DNA of 64,000 bases, taken from the NCBI GenBank assembly GCA_949751835.1, contig CATKHK010000082.1, positions 1 to 64,000 on the forward strand, written 5' to 3'. Numbering within the stretch: the stretch's first letter is position 1; each line of letters opens with the position of its first letter. The notes under the pieces were generated by a model. It did no database searches, was not told the DNA's origin, and was given only the letters and a program-made list of their open reading frames with translations. The translations under genes and the position numbers were made by a program. This stretch comes from Blepharisma japonicum (taxonomy: Eukaryota; Ciliophora; Heterotrichea; Heterotrichida; Blepharismidae). Of this stretch, positions 1-64,000 are shown piece after piece.

Positions 1-653
1 GCCCTTGTTTTTTGCCTTCGTTTACAGCATAAAACTTTCAATAAAATTCGCTTTGATAATTTCCCTAAAATTTCGTAAATTTGTACTGATTTTCTGTATT
101 TTTTGGGGAAAAATAAAACAGCAATCCACAAAAAAAAAGCCCATACACTTAAAATAGCTCTTATGTAGCCTACTATTATATTAGTAATTCAAGCTGCAGT
201 TTCATGGCTATATGCAGGGCAGAGTGATGCATCAATTAATTTAAGAATAGTGTCATAGGTGCTGTATAATGCGCAAAGCAAGGAGATTATATATGGAGAT
301 GAGCGGATATTGCCAACAAATATAAAGAAATAAAACCAATGAGAATATTTCGAGAATGGGCTTTCAACATTAAAAATCCAAGGAATGTCATTCTTTTTAT
401 CCTTCATAGTGATTACTTCATTTAAATGATAGCAAATTGCTTGAAGTTCATAAGTGCCAAGTATTTTGGTGTTTAGATCTAAAATGTAAAGTGCTCCAAT
501 AACCATGGAAAGCTCTGGAATTATGAACTTATCCTCAAGCATATCAAGTACATAAAATATTAGCACTTTAACAAAGCCAAAAACTTTCAGGTGTCTCTTC
601 CAAAATCCTTCTCCTCAGGAATTTAGCAAATCTCTTTCTTTTACATTTTCCAT
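1..653 (-). CDS. Multi-pass membrane protein, tandem family copy A (3' part outside window)
   Basis: Minus-strand gene starting at ATG 651-653 and running off the left edge. The reading frame is open if UGA is Trp (N-terminal WGEGFWKRH motif uses TGA; another TGA follows HETAA near 186). The protein is hydrophobic with an N-terminal cytosolic-looking start, a DKFxxPELSM motif near residue 40 and then long hydrophobic segments, colinear with copies B to E. A 15-nt GT..AG stretch at 402-416 lies exactly where the other copies have intron 1; it has no stop and keeps frame, so it can be read as VITMK or be spliced out. I do not recognise the family; no enzymatic motif is visible. Most likely a channel, transporter or structural membrane protein. 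Gene call sure, function unknown. Confidence 0.75.
402..416 (-). other. Probable stopless 15-nt intron (copy A, intron 1)
   Basis: GTAATCACTATGAAG on the minus strand: 15 nt, GT..AG, A at position 10, at the same alignment position as the stop-containing intron 1 of copies B and C. It contains no stop and is a multiple of three, so translation cannot decide whether it is spliced. Confidence 0.55.
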
Positions 654-772
654 TTTCTCAACTAGAGCAATAAATCCAGAATAATATATAATAAATGCTC
701 ATATTTTAAGACAAATTAAATATAATATTTTAAATAATCATGAAATTGAATTGATTTTTGGTTTAAGAATTA

Positions 773-2407
773 TTATCTATTAAAAAATGGTCTAGAGCTA
801 TCTTGACTTTCACCAATTCCATAAATCTCTTCCTCATTTGGTAAAATTCCGAGTGAAACACAATGAAGAACTATGCACCCATAAAAGCTGTTATATAGTG
901 CATCATAGTTGTCAAAAGGAGATGGCATCACACTTCTATGGGCTTTGAAGCCCACAAAAAATGCAAAAAGCGATCCTAAGATATAACGAGTAAGACCTTT
1001 AACAAAGGCCCCTACAAATCCTATAAAGAAGTTTCATCCATCCCAAAAGCTCAAATATAGTTTATTTTTGATTTTGTTATTCTTTTCTACTAATCTTGGA
1101 AAATAAAATATGCTGTTTAGTAATTACCCTAGTAGTAATGGGACGAATCCAAGCCAAAATCATACAGACTGACTAGCTAGGTAGCCTCTAAGATCAACAA
1201 GAATAGCAAAAAGCACAATTAAGAAGAATATAAAAAATACAAAAAATGAGTAGACAAACTGTAAAAAGAAAGTATTTACAACAAATTGGGCTGATTTACA
1301 ATTACGAATAAAAAACATAGCTGAATGACTTGAGAATTTTCATATCTGCCTCAAAAATGCGCGATCATTGTCTTCAATAATAATCAGCATAAATCGCTTA
1401 TATTTGTAAAGCATTAATAAAATTGAATAAATAACAAATGAATGGCCTATAAAAAATGCTATGACAATAGAAGGATATAAGAATTGCAGAAACAAAATTA
1501 TTTTGTCTTTGGCATCTTTGCTATCATCATCGTCAGAAGAGCTTTGTAAGTTATGATTTCCAAAGGCAAGTATAGTATGATCAGTATTTTGAAAATAAAA
1601 TCCACTATCATCAGATTTCAAATAGTCAATTAGATAAATTAACTGATAGCTATATATCAAAACCTATATAGATATTACTTCAATCGTTGTTGCGAAGGCA
1701 ACAGCATATGATAATCACGCTGATATAGTAATTCTCAAAGGATATTTAAAATTTTTTTCTAATATTTTTCTAGTTTTCCTTCTCTTTTTACATCATAAAA
1801 GTTTTATGAGTAACCATTTTACTATACTCCCAATAATTTCGTAAAGCTGAGCTTTTTTATAATAGCGTTTTGGAAAAATTAATAAAACAAGCCATAAAAA
1901 AGATGACCATACGCTTAAGGCTGCTCTTGCATAGGCTGGAATAATTGTAAATATATAATTAACACCATCTTTTGCAGAAACAGGACAAAATGATGCATCT
2001 ATAACTTTAACTGCAGCATCATACATGTTATATAATGCACAAATTATAGTCAAAGATGTTGGACAAGATTTAATGTTTCCAACAAATAGTAAAAAATAAA
2101 AATAATGCGAAAATAAAGAAAAAGAGCTATTTGCGTTAAAAGGTGTCGGAATTGTACTGTCAACGTTCTAAATAGCAATTACATCATTGAAGCCATAACA
2201 GTAGTCACCAAAACTGTATAATCCTAAAATTTGGGTATTGACATCTAATATGTATGTTGCGCCTAAAACGATTGACAATTCTGGAATTTTAAACTTATCC
2301 TCGATAAGATCAAAGCTATAAAATATGATATATTTTAATCATCAGAGGCATTTAAAGTGGCGCTTTCAGAATGAGTCTCCTCAGGAGTTTAATGGTTCAA
2401 ATTCCAT
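773..2407 (-). CDS. Multi-pass membrane protein, tandem family copy B
   Basis: Complete gene, ATG at 2405-2407, TAA at 773-775. With three 15-nt introns removed it encodes about 529 aa. The N-terminus (EPLNSWGDSFWKRHFK) uses UGA for Trp. Roughly eight or nine hydrophobic segments follow, with basic loops (CKKRKTRK near the middle, KYKRFM after a segment) and a conserved C-terminal block FFVGFKAHRSVMPSPFDNYD that ends shortly before the stop. Closest to copy C. Removing each intron also removes an in-frame TAG or restores continuity, and the joined protein aligns end to end with C, D and E. Family not recognised; I considered bestrophin but its signature residues are not visible. A membrane location is safe; any transport role is inference. 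Confidence 0.8.
1113..1127 (-). other. 15-nt intron (copy B, intron 3)
   Basis: GTAATTACTAAACAG, inserted after the second base of a Gly codon; the same position and phase are used in C, D and E. Confidence 0.85.
1664..1678 (-). other. 15-nt intron (copy B, intron 2)
   Basis: GTAATATCTATATAG; removes an in-frame TAG. A at position 10. Confidence 0.85.
2168..2182 (-). other. 15-nt intron (copy B, intron 1)
   Basis: GTAATTGCTATTTAG; removes an in-frame TAG. A at position 10. Confidence 0.85.
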
Positions 2408-2683
2408 TTCTTACTTAATCTATAAACCTATTTACAAATAAAAATCTAATTTACAGAAAATTAGATAATATTAAAAAATGAATTTTTGTTGGGATCATTA
2501 TAAAATTATTATCAAGACTTTATTTCTTTTGGATTTATTATTTCGTTTAAATCTTTATTGACTAGAATAAGTTATAGTAAATACAAATATTTTGAAAAAA
2601 TTAATCGAAATATTTTTAATCTTAATATCCAATTTTAAAAATCTTTCAATAAATAATTTGGTTTGGATTTCAATTAAGAGACA

Positions 2684-4315
2684 TTATCTATCGAAAAATG
2701 GCCTAGAACTATCTTGAATTTGATCAATTTCATACAATTCTTCTTCACTTGGCAATATTCCAAGTGAAATGCAATGAAGAACTATGCACCCATAAAAGCT
2801 GTTATATAGCGCATCATAATTATCAAAAGGATATGGCATTACACTTCTATGAGCTTTAAAGCCCAAAAAAAAAGCAAACAGAGATCCTAAGATATACCGA
2901 GTAAGGCCTTTAACAAAGGCGCCTAAAAATCCTATAAAGAAATTTCATCCATCTCAAAAGCTCAAATATAGTTTATTTTTTACTTTTTTGTTCTTTTCTA
3001 CTAATCTTGGAAAATAAAATATTCTACTTGGCAACTACCCTAGAATCAATGGTGCAAATCCAAGCCAAAATCAAAGAGATTGGCTAGCTAGATAACCTCT
3101 AAGATCAATAAACATAACAGAAAGTAAAATCAAGAAGAGTATTAAAAAAACAAAAAATGAGTAGAAAAACTGTAAAAATAAAGTATTTACAACAAATTGA
3201 GCTAATTTATAATTACGAATAAAAAACATGGCAGAATGACTAGAGAACTTCCATATTTGCCTCAAAAATGTGCGATCGTTGTCTTCAATAATGACTAACA
3301 TAAATCGCTTGTATTTATAAAGCATTAATAAAATTGAGTAAATAACAAATAAATGACCAATAAAAAATGATATGAAAATACAAGGGTATAAGAATTGTAG
3401 GAACAGAATTATTTTATCTTTTTCTTCTTTGCTAATATCATCAGAAGTGCTTAACAAATTACTATTTCTATAAGCAAGAATAGTATAGTCAGTTTTTTGA
3501 AAATAAAACCCACTATCCTCTGATTTTAATCAGCCAATTAAATAAACAAGCTGATAGGAAAATATCAAAAACTATATAGATGTTACTTCAATAACTGTCG
3601 CTAATGCAAAGGCATAAGATATTCAAGCTGAGATAATCATTCTGAACGGATATTTGAACTTTTTTTCTAATATTTTTTTAGTTTTCTTTATCTTTTTGCA
3701 TAATAAAAATTTTAGAAGTAGCCATTTTACTATATTTCCAATAATTTCGTAAAGCTGTACTTTTTTATGATAGTGCTTTGGAAAAATTAGCAAAATAAAT
3801 CATAAAAACGCAGACCATACACTTAAAATTGCTCTTGAATAGGCTGGAATAATTGTAAAAATAAAATAAACTTCATCTTCTCCAGTAAAATTGCAAAATG
3901 ATGCATCTATAACTTTAACTGAAGCATCATACATATTATATAATGCACAAATAATAGACAAGGACATTGGGCAAGATTTAATGTTCCCAGCAAACAATAA
4001 AAAATAAAACGAATGCGAAAATATAGAAAATGAGCTATTCGCGTTAAGCACTGTTGGAATAATATTGTCAACGTTCTAAATAGCAATTACATCATTGAAA
4101 TCATAGCAATAGTCACCAAAGCTATACAATCCTAAAATTTTTATATTGACCTCTAATATGTATGTTGCACCTAAAATGATTGACAATTCTGGGATTTTAA
4201 ATTTGTCTTCTATTAGATCCAAACTATAAAATACAACATATTTTAATCACCAGAGGTATTTCAAGTGGCGCTTTCAGAATGAGTCTCCTCAGGAATTTAA
4301 TGGCTCGACTTCCAT
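2684..4315 (-). CDS. Multi-pass membrane protein, tandem family copy C
   Basis: Complete copy, ATG at 4313-4315 (EVEPLNSWGDSFWKRH start, Trp partly by UGA), TAA at 2684. About 528 aa after removal of three 15-nt introns at the same positions as in copy B. Near-identical C-terminal block (FKAHRSVMPYPFDNYDALYN) and very similar loops mark B and C as the most recent duplicate pair of the ABC side of the array. It sits 275 bp upstream of B and 85 bp downstream of D, all in the same direction. Function not recognised; eight to nine likely membrane segments. Confidence 0.8.
3024..3038 (-). other. 15-nt intron (copy C, intron 3)
   Basis: GTAGTTGCCAAGTAG; A at position 10, conserved position. Confidence 0.85.
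3572..3586 (-). other. 15-nt intron (copy C, intron 2)
   Basis: GTAACATCTATATAG; carries an in-frame TAG. Confidence 0.85.
4076..4090 (-). other. 15-nt intron (copy C, intron 1)
   Basis: GTAATTGCTATTTAG, identical in sequence to copy B intron 1; carries an in-frame TAG. Confidence 0.85.
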
Positions 4316-4400
4316 TTATTAATTATACTGCATCTATTTTACATGATGATAATTTTAAAAAAAATTGATATCAATTTAAAATAAAAATTTATTATCATTA

Positions 4401-6042
4401 TTATAAAATTATTTTAGCTGGGCCTTTGTCTCTTGTGGCATTTGCTATCTCGAGTAACTCATCATTTGTTGGCATAATTCCTAGTATTATGCAATGGAGA
4501 GTAATAGATCCATAAAAACTTCGATAGAGTGCATCCATTCGATCAAATGGAGGTGCCATATTACTAACGTGAGCTCTAAAGCCGAGAAATAAAGCAATTC
4601 CTGCTCCGAAAAAATATCTCAAAAGACCTACAAGAACTGAGCTGGCAAATCCAGCAAATAAAAATCAACTATCCCAAAGACAAAAATATTTTTTACTTTT
4701 CACTGTTCTATCTTTTTCAACTAGACAAGGAAAATAAAATAGCCTAAATTATTTTTACCCTCAAAATAAAAACACTATTGCTAGTCAAAATTCCAAAGGT
4801 TTATTAATAAAGTATGAAGATACATCAACAAGCATAAAAAATAGCGTGAATACATAAATGAAGCTGCATAGCACGATGGAAAAAGTCATGTGAAGAAAAA
4901 GTGTATTTGTTACAAATTGAGCTATATAGTCGTTACATGGAAAAAATATAGCTAAATAGCTTGGAAATCTTCAAACTCGCTTTAAAAACTCTCTATTTTC
5001 TGGCTCATTGATAATTATCAGCATATATTGTTTGTATCTAAAAAGCATTAGTCCTATAGAATATAATGTGAAAATTGACCCAATAGTAAGAGAGATAGCA
5101 ATGCATGGGAAAATAGGTTCTAAGCATTTTATTACAAGACCGAGAAGGTCAACCCCTTCTGAAACAGTAACAATACGTATTTCTTTTAACAAAAGCATGA
5201 TAAATATGTCATTTCCAGGTTGAGTTATCAAGTAATCCCTATATGATCTTAAATCGTCAGTTAAATAATATATTGAATAGGAAAATAAGATATACTGCAT
5301 ATAAATTACACCACAAGCATCCACAATTGTTGCAAAAATTGAAAAAAACGCTGATGCTCGAATTCTGAATGGTATTTTGAAAGGTGTCATTAAAATTTCC
5401 TTTGTTTTTTTCGCTCTCTTACAAAATAGAATTTTGCATGCAGAATTATTCAAATTAATCAGCTCATTTAATTGAAATTTCTTGCTAAGTCTTTCAGGCA
5501 GCACTACAATAGCAAGCCAGTAAAATAAAGCTCAGCAGTTCATAAAAGATCTATAGACAGCTCAGATAAAAAGCTGGGAATATCACTTATCAGACTCTGT
5601 CGAATGAGTTGGGCAAAAAGATGTATCAATTAATTTGATAATTGTATCATATGCATGAGCAGATGCACATATCACAGTTAGTACAAACGGTGAAGATTTG
5701 AGATTTCCTACAAAGTATAAAATATAAAATCAATTGACATACATTGAAAATGGATTTCTCAAACTTAAGGCTGCTGGCATTTGACTTACAAGTTCCTGAT
5801 TTTCTTATTACTTCTTGATATTCATAGCAAAGCTCTCCTAGGCTAACACTTCCTAGGACATTTAGATTTATATTAATCAAAAATATCCCAGCCAGGATCA
5901 TAGTTAATTCAGGGTTTCTGAATTTATCATCAAGCATGTCAATGCTTTTGAAAAAGCATCACCTTAAAAAGCTAAACACTCCAAAATGCCTTTTTCAAAA
6001 ATCTTCTCCCCATGAATTTAATAGATCTTGATTATTTCTCAT
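4401..6042 (-). CDS. Multi-pass membrane protein, tandem family copy D
   Basis: Complete copy, ATG at 6040-6042, TAA at 4401. The start RNNQDLLNSWGEDFWKRHFG matches the other copies with UGA as Trp. About 531 aa if three introns are removed: a 16-nt intron 1 at the family position, a stopless 15-nt intron 2, and a 15-nt intron 3. The C-terminal block is FRAHVSNMAPPFDRMDALYR, shared with copy E and different from the FKAHRSVMP form of B and C, so D and E form a second subfamily. Hydrophobic throughout, membrane protein of unknown role. If intron 2 is not spliced the protein gains five residues (VIYMQ) inside a membrane segment. Confidence 0.78.
4744..4758 (-). other. 15-nt intron (copy D, intron 3)
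   Basis: GTAAAAATAATTTAG; contains an in-frame stop and splits a Gly codon as in the other copies. Confidence 0.85.
5295..5309 (-). other. Probable stopless 15-nt intron (copy D, intron 2)
   Basis: GTAATTTATATGCAG aligns without a gap to the TAG-containing intron 2 of copies B and C; GT..AG ends and A at position 10. It has no stop and is in frame. Confidence 0.65.
5796..5811 (-). other. 16-nt intron (copy D, intron 1)
   Basis: GTAATAAGAAAATCAG, at the same codon boundary as intron 1 of A to C. Removal of 16 nt is needed to stay in frame with the downstream AALSLRNPFS block. Confidence 0.75.
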
Positions 6043-6526
6043 TTCTTAAAAATATTTTTTATTAAGAATTTTATATATAAATGCTATTTGACACTTATTT
6101 TTGCATTTATAGGTATTTAAAGATTTTTAAATATTTTTGTATTTTGTTGTACATTAGATAAATTGTCTTAAAAAATGATTACAATTCTGGATTTAAGCTA
6201 CCTCTACAATATTAAATCCAAGAATGAAACTCTTCAATTTAATATAGCGCGATTTAACTATTTTCTATCGACCTCCACTACTTAATTTTTTTTGACATAC
6301 TATACTTGAGGTTTACAGATCTTCACGCATCAAAACAATTAGCACATGAAGGCCTTCCAGAAAATGAGTAATGCACTAGTTAATTTCCATCTGCTTAAAA
6401 ATATAAAAGTATTTACAATAGTTTCAATACTGAATTTTATCAGACGTCGATATAATAGATACTAGAATATTAATTTACAGTAAAAGACTGATAGTTTTCA
6501 TAACAGAAATTTCATTTTTAATTCAA
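6043..6526. other. Intergenic spacer in the membrane-protein array
   Basis: AT-rich spacer between copy E (stop at 6527) and copy D (start at 6042), clearly longer than the other spacers of the array. I see no open frame with a start, no tRNA-like or repeat structure. Confidence 0.5.
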
Positions 6527-8165
6527 TTAGAGAATTATTTTAGCAGGACCTTTGTCTCTTGTGGCATTTGCTATCTCGAGTAACTCCTCTTTCGTTGGCA
6601 TAATTCCTAGAATAATGCAATGCAGAGTAATAGACCCATAAAAACTCCGATAAAGGGCATCCAATCTATCAAATGGAGGTGCCATATTACTAACGTGAGC
6701 TCTAAAGCCGAGAAATAAAGCAATTCCTGCTCCGAAATAATATCTGAAGATGCCAATTACCAATGAGCTTGTATATCCAGCAAATAAAAATCAGCTATCT
6801 CAGATACAAAAATACATTTTATTTTTCACTGTCATGTCTTTTTCTACTAAATGAGGAAAATAAATCAGCCTGTATTAGTTTTACCCTCAAAATAAAAATA
6901 CTATAGCAAGTCAAAACTGTAAAGGTTTACTTATAATATATGCATAAAGATCGACAAACATAAAAAATATAGTAAATGAATAAATAAAACTTGATAATAC
7001 AAAAGAAAAAGTCATGTGAAGGAAAGCTGTATTCATAACAAATTGAGCTAAATACTGGATACATGGGAAAAATATAGCTAAATAGCTTGGAAATCTTCAA
7101 ACTCGCTTTAAAAACTCTCTGTTTTCTGGTTCATTGACAATTATGAGCATATATTGTTTGTATCTAAAAAGCATTAGCCCTACAGAATATAATGAGAAAA
7201 TTGATCCAATGAAAAGAGAGATAGCAACGCATGGGAAAATAGGCTTTAAGAATCTTATTATAATGCTAAGTAGATCAATTCCTTCTGAAACTGTAACAAT
7301 GTATGTTTCTTGTAAATTCAGTATGATAAATGTGTCATTTCCAGGTTGAATCATTAAGTAATCTCTATAGGATATTAAATCATCAATTAAGTAATAAATT
7401 GAGTAAGAAAATAATGTATACTGTATATATATTACAACACAGACATCCACAAATGTTGCAAAAATAGAAAAAACAGCTGATGCTCGAATTCTAAATGGTA
7501 TTTTAAAAGGTGTCATCAAAATTTCTTTTGTTTTCTTCACTCTATTTCAGAATAGAATTTTACACACAATATGATTTAAGTTAAGCAGCCCACTTAATTG
7601 AAATTTCTTTCTATGTCTTTCAGGCAATATTACAATAGCAAGTCAATACAATAAAGCTCAGCAGTTCATAAAAGATCTATAGACAGCAAAAAGAAAAAAC
7701 CCATTAAATCTTCCAGAATCTAAAGAATGAGCTGGACACAAAGATGTATCAATCAATTTGATAATCGTATCATATGCATGGGCTGATGCACACATCACAG
7801 TTAATATAAACGGTGAAGATTTGAGATTCCCAACAAAAAATAAAATATAAAATCAGTTCACATACATTGAAAATGGGTTCCTCAAATTTAAGGCTGCTGG
7901 CAATTGGCTTACGAGTTCCTGAATTTCTTATTACTTCTTGATATTGATAACAGATCTCTCCTAAATCAACACTGCCTAGGACATTTAGATTTACATTAAG
8001 CAAAAATATCCCAGCCAGGATCATAGTTAATTCTGGATTTTTGAATTTATCATCAAGCATATCAATGCTTTTGAAAAAGCATCATCTTAAAAAGTTAAAC
8101 ACCCCAAAATGCTTTTTTCAAAAATCTTCTCCTCATGCATTTAATAGATCCTGTTTATTTTTCAT
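6527..8165 (-). CDS. Multi-pass membrane protein, tandem family copy E
   Basis: Complete copy, ATG at 8163-8165, TAA at 6527. About 530 aa after removing a 16-nt intron 1, a stopless 15-nt intron 2 and a 15-nt intron 3. It starts KNKQDLLNAWGEDFWKKHFG (Trp by UGA) and ends with the FRAHVSNMAPPFDRLDALYR block, so it pairs with copy D. Its ATG is only 42 bp from the stop of the upstream Kelch gene on the same strand. Family unknown; multiple hydrophobic segments. Confidence 0.78.
6870..6884 (-). other. 15-nt intron (copy E, intron 3)
   Basis: GTAAAACTAATACAG, conserved position and phase. Confidence 0.85.
7421..7435 (-). other. Probable stopless 15-nt intron (copy E, intron 2)
   Basis: GTAATATATATACAG, conserved position, A at position 10; no stop, in frame. 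Confidence 0.65.
7919..7934 (-). other. 16-nt intron (copy E, intron 1)
   Basis: GTAATAAGAAATTCAG, conserved position, 16 nt as in copy D. Confidence 0.75.
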
Positions 8166-8207
8166 GTCTTTATAATTTTTATTAAGAATTTCATATCGAT
8201 ATTTATA

Positions 8208-10280
8208 TTACATTAATCTTTGTAAAGATATAGGAGTTTGCACTCTCCCAGGCTTGGAAGTAGAAAAGATATCCATGTCACGATCTAGTGCTTGGCCCAT
8301 GTCGAAATATTCTAAAGGATATTCAACTACACCAGGAGTTACACCGGTGTACCCACTCCGATTAAGGTTTAGCATATATAGTTTATTATTTCTTCTACAG
8401 TAGGCTACAGGCCACACTGTCTCTAAAGTTTCATCCAAAGGTTTCATACAATCTTCAATTTTATATGAATATCCTTGCTGATCTAATAAATCTTCAATAT
8501 ACATTAAATAAACCCAATGAGATCCATGGCCACCCAAAATAGCGATTTTTCTATTTGTAATGGGAAAAACAGCTACCTTTACAAGAGGTCTAGGCATAGT
8601 TACAGGAAGCAATTGTCATTGATTTTCTTTTATTGAGTATGATTCGATTGTATTTCCAGATGGATTCATAGGTCCTCCTCCAAATACAAAAATATGTGTA
8701 GAGTCCAATCCTGGACAAGCAGTTGCCTCATATCTTGCATAATACATGGGAGTGATCTCAGTCCATCTGTGGCTTGCAAGAGATAATCTCTCACAAGATT
8801 GAAGATATGGCTTTCCGCCAAAAACATATACATAATTCTCAATGTACACACAAGCACAGCTTTCTCTTGCCGTTATCATAGACGTCATTTTCTTCAATGT
8901 GTTGTACTTCGCAGGAGAAAATAGCCAAACTTCATTAGTCTCTGCACCTGTTAATTTAGATTTCCCACCAATTATTAGAATTGACATATCAGGAAGATAA
9001 ACAAGCCTTGAGTTTCAATTATAAGTCCAATTTTTAGCAGAACTTTCTAAATTTTCTAAACCTCTAAGGGTTACATGAGCCCATTCACCTAAATCTAAAT
9101 CATATCTTCATGTATTTCTTCCATGCCATTCAAAATAATATAAATATCTATCATGAAACTGCTCCAAAAATCCCATATGATCTAGATGCAAAAACTGTTC
9201 TAATAAGCTATTTGGATATATAGATAATATTGATTCTAAGTAAGCAAGAATATGCTCCATTCGGTTTGCCACATTAATATGAGAGCTCGATCTAATATAC
9301 ATCCCTTGGAATACCCACGTAGATGAAAACACTGCAGTCCCAGGCAATAAATCTTCTTTTTTTCCTGATGTAAAAGTAAAATAATTTTTTTCAATCGCTG
9401 CTACTTTTTTTGCAGCATGTGCATCATATGGGAAAAAAGCGACCGCATCTTCAATATGAAGAGACAATGGCTCTGTAATGTGAATTGGCTTAAAATACTG
9501 CAATGCATTTGCAGATTGAGATTGGAATGCCACAAGTGTAAACTCATGGTTACTAGATGTCACAAAACACCTTTGAGGGTCAAATTTAAAAACTTCACTA
9601 TCTCTAAATTGTCCATATGAATTTTTAGCTGATTCTTCATCAGGGATAACTGAATGAGTAGTCAAACATAAATCAGGGGATAAAAGGATTCCAAGACCAT
9701 TAGGTCTTCCAAAAGTATTTGTTACTGCATTAAACCCTCTTCCCAAATAGTAAATGGCAAATATTGCTCTGATTTTTTCACGAGGAGGCGCAATTGGTGC
9801 TACTTGTCGCTCTCTGTAATGGGTACTTGTATATAAAGGGTTCAGGTCAAAATGAGGCTTTTCTACACCACCATAGCCTACATTTAGTAATGGAGATGCG
9901 CGCTTGTCAAGGAAAATTGTTCTGTGAGTAGGAACTCCTTTAAATGCTGGGCCTGTAAGATTAGATTCGTGAATCGGAGGGAGCTGGTTACTTTGAAATG
10001 TATCAAGAATTGTGATGTTATCAAGATTTTGAATACTTTGAGAACTACTGAGGGCTGGCTTTCTCATAGTAACAGAGTTTAAATTTTGTGGGCGAGGGCT
10101 TGGGCTTGAAATTATGCTGCCTCCTAGTTTTGATAAAGATCCTGATTTATTAAGACTTAATCGAGTAGGTTTTTCAAGAGTATTGCTCGGAATTGGGCTT
10201 TGATTAGACATAAAAGGAGAACGGCTATTTCTATATGTAGAAAAAGGAGTTTTTGGCACTGTAAGTTCGTTTAGATTCAT
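8208..10280 (-). CDS. Kelch-repeat protein with degenerate trypsin-like domain
   Basis: One gene of about 690 aa with UGA Trp codons joining what would otherwise be three fragments. Residues 1-150 are Ser/Pro-rich and probably disordered. Residues around 170-330 resemble a chymotrypsin fold: GLGILLSPDLCLTTHSVI looks like the strand and His loop, FTLVAFQ like the Asp strand, and PGTAVF like the GDSGGPV strand, but the Asp and the Ser motif are not recognisable, so it is probably not an active protease. The C-terminal half has Kelch-type blades (ILIIGGKSKLTG..W, YVYVFGGK..W, HIFVFGGG, KIAILGGHG..). Probably a scaffold. The Kelch part is firm; the protease likeness is inference from pattern. Confidence 0.75.
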
Positions 10281-10435
10281 TTCTTATAAAAAAGATGTCA
10301 TTGTGTAACCACAAACATATTATAAAACTCATCATTCAGAGCTGAAAAACAAATGCAACTTCTTTTATCCTTTTATTTTATTGATTAACTTATAGAAGTG
10401 TGTTAATTTACAATTTATCTTTTATATATCTAAGC

Positions 10436-11032
10436 TTACGATCTCTTTGAACTCTTACTTCTTAAAGGCTTTATTGAAGCCTTGGAGCTATCAAGGCTTC
10501 TTCCTCTTTTCTGTGGCATTTTTGATTTATTTTCTTTCCTTTTAGAATCCAAAGGCTCATCTTTATTTCCGATATTAGACCTTTTCGCTGATTTAGATCT
10601 CTTTTTCAATCCTTTGCTTTCTTTAGAATTAGCATTTTTTCGCCTAACTATTACTTTGATTGGTTGAAAGCTGAATGGTAAAGAAGGTTCTGAGATATAA
10701 GAATTAGAAAGATTGCATTCAAAAGAATCCGTTAAGGGCCTTGGAGATGAACTTTTCAAGTATGCAATTCCAGCTCTTATAATTCTCTTGACTGTAAATG
10801 GGTCTGATTTTGTAGATTGCTCTAATAAAGATTGCTCATTCAATGAATGGGATGCCTTGATAGGATAGTTTTTGCAATTCGGTACAATATTTTCTTTGTT
10901 TCTTCTTGAAGATTGGCTTAATAAATCTGAGAAACCGTTGATTGTACATTCAATATCTTCTACAAGTCTATGTGCTTTCTTATTCCAATCGTCTAATTCT
11001 GGATAAAAATTAGAATTATTCAATCCTTGCAT
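10436..11032 (-). CDS. Basic disordered protein, unknown
   Basis: 198-aa open frame from ATG 11032 to a stop at 10436. Residues 60-130 contain FTVKRIIRAGIAYLK, which may form a helix, and the last 70 residues are rich in Lys, Arg and Ser (KKRSKSAKRS, KPLRSKSSKRS) like a nuclear localisation or microtubule-binding tail. No family recognised. Same strand as the Kelch gene, 155 bp upstream of it. Confidence 0.55.
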   Translation of the reverse strand: MQGLNNSNFYPELDDWNKKAHRLVEDIECTINGFSDLLSQSSRRNKENIVPNCKNYPIKASHSLNEQSLLEQSTKSDPFTVKRIIRAGIAYLKSSSPRPLTDSFECNLSNSYISEPSLPFSFQPIKVIVRRKNANSKESKGLKKRSKSAKRSNIGNKDEPLDSKRKENKSKMPQKRGRSLDSSKASIKPLRSKSSKRS

Positions 11033-11208
11033 TTAACTGAATTTAATTTTTTCATTTTTTGTTAGAAGTATTAAGCAGCTGCTTTTGTTTACTTTTATTT
11101 ATAAAGACATTTAATTTTTCTATATTTCTAACTGAGCAGATTTCAAATTGAATTATCTCATAAAACTCATTATTAAATTTTGCCCTAGATTTTTATTCAA
11201 ATAATAAA

Positions 11209-11718
11209 ATGAGCTCACTCTATCGAACTCAGCCGTTTCGAACGACGCATTATTCACCTGATGGGAGAGGAAGAGATTCATATATTCAGACAAACAATGG
11301 AGGAGTATTTAAAGGAGGAAGTCCGAATCGTCTTTATGAAGAACAAAGAACAGTTAAAAGAGAATTTTCTCCTACTAGTCCTAGATTAGATGCAAAGCCT
11401 TTTAAATATAGGCATGATGGGACTGGAAGAGATACATACGTTGGATGCAATCATGGGGGATTGTTTTCTTCCTATTTCAAACACAGCTTCTATAATTCTC
11501 TCAGGTCGTACAACCCAACAACTCATTATGAGCGAAAAGATGTATTTAGTAAATCTCAAAACGGCTGGTTGAGAAATAAAAATAAAGAAGCTTCTTATCA
11601 AGGAGAGATGTCAAAGAGGCTTAGTGTGCCAAAGCCAAAGACCTCCAAAGAATCTTCTTTCCCTAAAAGTGGCATAAGTATTGACACCAAAAAGATCATG
11701 CGTGCAACAATTTACTAA
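11209..11718 (+). CDS. DGxGRDxY repeat protein, candidate ciliary protein
   Basis: 169 aa. Two copies of one motif stand out: SPDGRGRDSYIQTNNGGVF near residue 23 and HDGTGRDTYVGCNHGGLF near residue 70, about 45 residues apart. The C-terminus is basic (SKRLSVPKPKTSKE). It converges tail to tail, 42 bp apart, with a RIB43A gene, so a microtubule-associated or axonemal role is tempting, but that is inference from context. I cannot name the family. Confidence 0.6.
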   Translation: MSSLYRTQPFRTTHYSPDGRGRDSYIQTNNGGVFKGGSPNRLYEEQRTVKREFSPTSPRLDAKPFKYRHDGTGRDTYVGCNHGGLFSSYFKHSFYNSLRSYNPTTHYERKDVFSKSQNGWLRNKNKEASYQGEMSKRLSVPKPKTSKESSFPKSGISIDTKKIMRATIY

Positions 11719-11760
11719 TTTTCTAATTAAAAATTATTTTTGATTTTATAAATGTTACTT

Positions 11761-12480
11761 TTATAAAGGAATAAGATAATCATCTCCTTTCACATTATAA
11801 GGGTCATCATACTTCACTTTATGCTCAATCATTTGAGTTTTCAAATAGTCACTTGTTTCCTTATTGACTCTCTCCTGCTTTTCTTTCATATCTCTTTCAT
11901 ATAAAATCAGTGCTCTTCTTTGTGCTTCACTCATTTTAGCTTCCCTTCTTTCCTTTTCTTTTTCTTCTTTTTTTCTTTGTTCTTTTTCTTCGACTTGCCT
12001 TTTTTGCTCCTCAAGGATCTGTCTCCTCTGATCTTCATTCATGCCTTTATAATGATAAGGAACTACTCTATGAGCAGCCAGCATACTTTGGGTAGTTGCA
12101 GGGTCTTCTGTCATGAAATTCGAATAAATTGTATTTTGAATATGATGCGCAGCCTGGCGGTTTTCTTCTTCTTTTTCTAGTGCTTCTCTAGCTATTTTTT
12201 CCCTTGTCAGCTGCGAGTTCGCTTCTCTTACAGCGTCGTTCATTATTCTGTTTCTTTCGCTGAACTCGTCTTCATTCTGTTTCCACAAGGTGTTTGTCTG
12301 CCTTGTATATTCAGCCCATCTTTTTTCTTCTTCATCTTTAAGCCTCTTCTGGGCTTCTTTTTCTTGCATTTGCTGCTCAAGCCAGATTTTCTGCTGAAGT
12401 CTTTGTTTATAAAGACGGTCTCCATAGTCTAAATCTTCACCTTCAAGTCTTCGGACACCTGAGCAATCTTTGCGATTCAT
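11761..12480 (-). CDS. RIBC: RIB43A-like axonemal microtubule protein (short form)
   Basis: 239 aa, almost entirely charged coiled coil. The block TEDPATTQSMLAAHRVVPYHYKGM near residues 125-148 and the preceding HHIQNTIY are diagnostic of the RIB43A/RIBC family, inner-lumen filament proteins of doublet microtubules. The N-terminal SGVRRLEGEDLDYGDR corresponds to a point roughly a third of the way into usual RIB43A proteins (about 380 aa), so this form lacks the family N-terminus; an in-frame TAA lies three codons upstream of the ATG, and the divergent gene starts 22 bp away, so there is no room for more exon. No intron seen. Family call firm; truncation is read from length and alignment memory. 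Confidence 0.85.
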   Translation of the reverse strand: MNRKDCSGVRRLEGEDLDYGDRLYKQRLQQKIWLEQQMQEKEAQKRLKDEEEKRWAEYTRQTNTLWKQNEDEFSERNRIMNDAVREANSQLTREKIAREALEKEEENRQAAHHIQNTIYSNFMTEDPATTQSMLAAHRVVPYHYKGMNEDQRRQILEEQKRQVEEKEQRKKEEKEKERREAKMSEAQRRALILYERDMKEKQERVNKETSDYLKTQMIEHKVKYDDPYNVKGDDYLIPL

Positions 12481-12502
12481 ATTTTCTTAATGGTTAAAAT
12501 AA

Positions 12503-13162
12503 ATGTTTTGGGCAGCTTCTGTTAAACAAGACAAAAATTGCAGCCTTGCAAAACATAGGAGAAATGGAGAGCTTTTTCATCTCTCTCATTTAGCTTTACA
12601 TCCAAATGGTCCTGATGGATTAAATGTAGTTTATGTGGAAATCAATAATGAAAAGCATCCTTTAGCAAGTTTGGAAAAGAGAAGGGTGGAGAACTTTACT
12701 GTCGATTTATATTTTGGTATGGAAAGTGAGACTGTGTTTTCGTTGGAAGGGAATGGGGAAGTGTCAATTCTTGGGTATTTTGAGCCCAATGATGAAGTTG
12801 AATTAACCCCAGCTCAAAAGAGCCAGATAGAGCTAGATACAAGTGAAGAGGAACAATGGGATATTACTAGAAATAAATTTTATGAGGGTGAAGAAGAGGA
12901 AGAAGAAGAAGAGGAAGAGGAAAAGGAAGAGAAAGAGGAAGAAGAGGAAGATGAAGTAGAGATTGAAGAGAAAATTCCACATAAAAAAACTCAAACAAAT
13001 GGAAAAGCAAAACAAAACGATAGCAAAAACAATAACTCAAGAAAAAAGCCAAATAGTAAAGAAGAAAATAAAAAAACATCACCTCAAAAAGAACAAAATA
13101 AAGAGGAGGCTAATAAAGCACAAACCAAAAGGGTTAGTAGATCAACTGCAAGAAAATCTTAA
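12503..13162 (+). CDS. Nucleoplasmin-like histone chaperone
   Basis: 219 aa. Residues 1-95 match the nucleoplasmin-like fold found at the N-terminus of nuclear FKBPs and plant HD2 proteins: MFWAASVKQDKN start, LHLSHLALHP strand, VYVEINNEKHPLASLEKRRV, and VSILGYFEPNDE. A long acidic Glu run (about residues 129-158) follows, then a Lys/Asn/Ser-rich basic tail. No FKBP isomerase domain follows. The expected role is histone binding in the nucleus or nucleolus, with the acidic tract shielding basic partners. Divergent from the RIB43A gene, 22 bp between start codons. Confidence 0.8.
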   Translation: MFWAASVKQDKNCSLAKHRRNGELFHLSHLALHPNGPDGLNVVYVEINNEKHPLASLEKRRVENFTVDLYFGMESETVFSLEGNGEVSILGYFEPNDEVELTPAQKSQIELDTSEEEQWDITRNKFYEGEEEEEEEEEEEKEEKEEEEEDEVEIEEKIPHKKTQTNGKAKQNDSKNNNSRKKPNSKEENKKTSPQKEQNKEEANKAQTKRVSRSTARKS

Positions 13163-13404
13163 AAGTGGATAAATTAGACACATAAATTAAAGTAATCACC
13201 ATATAATTTTTCAAGAAAATATATTAATTTTTTTCCAAAGTATCATTGTGATATAGCTCAAAATTATTTTTACCCATAATTTCATGCCTAGTACTTAGAA
13301 GCAAATTTTCAAGTTTGCTGGTTGACTATTAAACTATATCAATAGAGGCACCTGCTATAAATTACTTTGTTTCCTCCATTTCTCGGAGAATTATTGGTAT
13401 AAAA

Positions 13405-15174
13405 ATGTCAAATCACACAGGTGTAGAAATTGCATGAAAAAATTTTGAGGTTAAAGGACCTCTCACAAAGACCGAAAAGAAGAAAAGAAAGATGAGCGGT
13501 CTTCCAATCGACGATAAAACCATTATCAGAAACGCAAATGGTATTATTTCTGCCGGCACATTTACCGCAATCCTTGGCCCATCGGGAAGTGGAAAAACAA
13601 CCCTACTGAATTTTTTAGCGAATAGAATTTACTACTTAAAAGGCTTAAAAGTCAGCGGCGAAGTCTATGTTAATGGCCATTCTCGTAGGGACATAGATTT
13701 TAACTCAATCGCAGGCTATGTAATGCAAGACGACGTAATTATGGAAACAATGACCGTAGAAGAAGTCCTCACTTTCACTGCAAAGCTAAGGCTGCCTAAA
13801 GAGACTTGGAAAGAAAAAGTTGACAAAGTCATAAATAGTCTTGAGCTACATAATTGTAAACACAGCCAAGTAGGAGGGGTTCTAAAAAAAGGCATTTCTG
13901 GTGGTGAGAAAAAAAGGGTGTCAATAGGAATAGAAATGCTGATTGACCCAGCAATTTTATTTTTAGATGAGCCAACCACTGGCCTTGATTCTTATAACTC
14001 TGAAAACCTTGTGAAGAATATGAGAAATTTGTCAAAAACTGGGATAACTGTAATATGTACAATCCATCAGCCGAATTCTTTTATATATGCAAATTTTGAA
14101 AATGTGCTACTTTTAGGAGGCGGGAATATAGCTTTTCATGGAGACGCCCAGCAAGCTATTCTTCACTTTAATAATTTAGGCCACCCTTGTCCAAAATTCA
14201 GCAATCCTGCAGAGCATCTTCTTGCCCTTTTAAGCCCAATAGATGAGACTTTTAATGAAAGGATGGAAGTTTTCAGAAAAAGTTTTAATTCTGAAGTCCC
14301 AGAGCTTGAAGAAAAAGAAATTTCACATATATTTAAAGCCAAAGAGTCAACTATTTGAGAAGAGCTTTGAATGCTTGGACAGAGAATTATAAAGAATTTT
14401 GTCAGAAACAGAATGATTTTGCTGTTTAAGATCGTTGGAAATATAGTTTTTATTCTTTTAACTTTGATGGCCTTCTTTGATATTTGCAGTGGAACTAGCG
14501 CAACCTCAGTTATGAATCGAGCTGGTGTCATTTTTTTCATTTTAGTATTTTTGTCATTTATGGCTGTAAATGCTTCAGGAGCGTATGCAGACGAAAAAGC
14601 GATGTTTATTAGAGAGCAAGCAAGCAAAACATATAGGCCAGCTTCGTATTTTTTTAGTAAATTATTTTTTGAAGCTCCATTTGATTTAACAATCAGAATT
14701 ATAGTCATTTTTTGTATTTATTTAGGAGTTGGTTTAAGCTTGGCTTCTCCAGAACAGATTTTTATATTCGTTGGAATTGTAATTTTAGTTGAATTATGTG
14801 CAAGAGGATGGGGGACCTTTTTAGTTATTTCAATACCCGATTTACAAGCAGCCTCTGCAGCGGCTCCATTTTTAATGATTATTCAGTTGCTCTTTGCAGG
14901 CTTTTTTATTAATTATGATAATATTCCAGTTTACTTGATATGGCTGGAATATATGTCGATGTTCAAATATTCATGGAGTGCAGCTTTAGAAAACGAATTT
15001 AACACTTGAGATCAAGCCAAATGTGGCCAGGCTGTATTATGTGACCCAGTCGACTATTTTTCAATAATTATTTCGCTGGGAATCAACATTGTAATTCTCG
15101 CATGTCTTGTATTCGCAATTAATTTTCTCGCATTTTTAGCTTTGCTCAATCTCTCAAGAAAATTCAGACTTTAG
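13405..15174 (+). CDS. ABCG-family half transporter
   Basis: 589 aa from ATG 13405 to TAG 15172-15174; three UGA Trp codons join the pieces. Domain order is ATPase then membrane domain, as in White/ABCG proteins. Walker A GPSGSGKTT at about residue 58, signature ISGGEKKRVS near 163, Walker B AILFLDEPTTGLDS near 182 and switch His in TIHQP. The C-terminal half has six likely membrane segments. Half size implies a dimer; substrates of the family are sterols, lipids and pigments, but nothing here tells which. The downstream ATG at 13492 would lose the first strand of the ATPase domain, so the upstream start is preferred. Confidence 0.93.
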
Positions 15175-15240
15175 TGTTTAAAAATAATTAATTAAATATT
15201 TTGAAAATAAAATAAAGCTATCTTTATGTAATTTATTAAA

Positions 15241-15723
15241 ATGTGGCAGCTCAATCTTGATCGATCAAAAGAACAAATAGCAGAACCATATGGATACAGA
15301 ACACAGATCCATGAAGCTGATGATTCATCAAGAAGAAGACAAAAAGACATCAAAGCCTTAAAGCAACAAAAAGCTGCTGAAGTCGCTAACAGGCCTTTTA
15401 TGGGGATGTTCTCCACTTTTTTGATGCTTTACATGAGTGGGTCAGCACTCAACATCATCCCAATCATTATCACCTGTATGGCTATGTTTACTCCTATAAA
15501 AACCCTTTTCTCCTTTAGAGAAGCCTTTGCGCCATACGAAGAAGAAGGAGTCTCTCTATTTTTCCCAAAGCTCAAATATCTGACTTTAAACATGATCACA
15601 ATGCTTGCCGGAGTTTACAAGTTTTCTATTATGGGCCTCATTCCTGTTAACGCTGAAGACTGGATTTCAATGATTCCGATCAGAGATCCTATAGAAGTGT
15701 CGTATGGAACCTTAATAAGCTAA
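15241..15723 (+). CDS. EMC4: ER membrane protein complex subunit 4
   Basis: 160 aa. The hydrophobic pair FLMLYMSGSALNIIPIIITC and LNMITMLAGVYKFSIMGLIP with the ending NAEDWISMI match EMC4 (human protein about 183 aa). EMC4 is a cytosol-facing subunit of the EMC insertase, which inserts tail-anchored and multi-pass proteins into the ER. Single exon, all Trp as UGG. Codirectional with the ABC transporter 66 bp upstream and the next gene 36 bp downstream. Confidence 0.9.
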   Translation: MWQLNLDRSKEQIAEPYGYRTQIHEADDSSRRRQKDIKALKQQKAAEVANRPFMGMFSTFLMLYMSGSALNIIPIIITCMAMFTPIKTLFSFREAFAPYEEEGVSLFFPKLKYLTLNMITMLAGVYKFSIMGLIPVNAEDWISMIPIRDPIEVSYGTLIS

Positions 15724-15759
15724 TAAACCTTTCCAAATAAAAAGTTGAAAATAATTATA

Positions 15760-16896
15760 ATGGGCAAGAAGCAGTCAAAGATTCCGTGCAGTTACTCTGA
15801 CATAGATCTTCTTTTTCAAACCAAAAAACAGAAGCAAATGGAGTTCTTTTCAAAAATTGAAGGCTTCTCTGAGATGTCTTGTGAGTGGATTCCTTATGTC
15901 CGTGACAGGCTAGCTAAATACAATAAATATATTTGGACAGAAGAATTGACGAGATTTGTGAACACCTGGAATGCCCATCAGGACGTAAGGAGTAAAATAG
16001 CGCTAGCCTGGCTATTTTATATGAGGAGTACACAGCCGAAGCCAAAGAAGCAAATTACGAGAACGCAATTGAGAAATTATATAGGGCAATGCAGAACTTT
16101 TACAATTTTGCTTGAAAATGATCCTTATATGACTTTAGTGTACGATCAGCTGGCAAAAGATGTAAGTAATGCACTATATCTATTAATTCAAAGATTTGGG
16201 GCAGCGCTGAAAATGGAGTTCACAAAATATCATCCTTCTAAAACAAGAATCGAGCTAAAAGAAGACGTCATTCAAAACTCTGCGTATCATGCAGAACTTT
16301 TGACGAACTATATAAAAGGCTTTATATCAATCCTTGCAGATTCTTTAAATAAGTTTTATCTGAACTTAGATCAGCATATAAAGCCAGAAGCTCAAGAGTT
16401 AATTGCCACTCATGCAGTCCTATCTGGAGAAATTTTGGAACTTTTAGTTAAAACCTATTTTGTTGCACTAAAATCAGACCAAGATGAGTATAGTGAGCAT
16501 CTTCGAAGGCTAAAAGGAAGCGATTTAAACTCCTTAAGCTTAGATGAATCACTGAGAATTAATAACGGTGAAGGGTATTTTGATGCAACTAAAAATTTAG
16601 TTGATATATCTTACAGTACGACCTTAACAGATATACTTGATAAAGTAAGCCAATACTCAAATAACATTAAGAGCTCTATTGATAATCATAACCCCGATAA
16701 AAATATTTTATTGGAAACAGATAAGTTTCTGGAGATATCAATGCTTCTTATTTCCAAAGCAAGCTCTCCTAATCTGCCAACGATGATGAAAATTGCTGAA
16801 AATTTCTTGCATCCGTATTTCAAAAGCCAAGAAATGGAATATGTGATCACTACTATACAAGGTGCAGTAGGATTGCTAAAAACTTGTTCTGCTTAA
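15760..16896 (+). CDS. VPS9-domain-like protein with predicted N-myristoylation
   Basis: 378 aa from the first ATG. The start MGKKQSKIP has Gly2 and fits an N-myristoylation signal, which would place the protein on membranes. Mostly helical. The C-terminal stretch ISMLLISKASSPNLPTMMKI followed by a Tyr and ITTIQGAVGLLK resembles the end of VPS9 domains, Rab5-type GEFs (consensus xANPPNLxSNIxYI...LTxLxxAVxFI); the preceding segment fits helices of that domain. The catalytic Asp/Tyr pair of VPS9 is not certain here. Endosomal GEF is a reasonable guess, not proof. Confidence 0.5.
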   Translation: MGKKQSKIPCSYSDIDLLFQTKKQKQMEFFSKIEGFSEMSCEWIPYVRDRLAKYNKYIWTEELTRFVNTWNAHQDVRSKIALAWLFYMRSTQPKPKKQITRTQLRNYIGQCRTFTILLENDPYMTLVYDQLAKDVSNALYLLIQRFGAALKMEFTKYHPSKTRIELKEDVIQNSAYHAELLTNYIKGFISILADSLNKFYLNLDQHIKPEAQELIATHAVLSGEILELLVKTYFVALKSDQDEYSEHLRRLKGSDLNSLSLDESLRINNGEGYFDATKNLVDISYSTTLTDILDKVSQYSNNIKSSIDNHNPDKNILLETDKFLEISMLLISKASSPNLPTMMKIAENFLHPYFKSQEMEYVITTIQGAVGLLKTCSA

Positions 16897-16999
16897 ATAA
16901 CAATTTAATAAAATTCATTTTTAAACCCCAGTTAATAAAATTAATTTTAAAATGATTTCGCATAATTTAAATAAATTAAACACAATTAATTATTCTCTG

Positions 17000-17482
17000 C
17001 TAGAATACGGGAGTCAATCTTCCTTTATACTCGTCAGTTTGAGATTCTCTGTTATTAATTGCAGAAAGCAATGATCTACAGTATTTTCTGTGATGTTTTT
17101 CTTTTTCTATTTCTCTTTTAACATAGTCAGCATAGGAAGATACGAATGGTCTTACTCTGTTTCCTGCCATTCTGAAGTCTTTGGCTGTCGGCAGTAATGA
17201 TGGTGTTTTTGGAATTGTTGGATTCTCTAACAAAGGAGATCTTCATTTAATTTTATTCAGCTTGCACATACTGAAAGAATTATTTGTAATAGGTGGCTCA
17301 CAGTTTTGCCAATGCCGATATGGCTTGTTTTCTGTTGAGGACGCTTTTCTGAGTTTTTTAGATTGATGGATTAATCTGTGTGATTCGCTAATGAGCATTG
17401 ATTTTTTTTCTATGATTCTGCATTCAAAAAAGGACTTCGAGTGCTCTTTTCTGTTATGGCAAGAAAGAGGATTAAGCTTCAT
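17000..17482 (-). CDS. Small basic protein, unknown
   Basis: 160 aa, ATG 17480-17482, TAG at 17000-17002; one UGA Trp in the middle. Enriched in Lys, Arg and Ser, with a helical RPFVSSYADYVKREIEKEKH stretch near residue 115. No membrane segment or family recognised. Converges with the VPS9-like gene 103 bp away. Confidence 0.55.
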
Positions 17483-17964
17483 GTTACGGTCTTATAATTA
17501 TGGAATATAACGGAAGTGTTGTGAATCATATTTTAATAATTATCGGGACTTATGAGAAAATTAATTCACCAGCCATTGCTATAATGGTATATGAGTGATA
17601 TAATACTAGCAATCTAGAGAACTGGAAAATTTGCATGCAAATCAACTTCTCGATCCAAGAAGTTTTAAATAAGATCTAAGATATAGATATACTTAGGATT
17701 GAAATTTCAATTGTGGAAAGAAAATAATCATTAAAATTGATTATAGAGAGAAATTTTAATAAATTTGTGCTGGTATAAAAATTTTTATATTATATTATCT
17801 CTCCAGAAAACTCTATGATTTTTCAATTTCAGTTTTAAATAATTTTATGAAGGTTAAATTCTTAACTTTTTAAAAGATGTTTAACATTATGAAAATTCTT
17901 TAATTTGAGCTTGTTTACATGAAAGCCATTTATTGATTTGTGATAAGGTTCTTTGCAATATAAA
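17483..17964. other. Intergenic region with palindrome and hairpin
   Basis: AT-rich stretch upstream of eIF3j and of the small basic gene (divergent starts). Inside is a perfect 14-nt palindrome ATTTGCATGCAAAT at 17629-17642, followed after one base by a 7-bp hairpin AACTTCT/AGAAGTT with a 7-nt loop (17644-17664). This could be a regulatory site between the divergent genes or part of a small RNA. No coding frame seen. Confidence 0.45.
17629..17664. repeat. Perfect 14-nt palindrome plus adjacent 7-bp stem-loop
   Basis: Read directly from the sequence. The two elements are one base apart and stand out from otherwise AT-rich surroundings. Confidence 0.6.
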
Positions 17965-18624
17965 ATGTCTGAAGAAGACTGGGAAGGGCTTGCAGAAAAG
18001 GATGAGGACGAAATCCAGAAAATTCTAGATTCTCAAAACAAATTTTCTGATGAGTTTACCGCTCCAGTCGTACCAGAACCTCCAGCACCTGCAGCCCAAG
18101 AGCAATCCGCCCCCAAAGGAGTCAAGAAAAACAAAAAGAAGATTGGTGAAGAGTTTGAAAAAAAGAACCAGGATAAAAAGCGTGAAACCCAAGGAAAAAC
18201 TCTCGATTTCGAGGAAAAAAGAGCCCTAAAGCAGAAAGAAGAAAAAGCAGACCACGAATTGACCGATGAGCTTTTCCAAGTCACCAAAGTAGAAGAGCTC
18301 ATCAGTGAGCAAAACTACCTGGACTATGCAGGAGAAGTTTCACGAAAATTAACAGAGGGCAACTCTCACTACAGAATCCCAATATTCTTTAAAGAATTAT
18401 TAAAAGACATATCCACCTTGCTCGATTCCACTCAATTAAGTGAAATTGTGTCTCAAGCCAACATTGCTCACGCTGACAAAGTGAAGCAAGAAAAAGGCCC
18501 AACCAAGAAAAAAGCCACAAAGAAGCAGCCTGTAATTAAAGGAATCGACAAAAAAGGGAATCTCTTTGGTGATGAAGAAGAAGGATATGACGAGAAACTT
18601 GACGAATACTCAGATATATTTTAA
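17965..18624 (+). CDS. EIF3J: Translation initiation factor eIF3 subunit j
   Basis: 219 aa. Acidic N-terminus SEEDWEGLAEKDEDEIQKIL, a Lys/Glu-rich helix with QKEEKADHELTDELF, the helical domain including FFKELLKDIS, then basic KGPTKKKATKKQP and an acidic end YDEKLDEYSDIF. This order is that of eIF3j/Hcr1, a loosely bound eIF3 subunit at the 40S decoding centre that also helps 18S maturation. The first ATG in frame was chosen. Codirectional with the GRWD1 gene 48 bp downstream. No UGA codons. Confidence 0.88.
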   Translation: MSEEDWEGLAEKDEDEIQKILDSQNKFSDEFTAPVVPEPPAPAAQEQSAPKGVKKNKKKIGEEFEKKNQDKKRETQGKTLDFEEKRALKQKEEKADHELTDELFQVTKVEELISEQNYLDYAGEVSRKLTEGNSHYRIPIFFKELLKDISTLLDSTQLSEIVSQANIAHADKVKQEKGPTKKKATKKQPVIKGIDKKGNLFGDEEEGYDEKLDEYSDIF

Positions 18625-18672
18625 CCTTTTAGCATACATAATTAATCTGTGACCCATAATTAATAACACAAA

Positions 18673-20148
18673 ATGAGAAAAAGGCCAAGAGTTCAGAAAA
18701 AGTCTGAAAAGCCGAACAAAAAGCTACACAGCAATGTCGTAAAGGAGCCTGAAGATATCAGAGAATTAGAGTACGAAGACCACGGGGAGGATGAATATGA
18801 CAGCGAAAGCGAAGCTGTCTATCATAGTGGAAGCAGCGTGGGTGAGGCTGAAGAATGGGAAGATTTCAAGAATTTAAAGCTGGAAGAGACAAAAGAAGGA
18901 GAAATTAGCCTTGTGAATGATCCTAACTATAATGCTATGGAAGAGGAAAAAATTGAGCCAGAAGAGGAAAAAGAAATATGGACCGGAGATCCACGCCAAA
19001 TTAAACAAGGTGAAATTCTGGATTTCGAGAATGAAGCTTATGAGCTGTTTTATAGGACTTCAGTGGAATGGTCTTGTCTATCGTTAGATAATGTAAAAGG
19101 CCCAGAAATGTGCACTGGGTTTCCATACACAATTTATCTGGTAAGTGGGACTCAAGCCCCTGAAGGCCAAAACAAAGTTTATGTCATGAAATGGTCAGAG
19201 CTTTACAAAACCCAATATGACGATAAGTCTGCCTCTGAAGAAGATAGCTCGGAAGAAGAAGCTGAAGAAGGCGACGAAGCAAAAATGGATTATGTGGAAT
19301 TTTCCCACCATGGAGTTGTCAATAGAATAAGAGCAAACCAAGATTTTAACGCAGTGGCCACATGGAGCGAGAAAGGAGTTGTCAATATTTTTGACCTTAA
19401 CTCTCCCTTAAAAAAGTTAGAGTCTGCAAATGGTGTCGTAAAATCCCGAGCTGTCGTAGTTAATACCTTTAACGTCCACAATGAAGGATATGGTCTTTGT
19501 TGGGGATATAATGGAACTTTATATGCAGGTGGTGAAGGAATACACATGTTTGAGTACAATGGATCACAATGGAGTCACTCAAAAACATATAATGGGCATA
19601 AAGATGCAGTTGAGGACATACAAAGAAGTCCTACAGAACAAACTGTTTTCGCAAGCTGCTCATGTGATAAATCAATCAAAATTTGGGACACAAGGGTAGC
19701 CACAACTGATGCGCAAATTACAATGCTTAATGCACATGAATCTGATGTAAATGTAATATCATGGAACACTCAAGAAGCAAGCCAAATTGCATCAGGCTCT
19801 GATGACTGCTCTTTTAAGGTGTGGGATCTGAGGTTTTCTCAGCAGCAAGCTGCATCAATTAAATGGCATTCAGATTCAATCACGTCAATATGCTGGAATC
19901 CGACTGATAGTTGTGAGCTTGTTGTAGCTTCAGCTGATGATAGAATTACTGTGTGGGATTTGTCAGTTGAAGCTGAAGGCGAAATTGAGCCTGGTTACCC
20001 TCCTCAGTTGTTATTTATCCATCAAGGGCAAGAAGATGTCAAAGAAGTGATGTATCATCCTGATTATCAGATGATTTTGTCAACTGCTGCGAACTCTTTT
20101 AATGTTTTCAGGCCAAATATTAATGTTAAAGAAGAAGAGGATAGTTAA
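18673..20148 (+). CDS. GRWD1: WD-repeat ribosome biogenesis factor GRWD1/Rrb1
   Basis: 491 aa. Basic and acidic N-terminal tails, then NEAYELFYRTSVEWSCLSLD, the helix typical of RbAp48/GRWD1 histone- or ribosomal protein-binding WD proteins, followed by seven blades with clear WD ends (SIKIWDTR, SFKVWDLR, RITVWDLS). An acidic insert of about 25 residues (SEEDSSEEEAEEGDE) lies between the first blades. Rrb1 chaperones uL3 for 60S assembly; GRWD1 also binds histones. Located beside eIF3j. No introns or UGA codons. Confidence 0.88.
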   Translation: MRKRPRVQKKSEKPNKKLHSNVVKEPEDIRELEYEDHGEDEYDSESEAVYHSGSSVGEAEEWEDFKNLKLEETKEGEISLVNDPNYNAMEEEKIEPEEEKEIWTGDPRQIKQGEILDFENEAYELFYRTSVEWSCLSLDNVKGPEMCTGFPYTIYLVSGTQAPEGQNKVYVMKWSELYKTQYDDKSASEEDSSEEEAEEGDEAKMDYVEFSHHGVVNRIRANQDFNAVATWSEKGVVNIFDLNSPLKKLESANGVVKSRAVVVNTFNVHNEGYGLCWGYNGTLYAGGEGIHMFEYNGSQWSHSKTYNGHKDAVEDIQRSPTEQTVFASCSCDKSIKIWDTRVATTDAQITMLNAHESDVNVISWNTQEASQIASGSDDCSFKVWDLRFSQQQAASIKWHSDSITSICWNPTDSCELVVASADDRITVWDLSVEAEGEIEPGYPPQLLFIHQGQEDVKEVMYHPDYQMILSTAANSFNVFRPNINVKEEEDS

Positions 20149-20532
20149 AATTAACTTTTTTGAGTCTGCATAGATTTTTTATTAATATGGCATTGAATAA
20201 GCATTAGGCTTCATTTTTTTAGGTTTCGACCAATTTTTCTTATTATGAGATTGAGATTGGATTTTATGGGACTTTCAAACTAAAAAAAATGGAGTTTCAA
20301 ACGTCTCAGCATTCAGAAAATCATTTAATGATTAATTTATATAGGGTATATTCAAATTTGAATATTTAAATTCAAAATATTATTGCATTCAAGAGAAAAA
20401 AAGGAAAAAATCCTTAATTTTCAGATTCTGCGATGATCTATCCTCTGAAGACTTTTAGGTATAAATGGGTAAAAAATTCAAATCTGATTTAGCCATTCAG
20501 ATTTAATTATTAACAGTAATTATTTCTTATCA
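20149..20532. other. Intergenic spacer with 18-nt AT palindrome
   Basis: Spacer before the PP2C gene. Contains ATATTCAAATTTGAATAT, a perfect 18-nt palindrome at 20348-20365; no coding frame or RNA gene recognised. Confidence 0.45.
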
Positions 20533-21882
20533 ATGGCAACTAAGAATCTTATTCCTCGCAAATCAAATACCAGACCTATAACCCCAGGATCACGAATTCA
20601 AAGCTCATCAAGAAAAGAAAATACCCCATCCAAAAATCCTTACAGTTCTTCCAACAAAAATACAGTCGGACCTCGGCATAGACCTTCATACTCTCATTCA
20701 TCAGCTCCTTCATCGCTCGACGCAATTACAGACCGAATCGCTCAGCTCTTAAAAGACGATTTCTTAAAAAATCCTTCAAAAACTGCAACTGAAAATTTTG
20801 CTCATAATCACAATCCACCCAAAACCTCAACTCCAAAAGGTAGTGATAAGAAAAAGGCGAAATCTGCAAGGCACAGCCGAACTTCTTCGCTTGCAGAAAG
20901 ACCTTCAAGTCTGAACACTCTAAGAAAGCTTGAGCCAGAAAAAACCCACCGAAGAAAATTTTCACTTGAAACCAATACCAGTATCCCTTTAATTTCGCAA
21001 GTTTCATTCTCTACAAATAAAGGTTATATCCCTGAAAACCCAGGAAAAACAAACCAAGATAATCACTTCGAGTTCACAAATTTTGCAAATCACCCTGATA
21101 TGCATTTATTTGGAGTCTGTGATGGGCATGGATTTTATGGTGGAGAAGTTTCAGGATTTGTTAAAAAGAGACTGCCTGAACTTCTGGCAAATGATCCGAA
21201 CCTTTATACGGCTCCAAAAAAAGCAATAGTAGCAAGCATTTTAAGATGCAATTCGGATTTGCAGGACCTGGAAATTGATATCAATTTCAGCGGAACAACG
21301 CTAATAATGGTCCTTATTAAAGGCACAACACTTTTTTGTGCTAATGTAGGAGATTCAAGAGCTTTAATAGCCAGACAAGTCAATGATACGTCGAATACCA
21401 CAGCTTCAGGCAGACATTGGATGTCAATTGTATTATCCCGAGATCATAAGCCAGATGAAAAAGATGAGTCTGCAAGAATTTTGCACTGTGGTGGCAGAAT
21501 TGAATCTTACCAAGACGAGCATGGGAACCCTCTCGGACCTGCCAGAGTTTGGCTTAAACACCAAGATCTGCCAGGCTTAGCAATGTCGCGTTCACTTGGC
21601 GATGGTGTCGCCTCATCTGTAGGAGTTATATGTGACCCAGAAATTTTAGAATTTAACATGACTCCAGAGGATAAATTTATCTGTTTAGGAAGTGATGGGA
21701 TTTTTGAATTCATTCCGAACGAAGACATAGTAAAAATCGTAGTTCCACATTGGAGACTTCAAGACTCTGACGGCGCTTGCAAAGCTTTGGCAAAAGAAGC
21801 CCACAATAGATGGTGCAAAGAAGAAGAGGTGATTGACGATATCACATGTATTTGCGTGTTCCTTAATGTACTTAAAGCTTAA
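20533..21882 (+). CDS. PP2C-type protein phosphatase (PPM family)
   Basis: 449 aa. Residues 1-155 are Ser/Pro/Lys-rich and likely disordered. The PPM domain follows: NQDNHFEF (usual N/R-x-D motif), VCDGHGFYGG at about residue 195 with two metal-binding aspartates' motif, GDSRALIA, LSRDHKPDEKDE, LAMSRSLGD, and FICLGSDGIFEF with a later Asp in EEVIDDITCICV. All metal-site motifs of Mg/Mn-dependent Ser/Thr phosphatases are present, so an active enzyme is expected. No membrane anchor; substrate unknown. Confidence 0.93.
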   Translation: MATKNLIPRKSNTRPITPGSRIQSSSRKENTPSKNPYSSSNKNTVGPRHRPSYSHSSAPSSLDAITDRIAQLLKDDFLKNPSKTATENFAHNHNPPKTSTPKGSDKKKAKSARHSRTSSLAERPSSLNTLRKLEPEKTHRRKFSLETNTSIPLISQVSFSTNKGYIPENPGKTNQDNHFEFTNFANHPDMHLFGVCDGHGFYGGEVSGFVKKRLPELLANDPNLYTAPKKAIVASILRCNSDLQDLEIDINFSGTTLIMVLIKGTTLFCANVGDSRALIARQVNDTSNTTASGRHWMSIVLSRDHKPDEKDESARILHCGGRIESYQDEHGNPLGPARVWLKHQDLPGLAMSRSLGDGVASSVGVICDPEILEFNMTPEDKFICLGSDGIFEFIPNEDIVKIVVPHWRLQDSDGACKALAKEAHNRWCKEEEVIDDITCICVFLNVLKA

Positions 21883-21904
21883 AATTTTAATGTAAATTTG
21901 CCAA

Positions 21905-22156
21905 TTATTCTTTGGGGTTTCTTCTTGCACACTCATCAATCCAGTCACTATACACATCAATTGCTTCACTGAGGGCAGTCACTTTGGTATCCCAGGTTGC
22001 TGCACAGACCCTGCAGCTTATGCTAGCTTTTCCTAAGGTTTTTTGAAACATCACTTCTACAGTTTTACTGTGGTTGCAGAATGGGCAGTCAAAGATCCTG
22101 TCCAGCTTAGGTCTGGGGGCTTTCGTGATTTTGCTAGAGCTTTTTCGTTTTCCCAT
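21905..22156 (-). CDS. ELOF1: Transcription elongation factor ELF1
   Basis: 83 aa, the usual size. Basic start GKRKSSSK, then a four-cysteine zinc ribbon: FDCPFCNH and SCRVCAATW, followed by YSDWIDECARRN. Matches Elf1/ELOF1, which binds Pol II near the DNA entry and aids elongation through nucleosomes and repair. Same strand and 36 bp downstream of uS10. Converges with PP2C, 22 bp apart. Confidence 0.95.
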   Translation of the reverse strand: MGKRKSSSKITKAPRPKLDRIFDCPFCNHSKTVEVMFQKTLGKASISCRVCAATWDTKVTALSEAIDVYSDWIDECARRNPKE

Positions 22157-22192
22157 ATTTAATTATATCTTTAGATAACTAGGTTGGATTAT

Positions 22193-22576
22193 TTAGAACT
22201 CTGTGAAATGAAGCTCAACTTCCACACCAGGGTCGATATTAAAATCAGTCACTTTTTTGATGAAATCAGTTGGGCAGATCAAAGTGACAACTCGCTTGTG
22301 AATTCTCATTTCTAGTCTATCAAATGTTGAGGTTCCGTTTCCGCAAGGACTTTTTCTGACTGTTATGCGTAAAATCTTAGTTGGAAGTCTCACAGGACCG
22401 TAGGTCTTGAGGTTTTCTTTCTTAGCAGAAGAGATGAGCTTGGATGTCACTAATTATTGGTTACTATTCTCCAAAACTTGTAGCTTTGTGGAAGTGAGGG
22501 TGAATCTAATTTTTTGAGGTTTTGATTCGCTTTCAACTCCCTTTCCTTTTCCTTTCTCAAATGCAGTGTCTTCCAT
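22193..22576 (-). CDS. RPS20: 40S ribosomal protein uS10 (S20), one 15-nt intron
   Basis: 122 aa after removal of a 15-nt intron at 22450-22464. The joined sequence has the family hallmarks IRFTLTSTKLQVLEN before the intron and SAKKENLKTYGPVRLPTK, RKSPCGNGTSTFDRLEMRIHKR and the GVEVEL ending after it. Without splicing, the first third of the protein is lost. The splice forms a Met codon across the junction. Component of the 40S head near the mRNA entry. Confidence 0.95.
22450..22464 (-). other. 15-nt intron in uS10
   Basis: GTAACCAATAATTAG, A at position 10; needed to join the two parts of a universally conserved ribosomal protein, so it is the best anchored intron in the window. Confidence 0.93.
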
Positions 22577-23109
22577 TTTCAGCCACTCTAATTATAAATG
22601 GCTTCTGAATAATCGTAAACAAGGCTGAGCTGCAGTGTGGTATCATGACAAAAATCTTGAAATTTTGAGCAATGTGGAAGAATTTTTAAATAAAAGCTTA
22701 AAGTTGCAATTTTTGATGCATTTTATAAAGAAATTTTGGTTTATTAATGGGTTTAGAGTGCAAGCACTTTAAGTTTTTGATATGAAATGAAAAAATGCAT
22801 TTTTTACTAAATCCCAGCTTGACCCAAGATTAATTAAAAATAATTATTGAATGTGAAGAATTATTAGGCTGCTCCTTTAATTTATGATAAATAATCGATT
22901 TATAACCCCTATGGCAATGAAGACAAAATTGCATTGGGAAAATTTAATACATAAAGACAATTTTAGAATCAAATAAAAAATAGACTAATTATATGATAAG
23001 TAATAAAATCTTTATATAAAAATAAACTGAAAATGAAAATATAATGAGAAAATTTAAATCTTATATTTAGTCAAATAAAAATTTAATTTGGTCTCCAATA
23101 GCGACAATT
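22577..23109. other. Intergenic region, nothing recognised
   Basis: AT-rich spacer between divergent uS10 and the 23110 gene. A short GC-richer patch near 22905-22945 (CCCCTATGGCAATGAAGAC) did not fit a C/D snoRNA or snRNA convincingly. Confidence 0.4.
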
Positions 23110-24015
23110 ATGGATCAGGAAAGGGAGCAATTTAATATGATGATAGAAGATACTAGAGACACAGAATTAAAAGTATTTTTTTTATCAAAATTAGTACACA
23201 GATATGCAAATTTCAAACACAAATGTCCGCCAAGGAGAAAAGCGTTCCAACTAAGCTTGAATATTTTTCATGATACTAAAACAAACGATTATGTCCAATT
23301 TTCTCCTTCCTCTACTTCAACTCTTGCAGAAAGAGAGGACGCTGAATCTTTTATTATAGAGCCTTCAACAGCAACACACTCGTCAGGGCTTTCTTCAATC
23401 AGAAGTTTCACTTCTATTGAAGAGCAATGGCTAGGCCGGAATAAAACTTGTATGTTCTACTTAGATACAAATGAAGAATACGAAATAATCCGGCAGAATT
23501 TCTTACATCTATATTTCACACACAAGTCCAATCATGGATCAAGAATTTATAAAAACAACCCTGAAGTGCATATATCAAATATAATTCAACACTTTTTAGA
23601 CTGTTTTATTACCACTCATAATCTATTAAACATTTTGTTGGCCCCTCTCAAAGGCAAAGAATGGGTTGATTTAAAAAGTTTTGTCCAATCTTTTGAAGCT
23701 ATTCAGCAAATAGTCTTTGATAAATCATCTTTTTTCTATAAGGAACCAGGCGCTGATTTTAAAAAGAACATGACAATGCAAAAACTGCTCTGTAATTTCT
23801 AATTAGTTTTCTTCAGAATGGTAGAAAATTATAATGAAGGAGAATTGGGAAGAGCTCAGCTACAAACAGTAATGAGCATGGCTTTGAAAAAAAAGAAAAA
23901 TCAATCTGAACAATCTAGGCTTGTGGCATGGACACTGGAAAAAGCTAAGATATTATCTGGAAAAAGAAAAGAATACATTACATTTGAAGAGTTTTATAAG
24001 ATTCTTAAAAACTAA
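23110..24015 (+). CDS. Unknown protein with one 15-nt intron
   Basis: 296 aa after splicing 23792-23806. Contains a Ser/Thr-rich loop (about residues 65-105), then mixed helices, and ends with helical blocks LGRAQLQTVMSMALKKKK and YITFEEFYKILKN, whose spacing recalls a degenerate EF-hand pair without calcium ligands I can trust. No membrane segments. Tail to tail with the DENN gene, 65 bp apart. Confidence 0.6.
23792..23806 (+). other. 15-nt intron
   Basis: GTAATTTCTAATTAG; contains an in-frame TAA and joins two open frames; A at position 10. Confidence 0.8.
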
Positions 24016-24080
24016 AGACACAGACTGAAACAGTTTTGAAGACATCATCCAGAATGTACAAATAAATTATATAACCAATG

Positions 24081-25814
24081 TTAATCAACGTTATCTTCAA
24101 TGTTATTCACTTGAGAACTATTCATAAACATAAGTGTCTTTGTAAGTGACTCAACATATTTAATGTCATTTGTTGAGCATTTGTTTCCTAAAATTCGTTT
24201 TCATTCTTTGTTAGAATAACCTTCAGAATATCCTAAAATAATTTTATTTCAAAATGAGCTGAAAACTTGGAAAACTTGTTTGGCCGCAGTTTTTTCTTGT
24301 GGAGTTGGTTTAAATAAAGATTGATTTGATTGGAATTGACTGTAAGGCTCAGCTAATAAAGCTCGAAACTCTGCAAATTGAGGTTCAAATATCCCATCCG
24401 CTTTTTTAAGATGCTGAATTTTCTGACTGTTGTCGTCACTATCAATCATAATTCAAGCAACATTTGCAGTTTTCATTCTTCTTTCTGATGGAAGTTCTGG
24501 AAGTCCTGCCAAAATTGGTACAGGTGCATCCAATAACTCATTTAAAGATTCAGGAATAATCGGGACTGTTATATTTGGCCATTTAAATGGCCTTAATAGC
24601 GTTAAGCTCCCTAAAACGCAAGATGTTAAAAGACCTAAGTTTTTAGATACAAATACAATTGATTTTTCTTGGCTTAGGGCAAAAATGATTCATAATAGTT
24701 CATTCAATGTAAAAGTGTGGAAAAGAGGAATGCAAAGCCACGTAATATCTAGCAAGCTCATATCGTCAGGTACTGTATATTGAACTGGAGTTAATTTTTC
24801 AATTGGAATCTCAATCGTCATTTCAGGTCATATCGAATCGCATTCTTGATAAGAAGATAGCAGATTAATCTGATCTTCTATAACATCCTCAATTGGAGAA
24901 AATTCTCCACTCAGGCTAAACTCTTCCATCCTTTGCAATCTTTTTAAAATTTGCAAATTTGAAATTATTTCATGATGAAGCTCAAAGATAGGGATATAGC
25001 TAGCAATACAATAGCATTTAGGGACTACCCACAGAGTAGAATCATCTGCACTTGCAACTACTTCGTTGACCCTTTCAACTAAAACATAAAGCTCTTCTCT
25101 TGTATTGTTAGGAATTGTAAGCCTATTTGTTTCATCTAAGCATTCATCAGATCTCAAGGTAAAAATATATGTTGACTTAGATCTGTGCGGCATTGGGCCA
25201 TATAAAATTTCGTTCATTTCTGATGATGAGCATCGATTTGAAAGCTCTTTTATTTCGATAGGAGAAGGGAAGCAAAATTCGGGTATAACTCGTTTTGCTG
25301 ATGTAGAAATTGAGTTGCCTTCTTCAGGATACTCAAATAGTATTCTTGGGTTAGGCTGATTTAGAGATCCCAGGCTTGACTTGGATACTCCAACAATGAA
25401 AAAAGCTTCATAGATTCCAGGATCAACACATTGAAATGCAACACCTTGGTCAGGATTAGCTTGAGGAGGCTTACCAGACATCTTGTGAACTGAGGTTCGG
25501 ACTTCAACATCAGTTTCAAAATTTTGGTTCTTATGGGCAAATAATGATATTGTGTTAAGCATTGCTGGCATTCTTGAAAAAATAGTTTTGGCGAAATCAC
25601 TGATGTGAATATTGATTGGAGCAGGAGACGGACTTAGCTGGTTTCTTAAATCCTCGTTTTCTTCAAGAAGCCTATCAATTTGCTGGCGATCATGCTCTTT
25701 ATCAGCAAGAGCAGCATCGCATACAGATTTTAATTCTTGATACTGGCGAAGAAGCTGGGAATATTTAGATTCCATAGCTTCGTATTTGAGTTTTCAATCT
25801 TCTATAGTTTCCAT
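24081..25814 (-). CDS. DENN-domain protein (probable Rab GEF)
   Basis: 577 aa; UGA Trp codons join three open segments. Residues 1-50 are a short coiled coil (KEHDRQQIDRLLEENEDLR). The u-DENN part includes FFIVGVSKSSL and RILFEYPEEGN; the central DENN part has LLDITWLCIPLFHTFTLNEL, ALSQEKSIVFVSKNLGLL, TLLRPFKWPNITVPIIPESL and DAPVPILAGLP, the classical core; a d-DENN-like helical tail ends with LTKTLMFMNSSQ. DENN proteins act as GDP-GTP exchange factors for Rabs on membranes. Which Rab cannot be told. Confidence 0.88.
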
Positions 25815-26542
25815 TTATTATGAGAAAATGATTTACTTCAAGATAAAATTTAATTAATTTTATAACGCTAAAATTTCGTGATATTTTTATGGAATTTATA
25901 ATTAATTATCATTTTTAAATTCTGGTTATTTAATTTATTTAGTTTTTTTTTAAATTTGTAGTCAACAAATATTTAATTGCACAATGATATTGGACTGTTA
26001 TTGTGTTAATTTTTGTATGAAAAACTGGTAGGTTTTATATTTTTAAATATCAAAGAGATCTAAAGAAGTTGAAAAATTATTAAAAATTACCTAATCCTTT
26101 CTACTGGCTGGCTAAATAAATATATAAATTAAATTTATTAATTCTAGTCTAAATTATAAGATTTATATAATAATATGAGGTATTTAATTCTAAATTATGG
26201 TAAGTAAATAAGAAAAGAATAGAATGTTTAAAGAAATTATTAATTTTAAAATCTGAAATTAGATCTAAAGATACATCCTGTTTTTCTTTTATTCTTCGAT
26301 CATTTCTTAAATAGATTTTCTTAGATTTTTTTAACTTAAAAAATAAATTCAACAAAAAATCATAGACTTTTATTTCTACTTTGACCTAAAATGAAATTTC
26401 TTGCTTCTTAATTATTAAATTTTAATTCTTTATTCTGTATCCTTATATTGATAAAATAGAAATTTCTCTCCCCATTTTAAGTGATTATTTCTAATTTAAC
26501 AGCAATTTTTACTCCATATAATAAAATTAATATATCAATAAC
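25815..26542. other. Intergenic region between divergent genes
   Basis: About 730 bp of AT-rich sequence before PEX11. No start-bearing open frame, tRNA or repeat recognised. Confidence 0.45.
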
Positions 26543-27421
26543 ATGAGGCAAACAAATTCGCTTAAATTATTGAATAATGCTGTTTCTCCAGCTAAAGTTT
26601 TGGTTTCACTCACATCTAGTTCCATTAGTCATGTGATGAGAACTACAAGGGGCAAAGAAAAATTGCTTGCCTTAATTCAATATTCATCTGAACTCTTTAA
26701 ACTCACTATGAAAGAGTACTTAGGGAATGCAGGGAAGCCAGATATCCCAACTCATGTTCGAAATGCTATAGAAATAGAGAAATCAATGAGAAATGGAAGA
26801 AAGTTAATGAGGGTTTTAATGTTCGTTGACGAAATTAATAGTATTGAGAAAGTTTGACAATCCAGTGGCAAATTTGATTTCTTTAAAATAGTTCGAATTC
26901 TAAACCACTTTTCCAGTACAATATTTTATTTGTTAGACAATTTAGTGTGATGCTCGGATATTGGCATTATAAACAAATACGTCACAAAAGCAACATTGCA
27001 ATGGCGACAAACCAAGGATATGGCTTGCCTAGCTAAATGCATTTTGCAATCAACCATTTGCGTGATGACTGCTTATAGAGCGCGAAAAAAAATCATATCT
27101 TCCCAAAATATCTTAAAAGAAAATTCAGATGGAGTCGTAAAGAATGGAGGAATATTCATTGGCATCATTGAAGGATTATTGATGGCGAAGAAAGAATATC
27201 GATTGAGTTTACTGAGTGTTTTTGTAAGCTTTTTAAGATATTTAATGCTCACAAAAGCATTGAATTTACCAGGAGCAGGCTATATGAGTCGGATTTTCAT
27301 TTCCCTTTGCGGAATATTTTCAATGTGTCTCAATATCTATTGCCTGCTTATTGGAGACTCAATGATAAGAACAGATACACAGCAAAATAGTCATCGATCT
27401 AAATTGAATGACTTAAACTAA
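26543..27421 (+). CDS. PEX11: Peroxisomal membrane protein PEX11-like
   Basis: 292 aa with UGA Trp at two places. TTRGKEKLLALIQYSSELFK near residue 30, KSMRNGRKLMRVLMFVDEIN near 85 and FSSTIFYLLDNLVWCSDIGI near 125 are the conserved amphipathic and membrane-proximal parts of PEX11. A hydrophobic pair near the C-terminus (RIFISLCGIFSMCLNIYCLL) is the usual anchor. PEX11 drives peroxisome elongation and division, so the organism should have peroxisomes. Confidence 0.85.
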
Positions 27422-27508
27422 TTTTCCTTTAAATTAGCCCGTAATTTAAAAATCGCATTTTAATAAAATATTTTACTCAACTTCATATTAATTTAACTGA
27501 ATTAAATA

Positions 27509-29413
27509 ATGTTTTCTTCAGAAGAAATTGCAAGCCAATTATCAACTATCAAGAAAAGCAATTTATCACTAGCTGATGCTCTTCGAGAAATAGAGCTTGC
27601 AAAACAATCGTTTGAAAAAATCAGTTTCCTTGAAAATACCATAAATCTTCAAGATTTGACATTGCACGAGATTAAAAATCAAATGCAAAGATGCATTAGT
27701 ACAAACTTTTTCAATGCAAAGTATGATGATCTTATGCTAAAAATTGATCAAATAGTCAAATCAAAATTTGATGAGTTTTCTTTGAAATTTTTTAGCACCC
27801 TTAATGAAAAACTTAGCATTTCAGATTCTGAAGCCTTACTCAAGAAAAAAGTAAATTATGTTGATTACAATGCCTTATCAAAGAAATTTGAAGTCATTAA
27901 AAATATTCTTGAAAAGCACATATACTCAGACTTTGAAGCTTTAAAAATAAAAGTCAAAATGAACTTAAGCAAGATTGAAAATCAAAATAATCAGCACGTA
28001 AACACAAATATCCCATCTGAAGAAATTGATAAATTAAACGAAAGGATTAAATTATTGGAAATTCAAGTCCAAAGTATGATGGGAGAAGAAGAAATGCTTG
28101 ATGAAAGCTATGATAGTCAGGAGGATTTAGAAATAATGCTTGGCAATTTAGAAAAAGCAATTTTAAGCGAGCATTCAGCATCTATAGGATTTGAAACTAG
28201 CACAAATGAAACTCATCAAATGCCTTTTGCATTAAACAGCAACTCTCCTGATGTTTCTAAAGCAATGCTAGCAGAAGGCCTTTCTCCAAGATATTCCAGA
28301 CAAAGATCTCGATCTTCAGATAAAAGACTAAACGGTGGACTTGTGCAGCAAATTGGTAAAAAATTTGGAATAATTCAAAGGGAGCTTGAAATAAATAAAT
28401 TCAAAATTGACGAAATTCTCAAAAAATCAAACAATTATGAAACCACAATAAAAGATGCAGATTTACTGATGACGAAACTAATGGACAAGCAGCTTGAAAT
28501 TCAAGCTAAATCAGAACTTATTGAAAAAAATGTGATTAAAGCTATAAATACTCCAACAGCAATGCAGTATGATAAAGATATAGAAATGATAAGCTCAAAT
28601 TCAAAAGAATTGTACAGTCAGATGAAGATAGACCTTGAAGCTAAAAATAACAGACTTTACACCATTGAAACTTGAATAGAAAAGATTGTAGATGATCTAA
28701 ATCAAATGAAAGCTCTTCACAGAGATAAAATCAATGAAATTGTTAAATGTATGCATGACTTGAGAATTGATAATAACCAAACTAAAATAGAAGTCAATAA
28801 ATCATTAGAATCAGTAAAAATCTTTGAAGATAGTTTACAGGAGAAAATAGATAAACTGAACGAAGATCTTGATGAGCTTAAAGGTCCTCTTATCGATGTG
28901 ATTTCAAATCAGGAGAGACAAAATCATATACTCTCGGTAGAGATTAATAGGCAGCAAGAAATAGGAAGGCGGCAAGAAATAAGTAGAAGTTATGTTGGTA
29001 GCAGTCTGGATTTTCAAAGAACTTATTCTTCAATGACTTCGCAGGAAAACAGTCCTATTAAAGAGACTGCTCAGCTAATTTCAGAAACGCTAAAACCTAC
29101 ATCAGCAAGAATACAAAGTGCATCTCCTAGAAGTGCGACTAGGGTTCAGAGTGCATCTCCTAGTCTATCAGCCAAAAGCAGATGCTATCAAAGAAAGAAA
29201 TTTTCTCAGATAGGTGCAGGCCAAATAAAATTAGATGAAAATTGGCTGAGTCTTTTTCCAGACGGAGTACAGATTCAGCTTCCAAGGGTTTCTATTCCAA
29301 ATAGCAAGGGATCAGAATCTCAAACAAAAGAAACAAATAATGCAGAAAAGCAAAAAAAAGCTCGGAAGCTTGAAATAAAATCAAAAATCAGATTAAATAC
29401 ATCTTTACTGTAA
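27509..29413 (+). CDS. Long coiled-coil protein, unknown
   Basis: 634 aa with a UGA Trp near 28675. Heptad-like helices cover residues 1-200 and 275-490. A Ser/Arg-rich stretch (SPRYSRQRSRSSDKRLNGG) lies near residue 265, and the tail carries a short repeat SARIQSASPRSATRVQSASP. Looks structural, for instance cytoskeletal or basal-body related, but no family is recognised. Confidence 0.65.
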
Positions 29414-29583
29414 CAAATAAATATTATTTCTATCATTTTTTGATAATTTTCATCTTTTAATCATTAAATAATCATAAAAATAGCACTTTATAGCTTCAGT
29501 GATTTAAATTCATCATGATATATTAGATAACTACTATCAAATTTAAAATAAATTGCGATGCTTATTTTTCAATATTACAAAAA

Positions 29584-30858
29584 ATGTCCAATAAAGTCCT
29601 TCCTTACCAAGGCACAGAAATCCCAAAACTCCAAGTTGACGCATGAACAGACAACCAAAGGCATCATGCAACCTCAATAACCCTGACCAAAAGCACTATC
29701 TCATGGGAAACCTTAAAGAAAGGGGTTGTTTTCAACATTTCCAACGTAACAGGTGCCAAACCATCCATGACAGATCCTACTTCTATCTCTATCCAAGTCT
29801 ACAACGAGCCCAATAAAAGGTTCAAAATCTACTATTTTTGGTTTCTGACCATCGAACTTGCTCACACTTGGTTTGAGCTCATCAAAACTTATTCCAAAGG
29901 ACCCCAAGAAAATCAAAACATCGCTGTGATCTTAAATCCAATAAGTGGAAATAAATCTGCATGAAAAGTGTGGCGGACAAAGTTTCAGCCAGCTTTAAGC
30001 TATTCCGGTCTCAATTATTCTCTCTTTGAGACTACTGGGTCTAATTTCATCGAAAATTGGGTCAAAAGTAGAGACGTCAAACAATTCACTGATATTGTTT
30101 GTATGGGTGGTGATGGGACCATGCACTTATTGATCACTGCAATAATCGATCATCATAAAGATGCCTTTGAATCAATCAATTTTGGTATTTTGCCGACTGG
30201 GTCCAGAAATGCATTAGCTATTGAAGTGGGATCCAAAAAATCAATAGAAGGTATTATGAATATCATCAAAGGCAAAACATTTAAAGCTGACCTGATGAAG
30301 GTGAGAATTGAGTCTCAGCTCTCCTTTGCAACGACAGCTGTTTCCTGGGGAATTGTCAGCGACATCAGTGAAGAAGCACAGCATTATAGATTTTTAGGCG
30401 CTTTTCGTTATACTGCGGTTGGTTTAAAGAAATTTGTACAGAAATGAAAAAAATACAGTGCTATGGTATCTTATGAAGCTGACTCAGGAGAAGTAATCGA
30501 TATTAATTCAGATTTTACCTATGTGATGGTTGGGAATCATAGAGTACAAAATATTTCTAATAATGAGATCCTAACTCCAAATGCTAGGATTAATAATGGG
30601 GTGCTAGATCTGCAGATGATGAGTTATGGGAATAAGTGGAAAACTGTAAAAATGTTTACAAAAGCGATGAAGTCTGGCTCACATGTGGAGCTTGGCAATA
30701 TTACTTCTGTAAAGACGAGACTTGTGTCTATTGAGCCAAAAAACCCACTTGTATATAATGTAGATGGTGAAATTTATTATGGATCAAGCATTCAAATCCA
30801 GGTAATGCCTCAGATGATAACCTACTTAGGGCAGGCTGAGAGTAAACTAAATAACTAA
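29584..30858 (+). CDS. Sphingosine/diacylglycerol-type lipid kinase, copy 1
   Basis: 424 aa with three UGA Trp codons. An N-terminal PH-like region (residues 1-105, with STISWETL and a FKIYYFWF strand) precedes the DAGK catalytic domain: IAVILNPISGNKSA, VCMGGDGTMHLLIT (ATP-binding GGDG) and FGILPTGSRNALAIE. The C-terminal domain has the VDGE motif. This architecture fits sphingosine (long-chain-base) or ceramide kinases, which make signalling phospholipids. Tandem paralogue starts 191 bp downstream. Confidence 0.85.
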
Positions 30859-31049
30859 TGTTCTCAATAATTTGCTCTTATAATATTTTAAAATCAAAGA
30901 AATTGCATAATGTCGACCTTAGAGCGTGTACGAAAATTGATGACATTAAAAATATTTTTTAATTACGCGCTCAGGTCAGTATTTAATTACTCATAAAAAG
31001 ACCCAACTCATGTTTGTAGTAAAAATTTTGGCCATATAAGAATTAAATT

Positions 31050-32312
31050 ATGGAAAGGACTTCTATTGAATTCCAGGCAGACGAAAACCAAATTTTCCAA
31101 GAAGAAGTTTGGACTGACCACCAGCACAATATAAATACCGATCTCAAATTGACGAAGTTTGCCATTTCATGGAAAAATACATCGAAATGCCATGTTTACG
31201 AGGTTGCAAAAATAATCGGAGCAAGGCTTTCGCCGAATGACCCCACATCAATTTCAATCATGATCTATAAAAGTGTATCAAGAAGGTTTAAAATCTACCA
31301 TTTCTGGCTTTCTACAGCAGATTTAGCTAAAACTTGGACTGAGCAGATCCGTACTTACTCAAATACCCATCAGGAAAATAGGCACATTGCCATAATTCTG
31401 AATCCAATCAGTGGGACAAAATCAAGCCGATCAGTGTTTAGAAATGAGTTTCAGCCAGCTCTAAACTACTCAGGAGTGAATTACACGATGTTCGAGACCA
31501 CTTATCCTAATTTTATTGAAGATTGGGTTAAGTCTCAAGATGTTAAGCAATATACAGACATTGTGTGTATGGGAGGGGATGGGACCATGCATCTCTTGAT
31601 TACTGCTTTGAATAAATATCATGAAGGAGTAATGGACTCTATTAACTTCGGGATGCTCCCAACCGGCACTAGAAATGCTTTGTCAATCGAAATTGGCAGC
31701 AAAACGGCTAGTCAAGGAATCGCAAATATAATTAAAGGGAGGACATTTAAAGGAGACCTTATCAAGGTTATGATAGAAAACAACAGTGTGCTAGCAACTA
31801 CGGCAGTCGCATGGGGAATTGTCAGTGATTTGTGTGAAGAAGCCCAACATTATAGATTTCTTGGGACTTTTAGATACACAGCAGCTGGAATTAAAAGAGT
31901 TTGGCAGTCTTGGAAAGTTTATTCATCTATACTTCACTATGAATCAAAATCCGGTGAGCTTATTACGCAAGATGATGATTTTACTTATGTTGTAATTGGG
32001 AATCACAGGATTTTGAATACAGCCAATAATGAAATTATGACGCCAAAAGCAAGAATTAATGATGGAATGTTGGATTTACTTATGGTAAGGTGTGGAGGCA
32101 AATGGGAATTGGTAAGAGTTTTCCAAAAAACGATGAACTTTGGATCTCATCTGGACTCTGAAAATGTCAGATATGTAAAAACAAAGCAAGTGATGCTGGA
32201 GCCAAAGCACACCCAAGTTTTCAATGTAGATGGAGAGATGTACCGCTCACCCACTATTCAGATTCAAATACTGCCAAAGTCAATTTCATATTTAGGTCAA
32301 CCTGACTATTAA
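31050..32312 (+). CDS. Sphingosine/diacylglycerol-type lipid kinase, copy 2
   Basis: 420 aa, same domain order as the upstream copy: PH-like start, HIAIILNPISGTKSS, VCMGGDGTMHLLIT, GMLPTGTRNALSIE and NVDGEMYRSPT. Clearly a tandem duplicate. Unlike copy 1, all its Trp codons are UGG. Expected to phosphorylate a sphingoid base or related lipid; substrate cannot be read from sequence. Confidence 0.87.
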   Translation: MERTSIEFQADENQIFQEEVWTDHQHNINTDLKLTKFAISWKNTSKCHVYEVAKIIGARLSPNDPTSISIMIYKSVSRRFKIYHFWLSTADLAKTWTEQIRTYSNTHQENRHIAIILNPISGTKSSRSVFRNEFQPALNYSGVNYTMFETTYPNFIEDWVKSQDVKQYTDIVCMGGDGTMHLLITALNKYHEGVMDSINFGMLPTGTRNALSIEIGSKTASQGIANIIKGRTFKGDLIKVMIENNSVLATTAVAWGIVSDLCEEAQHYRFLGTFRYTAAGIKRVWQSWKVYSSILHYESKSGELITQDDDFTYVVIGNHRILNTANNEIMTPKARINDGMLDLLMVRCGGKWELVRVFQKTMNFGSHLDSENVRYVKTKQVMLEPKHTQVFNVDGEMYRSPTIQIQILPKSISYLGQPDY

Positions 32313-32788
32313 GAAATCATTAATAAATAAGGAGCGGGTTTTGTTGTTGAAATTTAGTTAATTATATATGAGTGTAAAATTATTACTGTGTTTTTATATT
32401 TAAAATGATACATATGCTCTTATAACCTCTTCTTTATTGTATTGCTAGTGCTTTATTTTTGCCAATAATTATAGTGAGAATTTGCTTATTTCTTTTGTGA
32501 TTATTATATAAAAAGCTTGGTTAGCAATTAAATGAAAGGAATACACTGAACCCTTGATTTTGATATTTTATACCTCTTTTTATATTTTTTAATTTGGCTG
32601 GGATGCATAACTAAAATGTAAAAATATATGAATAAAAGGATTTAATTAGTTCTCCAGGCATATCTTTTGCCTTTACAAAATAGCTTCCTATTTAAGCCTG
32701 TAAAAGAAAATAGCATTTGCAACGAATCTTTGTTGATGTCTCGAATACACGAATTTTTTATCATTTTTCTGGAGAACTTATAAATAAA
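32313..32788. other. Intergenic region with distant inverted repeat
   Basis: AT-rich spacer upstream of the GDT1-like gene. A 10-bp inverted repeat, AGTTCTCCAG at 32648-32657 and CTGGAGAACT at 32769-32778, bounds a 131-bp segment that ends 10 bp before the ATG. Confidence 0.5.
32648..32778. repeat. 10-bp inverted-repeat-bounded segment
   Basis: Perfect 10-bp arms 111 bp apart. Could be a small non-autonomous element, a retained internally eliminated sequence, or chance. Confidence 0.4.
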
Positions 32789-33406
32789 ATGCAAAATACC
32801 TGCCTGGTAGGCACCGATTTTCAATACGAGACAATTTTAAATGCCTCAATGGCAATCTTTATTGCTGAGATCGGTGACCGTACATTTTTTATCATCACAA
32901 TTCTTGCATTCTCTTATTCAAGATCAGCAATCTTTTTAGGCAATTTACTTGTCATGTCATTTATAGCATTAAGTGCTGCATTTTTAGGTGCAGCCTTAAT
33001 TCTTTTGATAGATCCTTTTTATATTGCTGTTTTTTCTGCTCTTAGTTTCTTTGTTCAAGCATTGATGTGTTTTTATGAATCTTTAGTCAAGGCTAATGAA
33101 GAACTAAATGAAGATGACGAAATTAAAATTGTAGAGCCAACCTGACTTAAAACCTTTTCTAAAACTGCAGTTATGGTATTTCTTGCAGAGTGGGGTGATA
33201 AATCAAATACGACGATTATGGTTTTGTCTGCTGTTTCAAATCCTTTACTTGTAGCAGTTGGAGCTATTTTAGCTTTTGCTGCGCTAGGAGTAATGGCTGT
33301 ATTTTTAGGCCGAATTATTGGCAAGCGTATTTCAGAAAAATATTTCAAATTTGCAGCTGGCATATTTTTTTTGGTTTGCTGCGCAAGAATTGTTATTGAA
33401 GCCTAA
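32789..33406 (+). CDS. GDT1: GDT1/TMEM165 family cation transporter
   Basis: 205 aa from the first ATG. Two halves each carry the family signature E-x-G-D-[KR]-[TS]: IAEIGDRTFFI and LAEWGDKSNTT, within hydrophobic helices; six segments are likely, and a UGA Trp lies between the halves. The family exchanges Ca2+ or Mn2+ for protons in Golgi and related membranes and supports glycosylation. Only an internal upstream TTG frame extends the ORF, so ATG 32789 is preferred; no signal sequence is obvious. Confidence 0.88.
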
Positions 33407-33555
33407 ATAATATAACGTATTTTTAATGTAAAGCACTTCTCTTAATAGCCCATTTTTATGAAAGAGATTAGTCTTCGCATGCCCATAATGAAACAAGAAG
33501 TAGAGTTCAATATTAAAAATGTGTAGAAGTTATAATAAAATTAACAATTTATATA

Positions 33556-35610
33556 TTAATCTGAAAATGAATCACTGCTACTTTCTGCATTACCATACGG
33601 ATTAGCTTTGGCCTGGCTTAAAATTCCTACGCCTTTTATAGTTTTATTGTGAATTTCATTGAAGCGTTTACCCATTTCTTCTTTAAGTTTTTCTTGTGGA
33701 GATTGGACTACAGGGACATTTGATCTCTTTTGAAGGCGATTCTTTAGTTCGGATAGAAAATCGTTGCCTTTGGGGGCTGGAGGCTTTTCTTTGTCTGGGA
33801 AGGAATCTAGAGCCCTTAAGAGGGGAGATTTCTCGGGCTCTGTTGAAGGTTTTTTGAGAGATAAAGATGATAATGTAACTTTTGGAGGATTTGATTTGGA
33901 GGGCGCTGGGGGGAGAGGAGGAGGCGGAGGAGGGTTTGATTTATTTGGAAGGGGTGGAGGTGGGGGAGGGCTGGATTTGTTGGGGAGAGGTGGAGGAGGA
34001 GGAATTGATTTATTAGAAGGAGGGGGTGGTGGCGGAGGCGGAGGTGGGATACTTGATTTATTTTGATTAGATGGAATTGGTGGTGGCACATTTGACTTAT
34101 TTTGAGCTGGTGGAGGTGGAGGAGGGGGATTTGACTTGTTTGATGCTTGTGAAGGAGGCAGTGGGATATTTGATTTATTTGAAAGAGAGATGCTTCTTAT
34201 CTCTTGAGCTTCTGAAAGTTCAGATTTTGAATTAACTGAACCTTCTTTATGCAATTGATTCCCTTTCTGATGTACAATTTCTTGATTTTCTTTTGAATCA
34301 CTAGCTTCTTGCAGATTTATTTGCTTACTGAGCTCTTTGTTTGTCTTGCTTTTCTTAAAAGATTTATTTTTAATCTCTTTTTCTTCATTAGTGGTATCAA
34401 CTTGACTTATTGAAGCCTTATTATTTTCCTCTTTAAGTGCATCTTCACTACTTTTCTTAATAGAAAAACTTTTTTCTTTAATTGAGCCCGATTTAACATT
34501 TTCTTTTTCAACCATAATAGGTAACTTGATTTTAGAGCTAGACTTTATTGATGCCTTCATCTGTTTCTTGCTGTCATTCGCTTCGCTTTTCCTTTCATCT
34601 TCTGAAATGAAATCATTCTCTTCTACTCTTATATCCAGCATTGCTAATCTTTTCCCATGTTTACTTTCTACTTTTTCTTGCTCTTTAGGTAGGCTGTCCT
34701 CTTTACTTGGCAGTTTATGTGCTTGCACATTTTCGCTTTTCTGCTCTCCCTTTGACCCTTTCTTTTCTTCTTTCATATCCTCAAATTTTTTGTCTCATTT
34801 CATTTCTTTGTCTCCATGGATTTCATATTTTTCCTCTTCCAGATCCTCCACTTTGATTTCAACGCTTTCTTCATTAATTTCTTTCACCACACTTTTTGGA
34901 GACATCGGGTCTAGATATAAGCTAATCACGCTATCTCTAATTACATCTGCCTTTTCCCTGTACTCTCTTAATGCAATTCTTTCCTTTGCTGCTTGTTCTT
35001 TAAATCTTTTAAATAAATTCTGCTCCTTCATGTTCCCTTTAGATTGATAAGCTCAGTCAATGATCTCTTCCAGCTCATTTCTTCCTTTAGAAATATAGGA
35101 GCCTCTAGCGTTTTCCAAAAATAATTTAATGATGTTCTCTTTCTTCTTTTTCTTCTCTAACAATTCATCCTTTACAAGCCTCCATTTCAGCTCTCCACAT
35201 GCCTCAAATGAATATAAATCATTATAGAAATGGAAATAAGGGAAGACTCCTTTGATTTCATTCTTAACCTCTTCTGAAGATTTAACAATATCGTCATAGG
35301 AAACATTTTCTCCTTGCTTTCCTTGGCAAAACGATTTTTTGAAATTTTCGATTAATTCTTTTAATTTACAGGTGAGATAGTTCTCAGTTTCTTCTTGGCT
35401 CTTAGGGTTGCGCTTATTTATGATTTCCGAGTTTGAGCTCATAATAAATTGTTGGATGCAGATTTTCTTGTTATAACTAATGATTTCTTTGGCTTGCTTG
35501 TGGGTAAGATTTTTAGAAATAACTCTTTGTCTTAGTTCAAAATCAATATCTACTTTTTGCACTGCTTGCACATGTTTGGCTGGCTTCTTTTTAGAGCAGC
35601 AACCTCCCAT
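33556..35610 (-). CDS. Polyproline protein with acylated N-terminus
   Basis: 684 aa; two UGA Trp codons join three segments. The start MGGCCSKKK has Gly2 and Cys4-Cys5, a dual myristoylation/palmitoylation pattern. A helical region (residues 1-260), then a long charged Lys/Glu/Ser region, then a run of proline blocks separated by NKS spacers (about residues 480-580), then GNDFLSELKNRLQKRS, which resembles an actin-binding WH2 or GAB-type helix. Profilin/actin regulation at membranes is a plausible guess. The family is not identified. Confidence 0.6.
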
Positions 35611-35810
35611 ATTTAAATTCTAAAAGTTAGTTACATCGACATAAAATTTAAGGTAGAATTATTACAATTAAAAATGCAAAGATCTTTTATAAGTTAGCTT
35701 TTTAGTATTTTTGCTACAATTTTTAAAAATATATGGAATTGGAGAAAAAATACTAGATTAGAGTAATTTATGTTATGAATATAATTATTAACAAAGATTA
35801 GTAATGAGAA

Positions 35811-36857
35811 TTACTCAAGACTAGCTTTAATCAAGGCTACGAGCATATCTTTTCTATAATCTTCCAAAGGCAATTCTTCTTTGTTATCATTGATAATAAG
35901 TTCAGCTTTCATGCACACATAAACTCCGCTATCTTGAGCTGAGTGGCTCTTCACAAGTTTGCTTGGCACATAAAAGAGGTTCCGCCACTCGCTTTCTTCA
36001 AGAGATTTGTTATGATGAGTCAATAAAAATCCTCTTAAAAAGTTAAAAAGCCCATTCAACAAATTATGAATTTGTAGATGCTCTTTGGAAGGATCGTAAT
36101 AGTACACTTGCTTTTCCTTTGTGTTAAGGACGAGTAAAGTCCAATGATCGGCCAGCAAAGGAAAGAGAAGATAGGTATAATTCAAAATATTTTCTTTTGA
36201 ATGGATAATGTTTTTTGAACCGGAAAAAACCTCTTCCGAAAAATCTGATCTTGATATCAAAACTCTTCCTCTCATTTCAGCTTTTTGACGTTTATAGCTT
36301 GCTTTAAGCATCCTCATGTATATGTTCACGATTTTTTCAGGCAAGTCTATAGGTTCGTTGAAAGACCTTAGCTCGCTCCTCGTTAATGATTGATTTCGAA
36401 TCCGCAAAATTACTTCGTCTGGATCTTTTTCTGGATTAAAAATATCAGCTAAGATTTCTTCGATTTTTCTTATCTGCTCGATTTTTTCTGATGTCAAGCG
36501 CAAACGATTGCTAAATGAGTCTAATGCTCGTATGTTTAGCTGCTGAAATTCTTCATTTTGAGAGTCCGAACTTATTCAACTGGCTAAAACATCAGAATTT
36601 TGAGGCTTATTTAAATTTAAAGTTTGCAATTTTTGATGGGTCAACCCAGAATTCTTTTTACGTTTGGGCTTTAGAAATTCTGGTAGCAAATGGGTTTGAA
36701 GATTTTTCTTTGTAAAAATTCTGGTGTATGCAGAGGAATTTTCACGGGATGTAATTCGGCTGCTGTTTCCAATTGTACTTCTTGTTACATTTGATTGCTG
36801 ACTTTTTGAGAAATCTGAGGCTTCATTAGCATTTTGTGATATGCCATTCAAATCCAT
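35811..36857 (-). CDS. Ulp1/SENP-fold protein, catalytic Cys replaced by Ser
   Basis: 348 aa with one UGA Trp. Residues 1-100 are disordered. The C-terminal domain has the C48 peptidase pattern: FPLLADHWTLLVLN (His238), VYYYDPSKEH (Asp255) and SAQDSGVYVCM. In active Ulp1/SENP enzymes this last block is DCGxYVC; here the nucleophile position is Ser310 (AGC) and only the later Cys315 remains. The Gln that normally precedes the Cys by six is also displaced. So the fold of a SUMO/NEDD8 protease is likely, but cysteine protease activity is doubtful. Confidence 0.75.
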
Positions 36858-37412
36858 TTAATTTTCTTATGGTGCAGTAGGCACTCTTAGATATCGTTGA
36901 TCCAATAACTAAAAAAATTAATTTTATTGGTTAATTAAACAGAGAGAAATTTCATATTGAGATAAAATCTTATTTATTATAGAGATTTACTTGAAATGGC
37001 CTGAAGTTTTTAAAATATTATGCATGCTATATATTAAGTAAAATAGCTTACTATAAAGGTTACTTCTAATTTTTTAATCTTTATTATGCATGAAATCAGC
37101 TTGAAAAATAGCATATTATAACATTTTTAAACTGTTTCTTGAGATGATCAAATAGATAAAATAAAAAATTTATTTTCTTAAAATAGTTCTTCCTTGGAGG
37201 AGCTTAATATTTTGAAATTTTAAAATTTTCATTATATAAAAAATCTGGTCACTTAGTTTAATTCGATTTTCTATTTAAAATTTCCATTTTAAATTAATTT
37301 GATAAAATAATAAGACATTTACCTTAATTTTAACATTTTTTATGAATAAGATTTCTCATTTCAGATAATCCACATTTTAAATTTCAATAAAATTAGCGTA
37401 ATGAATAAAAAT
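36858..37412. other. Intergenic region, nothing recognised
   Basis: AT-rich spacer between the Ulp1-like gene and the tRNA. No open frame or structure seen. Confidence 0.45.
37405..37411 (-). terminator. Pol III terminator of tRNA-Ile
   Basis: T run on the minus strand starting one base past the discriminator base. Confidence 0.7.
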
Positions 37413-37485
37413 GGTCCCAGTGAGGATCGAACTCACGACCTCTGCGTTATTAGCACAGCGCTCTAACCAGCTGAGCTATGGGACC
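37413..37485 (-). tRNA. tRNA-Ile (anticodon AAT)
   Basis: 73-nt cloverleaf on the minus strand. Acceptor GGTCCCA pairs with TGGGACC, D arm GCTC/GAGC, anticodon stem CTGTG/CGCAG with loop CTAATAA (anticodon AAT), T arm GTGAG/CTCAC with TTCGATC loop. No intron. A TTTTT run follows directly after the discriminator, a Pol III terminator. Confidence 0.97.
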
Positions 37486-38169
37486 TACACAATTTTTAAT
37501 AGCTTTAAGCATAAATATATATAATTTTCACTGAACTTTGAAGGTTTGAGCACACCGATACCTATAACATACAGCTTTATCTTTATTTTTACTACAATTT
37601 TTGCAAGCTGGAAATAATTTTTCCCAAAATAATTATTTTTATAAAAATATCCTAATTCTATAGTAAACATTTAAACTTAGAATGCTTATGAATTAAAAAA
37701 CAAAGTAAATCAATCAGCATTCGATATTGGCATTATATAAAAATTAAAAACAAAATTACTTATAGAACTCTTTGATAATAACTTGCTTTACAAACAGTAG
37801 AAAAGTTTAAAATTCAAAAAATTCACATTCAAATCTTATTTGATAAATCATTAATATTTAGTTTTATAAATTTTATAAATATTTACACTTTTATAAAATA
37901 TCAATTTTTCCTAAAAGGGTTTTGAAAATATTGCTTACCAATACCTCACTTTCAAAATCAAATCAGTAATAAAAATCTAGCAGAAATAATACTTGTTTGT
38001 TATTAAATGCTCATAAAAATATTAGGATAATTTTTATTGGATTTTTGATTTTGGCTTGATGCTAAGATTTTTAAATTTAAAACGATAATAAAAGACTTTA
38101 AATAATAAAGCTAAGCTAGGAATAATATAAAAAACTATAACCATTGCCCAAAAAAATATAAAAAGCTTA
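37486..38169. other. Intergenic region between tRNA and 5S rRNA
   Basis: AT-rich; a short minus-strand open frame at 37485-37670 has no protein-like features and abuts the tRNA. Nothing else recognised. Confidence 0.45.
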
Positions 38170-38287
38170 GCTGTCAGCACGAGGGCTTCCCTGGCGGTCC
38201 CCCACCCAAGTACTAACCTCGCCTTATGCCGCTTAACTTCAGAGTTCGGATGGGATCTGGTGCGTTAGGCATAGTATGGCCGACAAC
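38170..38287 (-). rRNA. 5S ribosomal RNA
   Basis: 118 nt on the minus strand. Helix I GTTGTCGGC pairs (with G-U) to GCTGACAGC. Eukaryotic 5S landmarks are present in order: CCATACTATG, GATCCCATCCGAACTC, AAGTTAAGCGGC (box A region), TTAGTACTTGG and the GGGGGACCGCC block. Single copy here, followed by T runs (TTTTTATATTTTTTT) about five bases downstream as terminator. Confidence 0.97.
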
Positions 38288-38674
38288 GAGAAATATTATT
38301 TATTGAGGTATAAATATAACTTATTTTCCACCTCAATACCATCTTCCATCTTAAATATATAAAAGGGGATGAAAATTTCTGAGATTATTATTTGAATAAA
38401 TAAAACAATACATTTGAAATTTAATATCCTTATTTCAATAATAATTAATATGAATAATTTGAAATATAAAATATTAAAGTAAAAATTAATCTGAATGAGA
38501 ATTTTAACTCAATATATCATTTGCCTAATTAATAAAATAATATTAATGAAATTATTAAAAATAGGATCTTTAATTTAAGAGATTTTCAGAAGCAAATTAA
38601 AATTTTTTTATTCAATTTTGTTTTTCCAAAACGATTAGTCTTTGCCTGAAAAATTTACTATATTTTTGACAAAA
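38288..38674. other. Intergenic region, nothing recognised
   Basis: AT-rich spacer between the 5S start and the next plus-strand gene. Confidence 0.45.
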
Positions 38675-39259
38675 ATGTCATCACTTAGGTCTTCAAAAGA
38701 TTACAGCAATAAAGAAAGATTCTTCGAATCGAAATATAAAGTCGACAAATTTAGTAGACAAAGCTCTAATGATAGACTAAACGATTTTAAGCAAAAATTA
38801 GAATCATCATTTAAAAGCCAAAAATCAAACCAAAGCAATTGAAAGGCTTTTCGTAGTGAACTAAAAACAAAGTCAACAGCCTCATCATCATTGATTCCAA
38901 GCCTTTCTCACTATCAAGATATATCATACTTTAGACCTACAACTCCAACTTCACCAAAGCCTGGATCCCCATTATTCAGGATAAAACCTCAAATTGATGA
39001 ATTTTTCAAAGGCTTCAATGCTTCAAGATCTCCCACCCCAATTACTGTATCTCCAAAAGCTAAAAGTTCATGACTAAATCTAAATTCGAATAAAAAATCC
39101 CTTCAAGATGCAGTTAGCATTGAAAACCTACGAAAAGGTATCGAGATTTTGGAAGAAATGAATGATCAAGATTTTAGAAGACTCCCTTCAAGCTACACGC
39201 AAGATCTATCAAAATTCTGTAGGCAAGCATTAAATAAAATAAAAGGATTTGACTTTTAA
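38675..39259 (+). CDS. Disordered Ser/Pro protein, unknown
   Basis: 194 aa from the first ATG with two UGA Trp codons. N-terminal 70 residues are Ser/Lys-rich, the centre has Pro-directed sites (RPTTPTSPKPGSPLF, RSPTPITVSP), and the C-terminus holds a helix ENLRKGIEILEEMNDQDFRR. No family known. The in-frame extension upstream has no ATG. Confidence 0.6.
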
Positions 39260-39328
39260 GTTATTATTACTTTTATGATTTTAGCTTTAAAATAATTAGT
39301 TTAGCTATAAATTTACCATATTTTAAAA

Positions 39329-40645
39329 ATGAAGAGGTTTGAAGTATCTAGCGGGACTAAGAGAAGAAGGCAAGAAGAGCTGCTTTCAGAGCTTGATCAA
39401 GAAAAAGCTGAAAACAGACAATTGAGAAAAAGACTGAAAGAAGCTGAATATGAAATCGCAGAGCTTAACCGTAAAATTAGTTTGGATACTCTTGCAGAGA
39501 ACGATAAAGAAGGTGATCAGTCTAATTTGGAAGTGTACAGAAGTATGAAAAGCCTTAAGCGTAACCTAAAATCATCAATTGAAAACTGTGAGACTAAAGA
39601 TAGAAAGATACAAGAGTTGATAATTGAAATTTCTAGACTTAATGATGAACTTGATATATCAATTTCACAGTTGAATGAGTACAAAAATAAAGAAAGCAGA
39701 TATAATGCTTTTAGAGAAAAAATTGATAGATTGGGAGCAATTGAAATAAAAAATAAAGAACTAGAAGAGCAATATGAACAATCAGTCCAAGACAAAACTT
39801 TATTATTAATAGAAATACAAAAACTCAGATTAAATGAGAAAAGCAGCGAAAAATTAGAAAAAGAAATTGAAGATATGACCGAAAGGTACGTCCAAGCTTT
39901 AGCACAGATTTCTGAAAAGCAAAAAAGTAACGAGATATTAAAGAAGATGCTGGAGGATAAAACTAGAGAGCTAGAAAAAATGAAAATTCTTGAAGGAGAA
40001 GTCACAATGCTTAGAAATAAATATGAAACACCATTTTCTAGTCAAAGAACAAGCTTGGGAACTGATGCCCCACCATTATGAATTGAAGAATATGAGCTTA
40101 AATTAAAAGAGCTACAAAATCAGAACCAGCAATTAAAAAACACATTATGAAATAATATTGAAGTCTGCACTCTAGATAGCTTGATGGCACAGATAGAAAC
40201 ACTTACAAGCATAAAAGAAGATTCGTTCTTGAAATATGCCCGCCTGCAGTGCTCTTACCACGAGCTCGAATATAGATCAGAAGCAATTGAAGAGTCTTTA
40301 AAAGAGCAAATACACAGTCTTACCAGGAATTACACATTAATAGAGGCCAAGCTTGAGTATCAAAAAGTACTGAATCAGGAATTGGATTCAAGGCTAAATA
40401 ACTGCAAGGCTTGTCAAGAACTGAGGGAAGAACTCAAAATCATGGAGGACAGATGCAATAAATTAAATAGTAGACTAGAAACTAGAACAAATATTATTGA
40501 GCAAGAGCAAAAAAGGCTTAAAGATCTTAGACTTTTGTATGAAAACGGTGTAAGAGAATTAGACGAGTTGAAACAAGAGCACTATAGGCTTAAAGAAAAG
40601 TTTGAAAGGGATATAGAATTAACCGAAAATGGAAATTCTAAATAG
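39329..40645 (+). CDS. Coiled-coil protein, unknown
   Basis: 438 aa, two UGA Trp codons near 40079 and 40148. Residues 15-235 and 250-430 are nearly continuous heptad coiled coil rich in Lys, Glu and Leu, with a short break (TPFSSQRTSLGTDAPPL). The second half has LDSRLNNCKACQELREELK. Likely a structural cytoskeletal protein; not recognised. Confidence 0.65.
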
Positions 40646-40884
40646 GAATGTACAATAAGATTACAAAAAATTAGAATTAACATTTATAGATTCTGAATAA
40701 TGCTATAAGTCAAAGGGAATTAAATAATTCTATTTTTAAAACGTTTTCTGATAATTTATAAGCTCGGATTATCATTATCAAATATAAAGAATTTTTTTTT
40801 TTAAAACAAAATAAGAGGGACGAATTTTAATGTAAAGAAAATTTACTTATGAACACGGTAAATTTAATATATATATATAACTAT

Positions 40885-41262
40885 TTAGACTGCTTCTAAA
40901 ACTCCGAGGATTATTGCACTTCTTCTTCTCTGATAAGCAGAGCCATCATGTGAGAATGAAGATCTGCTCGCCAATCTGAGAGAAGAATCATCTTTTATAT
41001 TGATAGAAATTTCTTCATCAGATAAATCAACTGGATCTTGGAAATTCTGCCCAGATCGTTTTTGTTCTTTAAATTGCATAACAACATCATTTAAGTCTTT
41101 AAGTTGCTGTGGGCAATCAAAGTAAACGCTATCGCATAGCTTTATCTGCCCGTTTTCATCCCCACTTTCATCTTCACTCTCATTTTCACTCTGACTAGTA
41201 CTGGAAATCGACAGTGATGATAAGTGCATGAATCTAGGGAAATTTGTATCAGAATTAGACAT
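40885..41262 (-). CDS. Small acidic Ser-rich protein, unknown
   Basis: 125 aa. Ser/Glu/Asp-rich N-terminus (SENESEDESGDENG), then a helical DLNDVVMQFKEQKR, and a hydrophobic C-terminus SAIILGVLEAV preceded by RRR. Not recognised. Converges with the coiled-coil gene. Confidence 0.5.
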   Translation of the reverse strand: MSNSDTNFPRFMHLSSLSISSTSQSENESEDESGDENGQIKLCDSVYFDCPQQLKDLNDVVMQFKEQKRSGQNFQDPVDLSDEEISINIKDDSSLRLASRSSFSHDGSAYQRRRSAIILGVLEAV

Positions 41263-41937
41263 ATTATAAACAGGATCTCTATTTTTTTTAAAGTCTTTGA
41301 TTTTTATTTAGATGAAACTGTTTCACTTAAGCAGTTCAAAAAACAATTTATTATTTATAAAATTAAGGCCTTAATTTTATCAAGAATTTTCAAAATTTGA
41401 TGTCAAATGTGAATTATTTATTACTCTGATTTGACTGTAAAATACTGAAATAAAAAGTTTTGATGAATAGTTTAACTTAAAAATCTATTTTTTGACTAGA
41501 CAAATCAGTGCATCAGAAATAACTTTATAATACCTTACATTTTTTTTCCCAATTCTGTATATTCAGAAATAAACAAATTACGTAGAAAATTGAATTAAAA
41601 ATATAGCTATTATATAATTTTTGTTTTTAAGCTAATTTCCCTTATATAAAACTGCTTTTTCTAGCTAAAATTAATTATTTTCTATTTGCATTCCTCCATC
41701 TCGTTAATTGAATTTATTCTAGAAACCTATGTAGAATTACTCCAATTCTGATCTTAATTCTCTGCTCAAAATATCATACATTATTTGTATAACTATTTCA
41801 AAATCAAAACTCTTTCATCCTCCATCACATTAAAAATGCCATCAATGTAAAATCAGTTAATCACTAAAAAATAGTCAAACTGGCTGAATTATTTTAAATG
41901 GCAGCTATTTAAGAAAAATAAATATAATCTATATCTT
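41263..41937. other. Intergenic region between divergent genes
   Basis: About 675 bp AT-rich; no coding frame, tRNA or repeat recognised. Confidence 0.45.
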
Positions 41938-42681
41938 ATGGAACCTTGCAATCATTATGAAAGAGGCTGCGACCTCTTGTCAGCCTGCTGTAATGAATTT
42001 TTTGCCTGTAGATACTGCCACGACAAAGAGAAGTACGAGGACGAAAAAGATTTCTCAAAAAAGCATAAAATGATCAGATCAGACGTAACTACAATCAGAT
42101 GTCGGGCTTGTCAAGCAACGCAGGGCTTAAATCAATATTGTATAAATTGTAATACATGCATGGGAGCTTATTTTTGTGCAATTTGTCATTTATATGACAG
42201 CGACTTAAGCAAAAACATTTACCACTGCGATAAATGTGGTATATGTAGGGTGGGGCCAAGAGAAAAGTACTTTCACTGCGATACATGTGAAGCATGCCTA
42301 AGCGTAAGTCTCAGGAACTCTCATACATGCCGCCCAGGAATTCTTAAATCGAACTGTGCTGTGTGTCAAGAAGACATGTTCACCAGCAGGCAACGGGCAA
42401 TGCCAATGAGCTGTGGACATTTCATACATAATGCATGTTTGAGAGATATGATGGCTCATCATAGATATACTTGCCCCATTTGCTGCAAGTCTATTGCAGA
42501 TTTCTCGGATTTTTATCAAAAAATTGATGAGGAAGTTTCGAATACTCCAATGCCAGAAGAATATCAAAATATTGATTGTAATATCCTCTGCAACGACTGC
42601 TTAAAGAGAAATAGAGTGAGATTTCATGTAATCGGGATGAAATGTCCTGACTGTGGGTCATATAATACAACCAGGTATTAA
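41938..42681 (+). CDS. RCHY1: CHY/RING zinc-finger E3 ubiquitin ligase (RCHY1/Pirh2 type)
   Basis: 247 aa. N-terminal CHY finger (CNHYERGCDLLSACCNEFFACRYCHD), a CTCHY-type segment (YCINCNTCMGAYFCAICHLYD through CDTCEACLS), then a C3H2C3 RING (NCAVCQEDMF..SCGHFIHNACL..YTCPICCKS) and a final zinc ribbon (CNDCLKR..MKCPDCGSYN). The order is that of RCHY1/Pirh2 and plant MIEL/BRUTUS-type ligases. Ubiquitylates substrates; targets unknown. Converges with the B-box GTPase gene, 24 bp apart. Confidence 0.93.
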   Translation: MEPCNHYERGCDLLSACCNEFFACRYCHDKEKYEDEKDFSKKHKMIRSDVTTIRCRACQATQGLNQYCINCNTCMGAYFCAICHLYDSDLSKNIYHCDKCGICRVGPREKYFHCDTCEACLSVSLRNSHTCRPGILKSNCAVCQEDMFTSRQRAMPMSCGHFIHNACLRDMMAHHRYTCPICCKSIADFSDFYQKIDEEVSNTPMPEEYQNIDCNILCNDCLKRNRVRFHVIGMKCPDCGSYNTTRY

Positions 42682-42705
42682 TTATAAAATAATAAACAAT
42701 TTACA

Positions 42706-43986
42706 TTAATTGCTTTTATAAATTCTTCTCCTATAAATTTCCCTCATTAATCTTTTTAAAAGTTCATTAACATGGTCAGGATTTTGGCAGCAAATTTCAT
42801 CATACAGAGCTCCGTTATTTTTAGCAAATTCTTGACCTCTTTCGAATGATATAAACCTTGATCGAGGGTTGTGAGTAGTAACATCTAGCCTTGTGCCAAC
42901 CAAAATGATGACTGAAAGCGGATCTGATTCTTTTGCAAATTCTTCTAAACGCTTCTCTAGTCCAAAAAATGTGATTTCTCTTGTTAAATCAAATAAAAGA
43001 AGCCCACCAAAGGCTCCATACATGCAAGATTTATTGATGGCTGAAAAATTGTTAGAAGTTGAAATGTCTCAAACGTTAGCTTCAATTGAATTTTCAATGA
43101 AATTGACCATTCTTGATGCATATCCTATCCCAGGCTTGCGATTGTATCCACCATGATTTGCCATAAAAGTCGATAATAAAGTTGTTTTCCCTACTCCACG
43201 GTCTCCAATTAAGATAACTTTATAATTTGACTTGCTAGAACTTCAAGACTTTGATAATAAATTTGCTTGGGCATCTAAAATTTTTTTCTCCGACATACTC
43301 AATTTAGTGGCCAGTAAATGGAATGGCTCTTTCCGAGTAACTTCTAAAGGCTTAAAAATGTCATTTTTACTTTCATATGGCTTCGCCCAGCTTTTTGGAG
43401 TTGACCTCAGCTCTTCTATTTGTAAAGACGTGTTATTTTCATCAAAAACTGGAGAAGTCGATAAAAAATGTATCCTTGATGAAGGTCTTGTAGAAAATCT
43501 CTGTCTTGATGCGTCCTCTTTTAAAATTGAGCTAAAAGAAGACAATGGGCGGGGTTTGACTTCTATTTGAGGAATCGGCGTTTTAGTAGGCGGTATATGC
43601 AATGCTGGCATTTCTTCACTGCTTTCAGACGAATTTTGTTCTTCGTTTGGCTCTAATTCTAGCTCAGCTCTCAATTTTTGTATTTTTGAGTCAACCAAAG
43701 AATTCGTCCTTTCTTTGAATTTTTGTAGTTTTTGTACCTGAGTTTCTATTTTGCTGTGCTTTATATTCTCATGGCTGTGTATAATGCATTCTTCTGCATT
43801 ATCAGCATCTTCACTTGCTTCAAGCAATAACGTCAATAAAGGATGAGTCAAAGAAACAGGCCGATGCTCATTTCCTTCAGAACTCGATATATGTGTCAAT
43901 AAGCAGTTATCACATAAGTGCCTTTCCAAGCAAACACAAATAAATGAAGCCTCCATGGTTTTGCAATCTTGGCAACTTTCTCCCAT
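42706..43986 (-). CDS. B-box zinc finger fused to a degenerate Rab-like GTPase
   Basis: 426 aa with UGA Trp codons. Residues 1-45 form a B-box-like finger (CQDCKTMEASFICVCLERHLCDNCLLTH). A middle linker has a helix and Ser/Pro stretches. From about residue 250: VILIGDRGVGKTTLLSTF (complete P-loop), then ANVWDIST where Rabs have WDTAGQ, GGLLLFDLT, and VGTRLDV where Rabs have GNKxD. So GTP-binding G1 is intact, G3 lacks the Gly/Gln and G4 lacks Asn. Similar in plan to TRIM23/ARD1 (RING/B-box plus ARF). Either atypical nucleotide binding or loss of hydrolysis. Confidence 0.75.
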
Positions 43987-44021
43987 TTATAGTTTATTTG
44001 AAAAGTGAGAGTAAGCTAGTA

Positions 44022-44546
44022 TTAAATGAATGCAATAAACATTAATAGCAGAAATAAAACCATTGTACACGCTAAAATTGATTTAGGAGCTACTGTATCT
44101 AATGGGGCATAAGCAGAGTCTCCTGATGAAAAATTCGTTGTGGCGAGCAAGAGAGCGACTGGTGGGAAAAACCCAAAGCCAGCGGACATGGTCACACCTT
44201 CGCCAGGGCCTGCAAAGCCAAAACGTTCACCGAGATTACGAAAGGGATTATACCCTTCATTTCTAACTGGCTCTTGCCTCTGGGCACTTGGCCTAGGAGG
44301 CAGATTTTCATTGTGAGGCCTGTTTTCTTCTTTTGTGTAGATAGGGATTATGGTTTCGTTTGAAATTCCTGCATTACAAACAGGGCATGTGTGTGATTGG
44401 CGATTTTGCTGCAGTCAATTGTAAATACAGCTCCAGCTAAGTTACAATTACCAATATAGATGTCCGCAGAGGGTAAGAACTGGCTCGTGGGCGACATCAA
44501 AACAAATTAAGCATTCAAATCGAGCTGAATCCCTATGCTCTTCCAT
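44022..44546 (-). CDS. RNF185: RNF5/RNF185-like membrane-anchored E3 ubiquitin ligase
   Basis: 169 aa after removing one 15-nt intron and reading UGA as Trp. The [35 protein letters not shown] and [11 protein letters not shown], followed by IIPIYTKE, is the RNF5/RNF185 signature, and the C-terminus has two hydrophobic stretches (the last 20 residues are a clear tail anchor). RNF5/RNF185 work in ER-associated degradation. The gene is missed by plain ORF finding because of the intron inside the RING. Starts 35 bp upstream of the B-box GTPase gene on the same strand. Confidence 0.9.
44437..44451 (-). other. 15-nt intron in the RNF5-like gene
   Basis: GTAATTGTAACTTAG between the HLY and CW codons of the RING; splicing restores the Cys codon TGC of the zinc site. 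Confidence 0.93.
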
Positions 44547-44867
44547 AATATAAAAATGATATTGAATTTAAGCTGATCAGTCCAGCATATATGAGACTTA
44601 TTCTTTATTTAAAGTTTAAACTTTTCAAACCCAATTTAAAAGATTATTAAATTAGGATATAATTCTATTTATCAATTTAGAATCAAATTTCTTCAGAGCG
44701 TCTGTTTTCTAATTAATTGAATCTTAATAATTACTTAAATACTAAATAAGATATAAAATTTAAATATTCATATATATAAATATAAATATTATTTTATTAA
44801 ATAGATCAAATTATTAAGATTTTATTAATTTATATAGATGTAGAATCCATGCCATTTTAAAAATTAA
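44547..44867. other. Intergenic spacer
   Basis: AT-rich spacer between divergent RNF5-like and VSR genes; nothing recognised. Confidence 0.45.
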
Positions 44868-46268
44868 ATGATACTTTTATATCAATTTTTTGCAATTGCT
44901 TTTGCAAAAATTTATGTTCACAGCCCAAATTCATTAAAGGAACAAATAGCAAAAAAATATAACACAAATATTATCCCTTCCTCTCTAGCAAATTTTGGAA
45001 ATCCCCCTTATGGTTCTTCAATTATCAGCCATCCTTACTGGCCAGAAAATGAAAAAGAGAGGAATGGATGTAAAAGTTTAACCCACCCCAAAAATTCTGA
45101 CGAGTATCATAAGTCAAATCATTATACTGTACTTTTAAACAGAGGGCAATGCTCATACACAACTAAAGTTCGCAATGCCCAAAATATTGGTGCAGCTGCA
45201 GTTATAATAATTGATGATTTAAATGAAGATATTTCTCATGTCTTAATGATTGATGACGGAACTGCGGGGAATATTTCTATTCCTTCCTTTCTCATAAGCA
45301 AATCTGATGGCTTAATCCTATTAAACGCATTGGCTGAGAACATTGGGGCTAATTCTACAGATATTATCCTTATTCTGACTTTTGAAATGAATCATCCAAG
45401 CAATAAAGTTGAATGGGAAATGTGAATGTCAAGCGAAAATACAGCTACAAGAGAATTTCTAGCTGATTTTGCTCAATATGGAAAGATGTTTGATTTGGAC
45501 TCTGCTGTTATGACGCCTCATTATGTTCTATGGGTTTGTACAGACTGCCAAGATAAAAATTTTACTGTTGATAACCCCGATTGTGTTGGGGGAGGAAGAT
45601 ATTGTGCTCCTGACCCAGATTTTGAAGGGCCAATGAATGGGAGAGATGTCATTTTGGAAGACCTTAGACAAATTTGCATTTATAATCTAGCAAGAAGAAT
45701 TGGGAGATTAGATATATGGTGGAATTATATAAAAGAGTTAAATAGACTTTGTGAAAATTTTGATTTTGCAGAGAAATGTGCAGAAAAAGCAATGAAAAAA
45801 GCAAAAATAGATACTGCTGATGTAAATTACTGTGTACAAAGTAGTTTTGAAAATAATAATCACGCATTATCCGAAAACTCAATTCTTTTGAAAGAGAAAA
45901 AAAGGCTTCTTCAAGCAGGGATCTCATTTTATCCTGCCATAATAATAAACAATCAGACCTTTCGAGGAGATTTAGAAGCAGATGAAGTATTAAAAGCAAT
46001 TTGCGCTGGTTTCCAAACCCCTCCATTAGTGTGTCCAGCCCGTCATCCTCCTCATCATAATCACAAATTCCACCGAAGATCGCACAACAAAATAAGTTTC
46101 CTCACAATTTCTATCATCCTTCTCCTTCTCTTTGCAGGTTTAGTATTGCTCTTATTCTTTTACAAAAGATGCATCCGCAGAGAACTCAACGTTGAAATGA
46201 AAACCCAAGTAAACTCCGTAATAAGCCAATACATTGCCTTAACCGAAACTAATTATGCTAAAGATTAA
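44868..46268 (+). CDS. Vacuolar sorting receptor (VSR) like, PA domain and TM anchor
   Basis: 466 aa with a UGA Trp at 45423. A signal peptide (ILLYQFFAIAFAK) is followed by a protease-associated domain (RGQCSYTTKVRNAQNIGAAA, then a lumenal region), a VSR-specific block (WWNYIKELNRLCENFDFAEK, CVQSSFENNNH, FYPAIIINNQTFRGDLEADE), one transmembrane helix near residues 409-434 and a short tail ending with YIAL, a tyrosine-type sorting signal. Plant VSRs carry hydrolases to the vacuole; ciliates are known to have relatives. Lysosomal or food-vacuole sorting is likely. Confidence 0.85.
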
Positions 46269-46331
46269 TTATTAGCAAAGCACTCTTAATTTTGCACTCC
46301 TAAGTAATGCATAAATAAATAGGGTCCACAC

Positions 46332-46922
46332 ATGTCCGACTCCAAAAACAAAATCATCAAGAAAGGAAGCGAGCCTACAGAATTCGAATATCATGTAGCA
46401 CAAACATTAGGTGAAATCGAAGCATCGGCAAGCGACCTTAAGGGCGAACTTCGTGATGTTTTTATTACCGGAGCAAGTGAGTTCGATGGAAAGTTCAGAG
46501 GATCAGTCCGCCAAGCTGTTGTAATCATGTTCCACTACAGATCACTTCAAGCAGTCAAAAGAATCTATGCAAGACTTCTAAGCGAGCTTGAAAAGAGATT
46601 TAGAAGACCTGTCGCTATTATATTTTCAAGGACAATCTTACCAAAATATCTCAAATCTAAAGGACAACAAAAACGCCCTTACTCAAGGACTCTCACCAGT
46701 GTCCATGAAGCTATTTTAGATGACTTGGTCTTCCCTGCGACTATTTTGGGCAAAAGAATGAGAATCAAGACAGATGGAAAACGTGTATTCAAAGTCCTAT
46801 TAGATCCAAAAGACAGAGAAAAGTTCGAGGAAAAGCTAGACACTTTGAGTGCTGTTTACAACAAGCTGACCAACAAAGAAGTCGTTTTTGAGTTCCCTAT
46901 CAACAGAGAATTCCCAGTTTAA
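46332..46922 (+). CDS. RPS7: 40S ribosomal protein eS7
   Basis: 196 aa. Family landmarks: EFEYHVAQTLGEIE, RPVAIIFSRTILPK, QQKRPYSRTLTSVHEAILDD, LVFPATILGKRMRIKTDG and VYNKLTNKEVVFEFP. Component of the 40S body, also in the SSU processome. Seven bases separate its TAA from the ATG of the 14-3-3 gene. Confidence 0.96.
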   Translation: MSDSKNKIIKKGSEPTEFEYHVAQTLGEIEASASDLKGELRDVFITGASEFDGKFRGSVRQAVVIMFHYRSLQAVKRIYARLLSELEKRFRRPVAIIFSRTILPKYLKSKGQQKRPYSRTLTSVHEAILDDLVFPATILGKRMRIKTDGKRVFKVLLDPKDREKFEEKLDTLSAVYNKLTNKEVVFEFPINREFPV

Positions 46923-46929
46923 CTTAACG

Positions 46930-47676
46930 ATGACTCAACCTAAATTTTATGAAATAAAAATGGAAAAATTAATTTTTCAGGCGAAACTTGCAGAATCTGC
47001 AGAGAGATATGAGAATATGTTTTGTTTTGCTAAAGAAATAATGAAGAAGGCTGTTGCTTTGGATAAAGAAATAAGAAATTTGATAACAGTCGCATTTAAT
47101 AACCTAGTGCGACAACGAATTAGTGAATGACGAGTTATCGCTGGCATTGAGATGAAAGAATTAAGCCTAGGAAGTACAGAAAAAGCATATATAGCATGAA
47201 TATATAGAAAAAATGTTGAGAGCCAAATTACTGTAATGTGCATGGAAGTTTTGGGGTTTATTGAAGATATGATGCAAAAAACAAATCGAATTGAAATTAA
47301 AATATTTTTGCTAAAACTAAAAGAAAAAGCTTTCAGAAATTTAGCTGAGTTTCAGTGTCATGAACTGAATATAGGGATATATGGAACTGATTCAAGAGAT
47401 AAGCAACTGAGAGCTCAAGAAGAAGCATTTAAATCGACAATAACAGAACTTTCTCCAACTGATCCGATAAGGCTTGGGTTAGCTTTAAGCTGGGCAGCTA
47501 TTTCGTATGATATTAATGGAGACTCCAAGAAAGCTTTGTCTATTGCGAAAGAAGCTTTTAATTCAGCTCTTTCTCAGCTTGACAATATTCCGGAAGAAAG
47601 CTATAAAGACGCTACTCTTATCATGTCTATGCTAAGAGACAACATAACTTTATGATCTAATGAATCGTCTGATTAA
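46930..47676 (+). CDS. Divergent 14-3-3 protein
   Basis: 248 aa, the usual size. Helices match 14-3-3: KLAESAERYENMFCFAKEIM, RNLITVAFNNLVRQRISEWR (Trp by UGA at an invariant Trp), FRNLAEFQCHELN, and RLGLALSWAAISYDINGDSK with the SYKDATLIMSMLRDNITLW ending (Trp by UGA). Of the four residues that hold the phosphate in classical members (Lys49, Arg56, Arg127, Tyr128), the Arg residues are kept but the Lys and Tyr positions are Asn. Phosphopeptide binding may be altered. Just downstream of eS7. Confidence 0.9.
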
Positions 47677-47717
47677 TTTAATTAAAAAACCTGCAATTTA
47701 TTGAAGAATTATTTAGA

Positions 47718-49454
47718 TTAAATGAGCAATGATGTTTCAACCACTTCAAACCCAAGATCTGAAACTCTTACTCCAAACTCCATCGTTGATTCAGGATCTA
47801 ATACCAGTTCTTTCATTTTATTCCATTCCAACAGATTGGTGAACTTAAAGCAGTTGTCTTCAGAAACAATAACTTTCACAATATTGTCTTCATTTTCACT
47901 TCCATCCCACACAAATAAGCTTAGTTGGCATTTTATATCAGTCTCAATATTGCACTTATCACAAAAATCAAGGCTTGTCTTTTTACCGCATTCTCTGCAT
48001 ACCATTCCTTCAAGCTCTCTTGGGTGATTAGGCAGAATTTTTACTACGAATCCTTCAATCCTAAAGTCAATTCCATAATTTAAGTTATTCAGTCTTGAAA
48101 AAGACACAATTGGAGCTGATTTCATGTTTTGGCTGACAATAGTCCTAACTTTTTTCTTTTCAGGCTGTGTGTAGGCTTCTGCTATTCTTTGCATTTCTCG
48201 TTCTTTTTCAGAAATCATTGGGATTTGGCATAATCCCATCCATTCAGGAACAATATGGATGTCTGAATAATAAGTTAGAGAAATTCTGCCATTCTCAAAA
48301 ACTACACTTCTTACTCTTACACATAGACCTGGCTGAAGCCATTTAAGTAACTTTTCTCTTTCTGCAGGCACGATAATTTGGCTCACATTATTTTGGTCAT
48401 AGCAAATAATTGCTGAAGGGTCAGATTTTGCTACACCCATTTTGTAGACTCCATAGATTCTTACTAGGATATCAGTCTCGGATGTTGTAGTTATGCTGCT
48501 TAAAGCAGAAGTTCCTTCTAATTCTGTAGGCAATTTTTGTGCGAATTGCTGAGTTACCCATTTTCTTAAACTCTCCAGGATATGATAATGCTCTGAGATT
48601 TGGTGAAATTGTCCTCCGTAGTTAGCGTAAGGCGAAAGCTTGTCTTCTTCTAATGCAAATAAGAAAAATTTAGAGCTCTTCGAGCTTGATGATGCTGTAG
48701 CATTCAGTCCTCCTTTATGGATTTTAAAAGAAAATTGTTCAATCCTAATTATGTCTCCAATGCCTGCCACTTTTACCATGCTTTGAGGATTTTTATGGAA
48801 AACAGTAAGGGTAGCATAGCCAGGGAAAATCGACTGATCAGTGATTTTCATCTTAATCATATAGTCGGTTGTATTGGAAGGCATATAAGATGAGGTGCTA
48901 TCAAACACTACTGCATAGCATGAAGCTATTATTGGTGTATTTTGATTACAACTGTCCTTAATAAACTGCAGTGATGAAAATCTCTCATTATTTGGCCCAA
49001 GCAATTTTTGAGGGGATGAATTAGTTTGCTCTTTATGTGCATATAATTGGCTTAGGTCTATTGACTCAATTTGAGTATCAGGATTAATTGAGTATGAGCT
49101 GCTCTTGTGGGTGAACCTTATTGATGGCATAGTGTCGTGAGAAATGTAAATAAACCATGCAAAATCAGATCCATGAGTTGCAACATTTGTACCTGGAACA
49201 AAGGATGGGAAATAATTGCTCAAGACATCGTAGTTTTCGCTGACATGGAAATTTGTCAAGTTGAGCTTGGTTTCTGGGTTAATCTTTTCAAATGCTTTCA
49301 CCAGGTCATTTCCCTCCAAAATAATGTTTACCCGTCCTGTGAAATCTTTGACTGTTATCCTCATTAGGCTGTCGTGAAGGCCGCTTCGGGAATCAACAGT
49401 GACTTCTAGCGGCCCTGCTTGGACGCCAGGAGTGATATGTTTAATATGCATCAT
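47718..49454 (-). CDS. POT1: POT1/TEBP-alpha-like telomere end-binding protein
   Basis: 578 aa, no UGA. The middle resembles the first two OB folds of ciliate telomere end-binding protein alpha: IIASCYAVVFDSTSSY, YATLTVFHKNPQSMVKVAGI, GDIIRIEQFSFKIHKGG, then KFFLFALEEDKLSPYANYGG and LESLRKWVTQQFAQK, and later GRISLTYYSDIHIV. The C-terminal OB-like region (residues 455-575) holds a four-Cys zinc motif, CRECGKKTSLDFCDKC. About 150 residues precede the first OB, longer than the Oxytricha protein. Expected to cap the 3' overhang of chromosome ends. Domain boundaries are approximate. Confidence 0.85.
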   Translation of the reverse strand: MMHIKHITPGVQAGPLEVTVDSRSGLHDSLMRITVKDFTGRVNIILEGNDLVKAFEKINPETKLNLTNFHVSENYDVLSNYFPSFVPGTNVATHGSDFAWFIYISHDTMPSIRFTHKSSSYSINPDTQIESIDLSQLYAHKEQTNSSPQKLLGPNNERFSSLQFIKDSCNQNTPIIASCYAVVFDSTSSYMPSNTTDYMIKMKITDQSIFPGYATLTVFHKNPQSMVKVAGIGDIIRIEQFSFKIHKGGLNATASSSSKSSKFFLFALEEDKLSPYANYGGQFHQISEHYHILESLRKWVTQQFAQKLPTELEGTSALSSITTTSETDILVRIYGVYKMGVAKSDPSAIICYDQNNVSQIIVPAEREKLLKWLQPGLCVRVRSVVFENGRISLTYYSDIHIVPEWMGLCQIPMISEKEREMQRIAEAYTQPEKKKVRTIVSQNMKSAPIVSFSRLNNLNYGIDFRIEGFVVKILPNHPRELEGMVCRECGKKTSLDFCDKCNIETDIKCQLSLFVWDGSENEDNIVKVIVSEDNCFKFTNLLEWNKMKELVLDPESTMEFGVRVSDLGFEVVETSLLI

Positions 49455-49662
49455 TATATTTAAATTATCATATTTAGACAGATTATCAGCAAATAAGCAT
49501 ATTTTTGCAATTAAAAGACTAAAAGGAATAATTCTAAACCTAGGCTCAGATATACTGCTGGCTTGAGTTTATAAGAATTTAAGAAAATGAGAATTCAGCT
49601 TATAAACCTTCTCTATACTCGAATAATTAATATAAAATAATATAAAAGTCAGATAATAGAAA

Positions 49663-50187
49663 ATGGACAAAAGCCCTGAAAAGAAATCTAAACTCTCCAG
49701 CATTTCTGTTGTGGCATCTGGATCTAAACGTGAATACCAACGGTATCATAGCCCTCAACTACGACCTTGCGAGCCCTTTTATGAGCTATCAAAAAAAAGA
49801 AGAGTTTCCCCCAATTTAGTCAGTTTTGCACAGATAGACTCTTCTTTAGAAACTAATGATTTTGAAGCTCAAATAATATCAAATAATGATCAAACAGCAT
49901 CTGATATGAAGTATCGTGCAAACATTATAGTGCCTGAGTATCCCCCTTCAGCATTAAATAATCCTGGATCCTTGTCTAATTATCCAAATCGCATGAGACT
50001 TGTCTTAAGTTCAGGTGAAAATTTGAATCAGCTAGGCGAAAATATTAGAATTAGAAAAGTTCAGAGCACCACCTTCAATTTAAGCGATTTATATTTTTCT
50101 GGTGAGGCAATTCAAGAAGATTTGGCAGAAAAGCCACAAGAATTGATTAGAACAAGATATATCAAGAAAAAGAAATCTGATTTATAA
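49663..50187 (+). CDS. Unknown 174-aa protein
   Basis: Basic ends (DKSPEKKSKL and KKKKSDL), Ser-rich start, a central NIIVPEYPPSALNN segment. No domain recognised; may be nuclear. Confidence 0.5.
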   Translation: MDKSPEKKSKLSSISVVASGSKREYQRYHSPQLRPCEPFYELSKKRRVSPNLVSFAQIDSSLETNDFEAQIISNNDQTASDMKYRANIIVPEYPPSALNNPGSLSNYPNRMRLVLSSGENLNQLGENIRIRKVQSTTFNLSDLYFSGEAIQEDLAEKPQELIRTRYIKKKKSDL

Positions 50188-50750
50188 GAAACCTTATAAA
50201 AATATAGAGAAAAATAGTATTATAATTATTTGTCAATAATGTCCATATTCTAAAAAAATAATTCTTTAGCTTGATATTAATTTATTGGTTTAATGGCAAT
50301 TTTTTATTTTTCAAGTATTAAACTTGAAAAATTCAAATCTTAATGAAAGACAAAAATAATTGTCATATATTTCAATTTTTTTCAAGTCTAATTTTATCAA
50401 ATTTGATTCTTATAATCTAAATTTCTATTAAAGGATTAAATTTTTTTATCATACTTAGCATTTGAATAATTTCTAATTTGAGATCGATTTAAAAATATGA
50501 GAAATTTTATTATTCTAAAATTAGATATAAATTTACATTATAGCAAAGACGAAATATCATTATTATTTATTTATTGATAAAATAAAATAATATTTTTTAT
50601 CTCTTAATTAATATTTGTAGTTAAATATATAGCAATGTTTTAATCATTTTATATAACAATTCTAAAACTCTGTTTATTATCATAATAAAAAAAATTTTCT
50701 ATTTTAAGTTGTTAATTAAGTTAATGCATAAAGGCTAATAATGATGATAA
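50188..50750. other. Intergenic region, nothing recognised
   Basis: Very AT-rich; no start-bearing frame or structure seen. Confidence 0.45.
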
Positions 50751-51293
50751 ATGGATAGAGCTGCTTCCCTGACACAAAAAATAGAATTCTTATCAAGCCA
50801 GAATAAAACTCTCAGAGAAATGCTTGCAGAAACAGAAAAACAAGCAGAAAAAATTGCAAACCAGGGAAAAGAAGAAACAATAAGAATTACGAAACTTCTA
50901 AAGCTTGTGCTTCCTATTCTCAACCACGCCAACAAATCCAAAGAATCAAAGTCAATTCAATGCTCCATTCCACCTCAGGCTAATCCTGACGAATTTATCT
51001 ATTTACACAAAATCGGTGAATCATTAGAAAAATTTATGGATAAACTTAATGAAAGCTATATGGAAAAAGAAAAAGACGAGGCATTGATTTCTCAATCAGA
51101 AGAAAATTCAGCGAAATTAACATCTGAATTCACTGTCCTTCAATCCAGGATTGAAACTTTGAGAAATCAAAAAGCTGAGTTAGAAAGCTCAATTTCAGAT
51201 CTAGTTATAAGAAAAAGACTTGCTGAAACTCATCTGTATTCTCGTGGAGATTACCCAGCTTTTCTAGGTACTTTCGATAATATTTATAACTAA
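50751..51293 (+). CDS. Coiled-coil protein, unknown
   Basis: 180 aa, mostly heptads (residues 5-60 and 90-160); ends FLGTFDNIYN. Lies 19 bp upstream of an ADIP-like gene in the same direction, so the two may be functionally linked. Family unknown. Confidence 0.6.
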   Translation: MDRAASLTQKIEFLSSQNKTLREMLAETEKQAEKIANQGKEETIRITKLLKLVLPILNHANKSKESKSIQCSIPPQANPDEFIYLHKIGESLEKFMDKLNESYMEKEKDEALISQSEENSAKLTSEFTVLQSRIETLRNQKAELESSISDLVIRKRLAETHLYSRGDYPAFLGTFDNIYN

Positions 51294-51312
51294 ATTTTGA
51301 TATCCATAATAA

Positions 51313-52227
51313 ATGGAAGACCGCCAAAGCAAAATTGACTATATTTCTCAGGTGATAGGCTCAATAGACTGTCCACCTATAGGAAACCTAGAAAACTTAT
51401 CTCAAGAAGATCAAGAACAAATAATAAAATGCTTGCTTGAAATTATTTCAAGGCTGCAAAGAGAGCAATACGCCAGACAAGAAATTACTAATAAACTGTA
51501 CGATACTCAAAATGAATTAAAAGAAGCATCTCGTGAAATAGACAGATTAAACGATACAAAATATGATTTAGAAAATGAAATATCAAGGCTCCAAAATAGT
51601 TTGACTACAAATAATTTAAAATTCAAACAAGAGAGAGACAAGCTAACACAAGAAAGAGAAGATCTCAGAAAAGAAAATGCCAAATTAAACTCTAGGGATG
51701 TACAATTCCAACATGAAATAAAAAAGCAAGAAGCTGCTTATGCAAAACTGCAAGATCAGCTGAGAAAAGCTATTGGTGACAGAGAGCCTGTCAAAAATTC
51801 AATTGAGCTTGTACAAAATATTCATAATAATGGAATAAATTTGGAATCAGCGAAAGGAGATAGGGAATTTTTATACTTTATTCAGAGAGGATATGAACGA
51901 TCAATGGACCAAGCTGGCAAACTTGTAGAGGTGCTCATCAGTAATTTGAATGACTGCTTTAAAGAGATGAGCAAAGTCATTGAATTTAAAACGAAAGAAA
52001 GAGTGAATTGGAGACCTATTGGGATAGAAGAAGATGCAAAAGAAATAGAAAGCACCGCTAAAGAAAGAATTAATTTGATGAAGCAGGCGACAGAAGATAT
52101 GGAGCAGCTTAAAGATGATGATGATTTTCCATCTTATACAGTTCCACAGTTAAAACAGCTTTTAAGCATTTACAAGGAGACTATTGAGCAACATCAAAAA
52201 CTGCTGACTCAAATGCAAGAAAATTAA
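51313..52227 (+). CDS. ADIP/SSX2IP-like centrosomal coiled-coil protein
   Basis: 304 aa. Long coiled coil with REIDRLNDTKYDLENEISRL, KFKQERDKLTQEREDLRKEN and the KKQEAAYAKLQDQLRKAIGD block, which matches the conserved core of ADIP/SSX2IP/Msd1, proteins that anchor microtubules at centrosomes and basal bodies. A helical second half follows. Coiled-coil likeness can mislead, so the family call is moderate. Confidence 0.5.
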   Translation: MEDRQSKIDYISQVIGSIDCPPIGNLENLSQEDQEQIIKCLLEIISRLQREQYARQEITNKLYDTQNELKEASREIDRLNDTKYDLENEISRLQNSLTTNNLKFKQERDKLTQEREDLRKENAKLNSRDVQFQHEIKKQEAAYAKLQDQLRKAIGDREPVKNSIELVQNIHNNGINLESAKGDREFLYFIQRGYERSMDQAGKLVEVLISNLNDCFKEMSKVIEFKTKERVNWRPIGIEEDAKEIESTAKERINLMKQATEDMEQLKDDDDFPSYTVPQLKQLLSIYKETIEQHQKLLTQMQEN

Positions 52228-52516
52228 TAACCTTCAGTGTAGATTTTCTAATAAGGTTTTAGCTGATCTGATATAAATTTGTTATGGACAAAAAATTTAT
52301 GCTTACGAAAAAGCTAAAAATAATATTGATATCATAATTATTTATATAATGATGACCTTATGAAACTATTTAGAAAACTCTCGGATGAGTATAATCTACT
52401 TATTGATTGGCAGATTTTTTATCGTTTGGATAAAAATAACTAATAAGTACAATTCACTTAAGATACATTATTTTGCAGTGCATCTCATAAATTTGCGCTG
52501 CTTTTTCGAGTAATTA

Positions 52517-52903
52517 TTAAGAATATACAAATTTTTGATCTTGATCGTTTTTCTTGTTCTTTTTATAGCACGTCTGACACTGCTCCTTTGCATACTTCTT
52601 CTTAATCTCTAGAACACGCTTACAGCTTTTGCAAGTGAAGGTAATTTCACCGTTTTTATTCATATTTTCTGCCAAATCCACCTCTTTTGGTTTTCTCCCG
52701 CGTTTCTTTGGAAAATAGTCATACGAGTAGGAGGCATGGATTCCTATGAATTCACTGGATCAATTTGAGCCAGGTTTATAGGCTGGAAGAGGCGGCCTAG
52801 ACTCGGCCTTCAGCTGATTGAGCCTGGCGGTGTATCCAAGCATCTGATTTCTCACAAGTCCAAGATTTTTATTAAATTCAATAGTGTCCGACAATTGGTC
52901 CAT
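52517..52903 (-). CDS. Small zinc-ribbon protein with AT-hook-like motif
   Basis: 128 aa with one UGA Trp, ATG 52901-52903, TAA 52517-52519. KKRGRKPKE near residue 72 is AT-hook-like, and FTCKSCKRVLEIKKKYAKEQ with the following CQTC forms a four-Cys site near residues 95-118. The RGRKP core suggests minor-groove DNA binding. Found only when UGA is read as Trp. Family unknown; DNA role is inference from motif. Confidence 0.6.
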
Positions 52904-53227
52904 ATTTTGATAGAAACCAATAGAATTTGGCTGGCTGATTTGCTTTTGGGCTGAATTCTAGTTTGTTTGCAAATCTAGAATCTTCATGTGAACCTTAATT
53001 TTTTTAAGTATTAAATTTATTCTTTTGATAATAATTTATATGATGTGATAATTGGTTTTATTATTCATTAATTTCAATAAAATTACTAAATGCTAGAATT
53101 TTGTGATTATTTATGCAGAAAATGAAATAATTATGAGTTAAAATAAATAAATTGTGAAACTGCTTCCGTTCCAGTATATCAAATTTTTGAAAGGAAATAC
53201 ATTTTATATGAAAGAGTATTATTATAT
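52904..53227. other. Spacer upstream of zinc protein, downstream of proton pump
   Basis: AT-rich; the codons just upstream of the zinc protein ATG are open to an in-frame TAG at about 52960, with no intron-like GT..AG that would bridge it. Confidence 0.4.
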
Positions 53228-55972
53228 TTAAACTCCTGCTGCTGCCATTGATCTTCTGGTAACAATGGATCTCTTAGCTCCTCCTCTGCCTTCCTTCCCA
53301 TCAGTAAAGACCAAGAAAGTGTCAGTAAGAACAGCTCCAGAGTAGCCAGTGTCTTTTCCTTTAAGGCTATAGTAATAGTCAAAGAACTTCAACTGGTATA
53401 CCTTCACTATATCCTGTAAGAAGAAAAAGATAATGTCAAATCCCCAAATGAACCCAGCAAGTTTCCAAGAAATTGGCTTCATATCAGGCATACTCCCTGA
53501 ATCTCCATTGTTGAAGTTCAAGAACCAGTAAGTGGAAAAGAAGGTTGCACATAATGTAGCAAAGATAAAGGCAAATAATAAAATATAGCCTGGCTTTCTT
53601 GTCCAGAACCAACTATTGGTTCTCGCTGCAAAGAGCGTCAAGAAATCAGACAAGGCAACTTTCATGTAAATCGCAGTGAGCACCTCTCCATACTTGAAAA
53701 CGCTAATATTAAAAGCTTTATAGAATGGATCAGGGTCTCTTGAGTCTAAATTGTCTAAGCTAGTTAAAAGCAGAATAATAGAAGAGACCAAGGCAATGCC
53801 ACCACAGGTGACAGCGTTAAAGAACATCAAGGTCAAATTCCATCGTTCTGGCTTCTTTGAGACAGTTACTCTGTCATATGCAATAGACACAATAGTCCCA
53901 TCATTGAGCACTGTAATCAGGACAATGGCAATGACTGGGAGCGTAAAAGTGTTTGGAATGTGCTTACATTCGCTCTTCTCACCGTGATAGTAGCATGTGA
54001 AATCACTATCAGGGTTGACTGAGCACATAGTGATAAAGAAGAATAACAGGAGCTGAACTGTGCATGCGACTCTATAAATACAATAGTTATTCATTCTTTG
54101 GAAGATCTTACGGGCCCTATAAATAGCTTCTATAATTACAGAAAGGCCAGGGCTTGTCAAGACAATGTCTGCAGCAGCTCTTGCTGCGTCGGTCGCGCCA
54201 TCTACAGCGATACCTACGTCAGCTTTTTTGAGTGCTGGGGCATCATTGACTCCATCTCCAGTCATACCAACTCTGTGGCCTTTATCTTGAAGAATTTTGA
54301 CGATCCCAAACTTGTGCTCTGGGAAAACTTCGGCAAAGCCATCAGCTTCCTCTACTAATGTGTCTAGTAATTCACGTTGGACAGCTGATGCATCTTCACT
54401 AAGAAGGTCAGAGTTATAAATTTTGTCGCCAAGGTTTAGAAGCCTTGCAGTTTCTTTGGCAATGGCAATTTGGTCACCAGTGATCATTTTTACTTTGACT
54501 TCCATCTGCAGAGCTTTGTGGATGGTTTCCTTGGTGTCGTCTCTTGGTGGGTCATAGAGTGGAATTAGTCCAAGCATGGTCCATTCTCCTTCCTTGTTAG
54601 TTCTTGCGACTCCAAGAGTTCTATATCCACGTGCTGCAAGTTCTTCAACAAATCTGGTGATTTCTTCTTCAATGCTTGGGTCTCTGCTAAGAGCCAAAAT
54701 CACCTGTGGAGCTCCTTTGGCACACTTGAAGGTTTCTCCAGTTTTAGTGTTTCTTACAGTCGCTTCAGTTCTTTTGTTTTTCGGGTCAAATGGAATGAAA
54801 TCTTCTTCTTCGTAGCCTTGGAAGCTGATTCTGCATTTTTGTATAGCATACTCACTTACACATTTATCAATTGCGTCTTGAGAGCCAACTTCTCTTTTGC
54901 ACGCAAGTCCAGCAGTGAGGAAGATATCATCAATTGTATAGCTCTTTAAGAGCATTGGCTGTTGAACTGTCAGTTCATTTTTAGTTAGTGTTCCTGTTTT
55001 ATCACTGCATAGGATTTGCATGCCTGCCAATTCTTCTATTGAACTTAATTTACAAACAATGGCTTGACGCTGAGCAAGAGCATGAGCACCAACAGCCATA
55101 GTAGCAGTACAGACAACTTGTGTTGCGATTGGGATTGAAGCTACAAGGATAACCACACATATAGAAAGTGTGACCAAAAAGTCGTTACCTTTAGTGAGTA
55201 CAACAATCATGATGATTGCTACAAGTACAAATGATACAATCATGAGGATACCAGTGACTTTCAGAATAACTTTCTGAAAGTTTCCTTTCTGGTTAACCTG
55301 CCCTACAAGGGTTGATGTCTTTCCGAAGAAAGTACGAGGTCCGGTAGCAATAACAATGGCTTCTAAGTCGCCTCTTTTGCAGACTGAGCCCTGATAAACT
55401 GTTTCTCCTTCATACCTGGTTACTGCCAAGGACTCTCCAGTCAGTGCTGATTGGTCGATTTCTGCGTATCCTGGACCCAAAATGGAATCAGCCGGAATGA
55501 TGTCACCAAGTTTGATATTGATTCTGTCTCCCTGTACAAGTTCTCTTGCAGCAATTGTGTCCCACTTCCCTTCTCTCTTTACTTTTGCTTTGGGAGCGAG
55601 ATTTTTCTTTAAAGCTTCAATTGCATTTCCTGCATTTTTTTCTTCATACCAACCTACAAAGCCATTGAAAAACTGCAGGATGAGCAAGACGACAGCATCA
55701 ATAAGTGACAGACGAATAGTTTCTATGATGATTGCACACCAAATCATGACTGGCATTGGACCCCAGTAGTACGATAAAAACTTCAGAATGGGGTTGACCT
55801 TCTTCTCAGGTAGCTCATTGGGGCCATCTCTATCAAAGCGAAACTTCCACTCCTTCTTAGTTAAGCCTTCTTCCCCAGTGTTTATATCAGCAAGCTGCTG
55901 AGCAGTTAATCGATTTGGGTTATTTTTCTTTTCCTCCTCGACGTCGTCCTTCAGTTGTTTGTATTCACTCAT
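53228..55972 (-). CDS. Plasma-membrane-type H+-ATPase (P3A)
   Basis: 914 aa. FLSYYWGPMPVMIW at residue 66 region, TGESLAV actuator motif, CSDKTGTLTKNE with phosphorylation Asp324, KGAPQVILAL, MITGDQIAIAKETA, MTGDGVNDAPALKKADVGIA, and about ten membrane helices. The ordering and N-terminal block are those of fungal and plant plasma-membrane proton pumps (type P3A), though substrate cannot be proved. Short C-terminal tail. No UGA codons despite nine or more Trp, suggesting UGG preference in a highly expressed gene (inference). Confidence 0.92.
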   Translation of the reverse strand: MSEYKQLKDDVEEEKKNNPNRLTAQQLADINTGEEGLTKKEWKFRFDRDGPNELPEKKVNPILKFLSYYWGPMPVMIWCAIIIETIRLSLIDAVVLLILQFFNGFVGWYEEKNAGNAIEALKKNLAPKAKVKREGKWDTIAARELVQGDRINIKLGDIIPADSILGPGYAEIDQSALTGESLAVTRYEGETVYQGSVCKRGDLEAIVIATGPRTFFGKTSTLVGQVNQKGNFQKVILKVTGILMIVSFVLVAIIMIVVLTKGNDFLVTLSICVVILVASIPIATQVVCTATMAVGAHALAQRQAIVCKLSSIEELAGMQILCSDKTGTLTKNELTVQQPMLLKSYTIDDIFLTAGLACKREVGSQDAIDKCVSEYAIQKCRISFQGYEEEDFIPFDPKNKRTEATVRNTKTGETFKCAKGAPQVILALSRDPSIEEEITRFVEELAARGYRTLGVARTNKEGEWTMLGLIPLYDPPRDDTKETIHKALQMEVKVKMITGDQIAIAKETARLLNLGDKIYNSDLLSEDASAVQRELLDTLVEEADGFAEVFPEHKFGIVKILQDKGHRVGMTGDGVNDAPALKKADVGIAVDGATDAARAAADIVLTSPGLSVIIEAIYRARKIFQRMNNYCIYRVACTVQLLLFFFITMCSVNPDSDFTCYYHGEKSECKHIPNTFTLPVIAIVLITVLNDGTIVSIAYDRVTVSKKPERWNLTLMFFNAVTCGGIALVSSIILLLTSLDNLDSRDPDPFYKAFNISVFKYGEVLTAIYMKVALSDFLTLFAARTNSWFWTRKPGYILLFAFIFATLCATFFSTYWFLNFNNGDSGSMPDMKPISWKLAGFIWGFDIIFFFLQDIVKVYQLKFFDYYYSLKGKDTGYSGAVLTDTFLVFTDGKEGRGGAKRSIVTRRSMAAAGV

Positions 55973-56996
55973 TTTGGATCAATATAATTATCAACAATTA
56001 AATGGCTACTTAATTTCTGAACGATATGCTCAGGTAGGCCAAAATTTTATGTTTATTAGAAGATCAATATTTTTTAGATTTTTAATTTTTTACGTCCTTT
56101 TTGTGGATTTTTTGGAATTTCACCACACACTTTGCGTCATTTGTCTGAATTTTTGGAAAATCGATAGAAATCGAGTTGGACGGCCTTTAATCAAATGATA
56201 TAGGAACAGTTTTTTAGGTCAAAAAGAATGTGATCCCAAGGGCAAAATCTGAAAATACTTGTGAAAATTGGTCTTTACTGATTGGCAAACTAAAGTGATA
56301 AAAAATTAAATACTGGCGAATGTAAACTTCCCAGCTTGTTTAACATGAAAATTAATTGGAACAATGTGAATTTTGCGACGATCAGTGAATTCGGTCATTT
56401 CGTCCCATCTTTAATTATAAGTTACTGATTGCTCAGTTCAACCCAAAGTTGTCGAAGAAAATGGCAAAACTTTGGGAGTTTTTAATGTTGATAATTTCAA
56501 TCAAATCCTTCCAGAAATCAATTAAAAATTTTATAGGGCTAAGAAAAAGCCGAAAATGATCTGACAAACCTATTTTCCTTTTTTTATTCCTTTCTTTTTT
56601 AAAAATGTTTACTTAAGTTTATTATTTCAGTCTCCAGGGCTTTTTTTCGAATAGGATCAAAGGCAAATATATAGGAAAACAATGAAATAAGGCTTCCCTA
56701 CCTTTAGAAAAAATATTTTCATTCAATAATTTGAAGAATTTGAATTATGACTTCTAGAATTGTCCCTTTTTTAACAAAAAGGAAATTTTAAACGATTTAG
56801 AGAATAAAACGAAAATTGCTCTGCCAAAAGTTATTTAAAAGACACAAAATAAAGAAATTATGATATTTTTGAATTTGAGAACGCTTTCAATCAGTTATTT
56901 GTCCATGTGAAATTTTAGAATGGATAATAGGAATAGCAATTGCAAAGTCATTGAGAAAGTATATAAATTTTTTAGATATAAAAAATTATCGAAAAA
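55973..56996. other. Long intergenic region, unexplained
   Basis: About 1 kb between the proton pump and the AGC kinase. Less AT-rich than other spacers, with short open stretches on both strands, but all are cut by TAA or TAG and no family is recognised. Could be regulatory or a decayed gene. Confidence 0.4.
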
Positions 56997-58058
56997 TTAT
57001 TTTAATTCGTTTATATTCATATTATTACTTTCCTCAGCAAAAGAAAATCCAGAATACGATTCACTTTGACACGGCTCTTCCAACAATTCTTGAGGACTAT
57101 TTGGGCTGAATTCTATTTCCATTTCTCTGAAATTGCTTGTGTCTGCGTCTCCAAAAGTTATAGGAACAAATGGAGGATTTTCTAATCCTTCCTCCACTTT
57201 TTCTCAGTCAATACTTTCAAAAAATGGATGCCTTTTCACTTCATTAACAGTGAACCTTTCTTTAGGTTCTTTTTTTAATAGTCCTTCCAATAAAGACTTA
57301 AACGCATAAGAAAAATCAGATGGACAAGCAATTTCTGTGTTTATTATGCGTTTAGACATCGCAATGCGATTTTTGTGATAAAATGGAGTTGTCCCTGCTG
57401 CAAGCTCAAAGAGCAAAATCCCTAGTGCCCAAATATCTACTGAGGTCCCGTATGCTTCACATTTAAGCATTTCGGGTGATAGATATGCAGGGGTTCCACA
57501 AACTGTTTCGCAGTTTGCCTGCTCGATGTTAGATTTAGAAAGTCCAAAGTCAGATAATTTAATGTGTCCACTAGACTGGACTAGTATGTTTTCTGGCTTT
57601 AGATCTCTATATACAATATTTTTCATGTGCAGATAATTTAGAGCACACAAAATTTCAGCAGCATAAAATCTTACCCAACTTTCTGGAAATGGCCCTCGAG
57701 ATTTTAAGTGAGTAAAAAGCTCTCCACCGCTGACGTAATCCATAACTAAATATAGCTTTTTTTCTGTTTTAAATGCGTAATAGAGCTTTACAATGAAGCG
57801 GTGAGAAGATTTTGCTAAAATATTTCTTTCATTTTTAGTATTTCGGATTTGATTATTCTTCTGGATTTGTGACTTTTTTAATGTTTTCATTGCGTATATT
57901 TTTGATGTAGCTTTGTGTCTTACTTGGTAGACTTTTCCAAAGTGGCCTTTGCCTATATATTTTAAAATTTCAAAATCGTCAATGGTAGCTTTTTCTTTGA
58001 AAATATTGAGAGTTTCAAAGCTATCCCGGGACCCATCTTTAGAAGGAGATCCTCCCAT
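56997..58058 (-). CDS. AGC-family protein kinase with predicted myristoylation
   Basis: 353 aa from the first ATG (58056-58058). MGGSPSKD has Gly2 and a Ser at 6, an N-myristoylation pattern. Kinase core: IGKGHFGKV (Gly loop near 36), AMK (Lys58), YRDLKPEN, SDFGLS, VCGTPAYLSPEM and DIWALG. The tail after the kinase holds YSGFSF, close to the F-x-x-F-[ST]-[FY] hydrophobic motif of AGC kinases. A TTG frame extends upstream but lacks ATG. Expect Ser/Thr kinase active at membranes; target unknown. Confidence 0.87.
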
Positions 58059-58935
58059 TTGATATTTTGCAATTATAAATGGAGGACTAAAGTCCAATTA
58101 ATTTCTACACACTTCTGATATAAATTAGTGCCAAAAAATTTAAATTCAGTAAAAGATCCAGCAATTTTATTACTTTATTATGAACTAAAACAGATGAACA
58201 AAATGGAGCTTCTATATAACTTATATCTATCTCCAAATTCAATAGTGGTCATATATTAGCGCTTTCCAAGTCTCAAGGCATATTCACTATGTTCACCTTG
58301 AGGCGTATAGTTTCTCATATAAGTTTTAATTTATGTTTGATTTTGAAAACCTTATTAATTAGTAATTTAGCACCCTCAATGCTGTGAATAGTGAGAAGAC
58401 CGAATCTAAATAAGCTTTCTCCTGAAATTGAGAGGAAATTATCTCTTAAATCACCTTATCAAGTATTTTTCATCCTCAATTATCAAAATAGTTAAAGTTA
58501 TAAGTATAGCAAATAAAATGCTTTATTAATCATTATTATTTTATATAAAGAAAAATTTATTTTGGCTTTCATGCTTATATAATAGAATCTTATATCTATA
58601 TTTCACAAAATGTGTTGATTTCTGACCTAAATAAATTGCTTTATGTTTTCATAAATGTGTATTGTAAAGCACATTTGATGAAAATCTTTCTCTAATTTAA
58701 TAATATAATGCGATAAGGCTAATTATCAAGAGTAAAAACTAGTAGCCCATATAATCAAAATATTTGATAAATTCAGCCAAAATTTAAGATGAAAAAGTCA
58801 CTGGAAAATTCTATCTAATCTAAAAAGAATAAGAAAAATAAGCAGTCCAGAGAAATTAATTCATTATTTTTCTATATTTCAGAATTCCAAGTCCCTTCAA
58901 CTCTTTAGTTATATTATGCAAGATTCAATATTAAA
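58059..58935. other. Intergenic region with long stop-free frame and hairpin
   Basis: Minus strand 58105-58455 has 116 codons free of TAA and TAG (three TGA), without an upstream ATG. It overlaps a 7-bp inverted repeat CTCAAGG/CCTTGAG near 58272-58301. Neither a clear gene nor a known RNA was recognised. Confidence 0.4.
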
Positions 58936-59220
58936 CTACTTTTGATCTTCCATACGCTGATACCCATTCCCTGAAACACTTCCTCCACGCCTAGAAGTAA
59001 TAAGTCCATAAACAATCAAAATACCTAAAATAACTTCATAAACACCAGCAGAAATAAATACTGTTCCTGTGTAATCTGTTTTATCTTCAATATCAAGCTC
59101 CTTTACATCAAAAGCACAAAGTAAAGCTATGTAAGTCTAAATAAATTTCACCAGAAATAGACACCCAAAGATTGATATGAGAAGACAGTAATAATAGCAG
59201 AAACCTTTCCCCTTTGACAT
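58936..59220 (-). CDS. RNASEK: RNASEK-like small membrane protein, one 15-nt intron
   Basis: 89 aa after splicing: two hydrophobic helices (YYYCLLISIFGCLFL and AGVYEVILGILIVYGLI) separated by an acidic loop (FDVKELDIEDKTDYTG), followed by SRRGGSVSGNGYQ. Length, two-helix plan and the FISAGVYEVILG helix resemble ribonuclease kappa (98 aa), a V-ATPase-associated membrane protein. ATG 59218-59220, TAG 58936-58938. Call is moderate because the family is short and poorly conserved. The V-ATPase e gene lies on the same strand 1.4 kb upstream. Confidence 0.55.
59137..59151 (-). other. 15-nt intron in the RNASEK-like gene
   Basis: GTGAAATTTATTTAG; removes an in-frame TAG; A at position 10. The only GTG-start intron found. 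Confidence 0.8.
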
Positions 59221-59570
59221 GTCTAAATTATATCAAATAAAGATTAACCATATATCAAATATTTACGATGCTAGGATTTAAGGAATTATATAAATATTTA
59301 AAGGCCCAGATTGAAGCCATAGAGATTTAAGGCGAGAATCTAAAGCTTTTATTAAATTAATGGATATATTGAAGTTAAGTTATATGAAAAATAATTATCT
59401 TATTTAGACTATATATTTTTCAACAATTATTTGCTAATCTTTTATTATTTATCTTTTCAGATTTTTCTCTTGATTTGAGCCTTTGGTATTCTAATCATAT
59501 GAGAGCTTCTTTTCATTATAGATAATTAATATACAAATTTTCTTGCCTAAAGAAATTAATTTATTTGTAA
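59221..59570. other. Intergenic spacer
   Basis: AT-rich spacer; nothing recognised. Confidence 0.45.
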
Positions 59571-60626
59571 TTAAGCTTCATTTTTTTCTTCTTCCTCTCC
59601 TTCCCCTTCATCGCCTTCCTCTTCCAGTTCCTGCTTGGCATCAATAGCATTTGTATCAATTCCAATATCCACATCCATTCCTTCATCATTTTCCTCTTCC
59701 CCTTCTTCTACATGCTTAGCCAGATTTTGTTTTTGTATATACTCTTCAAGGTCTAAATCTCCCTTGTCATTTAAGAAATGAGGTTCTTCTTTCATAACAA
59801 AATTTCCACCTCTTGCTTTTATTTCTTCCATAATCTTCTTCAAAACACTATTAGCCAAAATCATTCCCTGATTTTTATCAATTGTTGTGACTACCAAAAC
59901 AAACACAGGGGCTGCTATCAGTCTTATTTTCACCTGAATTCTATCAGTTGCCATTGCAGCTCCAGCTGAAAGAGCTTCTCTAATAGACTCAATCCCTTCA
60001 TATTCAAAACAAGTGACTGCAAAATCAGCTCTGATGTTAACTGGATGAGGAGAAAGTCTTGTCCTGATAACTGCAAGCAAAGAATTTCTGGTTTCTGGAG
60101 ACATCTCTATTCCTTCTAGTACGGAATTTGGGTCAGTAACAGCTAGCCTGAATGCATCATAAGCATGCTCATATTTATCATAAAGAGGCCAGCCAATAGT
60201 TTCATATAATATCTCAATATCTGTTTTTGTAGTCTCTGCAACATGCCGAAGAATGCTATTTACGGTCTTGGACTTATTGAATTTGCTCTCACATTCTTGG
60301 ATTTCTTCAGGAGCCACTCGTTTTTTGGACAGATCTAGATACCCTTTGGCTTCGTCTACCCTAATTACTGTGACAAACTCTTGCTTGCCTATTCTGGTAA
60401 GTTTCGTCACTGATCTTATTCTTTTGCGTGAAAGCTCGCCGAGAGGGATCATTCCTTCGATATTGTTGTATTCCAATAAAGAGACATAGGCGCCTTCATT
60501 TTCTACACGTTGGACTTCTACGACAACGATGTCATCAATTTTAGGGAACTGGTTTCGGTAAAAGCGGCAATTGAGGTTGACATCACTGCCATGCTTTACG
60601 CCTTTACGGTCTTTTGACTCTTCCAT
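59571..60626 (-). CDS. EIF2S1: Translation initiation factor eIF2 alpha
   Basis: 351 aa. S1 domain: IDDIVVVEVQRVENEGAYVS then IEGMIPLGELSRKRIRSV with Ser66 at the place of the regulatory Ser51. The helical domain and C-terminal alpha-beta domain follow (IRADFAVTCFEYEGIESIRE, IRLIAAPVFVLVVTTIDKNQ), and the tail is acidic. The kept SRKRIRS loop implies stress-kinase control of translation. Confidence 0.95.
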   Translation of the reverse strand: MEESKDRKGVKHGSDVNLNCRFYRNQFPKIDDIVVVEVQRVENEGAYVSLLEYNNIEGMIPLGELSRKRIRSVTKLTRIGKQEFVTVIRVDEAKGYLDLSKKRVAPEEIQECESKFNKSKTVNSILRHVAETTKTDIEILYETIGWPLYDKYEHAYDAFRLAVTDPNSVLEGIEMSPETRNSLLAVIRTRLSPHPVNIRADFAVTCFEYEGIESIREALSAGAAMATDRIQVKIRLIAAPVFVLVVTTIDKNQGMILANSVLKKIMEEIKARGGNFVMKEEPHFLNDKGDLDLEEYIQKQNLAKHVEEGEEENDEGMDVDIGIDTNAIDAKQELEEEGDEGEGEEEEKNEA

Positions 60627-60667
60627 TTATACTTTATCTTATCAAGATCATAAGTTTACTTAGTTAG

Positions 60668-60904
60668 CTAATCCATCTTCGGGGTTACAAGAGGATTCAT
60701 CTGGTGTAAGTATGCACAAAGCCACAAGAGCCACATCATAACTACTCCGATCACCACCAGTGCCCACGTTAAATTAAAATTTTCTTTCCTTTGACTGTGA
60801 TCTTTTGTATGTTTTTTCACATATAAGCTAATGGGAACGCCAAGAACAAAAATAAGGGCAAAATATATGACCGACCCAACCACCAAGCCTGTTGAATTTG
60901 ACAT
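60668..60904 (-). CDS. V-ATPase subunit e
   Basis: 78 aa, two transmembrane helices and the family ending WLLWLCAYLHQMNPLVTPK. Subunit e (Vma9) belongs to the V0 sector of the proton pump. Its ATG is only 29 bp from the ATG of the divergent kinase gene. Confidence 0.8.
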   Translation of the reverse strand: MSNSTGLVVGSVIYFALIFVLGVPISLYVKKHTKDHSQRKENFNLTWALVVIGVVMMWLLWLCAYLHQMNPLVTPKMD

Positions 60905-60933
60905 TTATTGGATATAATTTTGACCATAATATA

Positions 60934-61677
60934 ATGGAACAGTCAAGCACAGACCAAGCTGGAGGCCATGCAGGAGTCATGATCTTCGAAGGGGACAAGC
61001 TTTTGAAGAGGTGCAAGGAAAGCGAAATTAACTTCTACAGATGGCTTTACAGTCCTGAGCATGATGACCCTATGATTATGGAACTTAGACAGATGGCTCC
61101 TAGATTTTATGGGACTCAAGAAAGGGAAGGAGGGACTTATGTAGTCCTTGAAAATTTATTATTAGGATATGATCATGCCAACTTCATGGACTGCAAAATT
61201 GGAAAAATTACTTGGACTCCTCATCATTCAGAAAAAACCATCAGGAACCAACAAATAAAAAACCAAAGTACCACAACTGGGACTCTTGGATATAGAATTA
61301 CAGGATTGATTGTAAAAGATGAACATGGGAATAAGGTAGAGACACTTGTGAAAGCTTTTAATGAAATTACTGAAGAAAATATTCATCAACAATTCGCAAA
61401 AATTGTGACAAGGGATGGGGTGGTGCAAAGAGAGTTGATAGACGAGCTTATTGGGGGGACTGCTAGAATTCTAAATTGGTTTAGAAGCAATAGAAGTAAA
61501 CATTTTAGATGTACATCAGCATTTTATGTTGTTGGGAAAAATGGGAAATGCCAAGTAAGATATATTGATTTTGCTCATATAATTGATGGAAACGGAGAAC
61601 TGGATGGCAATGTGATCGAAGGGTTAGAAAATATAATTGCTACTTGGCAAAGAGTAAGAAGAGAGCATTGCTCTTAA
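60934..61677 (+). CDS. Inositol polyphosphate kinase (IPK/IPMK family)
   Basis: 247 aa. AGGHAGVMIFEGDKLLKRC and YVVLENLLLGYDHANFMDCK with the IPK signature DxKxG (MDCKIGK), TGTLGYRITGLIV and VRYIDFAHIIDGNGELDG near the end with the catalytic DFAH motif. Phosphorylates inositol phosphates (IPMK or IP3/IP6 kinase type not resolved). Start chosen at the first ATG; the TTG extension upstream overlaps the V-ATPase gene. Confidence 0.9.
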   Translation: MEQSSTDQAGGHAGVMIFEGDKLLKRCKESEINFYRWLYSPEHDDPMIMELRQMAPRFYGTQEREGGTYVVLENLLLGYDHANFMDCKIGKITWTPHHSEKTIRNQQIKNQSTTTGTLGYRITGLIVKDEHGNKVETLVKAFNEITEENIHQQFAKIVTRDGVVQRELIDELIGGTARILNWFRSNRSKHFRCTSAFYVVGKNGKCQVRYIDFAHIIDGNGELDGNVIEGLENIIATWQRVRREHCS

Positions 61678-61705
61678 TTAAATTATTGAAAAAATAGCTG
61701 TACAA

Positions 61706-62695
61706 TTACATAAATTTTGATTTTTTATGCGGATCTCCAGCGAAACTTGAGGTATCTTTGTCACAAACTGGGAAAATTGTGCTTGCAGCTCTGCTGAATT
61801 TTGGAGATGGAGAAAAAATCGATCCAAAAGTTCTAGGAGTTGGCAACCTTTGGTCTGATAGTCTTCTTGATCTTTCTCTTGAGCTTCGATTTAGCTTTGC
61901 TGCTAATTTCATCATTAGTTCTTCTTTTTCTGAAGGATCTTGCATCTATATAAAATTTACTCTAAATCTTTTGCTATTCATTATAAGTCCATCAGGCTCT
62001 TTTGATCTTTTCTCAATATCAGGAGTTTCGATTTCTTGATAAGTTGGGATTTCAGGGAATTTTTCACTTGGTGTTTGCAGTTCTATTAATAATTCTGGAG
62101 GAATTCTTGTGTTTTCTTTAATGATTTCTTTTGGCTTGCCTTTGAAGTCCTTGCTGGCAGCAAGAGTTGATAATGGTAAATTAGGCCAAGCTGAAATGCT
62201 TTTTAGCTCTTCTTTTGTATTTGATGATGTAATTGACTGTATATTTCTTACCGCTTGAGTTTGATTTACTATAGTTTTTAGCCTGGTGTCTTCTTGAGTT
62301 ACACTATCAATTCAGCTGTATTTTTCTGCCAACCTTTTTCTATGCTTCTCTTGGATTTCTTCAAATGAAACATTATCTTCGCTTGAATATTTTACCAAAA
62401 ATTCATCAAGTGTCTGGTCTGCTTTTCCTTGTGGGAATTTTGAAGTTGCATGTGTGTCTGGGGTCGCTAGCACACTACTGTTTTCTTCAGTTCTTTGTAA
62501 TTCATCTCTTGCGATTTGGATTTGTAGTGGATCTCCTAATTCTTCAGCATCAAACAGTCTTTTTAAAGCTAGAAGTTTCTTTTTGTCAGGGAAATAGTCT
62601 CTCTCAATAATCGAACTAATAGACGATAAATATTCGTCTTCTTCAAGCACCTCTTTTTTGGGCCTTTTTTTAGGAGGAATAAAGGAATCGCTCAT
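61706..62695 (-). CDS. ESS2: Splicing-associated protein ESS2/DGCR14
   Basis: 324 aa after splicing a 15-nt intron and using one UGA Trp. KEVLEEDEYLSSISSIIERD followed by YFPDKKKLLAL, and LDEFLVKYSSEDNVSFEEIQ, are ESS2 hallmarks; LPTPRTFGSIFSP marks the C-terminus. ESS2 associates with the spliceosome C complex, and a splicing factor is fitting in a genome with 15-nt introns. The Trp after the TYS block is read from UGA at a family Trp. Confidence 0.9.
61946..61960 (-). other. 15-nt intron in ESS2
   Basis: GTAAATTTTATATAG; removes the in-frame TAG that separates the two halves; A at position 10. Confidence 0.88.
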
Positions 62696-62704
62696 TTTTT
62701 AATA

Positions 62705-63628
62705 TTAATCAATTTTTAGCTTAGCTTTATAGTTCATGAAAAGCTTATGGTAAATAGCTCCACCGAGAGGAAACAAAGATGGGACAAAAATAGGTGCATA
62801 AACCCCCACTTTGAAATCCCATTGGAAATATTCTTCCTGATATAAACTTTCTCTAGAGTTTAAGTCTACAATTAAATCTACAGCTTGGGCTATTTCTATT
62901 AAATTGTTTGTTTTGCTTACATTTTCGATATCACTCCTTGCTTTTTCAATATCTTGATAATCCTTAAAAGAGATTATTGGCTTATTTAGCTTGAGAAGAG
63001 TATTGAAGTGCCTTATTTCTGTATTAATTTTTGTAGTTTGATATGCAATAGCTATAGAATTTGTGTTTTCTCGTTCCTCTTGTGTCAATCCATTGATTAA
63101 ATTATCAGCTTCAGGTAATCCAACTATTATCCTTAGCGTGACAATCAATATTTTACTTATATCTCTTAAATTATCAGGATGCACATAATGGACATTTTCC
63201 ATAGGTATTGGATCGCAGTCATCTTCAGAAATTATGACAGCAATATTACTGATTTCTCTTCTTATTTCAATATTAGCTGGCTTCAATATTAATCTAAACT
63301 GTTCTAAATTTTCATGGCATTTCTTACAGCACATGTCATCATTCCTCACAAAATTGATATTAATTTCGATATCTAATAAATGCGAAAACTCGTTTCTTAT
63401 CTGTGTAATATTTCTTTGTAATTCTTTAGGAATTTCCATTGAATCTCTATTAAAAATCAATGAAAGGTCTATTCTTCTAGGCATAAGGTTTAATTCTGAA
63501 CTTTCTTTCATAACAATTTCAGGTAAAGGAGAAACACTATAGCTTGGATTCCTTGTAATAAAATACCAGACAATTCCTACAAAGACAATAATTGAGAAAT
63601 TGTAATAAATTCCTTTAGTCTGACCCAT
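62705..63628 (-). CDS. PIGS: PIG-S-like GPI transamidase subunit
   Basis: 307 aa. One N-terminal membrane helix (IYYNFSIIVFVGIVWYFI), a large lumenal region, and a C-terminal helix that begins FKVGVYAPIFVPSLFPLGGA, like the KFAIYxPLFxPxxxP ending of PIG-S. Shorter than human PIG-S (about 555 aa). Its stop is nine bases from the ESS2 ATG and its ATG is 32 bp from a divergent gene. Family call moderate. Confidence 0.5.
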   Translation of the reverse strand: MGQTKGIYYNFSIIVFVGIVWYFITRNPSYSVSPLPEIVMKESSELNLMPRRIDLSLIFNRDSMEIPKELQRNITQIRNEFSHLLDIEININFVRNDDMCCKKCHENLEQFRLILKPANIEIRREISNIAVIISEDDCDPIPMENVHYVHPDNLRDISKILIVTLRIIVGLPEADNLINGLTQEERENTNSIAIAYQTTKINTEIRHFNTLLKLNKPIISFKDYQDIEKARSDIENVSKTNNLIEIAQAVDLIVDLNSRESLYQEEYFQWDFKVGVYAPIFVPSLFPLGGAIYHKLFMNYKAKLKID

Positions 63629-63660
63629 ATTATTTTTGTCGCAAATAAAGTTCCAAGAAA

Positions 63661-64000
63661 ATGATGAGCAATTTCACCTATTTTTTACTGATGTTTTCAG
63701 TAACTGTGCTATATTCTATCACATTTGGCCTCTGTGCAATCCGAACGAACAAGCTTAAACGTTTCTCTGAAGACTGGAAGCAAACAAAAGTATTTTACAT
63801 CACGATTATGGCTCAAGCATTTATGCGATTCGTCACATATGCACTATTGACTTGGACCTTACCAAGAAGCGAGACCAAGAACACGTCTTTATTTTTGCTG
63901 ATTTCAGTTCCTGATTGTTTATTTATTGTATCCTATGTACTTTTAGCCCATCAGATGGTGAGTGTTTTTTATTATACTCATATGGAAAATGATATCCAGC
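63661..64000 (+). CDS. THH1/TOM1/TOM3-like multi-pass membrane protein (partial)
   Basis: 113 codons from ATG 63661 to the window edge. Four hydrophobic stretches are visible, with FVTYALLTWTLP and YVLLAHQMVSVFYYTHMEND, similar to the plant THH1/TOM1/TOM3 seven-helix family. The 3' end is outside the window. Family call tentative. Confidence 0.45.
   Translation, partial: MMSNFTYFLLMFSVTVLYSITFGLCAIRTNKLKRFSEDWKQTKVFYITIMAQAFMRFVTYALLTWTLPRSETKNTSLFLLISVPDCLFIVSYVLLAHQMVSVFYYTHMENDIQ

Follow-up and report, generated by a model that had tools for sequence, protein, structure and literature searches.

The Tandem Array and Its Stop-Bearing Introns

The window analysed here, a stretch of 64,000 nucleotides from Blepharisma japonicum, opens with a tandem array of five gene copies (A–E), all of which, with their introns within the window, lie on the reverse strand; a genome search, in which only the best candidates were scored (9 matches in all), placed a sixth copy, F, on another contig (C30). 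Copy A (5′ part at 1–653) overruns the contig edge, and its 3′ part lies terminally on contig C83; the two contigs overlap by 127 identical nt. When spliced at sites 1–3, copies B (773–2407), C (2684–4315), D (4401–6042), and E (6527–8165) encode 529, 528, 531, and 530 aa, respectively, and copies A and F encode 534 aa each; the computed range of 528–534 aa bears out the size of about 530 aa that an earlier note on this DNA had given for all spliced copies. A Pfam search with the copy E protein yielded no family at E ≤ 1. Copies B–E are broken under the standard code and open when TGA is read as tryptophan; D and E carry TGA where C has TGG (KRVW/RQIW).

At site 1, copies B (2168–2182) and C (4076–4090) share the intron GTAATTGCTATTTAG, which contains an in-frame TAG, and copy F has the stop-bearing intron GTAGTTTATATTTAG. 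Copies D and E carry GTAATAAGAAAATCAG (5796–5811), which causes a frameshift if kept, and GTAATAAGAAATTCAG (7919–7934) at this site; both are 16 nt long, which corrects the size of 15 nt previously given. At site 2, introns with an in-frame TAG are found in copies B (1664–1678) and C (3572–3586), and copy A has the stop-bearing intron GTATAAATTATTTAG on contig C83; copy F has no 15-mer at this site and aligns there without gaps to spliced A–E. Site 3 is occupied by phase-2 introns; the stop is a TAA arising from GTAA in copies B (1113–1127), D (4744–4758), and E (6870–6884) and a TAG arising from GTAG in copy C (3024–3038).

Stop-Free 15-mers at Sites 1 and 2

Three phase-0 15-mers were found at these sites, namely GTAATCACTATGAAG (VITMK; 402–416) at site 1 of copy A, GTAATTTATATGCAG (VIYMQ; 5295–5309) at site 2 of copy D, and GTAATATATATACAG (VIYIQ; 7421–7435) at site 2 of copy E, hereafter A1, D2, and E2. 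Each is 15 nt long, begins with GT and ends with AG, has an A at base 10, is in frame, and contains neither TAA nor TAG, and each coincides in position with stop-bearing introns of sister copies. The earlier note had described these three 15-mers, all of which are present, as well as stop-bearing introns at matching positions in B and C, which are seen at both site 1 and site 2. Because they keep the frame and lack a stop codon, stop-free introns resemble coding sequence.

Removal of the 15-mer increased the score against a jackknifed family HMM by 10.4 bits for A1, 4.6 bits for D2, and 3.8 bits for E2; removal of F3 gained 10.5 bits. With intron log-likelihood ratios (LLR) of 8.7 for A1, 9.1 for D2, and 12.0 for E2, the three fit the intron profile of the genome, D2 and E2 (41st and 57th percentile among 44 stop-bearing introns) being average. 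The modest gains for D2 and E2 and the weak score of A1 (14th percentile of the 44) were counted against an intron reading.

We consider A1, D2, and E2 to be ordinary heterotrich spliceosomal introns, normally removed like their stop-bearing counterparts, with a probability of about 87%. This reading is based on sequence, position, frame, homology fit, and the high count of strong matches at 15 nt relative to other spacings, described below; from these we infer that the three would be spliced out of the RNA, and constantly so, with A10 as the putative branch point by analogy with Stentor. Alternatively, ancestral introns may have been exonised in A, D, and E; after the stop disappeared, splicing would have ceased, and the proteins would now retain five more residues. 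The open, stop-free frames of A1, D2, and E2 agree with such a history, as do the two differences between D2 and E2, both at codon position 3, which coding sequence would also give. However, D2, E2, and A1 have kept GTAA, A10, and AG, the five site-2 residues are absent from spliced A, B, and C and from F, removal improves the homology fit, and strong matches are more numerous at 15 nt than at the other spacings; exonisation is thus improbable.

A Fourth Site That Is Stop-Free in Every Copy

The 15-mer at a fourth site, which does not appear in the earlier note, is stop-free in all six copies, and in the six-copy alignment its invariant columns are those of the intron consensus only, suggesting that site 4 is probably an intron whose presence goes unmarked by any stop. 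The candidate introns are in phase 1 and include GTAATTGTAAATCAG in copy B (1291–1305; LLR 9.9; called by the gene model), GTAATTATAAATTAG in copy C (3202–3216; LLR 10.7), GTAACGACTATATAG in copy D (4922–4936; LLR 10.4), and GTATCCAGTATTTAG in copy E (7048–7062; LLR 3.5). The copy E candidate (E4) was not called by the gene model. Its donor, GTATCC, is poor, as might be seen after a loss of splicing of the kind that exonisation entails, and with a score under that of each of the 44 sampled stop-bearing introns it does not fit the intron profile.

The weak motifs of E4 and A1 would also suit regulated or incomplete splicing, a possibility raised in the earlier note, in which forms with and without the five residues would both be made, and both forms would be translatable since retention keeps the frame; against this, the sequence bears no sign of regulation, and the scores of E2 and D2 are average, so that this possibility seems as slight as that of exonisation.

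Motif Counts and Spacing Controls

In 204 kb of coding sequence, loose GTA..A..AG matches at 15 nt numbered 36, which is not above the mean of 42.2 for the other spacings; this would be expected if the stop-free 15-mers were coding sequence that fits a short motif by chance. Strong stop-free matches (GTA..A10..AG, LLR > 7) in the same sequence, however, numbered 14 at 15 nt, as compared to a mean of 2.45 and a maximum of 7 at 44 other spacings (17–60 nt). Weak intron-like 15-mers numbered 22 against a mean of 39.7, fewer than at each of the 44 other spacings. A coding 15-mer in a chorismate synthase gene does mimic an intron, but the excess of strong matches and the exact coincidence of A1, D2, and E2 with stop-bearing introns of their paralogues leave chance with hardly any credibility.

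Across the whole genome, the strong motif occurred 673 times in its TAG form (95 in the reversed control) and 278 times in its CAG form (27 in the reversed control); at 18-nt spacing, with both endings pooled, there were 82 matches against 132 in that spacing's own reversed control. The gene model made 16 stop-free calls at 15 nt and 6, 5, 3, 3, and 2 at decoy lengths of 12, 18, 21, 24, and 27 nt, respectively; 3 of 192 genes, copy A among them, were excluded from these calls and from the counts in 204 kb as lacking a start or stop, and the chorismate synthase call was left out when the gene-model calls were tabulated by phase.

Stop-Free 15-mers Elsewhere in the Genome

The recurrence of stop-free 15-nt introns beyond the array, as the earlier note had supposed, is supported by the excess in the 204 kb and by two genes. 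Removal of two stop-free 15-mers from a mitochondrial carrier gene raised the Pfam Mito_carr score from 175.7 to 187.5 and then to 199.2 bits, and removal of one from a kelch gene raised the scores of eight of the nine families listed (e.g., PF24681 from 137.9 to 145.4 and Kelch_1 from 48.6 to 59.3), while NANM fell from 27.8 to 25.5. The carrier sites were settled by Pfam scores, not by PDB alignments. A further set of 20 carriers contained 10 stop-free candidates, including one gene-model call, and in no case was more than 0.2 bits gained.

Not every gene-model call is an intron; the chorismate synthase 15-mer is coding, its removal lowering the Pfam score from 418.8 to 399.5 bits. In a Sec24 gene on contig C1, the candidate 15-mer lies outside the Pfam domains, and comparison with PDB gave 243.1 bits unspliced and 241.5 bits spliced for Sec24A, with weak Sec23 matches rising from 34.1 to 37.8 and from 23.4 to 28.1.

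Intron Phase, Stop Codons, and Surveillance

A length of 15 nt is divisible by three, so whether a retained intron brings in a stop depends on its phase and sequence. A phase-2 intron would give TAA whenever it begins GTAA, a phase-0 intron would mostly need T at base 13 (giving TAG), and a phase-1 intron would need a chance TAA or TAG inside it. As a result of this dependence, the frame stays open across a sizeable minority of introns, as well as across site 4 in all copies of the family. The stop-free share of 15-nt introns is roughly one fifth to one third. Stop-free introns are thus not necessarily a class apart, since phase and a few bases account for them. If selection favoured stops in 3n introns, as under a Paramecium-like surveillance, TAG endings would be commoner in phase 0 than in the other phases. 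Among gene-model introns outside the array taken together with those of the carriers, a set biased against stop-free calls, TAG endings were found in 27 of 30 phase-0 introns and 16 of 23 in other phases (two-sided p = 0.08); in the motif sample (45 loci, 12 of them dropped as unresolved), the odds ratio for TAG in phase 0 was 4 (p = 0.15).

The genome encodes UPF1 and UPF2 domains. We propose, tentatively and with more doubt than confidence, that, with nearly every intron of one frame-keeping length and between one fifth and one third of them stop-free, retention of the stop-free introns goes unseen by translation-linked surveillance in spite of these domains, accuracy rests on the motif itself, and coding sequence has been purged of intron-like 15-mers.

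Comparison with Known Ciliate Introns

Introns of 15 and 16 bp are already known in Blepharisma. According to passages of PMC9942806, Blepharisma stoltei has an AT-rich, gene-dense genome with introns mainly of 15 and 16 bp, UGA as tryptophan, and telomeres built of permuted CCCTAACA repeats; the genome studied here shares the AT-richness, the gene density, the tiny introns, the UGA code, and the CCCTAACA telomeres, and differs in assembly size (45.2 Mb in 224 contigs as compared to 41 Mb). A run of three CCCTAACA repeats was matched 168 times here and never in the reversed control; among 100 of these matches that were listed, those at low coordinates start at most 334 bases from the contig start, and those on contig C4 reach its end. 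The passages of PMC9942806 on B. stoltei make no mention of stop-free introns; they name Intronarrator for Blepharisma annotation. According to passages of PMC9942856, the published annotation took its introns from mapped RNA-seq, modelling of such tiny introns being difficult, and expressed stop-free introns should therefore appear there. The earlier note's description of such introns as systematically invisible thus holds for gene finders based on open reading frames and should not extend to that annotation.

In Stentor coeruleus, introns are reported to be 15 or 16 nt long (92.81% of them 15 nt) and AU-rich, to start with GUA, and in most cases to have the branch A at base 10 (main text of PMC9505925, in which the terms "in-frame", "stop codon", and "nonsense" do not occur). 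The array introns resemble them in length and in the A at base 10, whereas Stentor uses the standard code. About 95% of heterotrich introns are 15 bp long, and hence 3n (passages of PMC11441545). For Paramecium and other ciliates, passages of PMC5014332 describe retained 3n introns as flagged to nonsense-mediated decay only when they carry an in-frame stop, and short 3n introns there as mostly under-represented and stop-enriched, the ultra-short introns of Tetrahymena being an exception; unlike in Paramecium, a sizeable minority here is stop-free.

Implications

Retention of stop-free 3n introns escapes nonsense-mediated decay, and annotation based on open reading frames misses such introns. 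A genome in which nearly all introns are 15 nt long provides a natural test of two things: the extent to which accurate splicing relies on in-frame stops, and the extent to which coding sequence must avoid intron mimicry. Homology-based annotation of heterotrichs should permit stop-free 15-nt introns, particularly in weakly expressed genes with thin RNA-seq support.

Probable Stop-Free Introns in the Tandem Array

The array consists of five gene copies, in the order E, D, C, B, and A, all on the minus strand, and a sixth copy (F) is located on contig C30. Copy A is truncated by the start of C82, the contig whose beginning forms the window, and its remainder is found at the end of C83 (locus L014), with an overlap of 127 identical bases; the assembly break falls inside the copy A gene (window 1–653 and L014). 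Spliced at three sites, copies B, C, D, and E encode 529, 528, 531, and 530 aa, respectively, while copies A and F reach 534 aa with a fourth site kept. The array protein, searched with copy E, had no Pfam match.

Re-reading of the window bore out the sequence, frame, and coordinates given in an earlier note for three stop-free 15-mers, located at 402–416 (copy A, site 1), 5295–5309 (copy D, site 2), and 7421–7435 (copy E, site 2), as well as its claim that copies B and C hold stop-bearing introns at these positions. At site 1, the introns of B, C, and F carry a stop, the 15-mer of A is stop-free, and D and E have introns of 16 nt; keeping the residues VITMK would therefore set copy A apart from the five other copies. 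At site 2, a stop is present in the introns of A, B, and C but not in the 15-mers of D and E, and F has no intron, so that keeping VIYMQ (D) or VIYIQ (E) would give these two copies five residues without counterpart in A, B, C, and F. When scored with family HMMs made from the remaining copies (D and E being left out jointly), removal gained 10.4 bits for the copy A 15-mer and 4.6 and 3.8 bits for those of D and E. The two bases by which D and E differ at site 2 both occupy third codon positions, which counts against the intron reading; coding sequence would also give such differences. Removal of the site 3 15-mer of copy F, which is stop-free because its donor is GTAT, gained 10.5 bits with an HMM of the other copies.

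At site 4, the 15-mer is stop-free in all six copies. Among 1476 ungapped 15-nt windows of the six-copy codon alignment, this is the only one with GT-N7-A-N3-AG in every copy, and the columns without any variation are precisely 1, 2, 3, 10, 14, and 15. Third codon positions, only 8% of which are invariant alignment-wide, account for two of them. For the pairs B–C and D–E combined, one of six differences at site 4 was at codon position 3, as compared to 270 of 475 in exons (binomial p = 0.058). Removal yields the joins FFP-A-QF, FFI-P-QF, FFP-S-QF, and FFP-S-EF. Site 4 is thus judged a probable intron, with no stop in any of the copies found. The copy E version (7048–7062) has a weak donor (GTATCC) and an intron score lower than that of any of the 44 stop-bearing introns in the sample, and was left uncalled by our gene model; it may have decayed into coding sequence.

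Candidate Stop-Free Introns in Other Genes

Our own gene model with explicit 15- and 16-nt introns, run on 264 kb (the window and C1:1–200000), predicted 192 genes. Of the predicted 15-nt introns (n = 60), 44 carry an in-frame stop and 16 do not; a further seven introns are 16 nt long. The array accounts for six of the 16 stop-free calls; predicted stop-free introns in the window also include 23450–23464, 28898–28912, and 62237–62251. Four conserved genes contain five stop-free candidates for which Pfam scores of spliced and kept versions were compared, and removal raised the score for three (Mito_carr, +11.8 and +11.7; kelch PF24681, +7.5). In the kelch gene, eight of nine listed Pfam families went up and one went down; the Sec24 candidate falls outside Pfam domains. 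The first carrier 15-mer splits PMDVIKQR, which we take to fit the carrier signature PxDxxK/R. Twenty further carriers were hand-picked from 150 domain matches (higher-scoring, some with internal stops) and are not a fair sample; in these, splicing raised the score for seven of eight stop-bearing introns, and none of 10 stop-free candidates gained >0.2 bits.

A related gene pair is formed by C1:134236–135084 (L031) and window 23110–24015; without its stop-free 15-mer, the C1 gene reads FARMLFYFRFVE, which aligns by eye with KLLFFFRMVE of the window gene.

Removal of the 15-mer GTATCTACTATAAAG (VSTIK) from the chorismate synthase gene (L025:491–1693; C1:70491–71693) cost 19.3 bits in the Pfam score, and this candidate was rejected as coding. 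Such an intron-mimicking coding 15-mer represents a natural test of the spliceosome's avoidance of mimics.

Spacing Control

In 204 kb of coding sequence from 189 complete genes of the same regions, from which only frame-required introns were taken out, GTA..A..AG occurred 36 times at 15 nt, 14 times with an intron-profile score (LLR) >7 and 22 times below. Control spacings of 17–60 nt (n = 44), of which the longer ones are slightly handicapped in this score, presented a mean of 2.45 strong (maximum 7) and 39.7 weak matches (SD 8.0, minimum 25); the 15 that are multiples of three presented means of 2.5 and 36.7. Strong matches at 15 nt are thus in excess by about 11–12, with a false-call rate near 18%. 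The stricter motif GTAA..[TC]AG occurred 12 times at 15 nt versus 2, 3, 3, 2, and 3 times at 18–30 nt; at still shorter spacings, where the motif ends crowd each other, it was found 6 times (12 nt) and 13 times (9 nt). Weak matches were rarer than at any of the 44 other spacings, a hint that coding sequence avoids weak intron mimics; the total of 36 is unremarkable against a mean of 42.2, and the shortage therefore depends on the split at LLR 7.

Share of Stop-Free Introns and Possible Selection for a Stop

The gene model gave a stop-free share of 16/60, or about 13/57 after correction for false calls; with the array and the chorismate synthase call excluded, it was 9/45, and lower if other calls are false. 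Genome-wide, GTAATNNNTATN[T/C]AG occurred 673 times with TAG and 278 times with CAG, as compared to 82 for both endings at 18-nt spacing. A motif-only sample comprised the first 24 TAG and first 21 CAG loci listed, with slight overlap with the gene-model set (four TAG loci and one CAG locus inside the 264 kb). Phase could be assigned to 18 TAG loci (nine phase 0, four phase 1, five phase 2) and 15 CAG loci (three, six, and six, respectively). Thirteen of these 33 were stop-free, including two CAG cases that score equally spliced or kept; weighting with the genome-wide TAG and CAG counts gave about a third, which is somewhat high because the T at base 11 of the motif rules out one type of stop codon. 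The stop-free share of 15-nt introns is thus estimated at about one fifth to one third.

T at base 13 was present in 27 of 30 phase 0 introns versus 16 of 23 in other phases (two-sided p = 0.08, not significant), in a set that is biased by the greater difficulty of calling stop-free introns; the motif sample gave an odds ratio of 4 (p = 0.15, not significant). Both samples point towards selection for an in-frame stop, neither significantly.

Genome Setting and Published Knowledge

The assembly comprises 45.2 Mb in 224 contigs, with 33% GC in the window and in the 200 kb of C1. TGA encodes Trp, and CCCTAACA repeats are found at or near contig ends wherever the end is known. The code, the repeats, and the 15- and 16-nt introns resemble those described for Blepharisma stoltei, in which UGA is reported to encode Trp, introns to be predominantly 15 and 16 bp long, and telomere repeats to be permutations of CCCTAACA (PMC9942806). 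The source is therefore probably Blepharisma or a closely related ciliate. A genome domain search gave two UPF1-type matches and one UPF2 match; the UPF1-type zinc-binding domains are separate (C32:96935–97393, 206.3 bits; C54:277779–278231, 133.8 bits), which suggests two UPF1-like helicases.

Introns of 15 nt are reported to make up 92.81% in Stentor, where the branch A is mostly found at base 10 (PMC9505925), and about 95% in heterotrichs (15 bp; PMC11441545). In other ciliates, short 3n introns are described as mostly under-represented and stop-rich (PMC5014332). In the published Blepharisma work, tiny introns are described as difficult to model, and RNA-seq served as their source (PMC9942856). 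No account of stop-free 15-nt introns was found in the titles, abstract openings, and main-text passages covered.

The observation is sound, and these introns are an expected subset of known introns, little described as far as this literature search shows. The broader point of interest is a genome in which nearly all introns have one frame-keeping length and many of them are stop-free.
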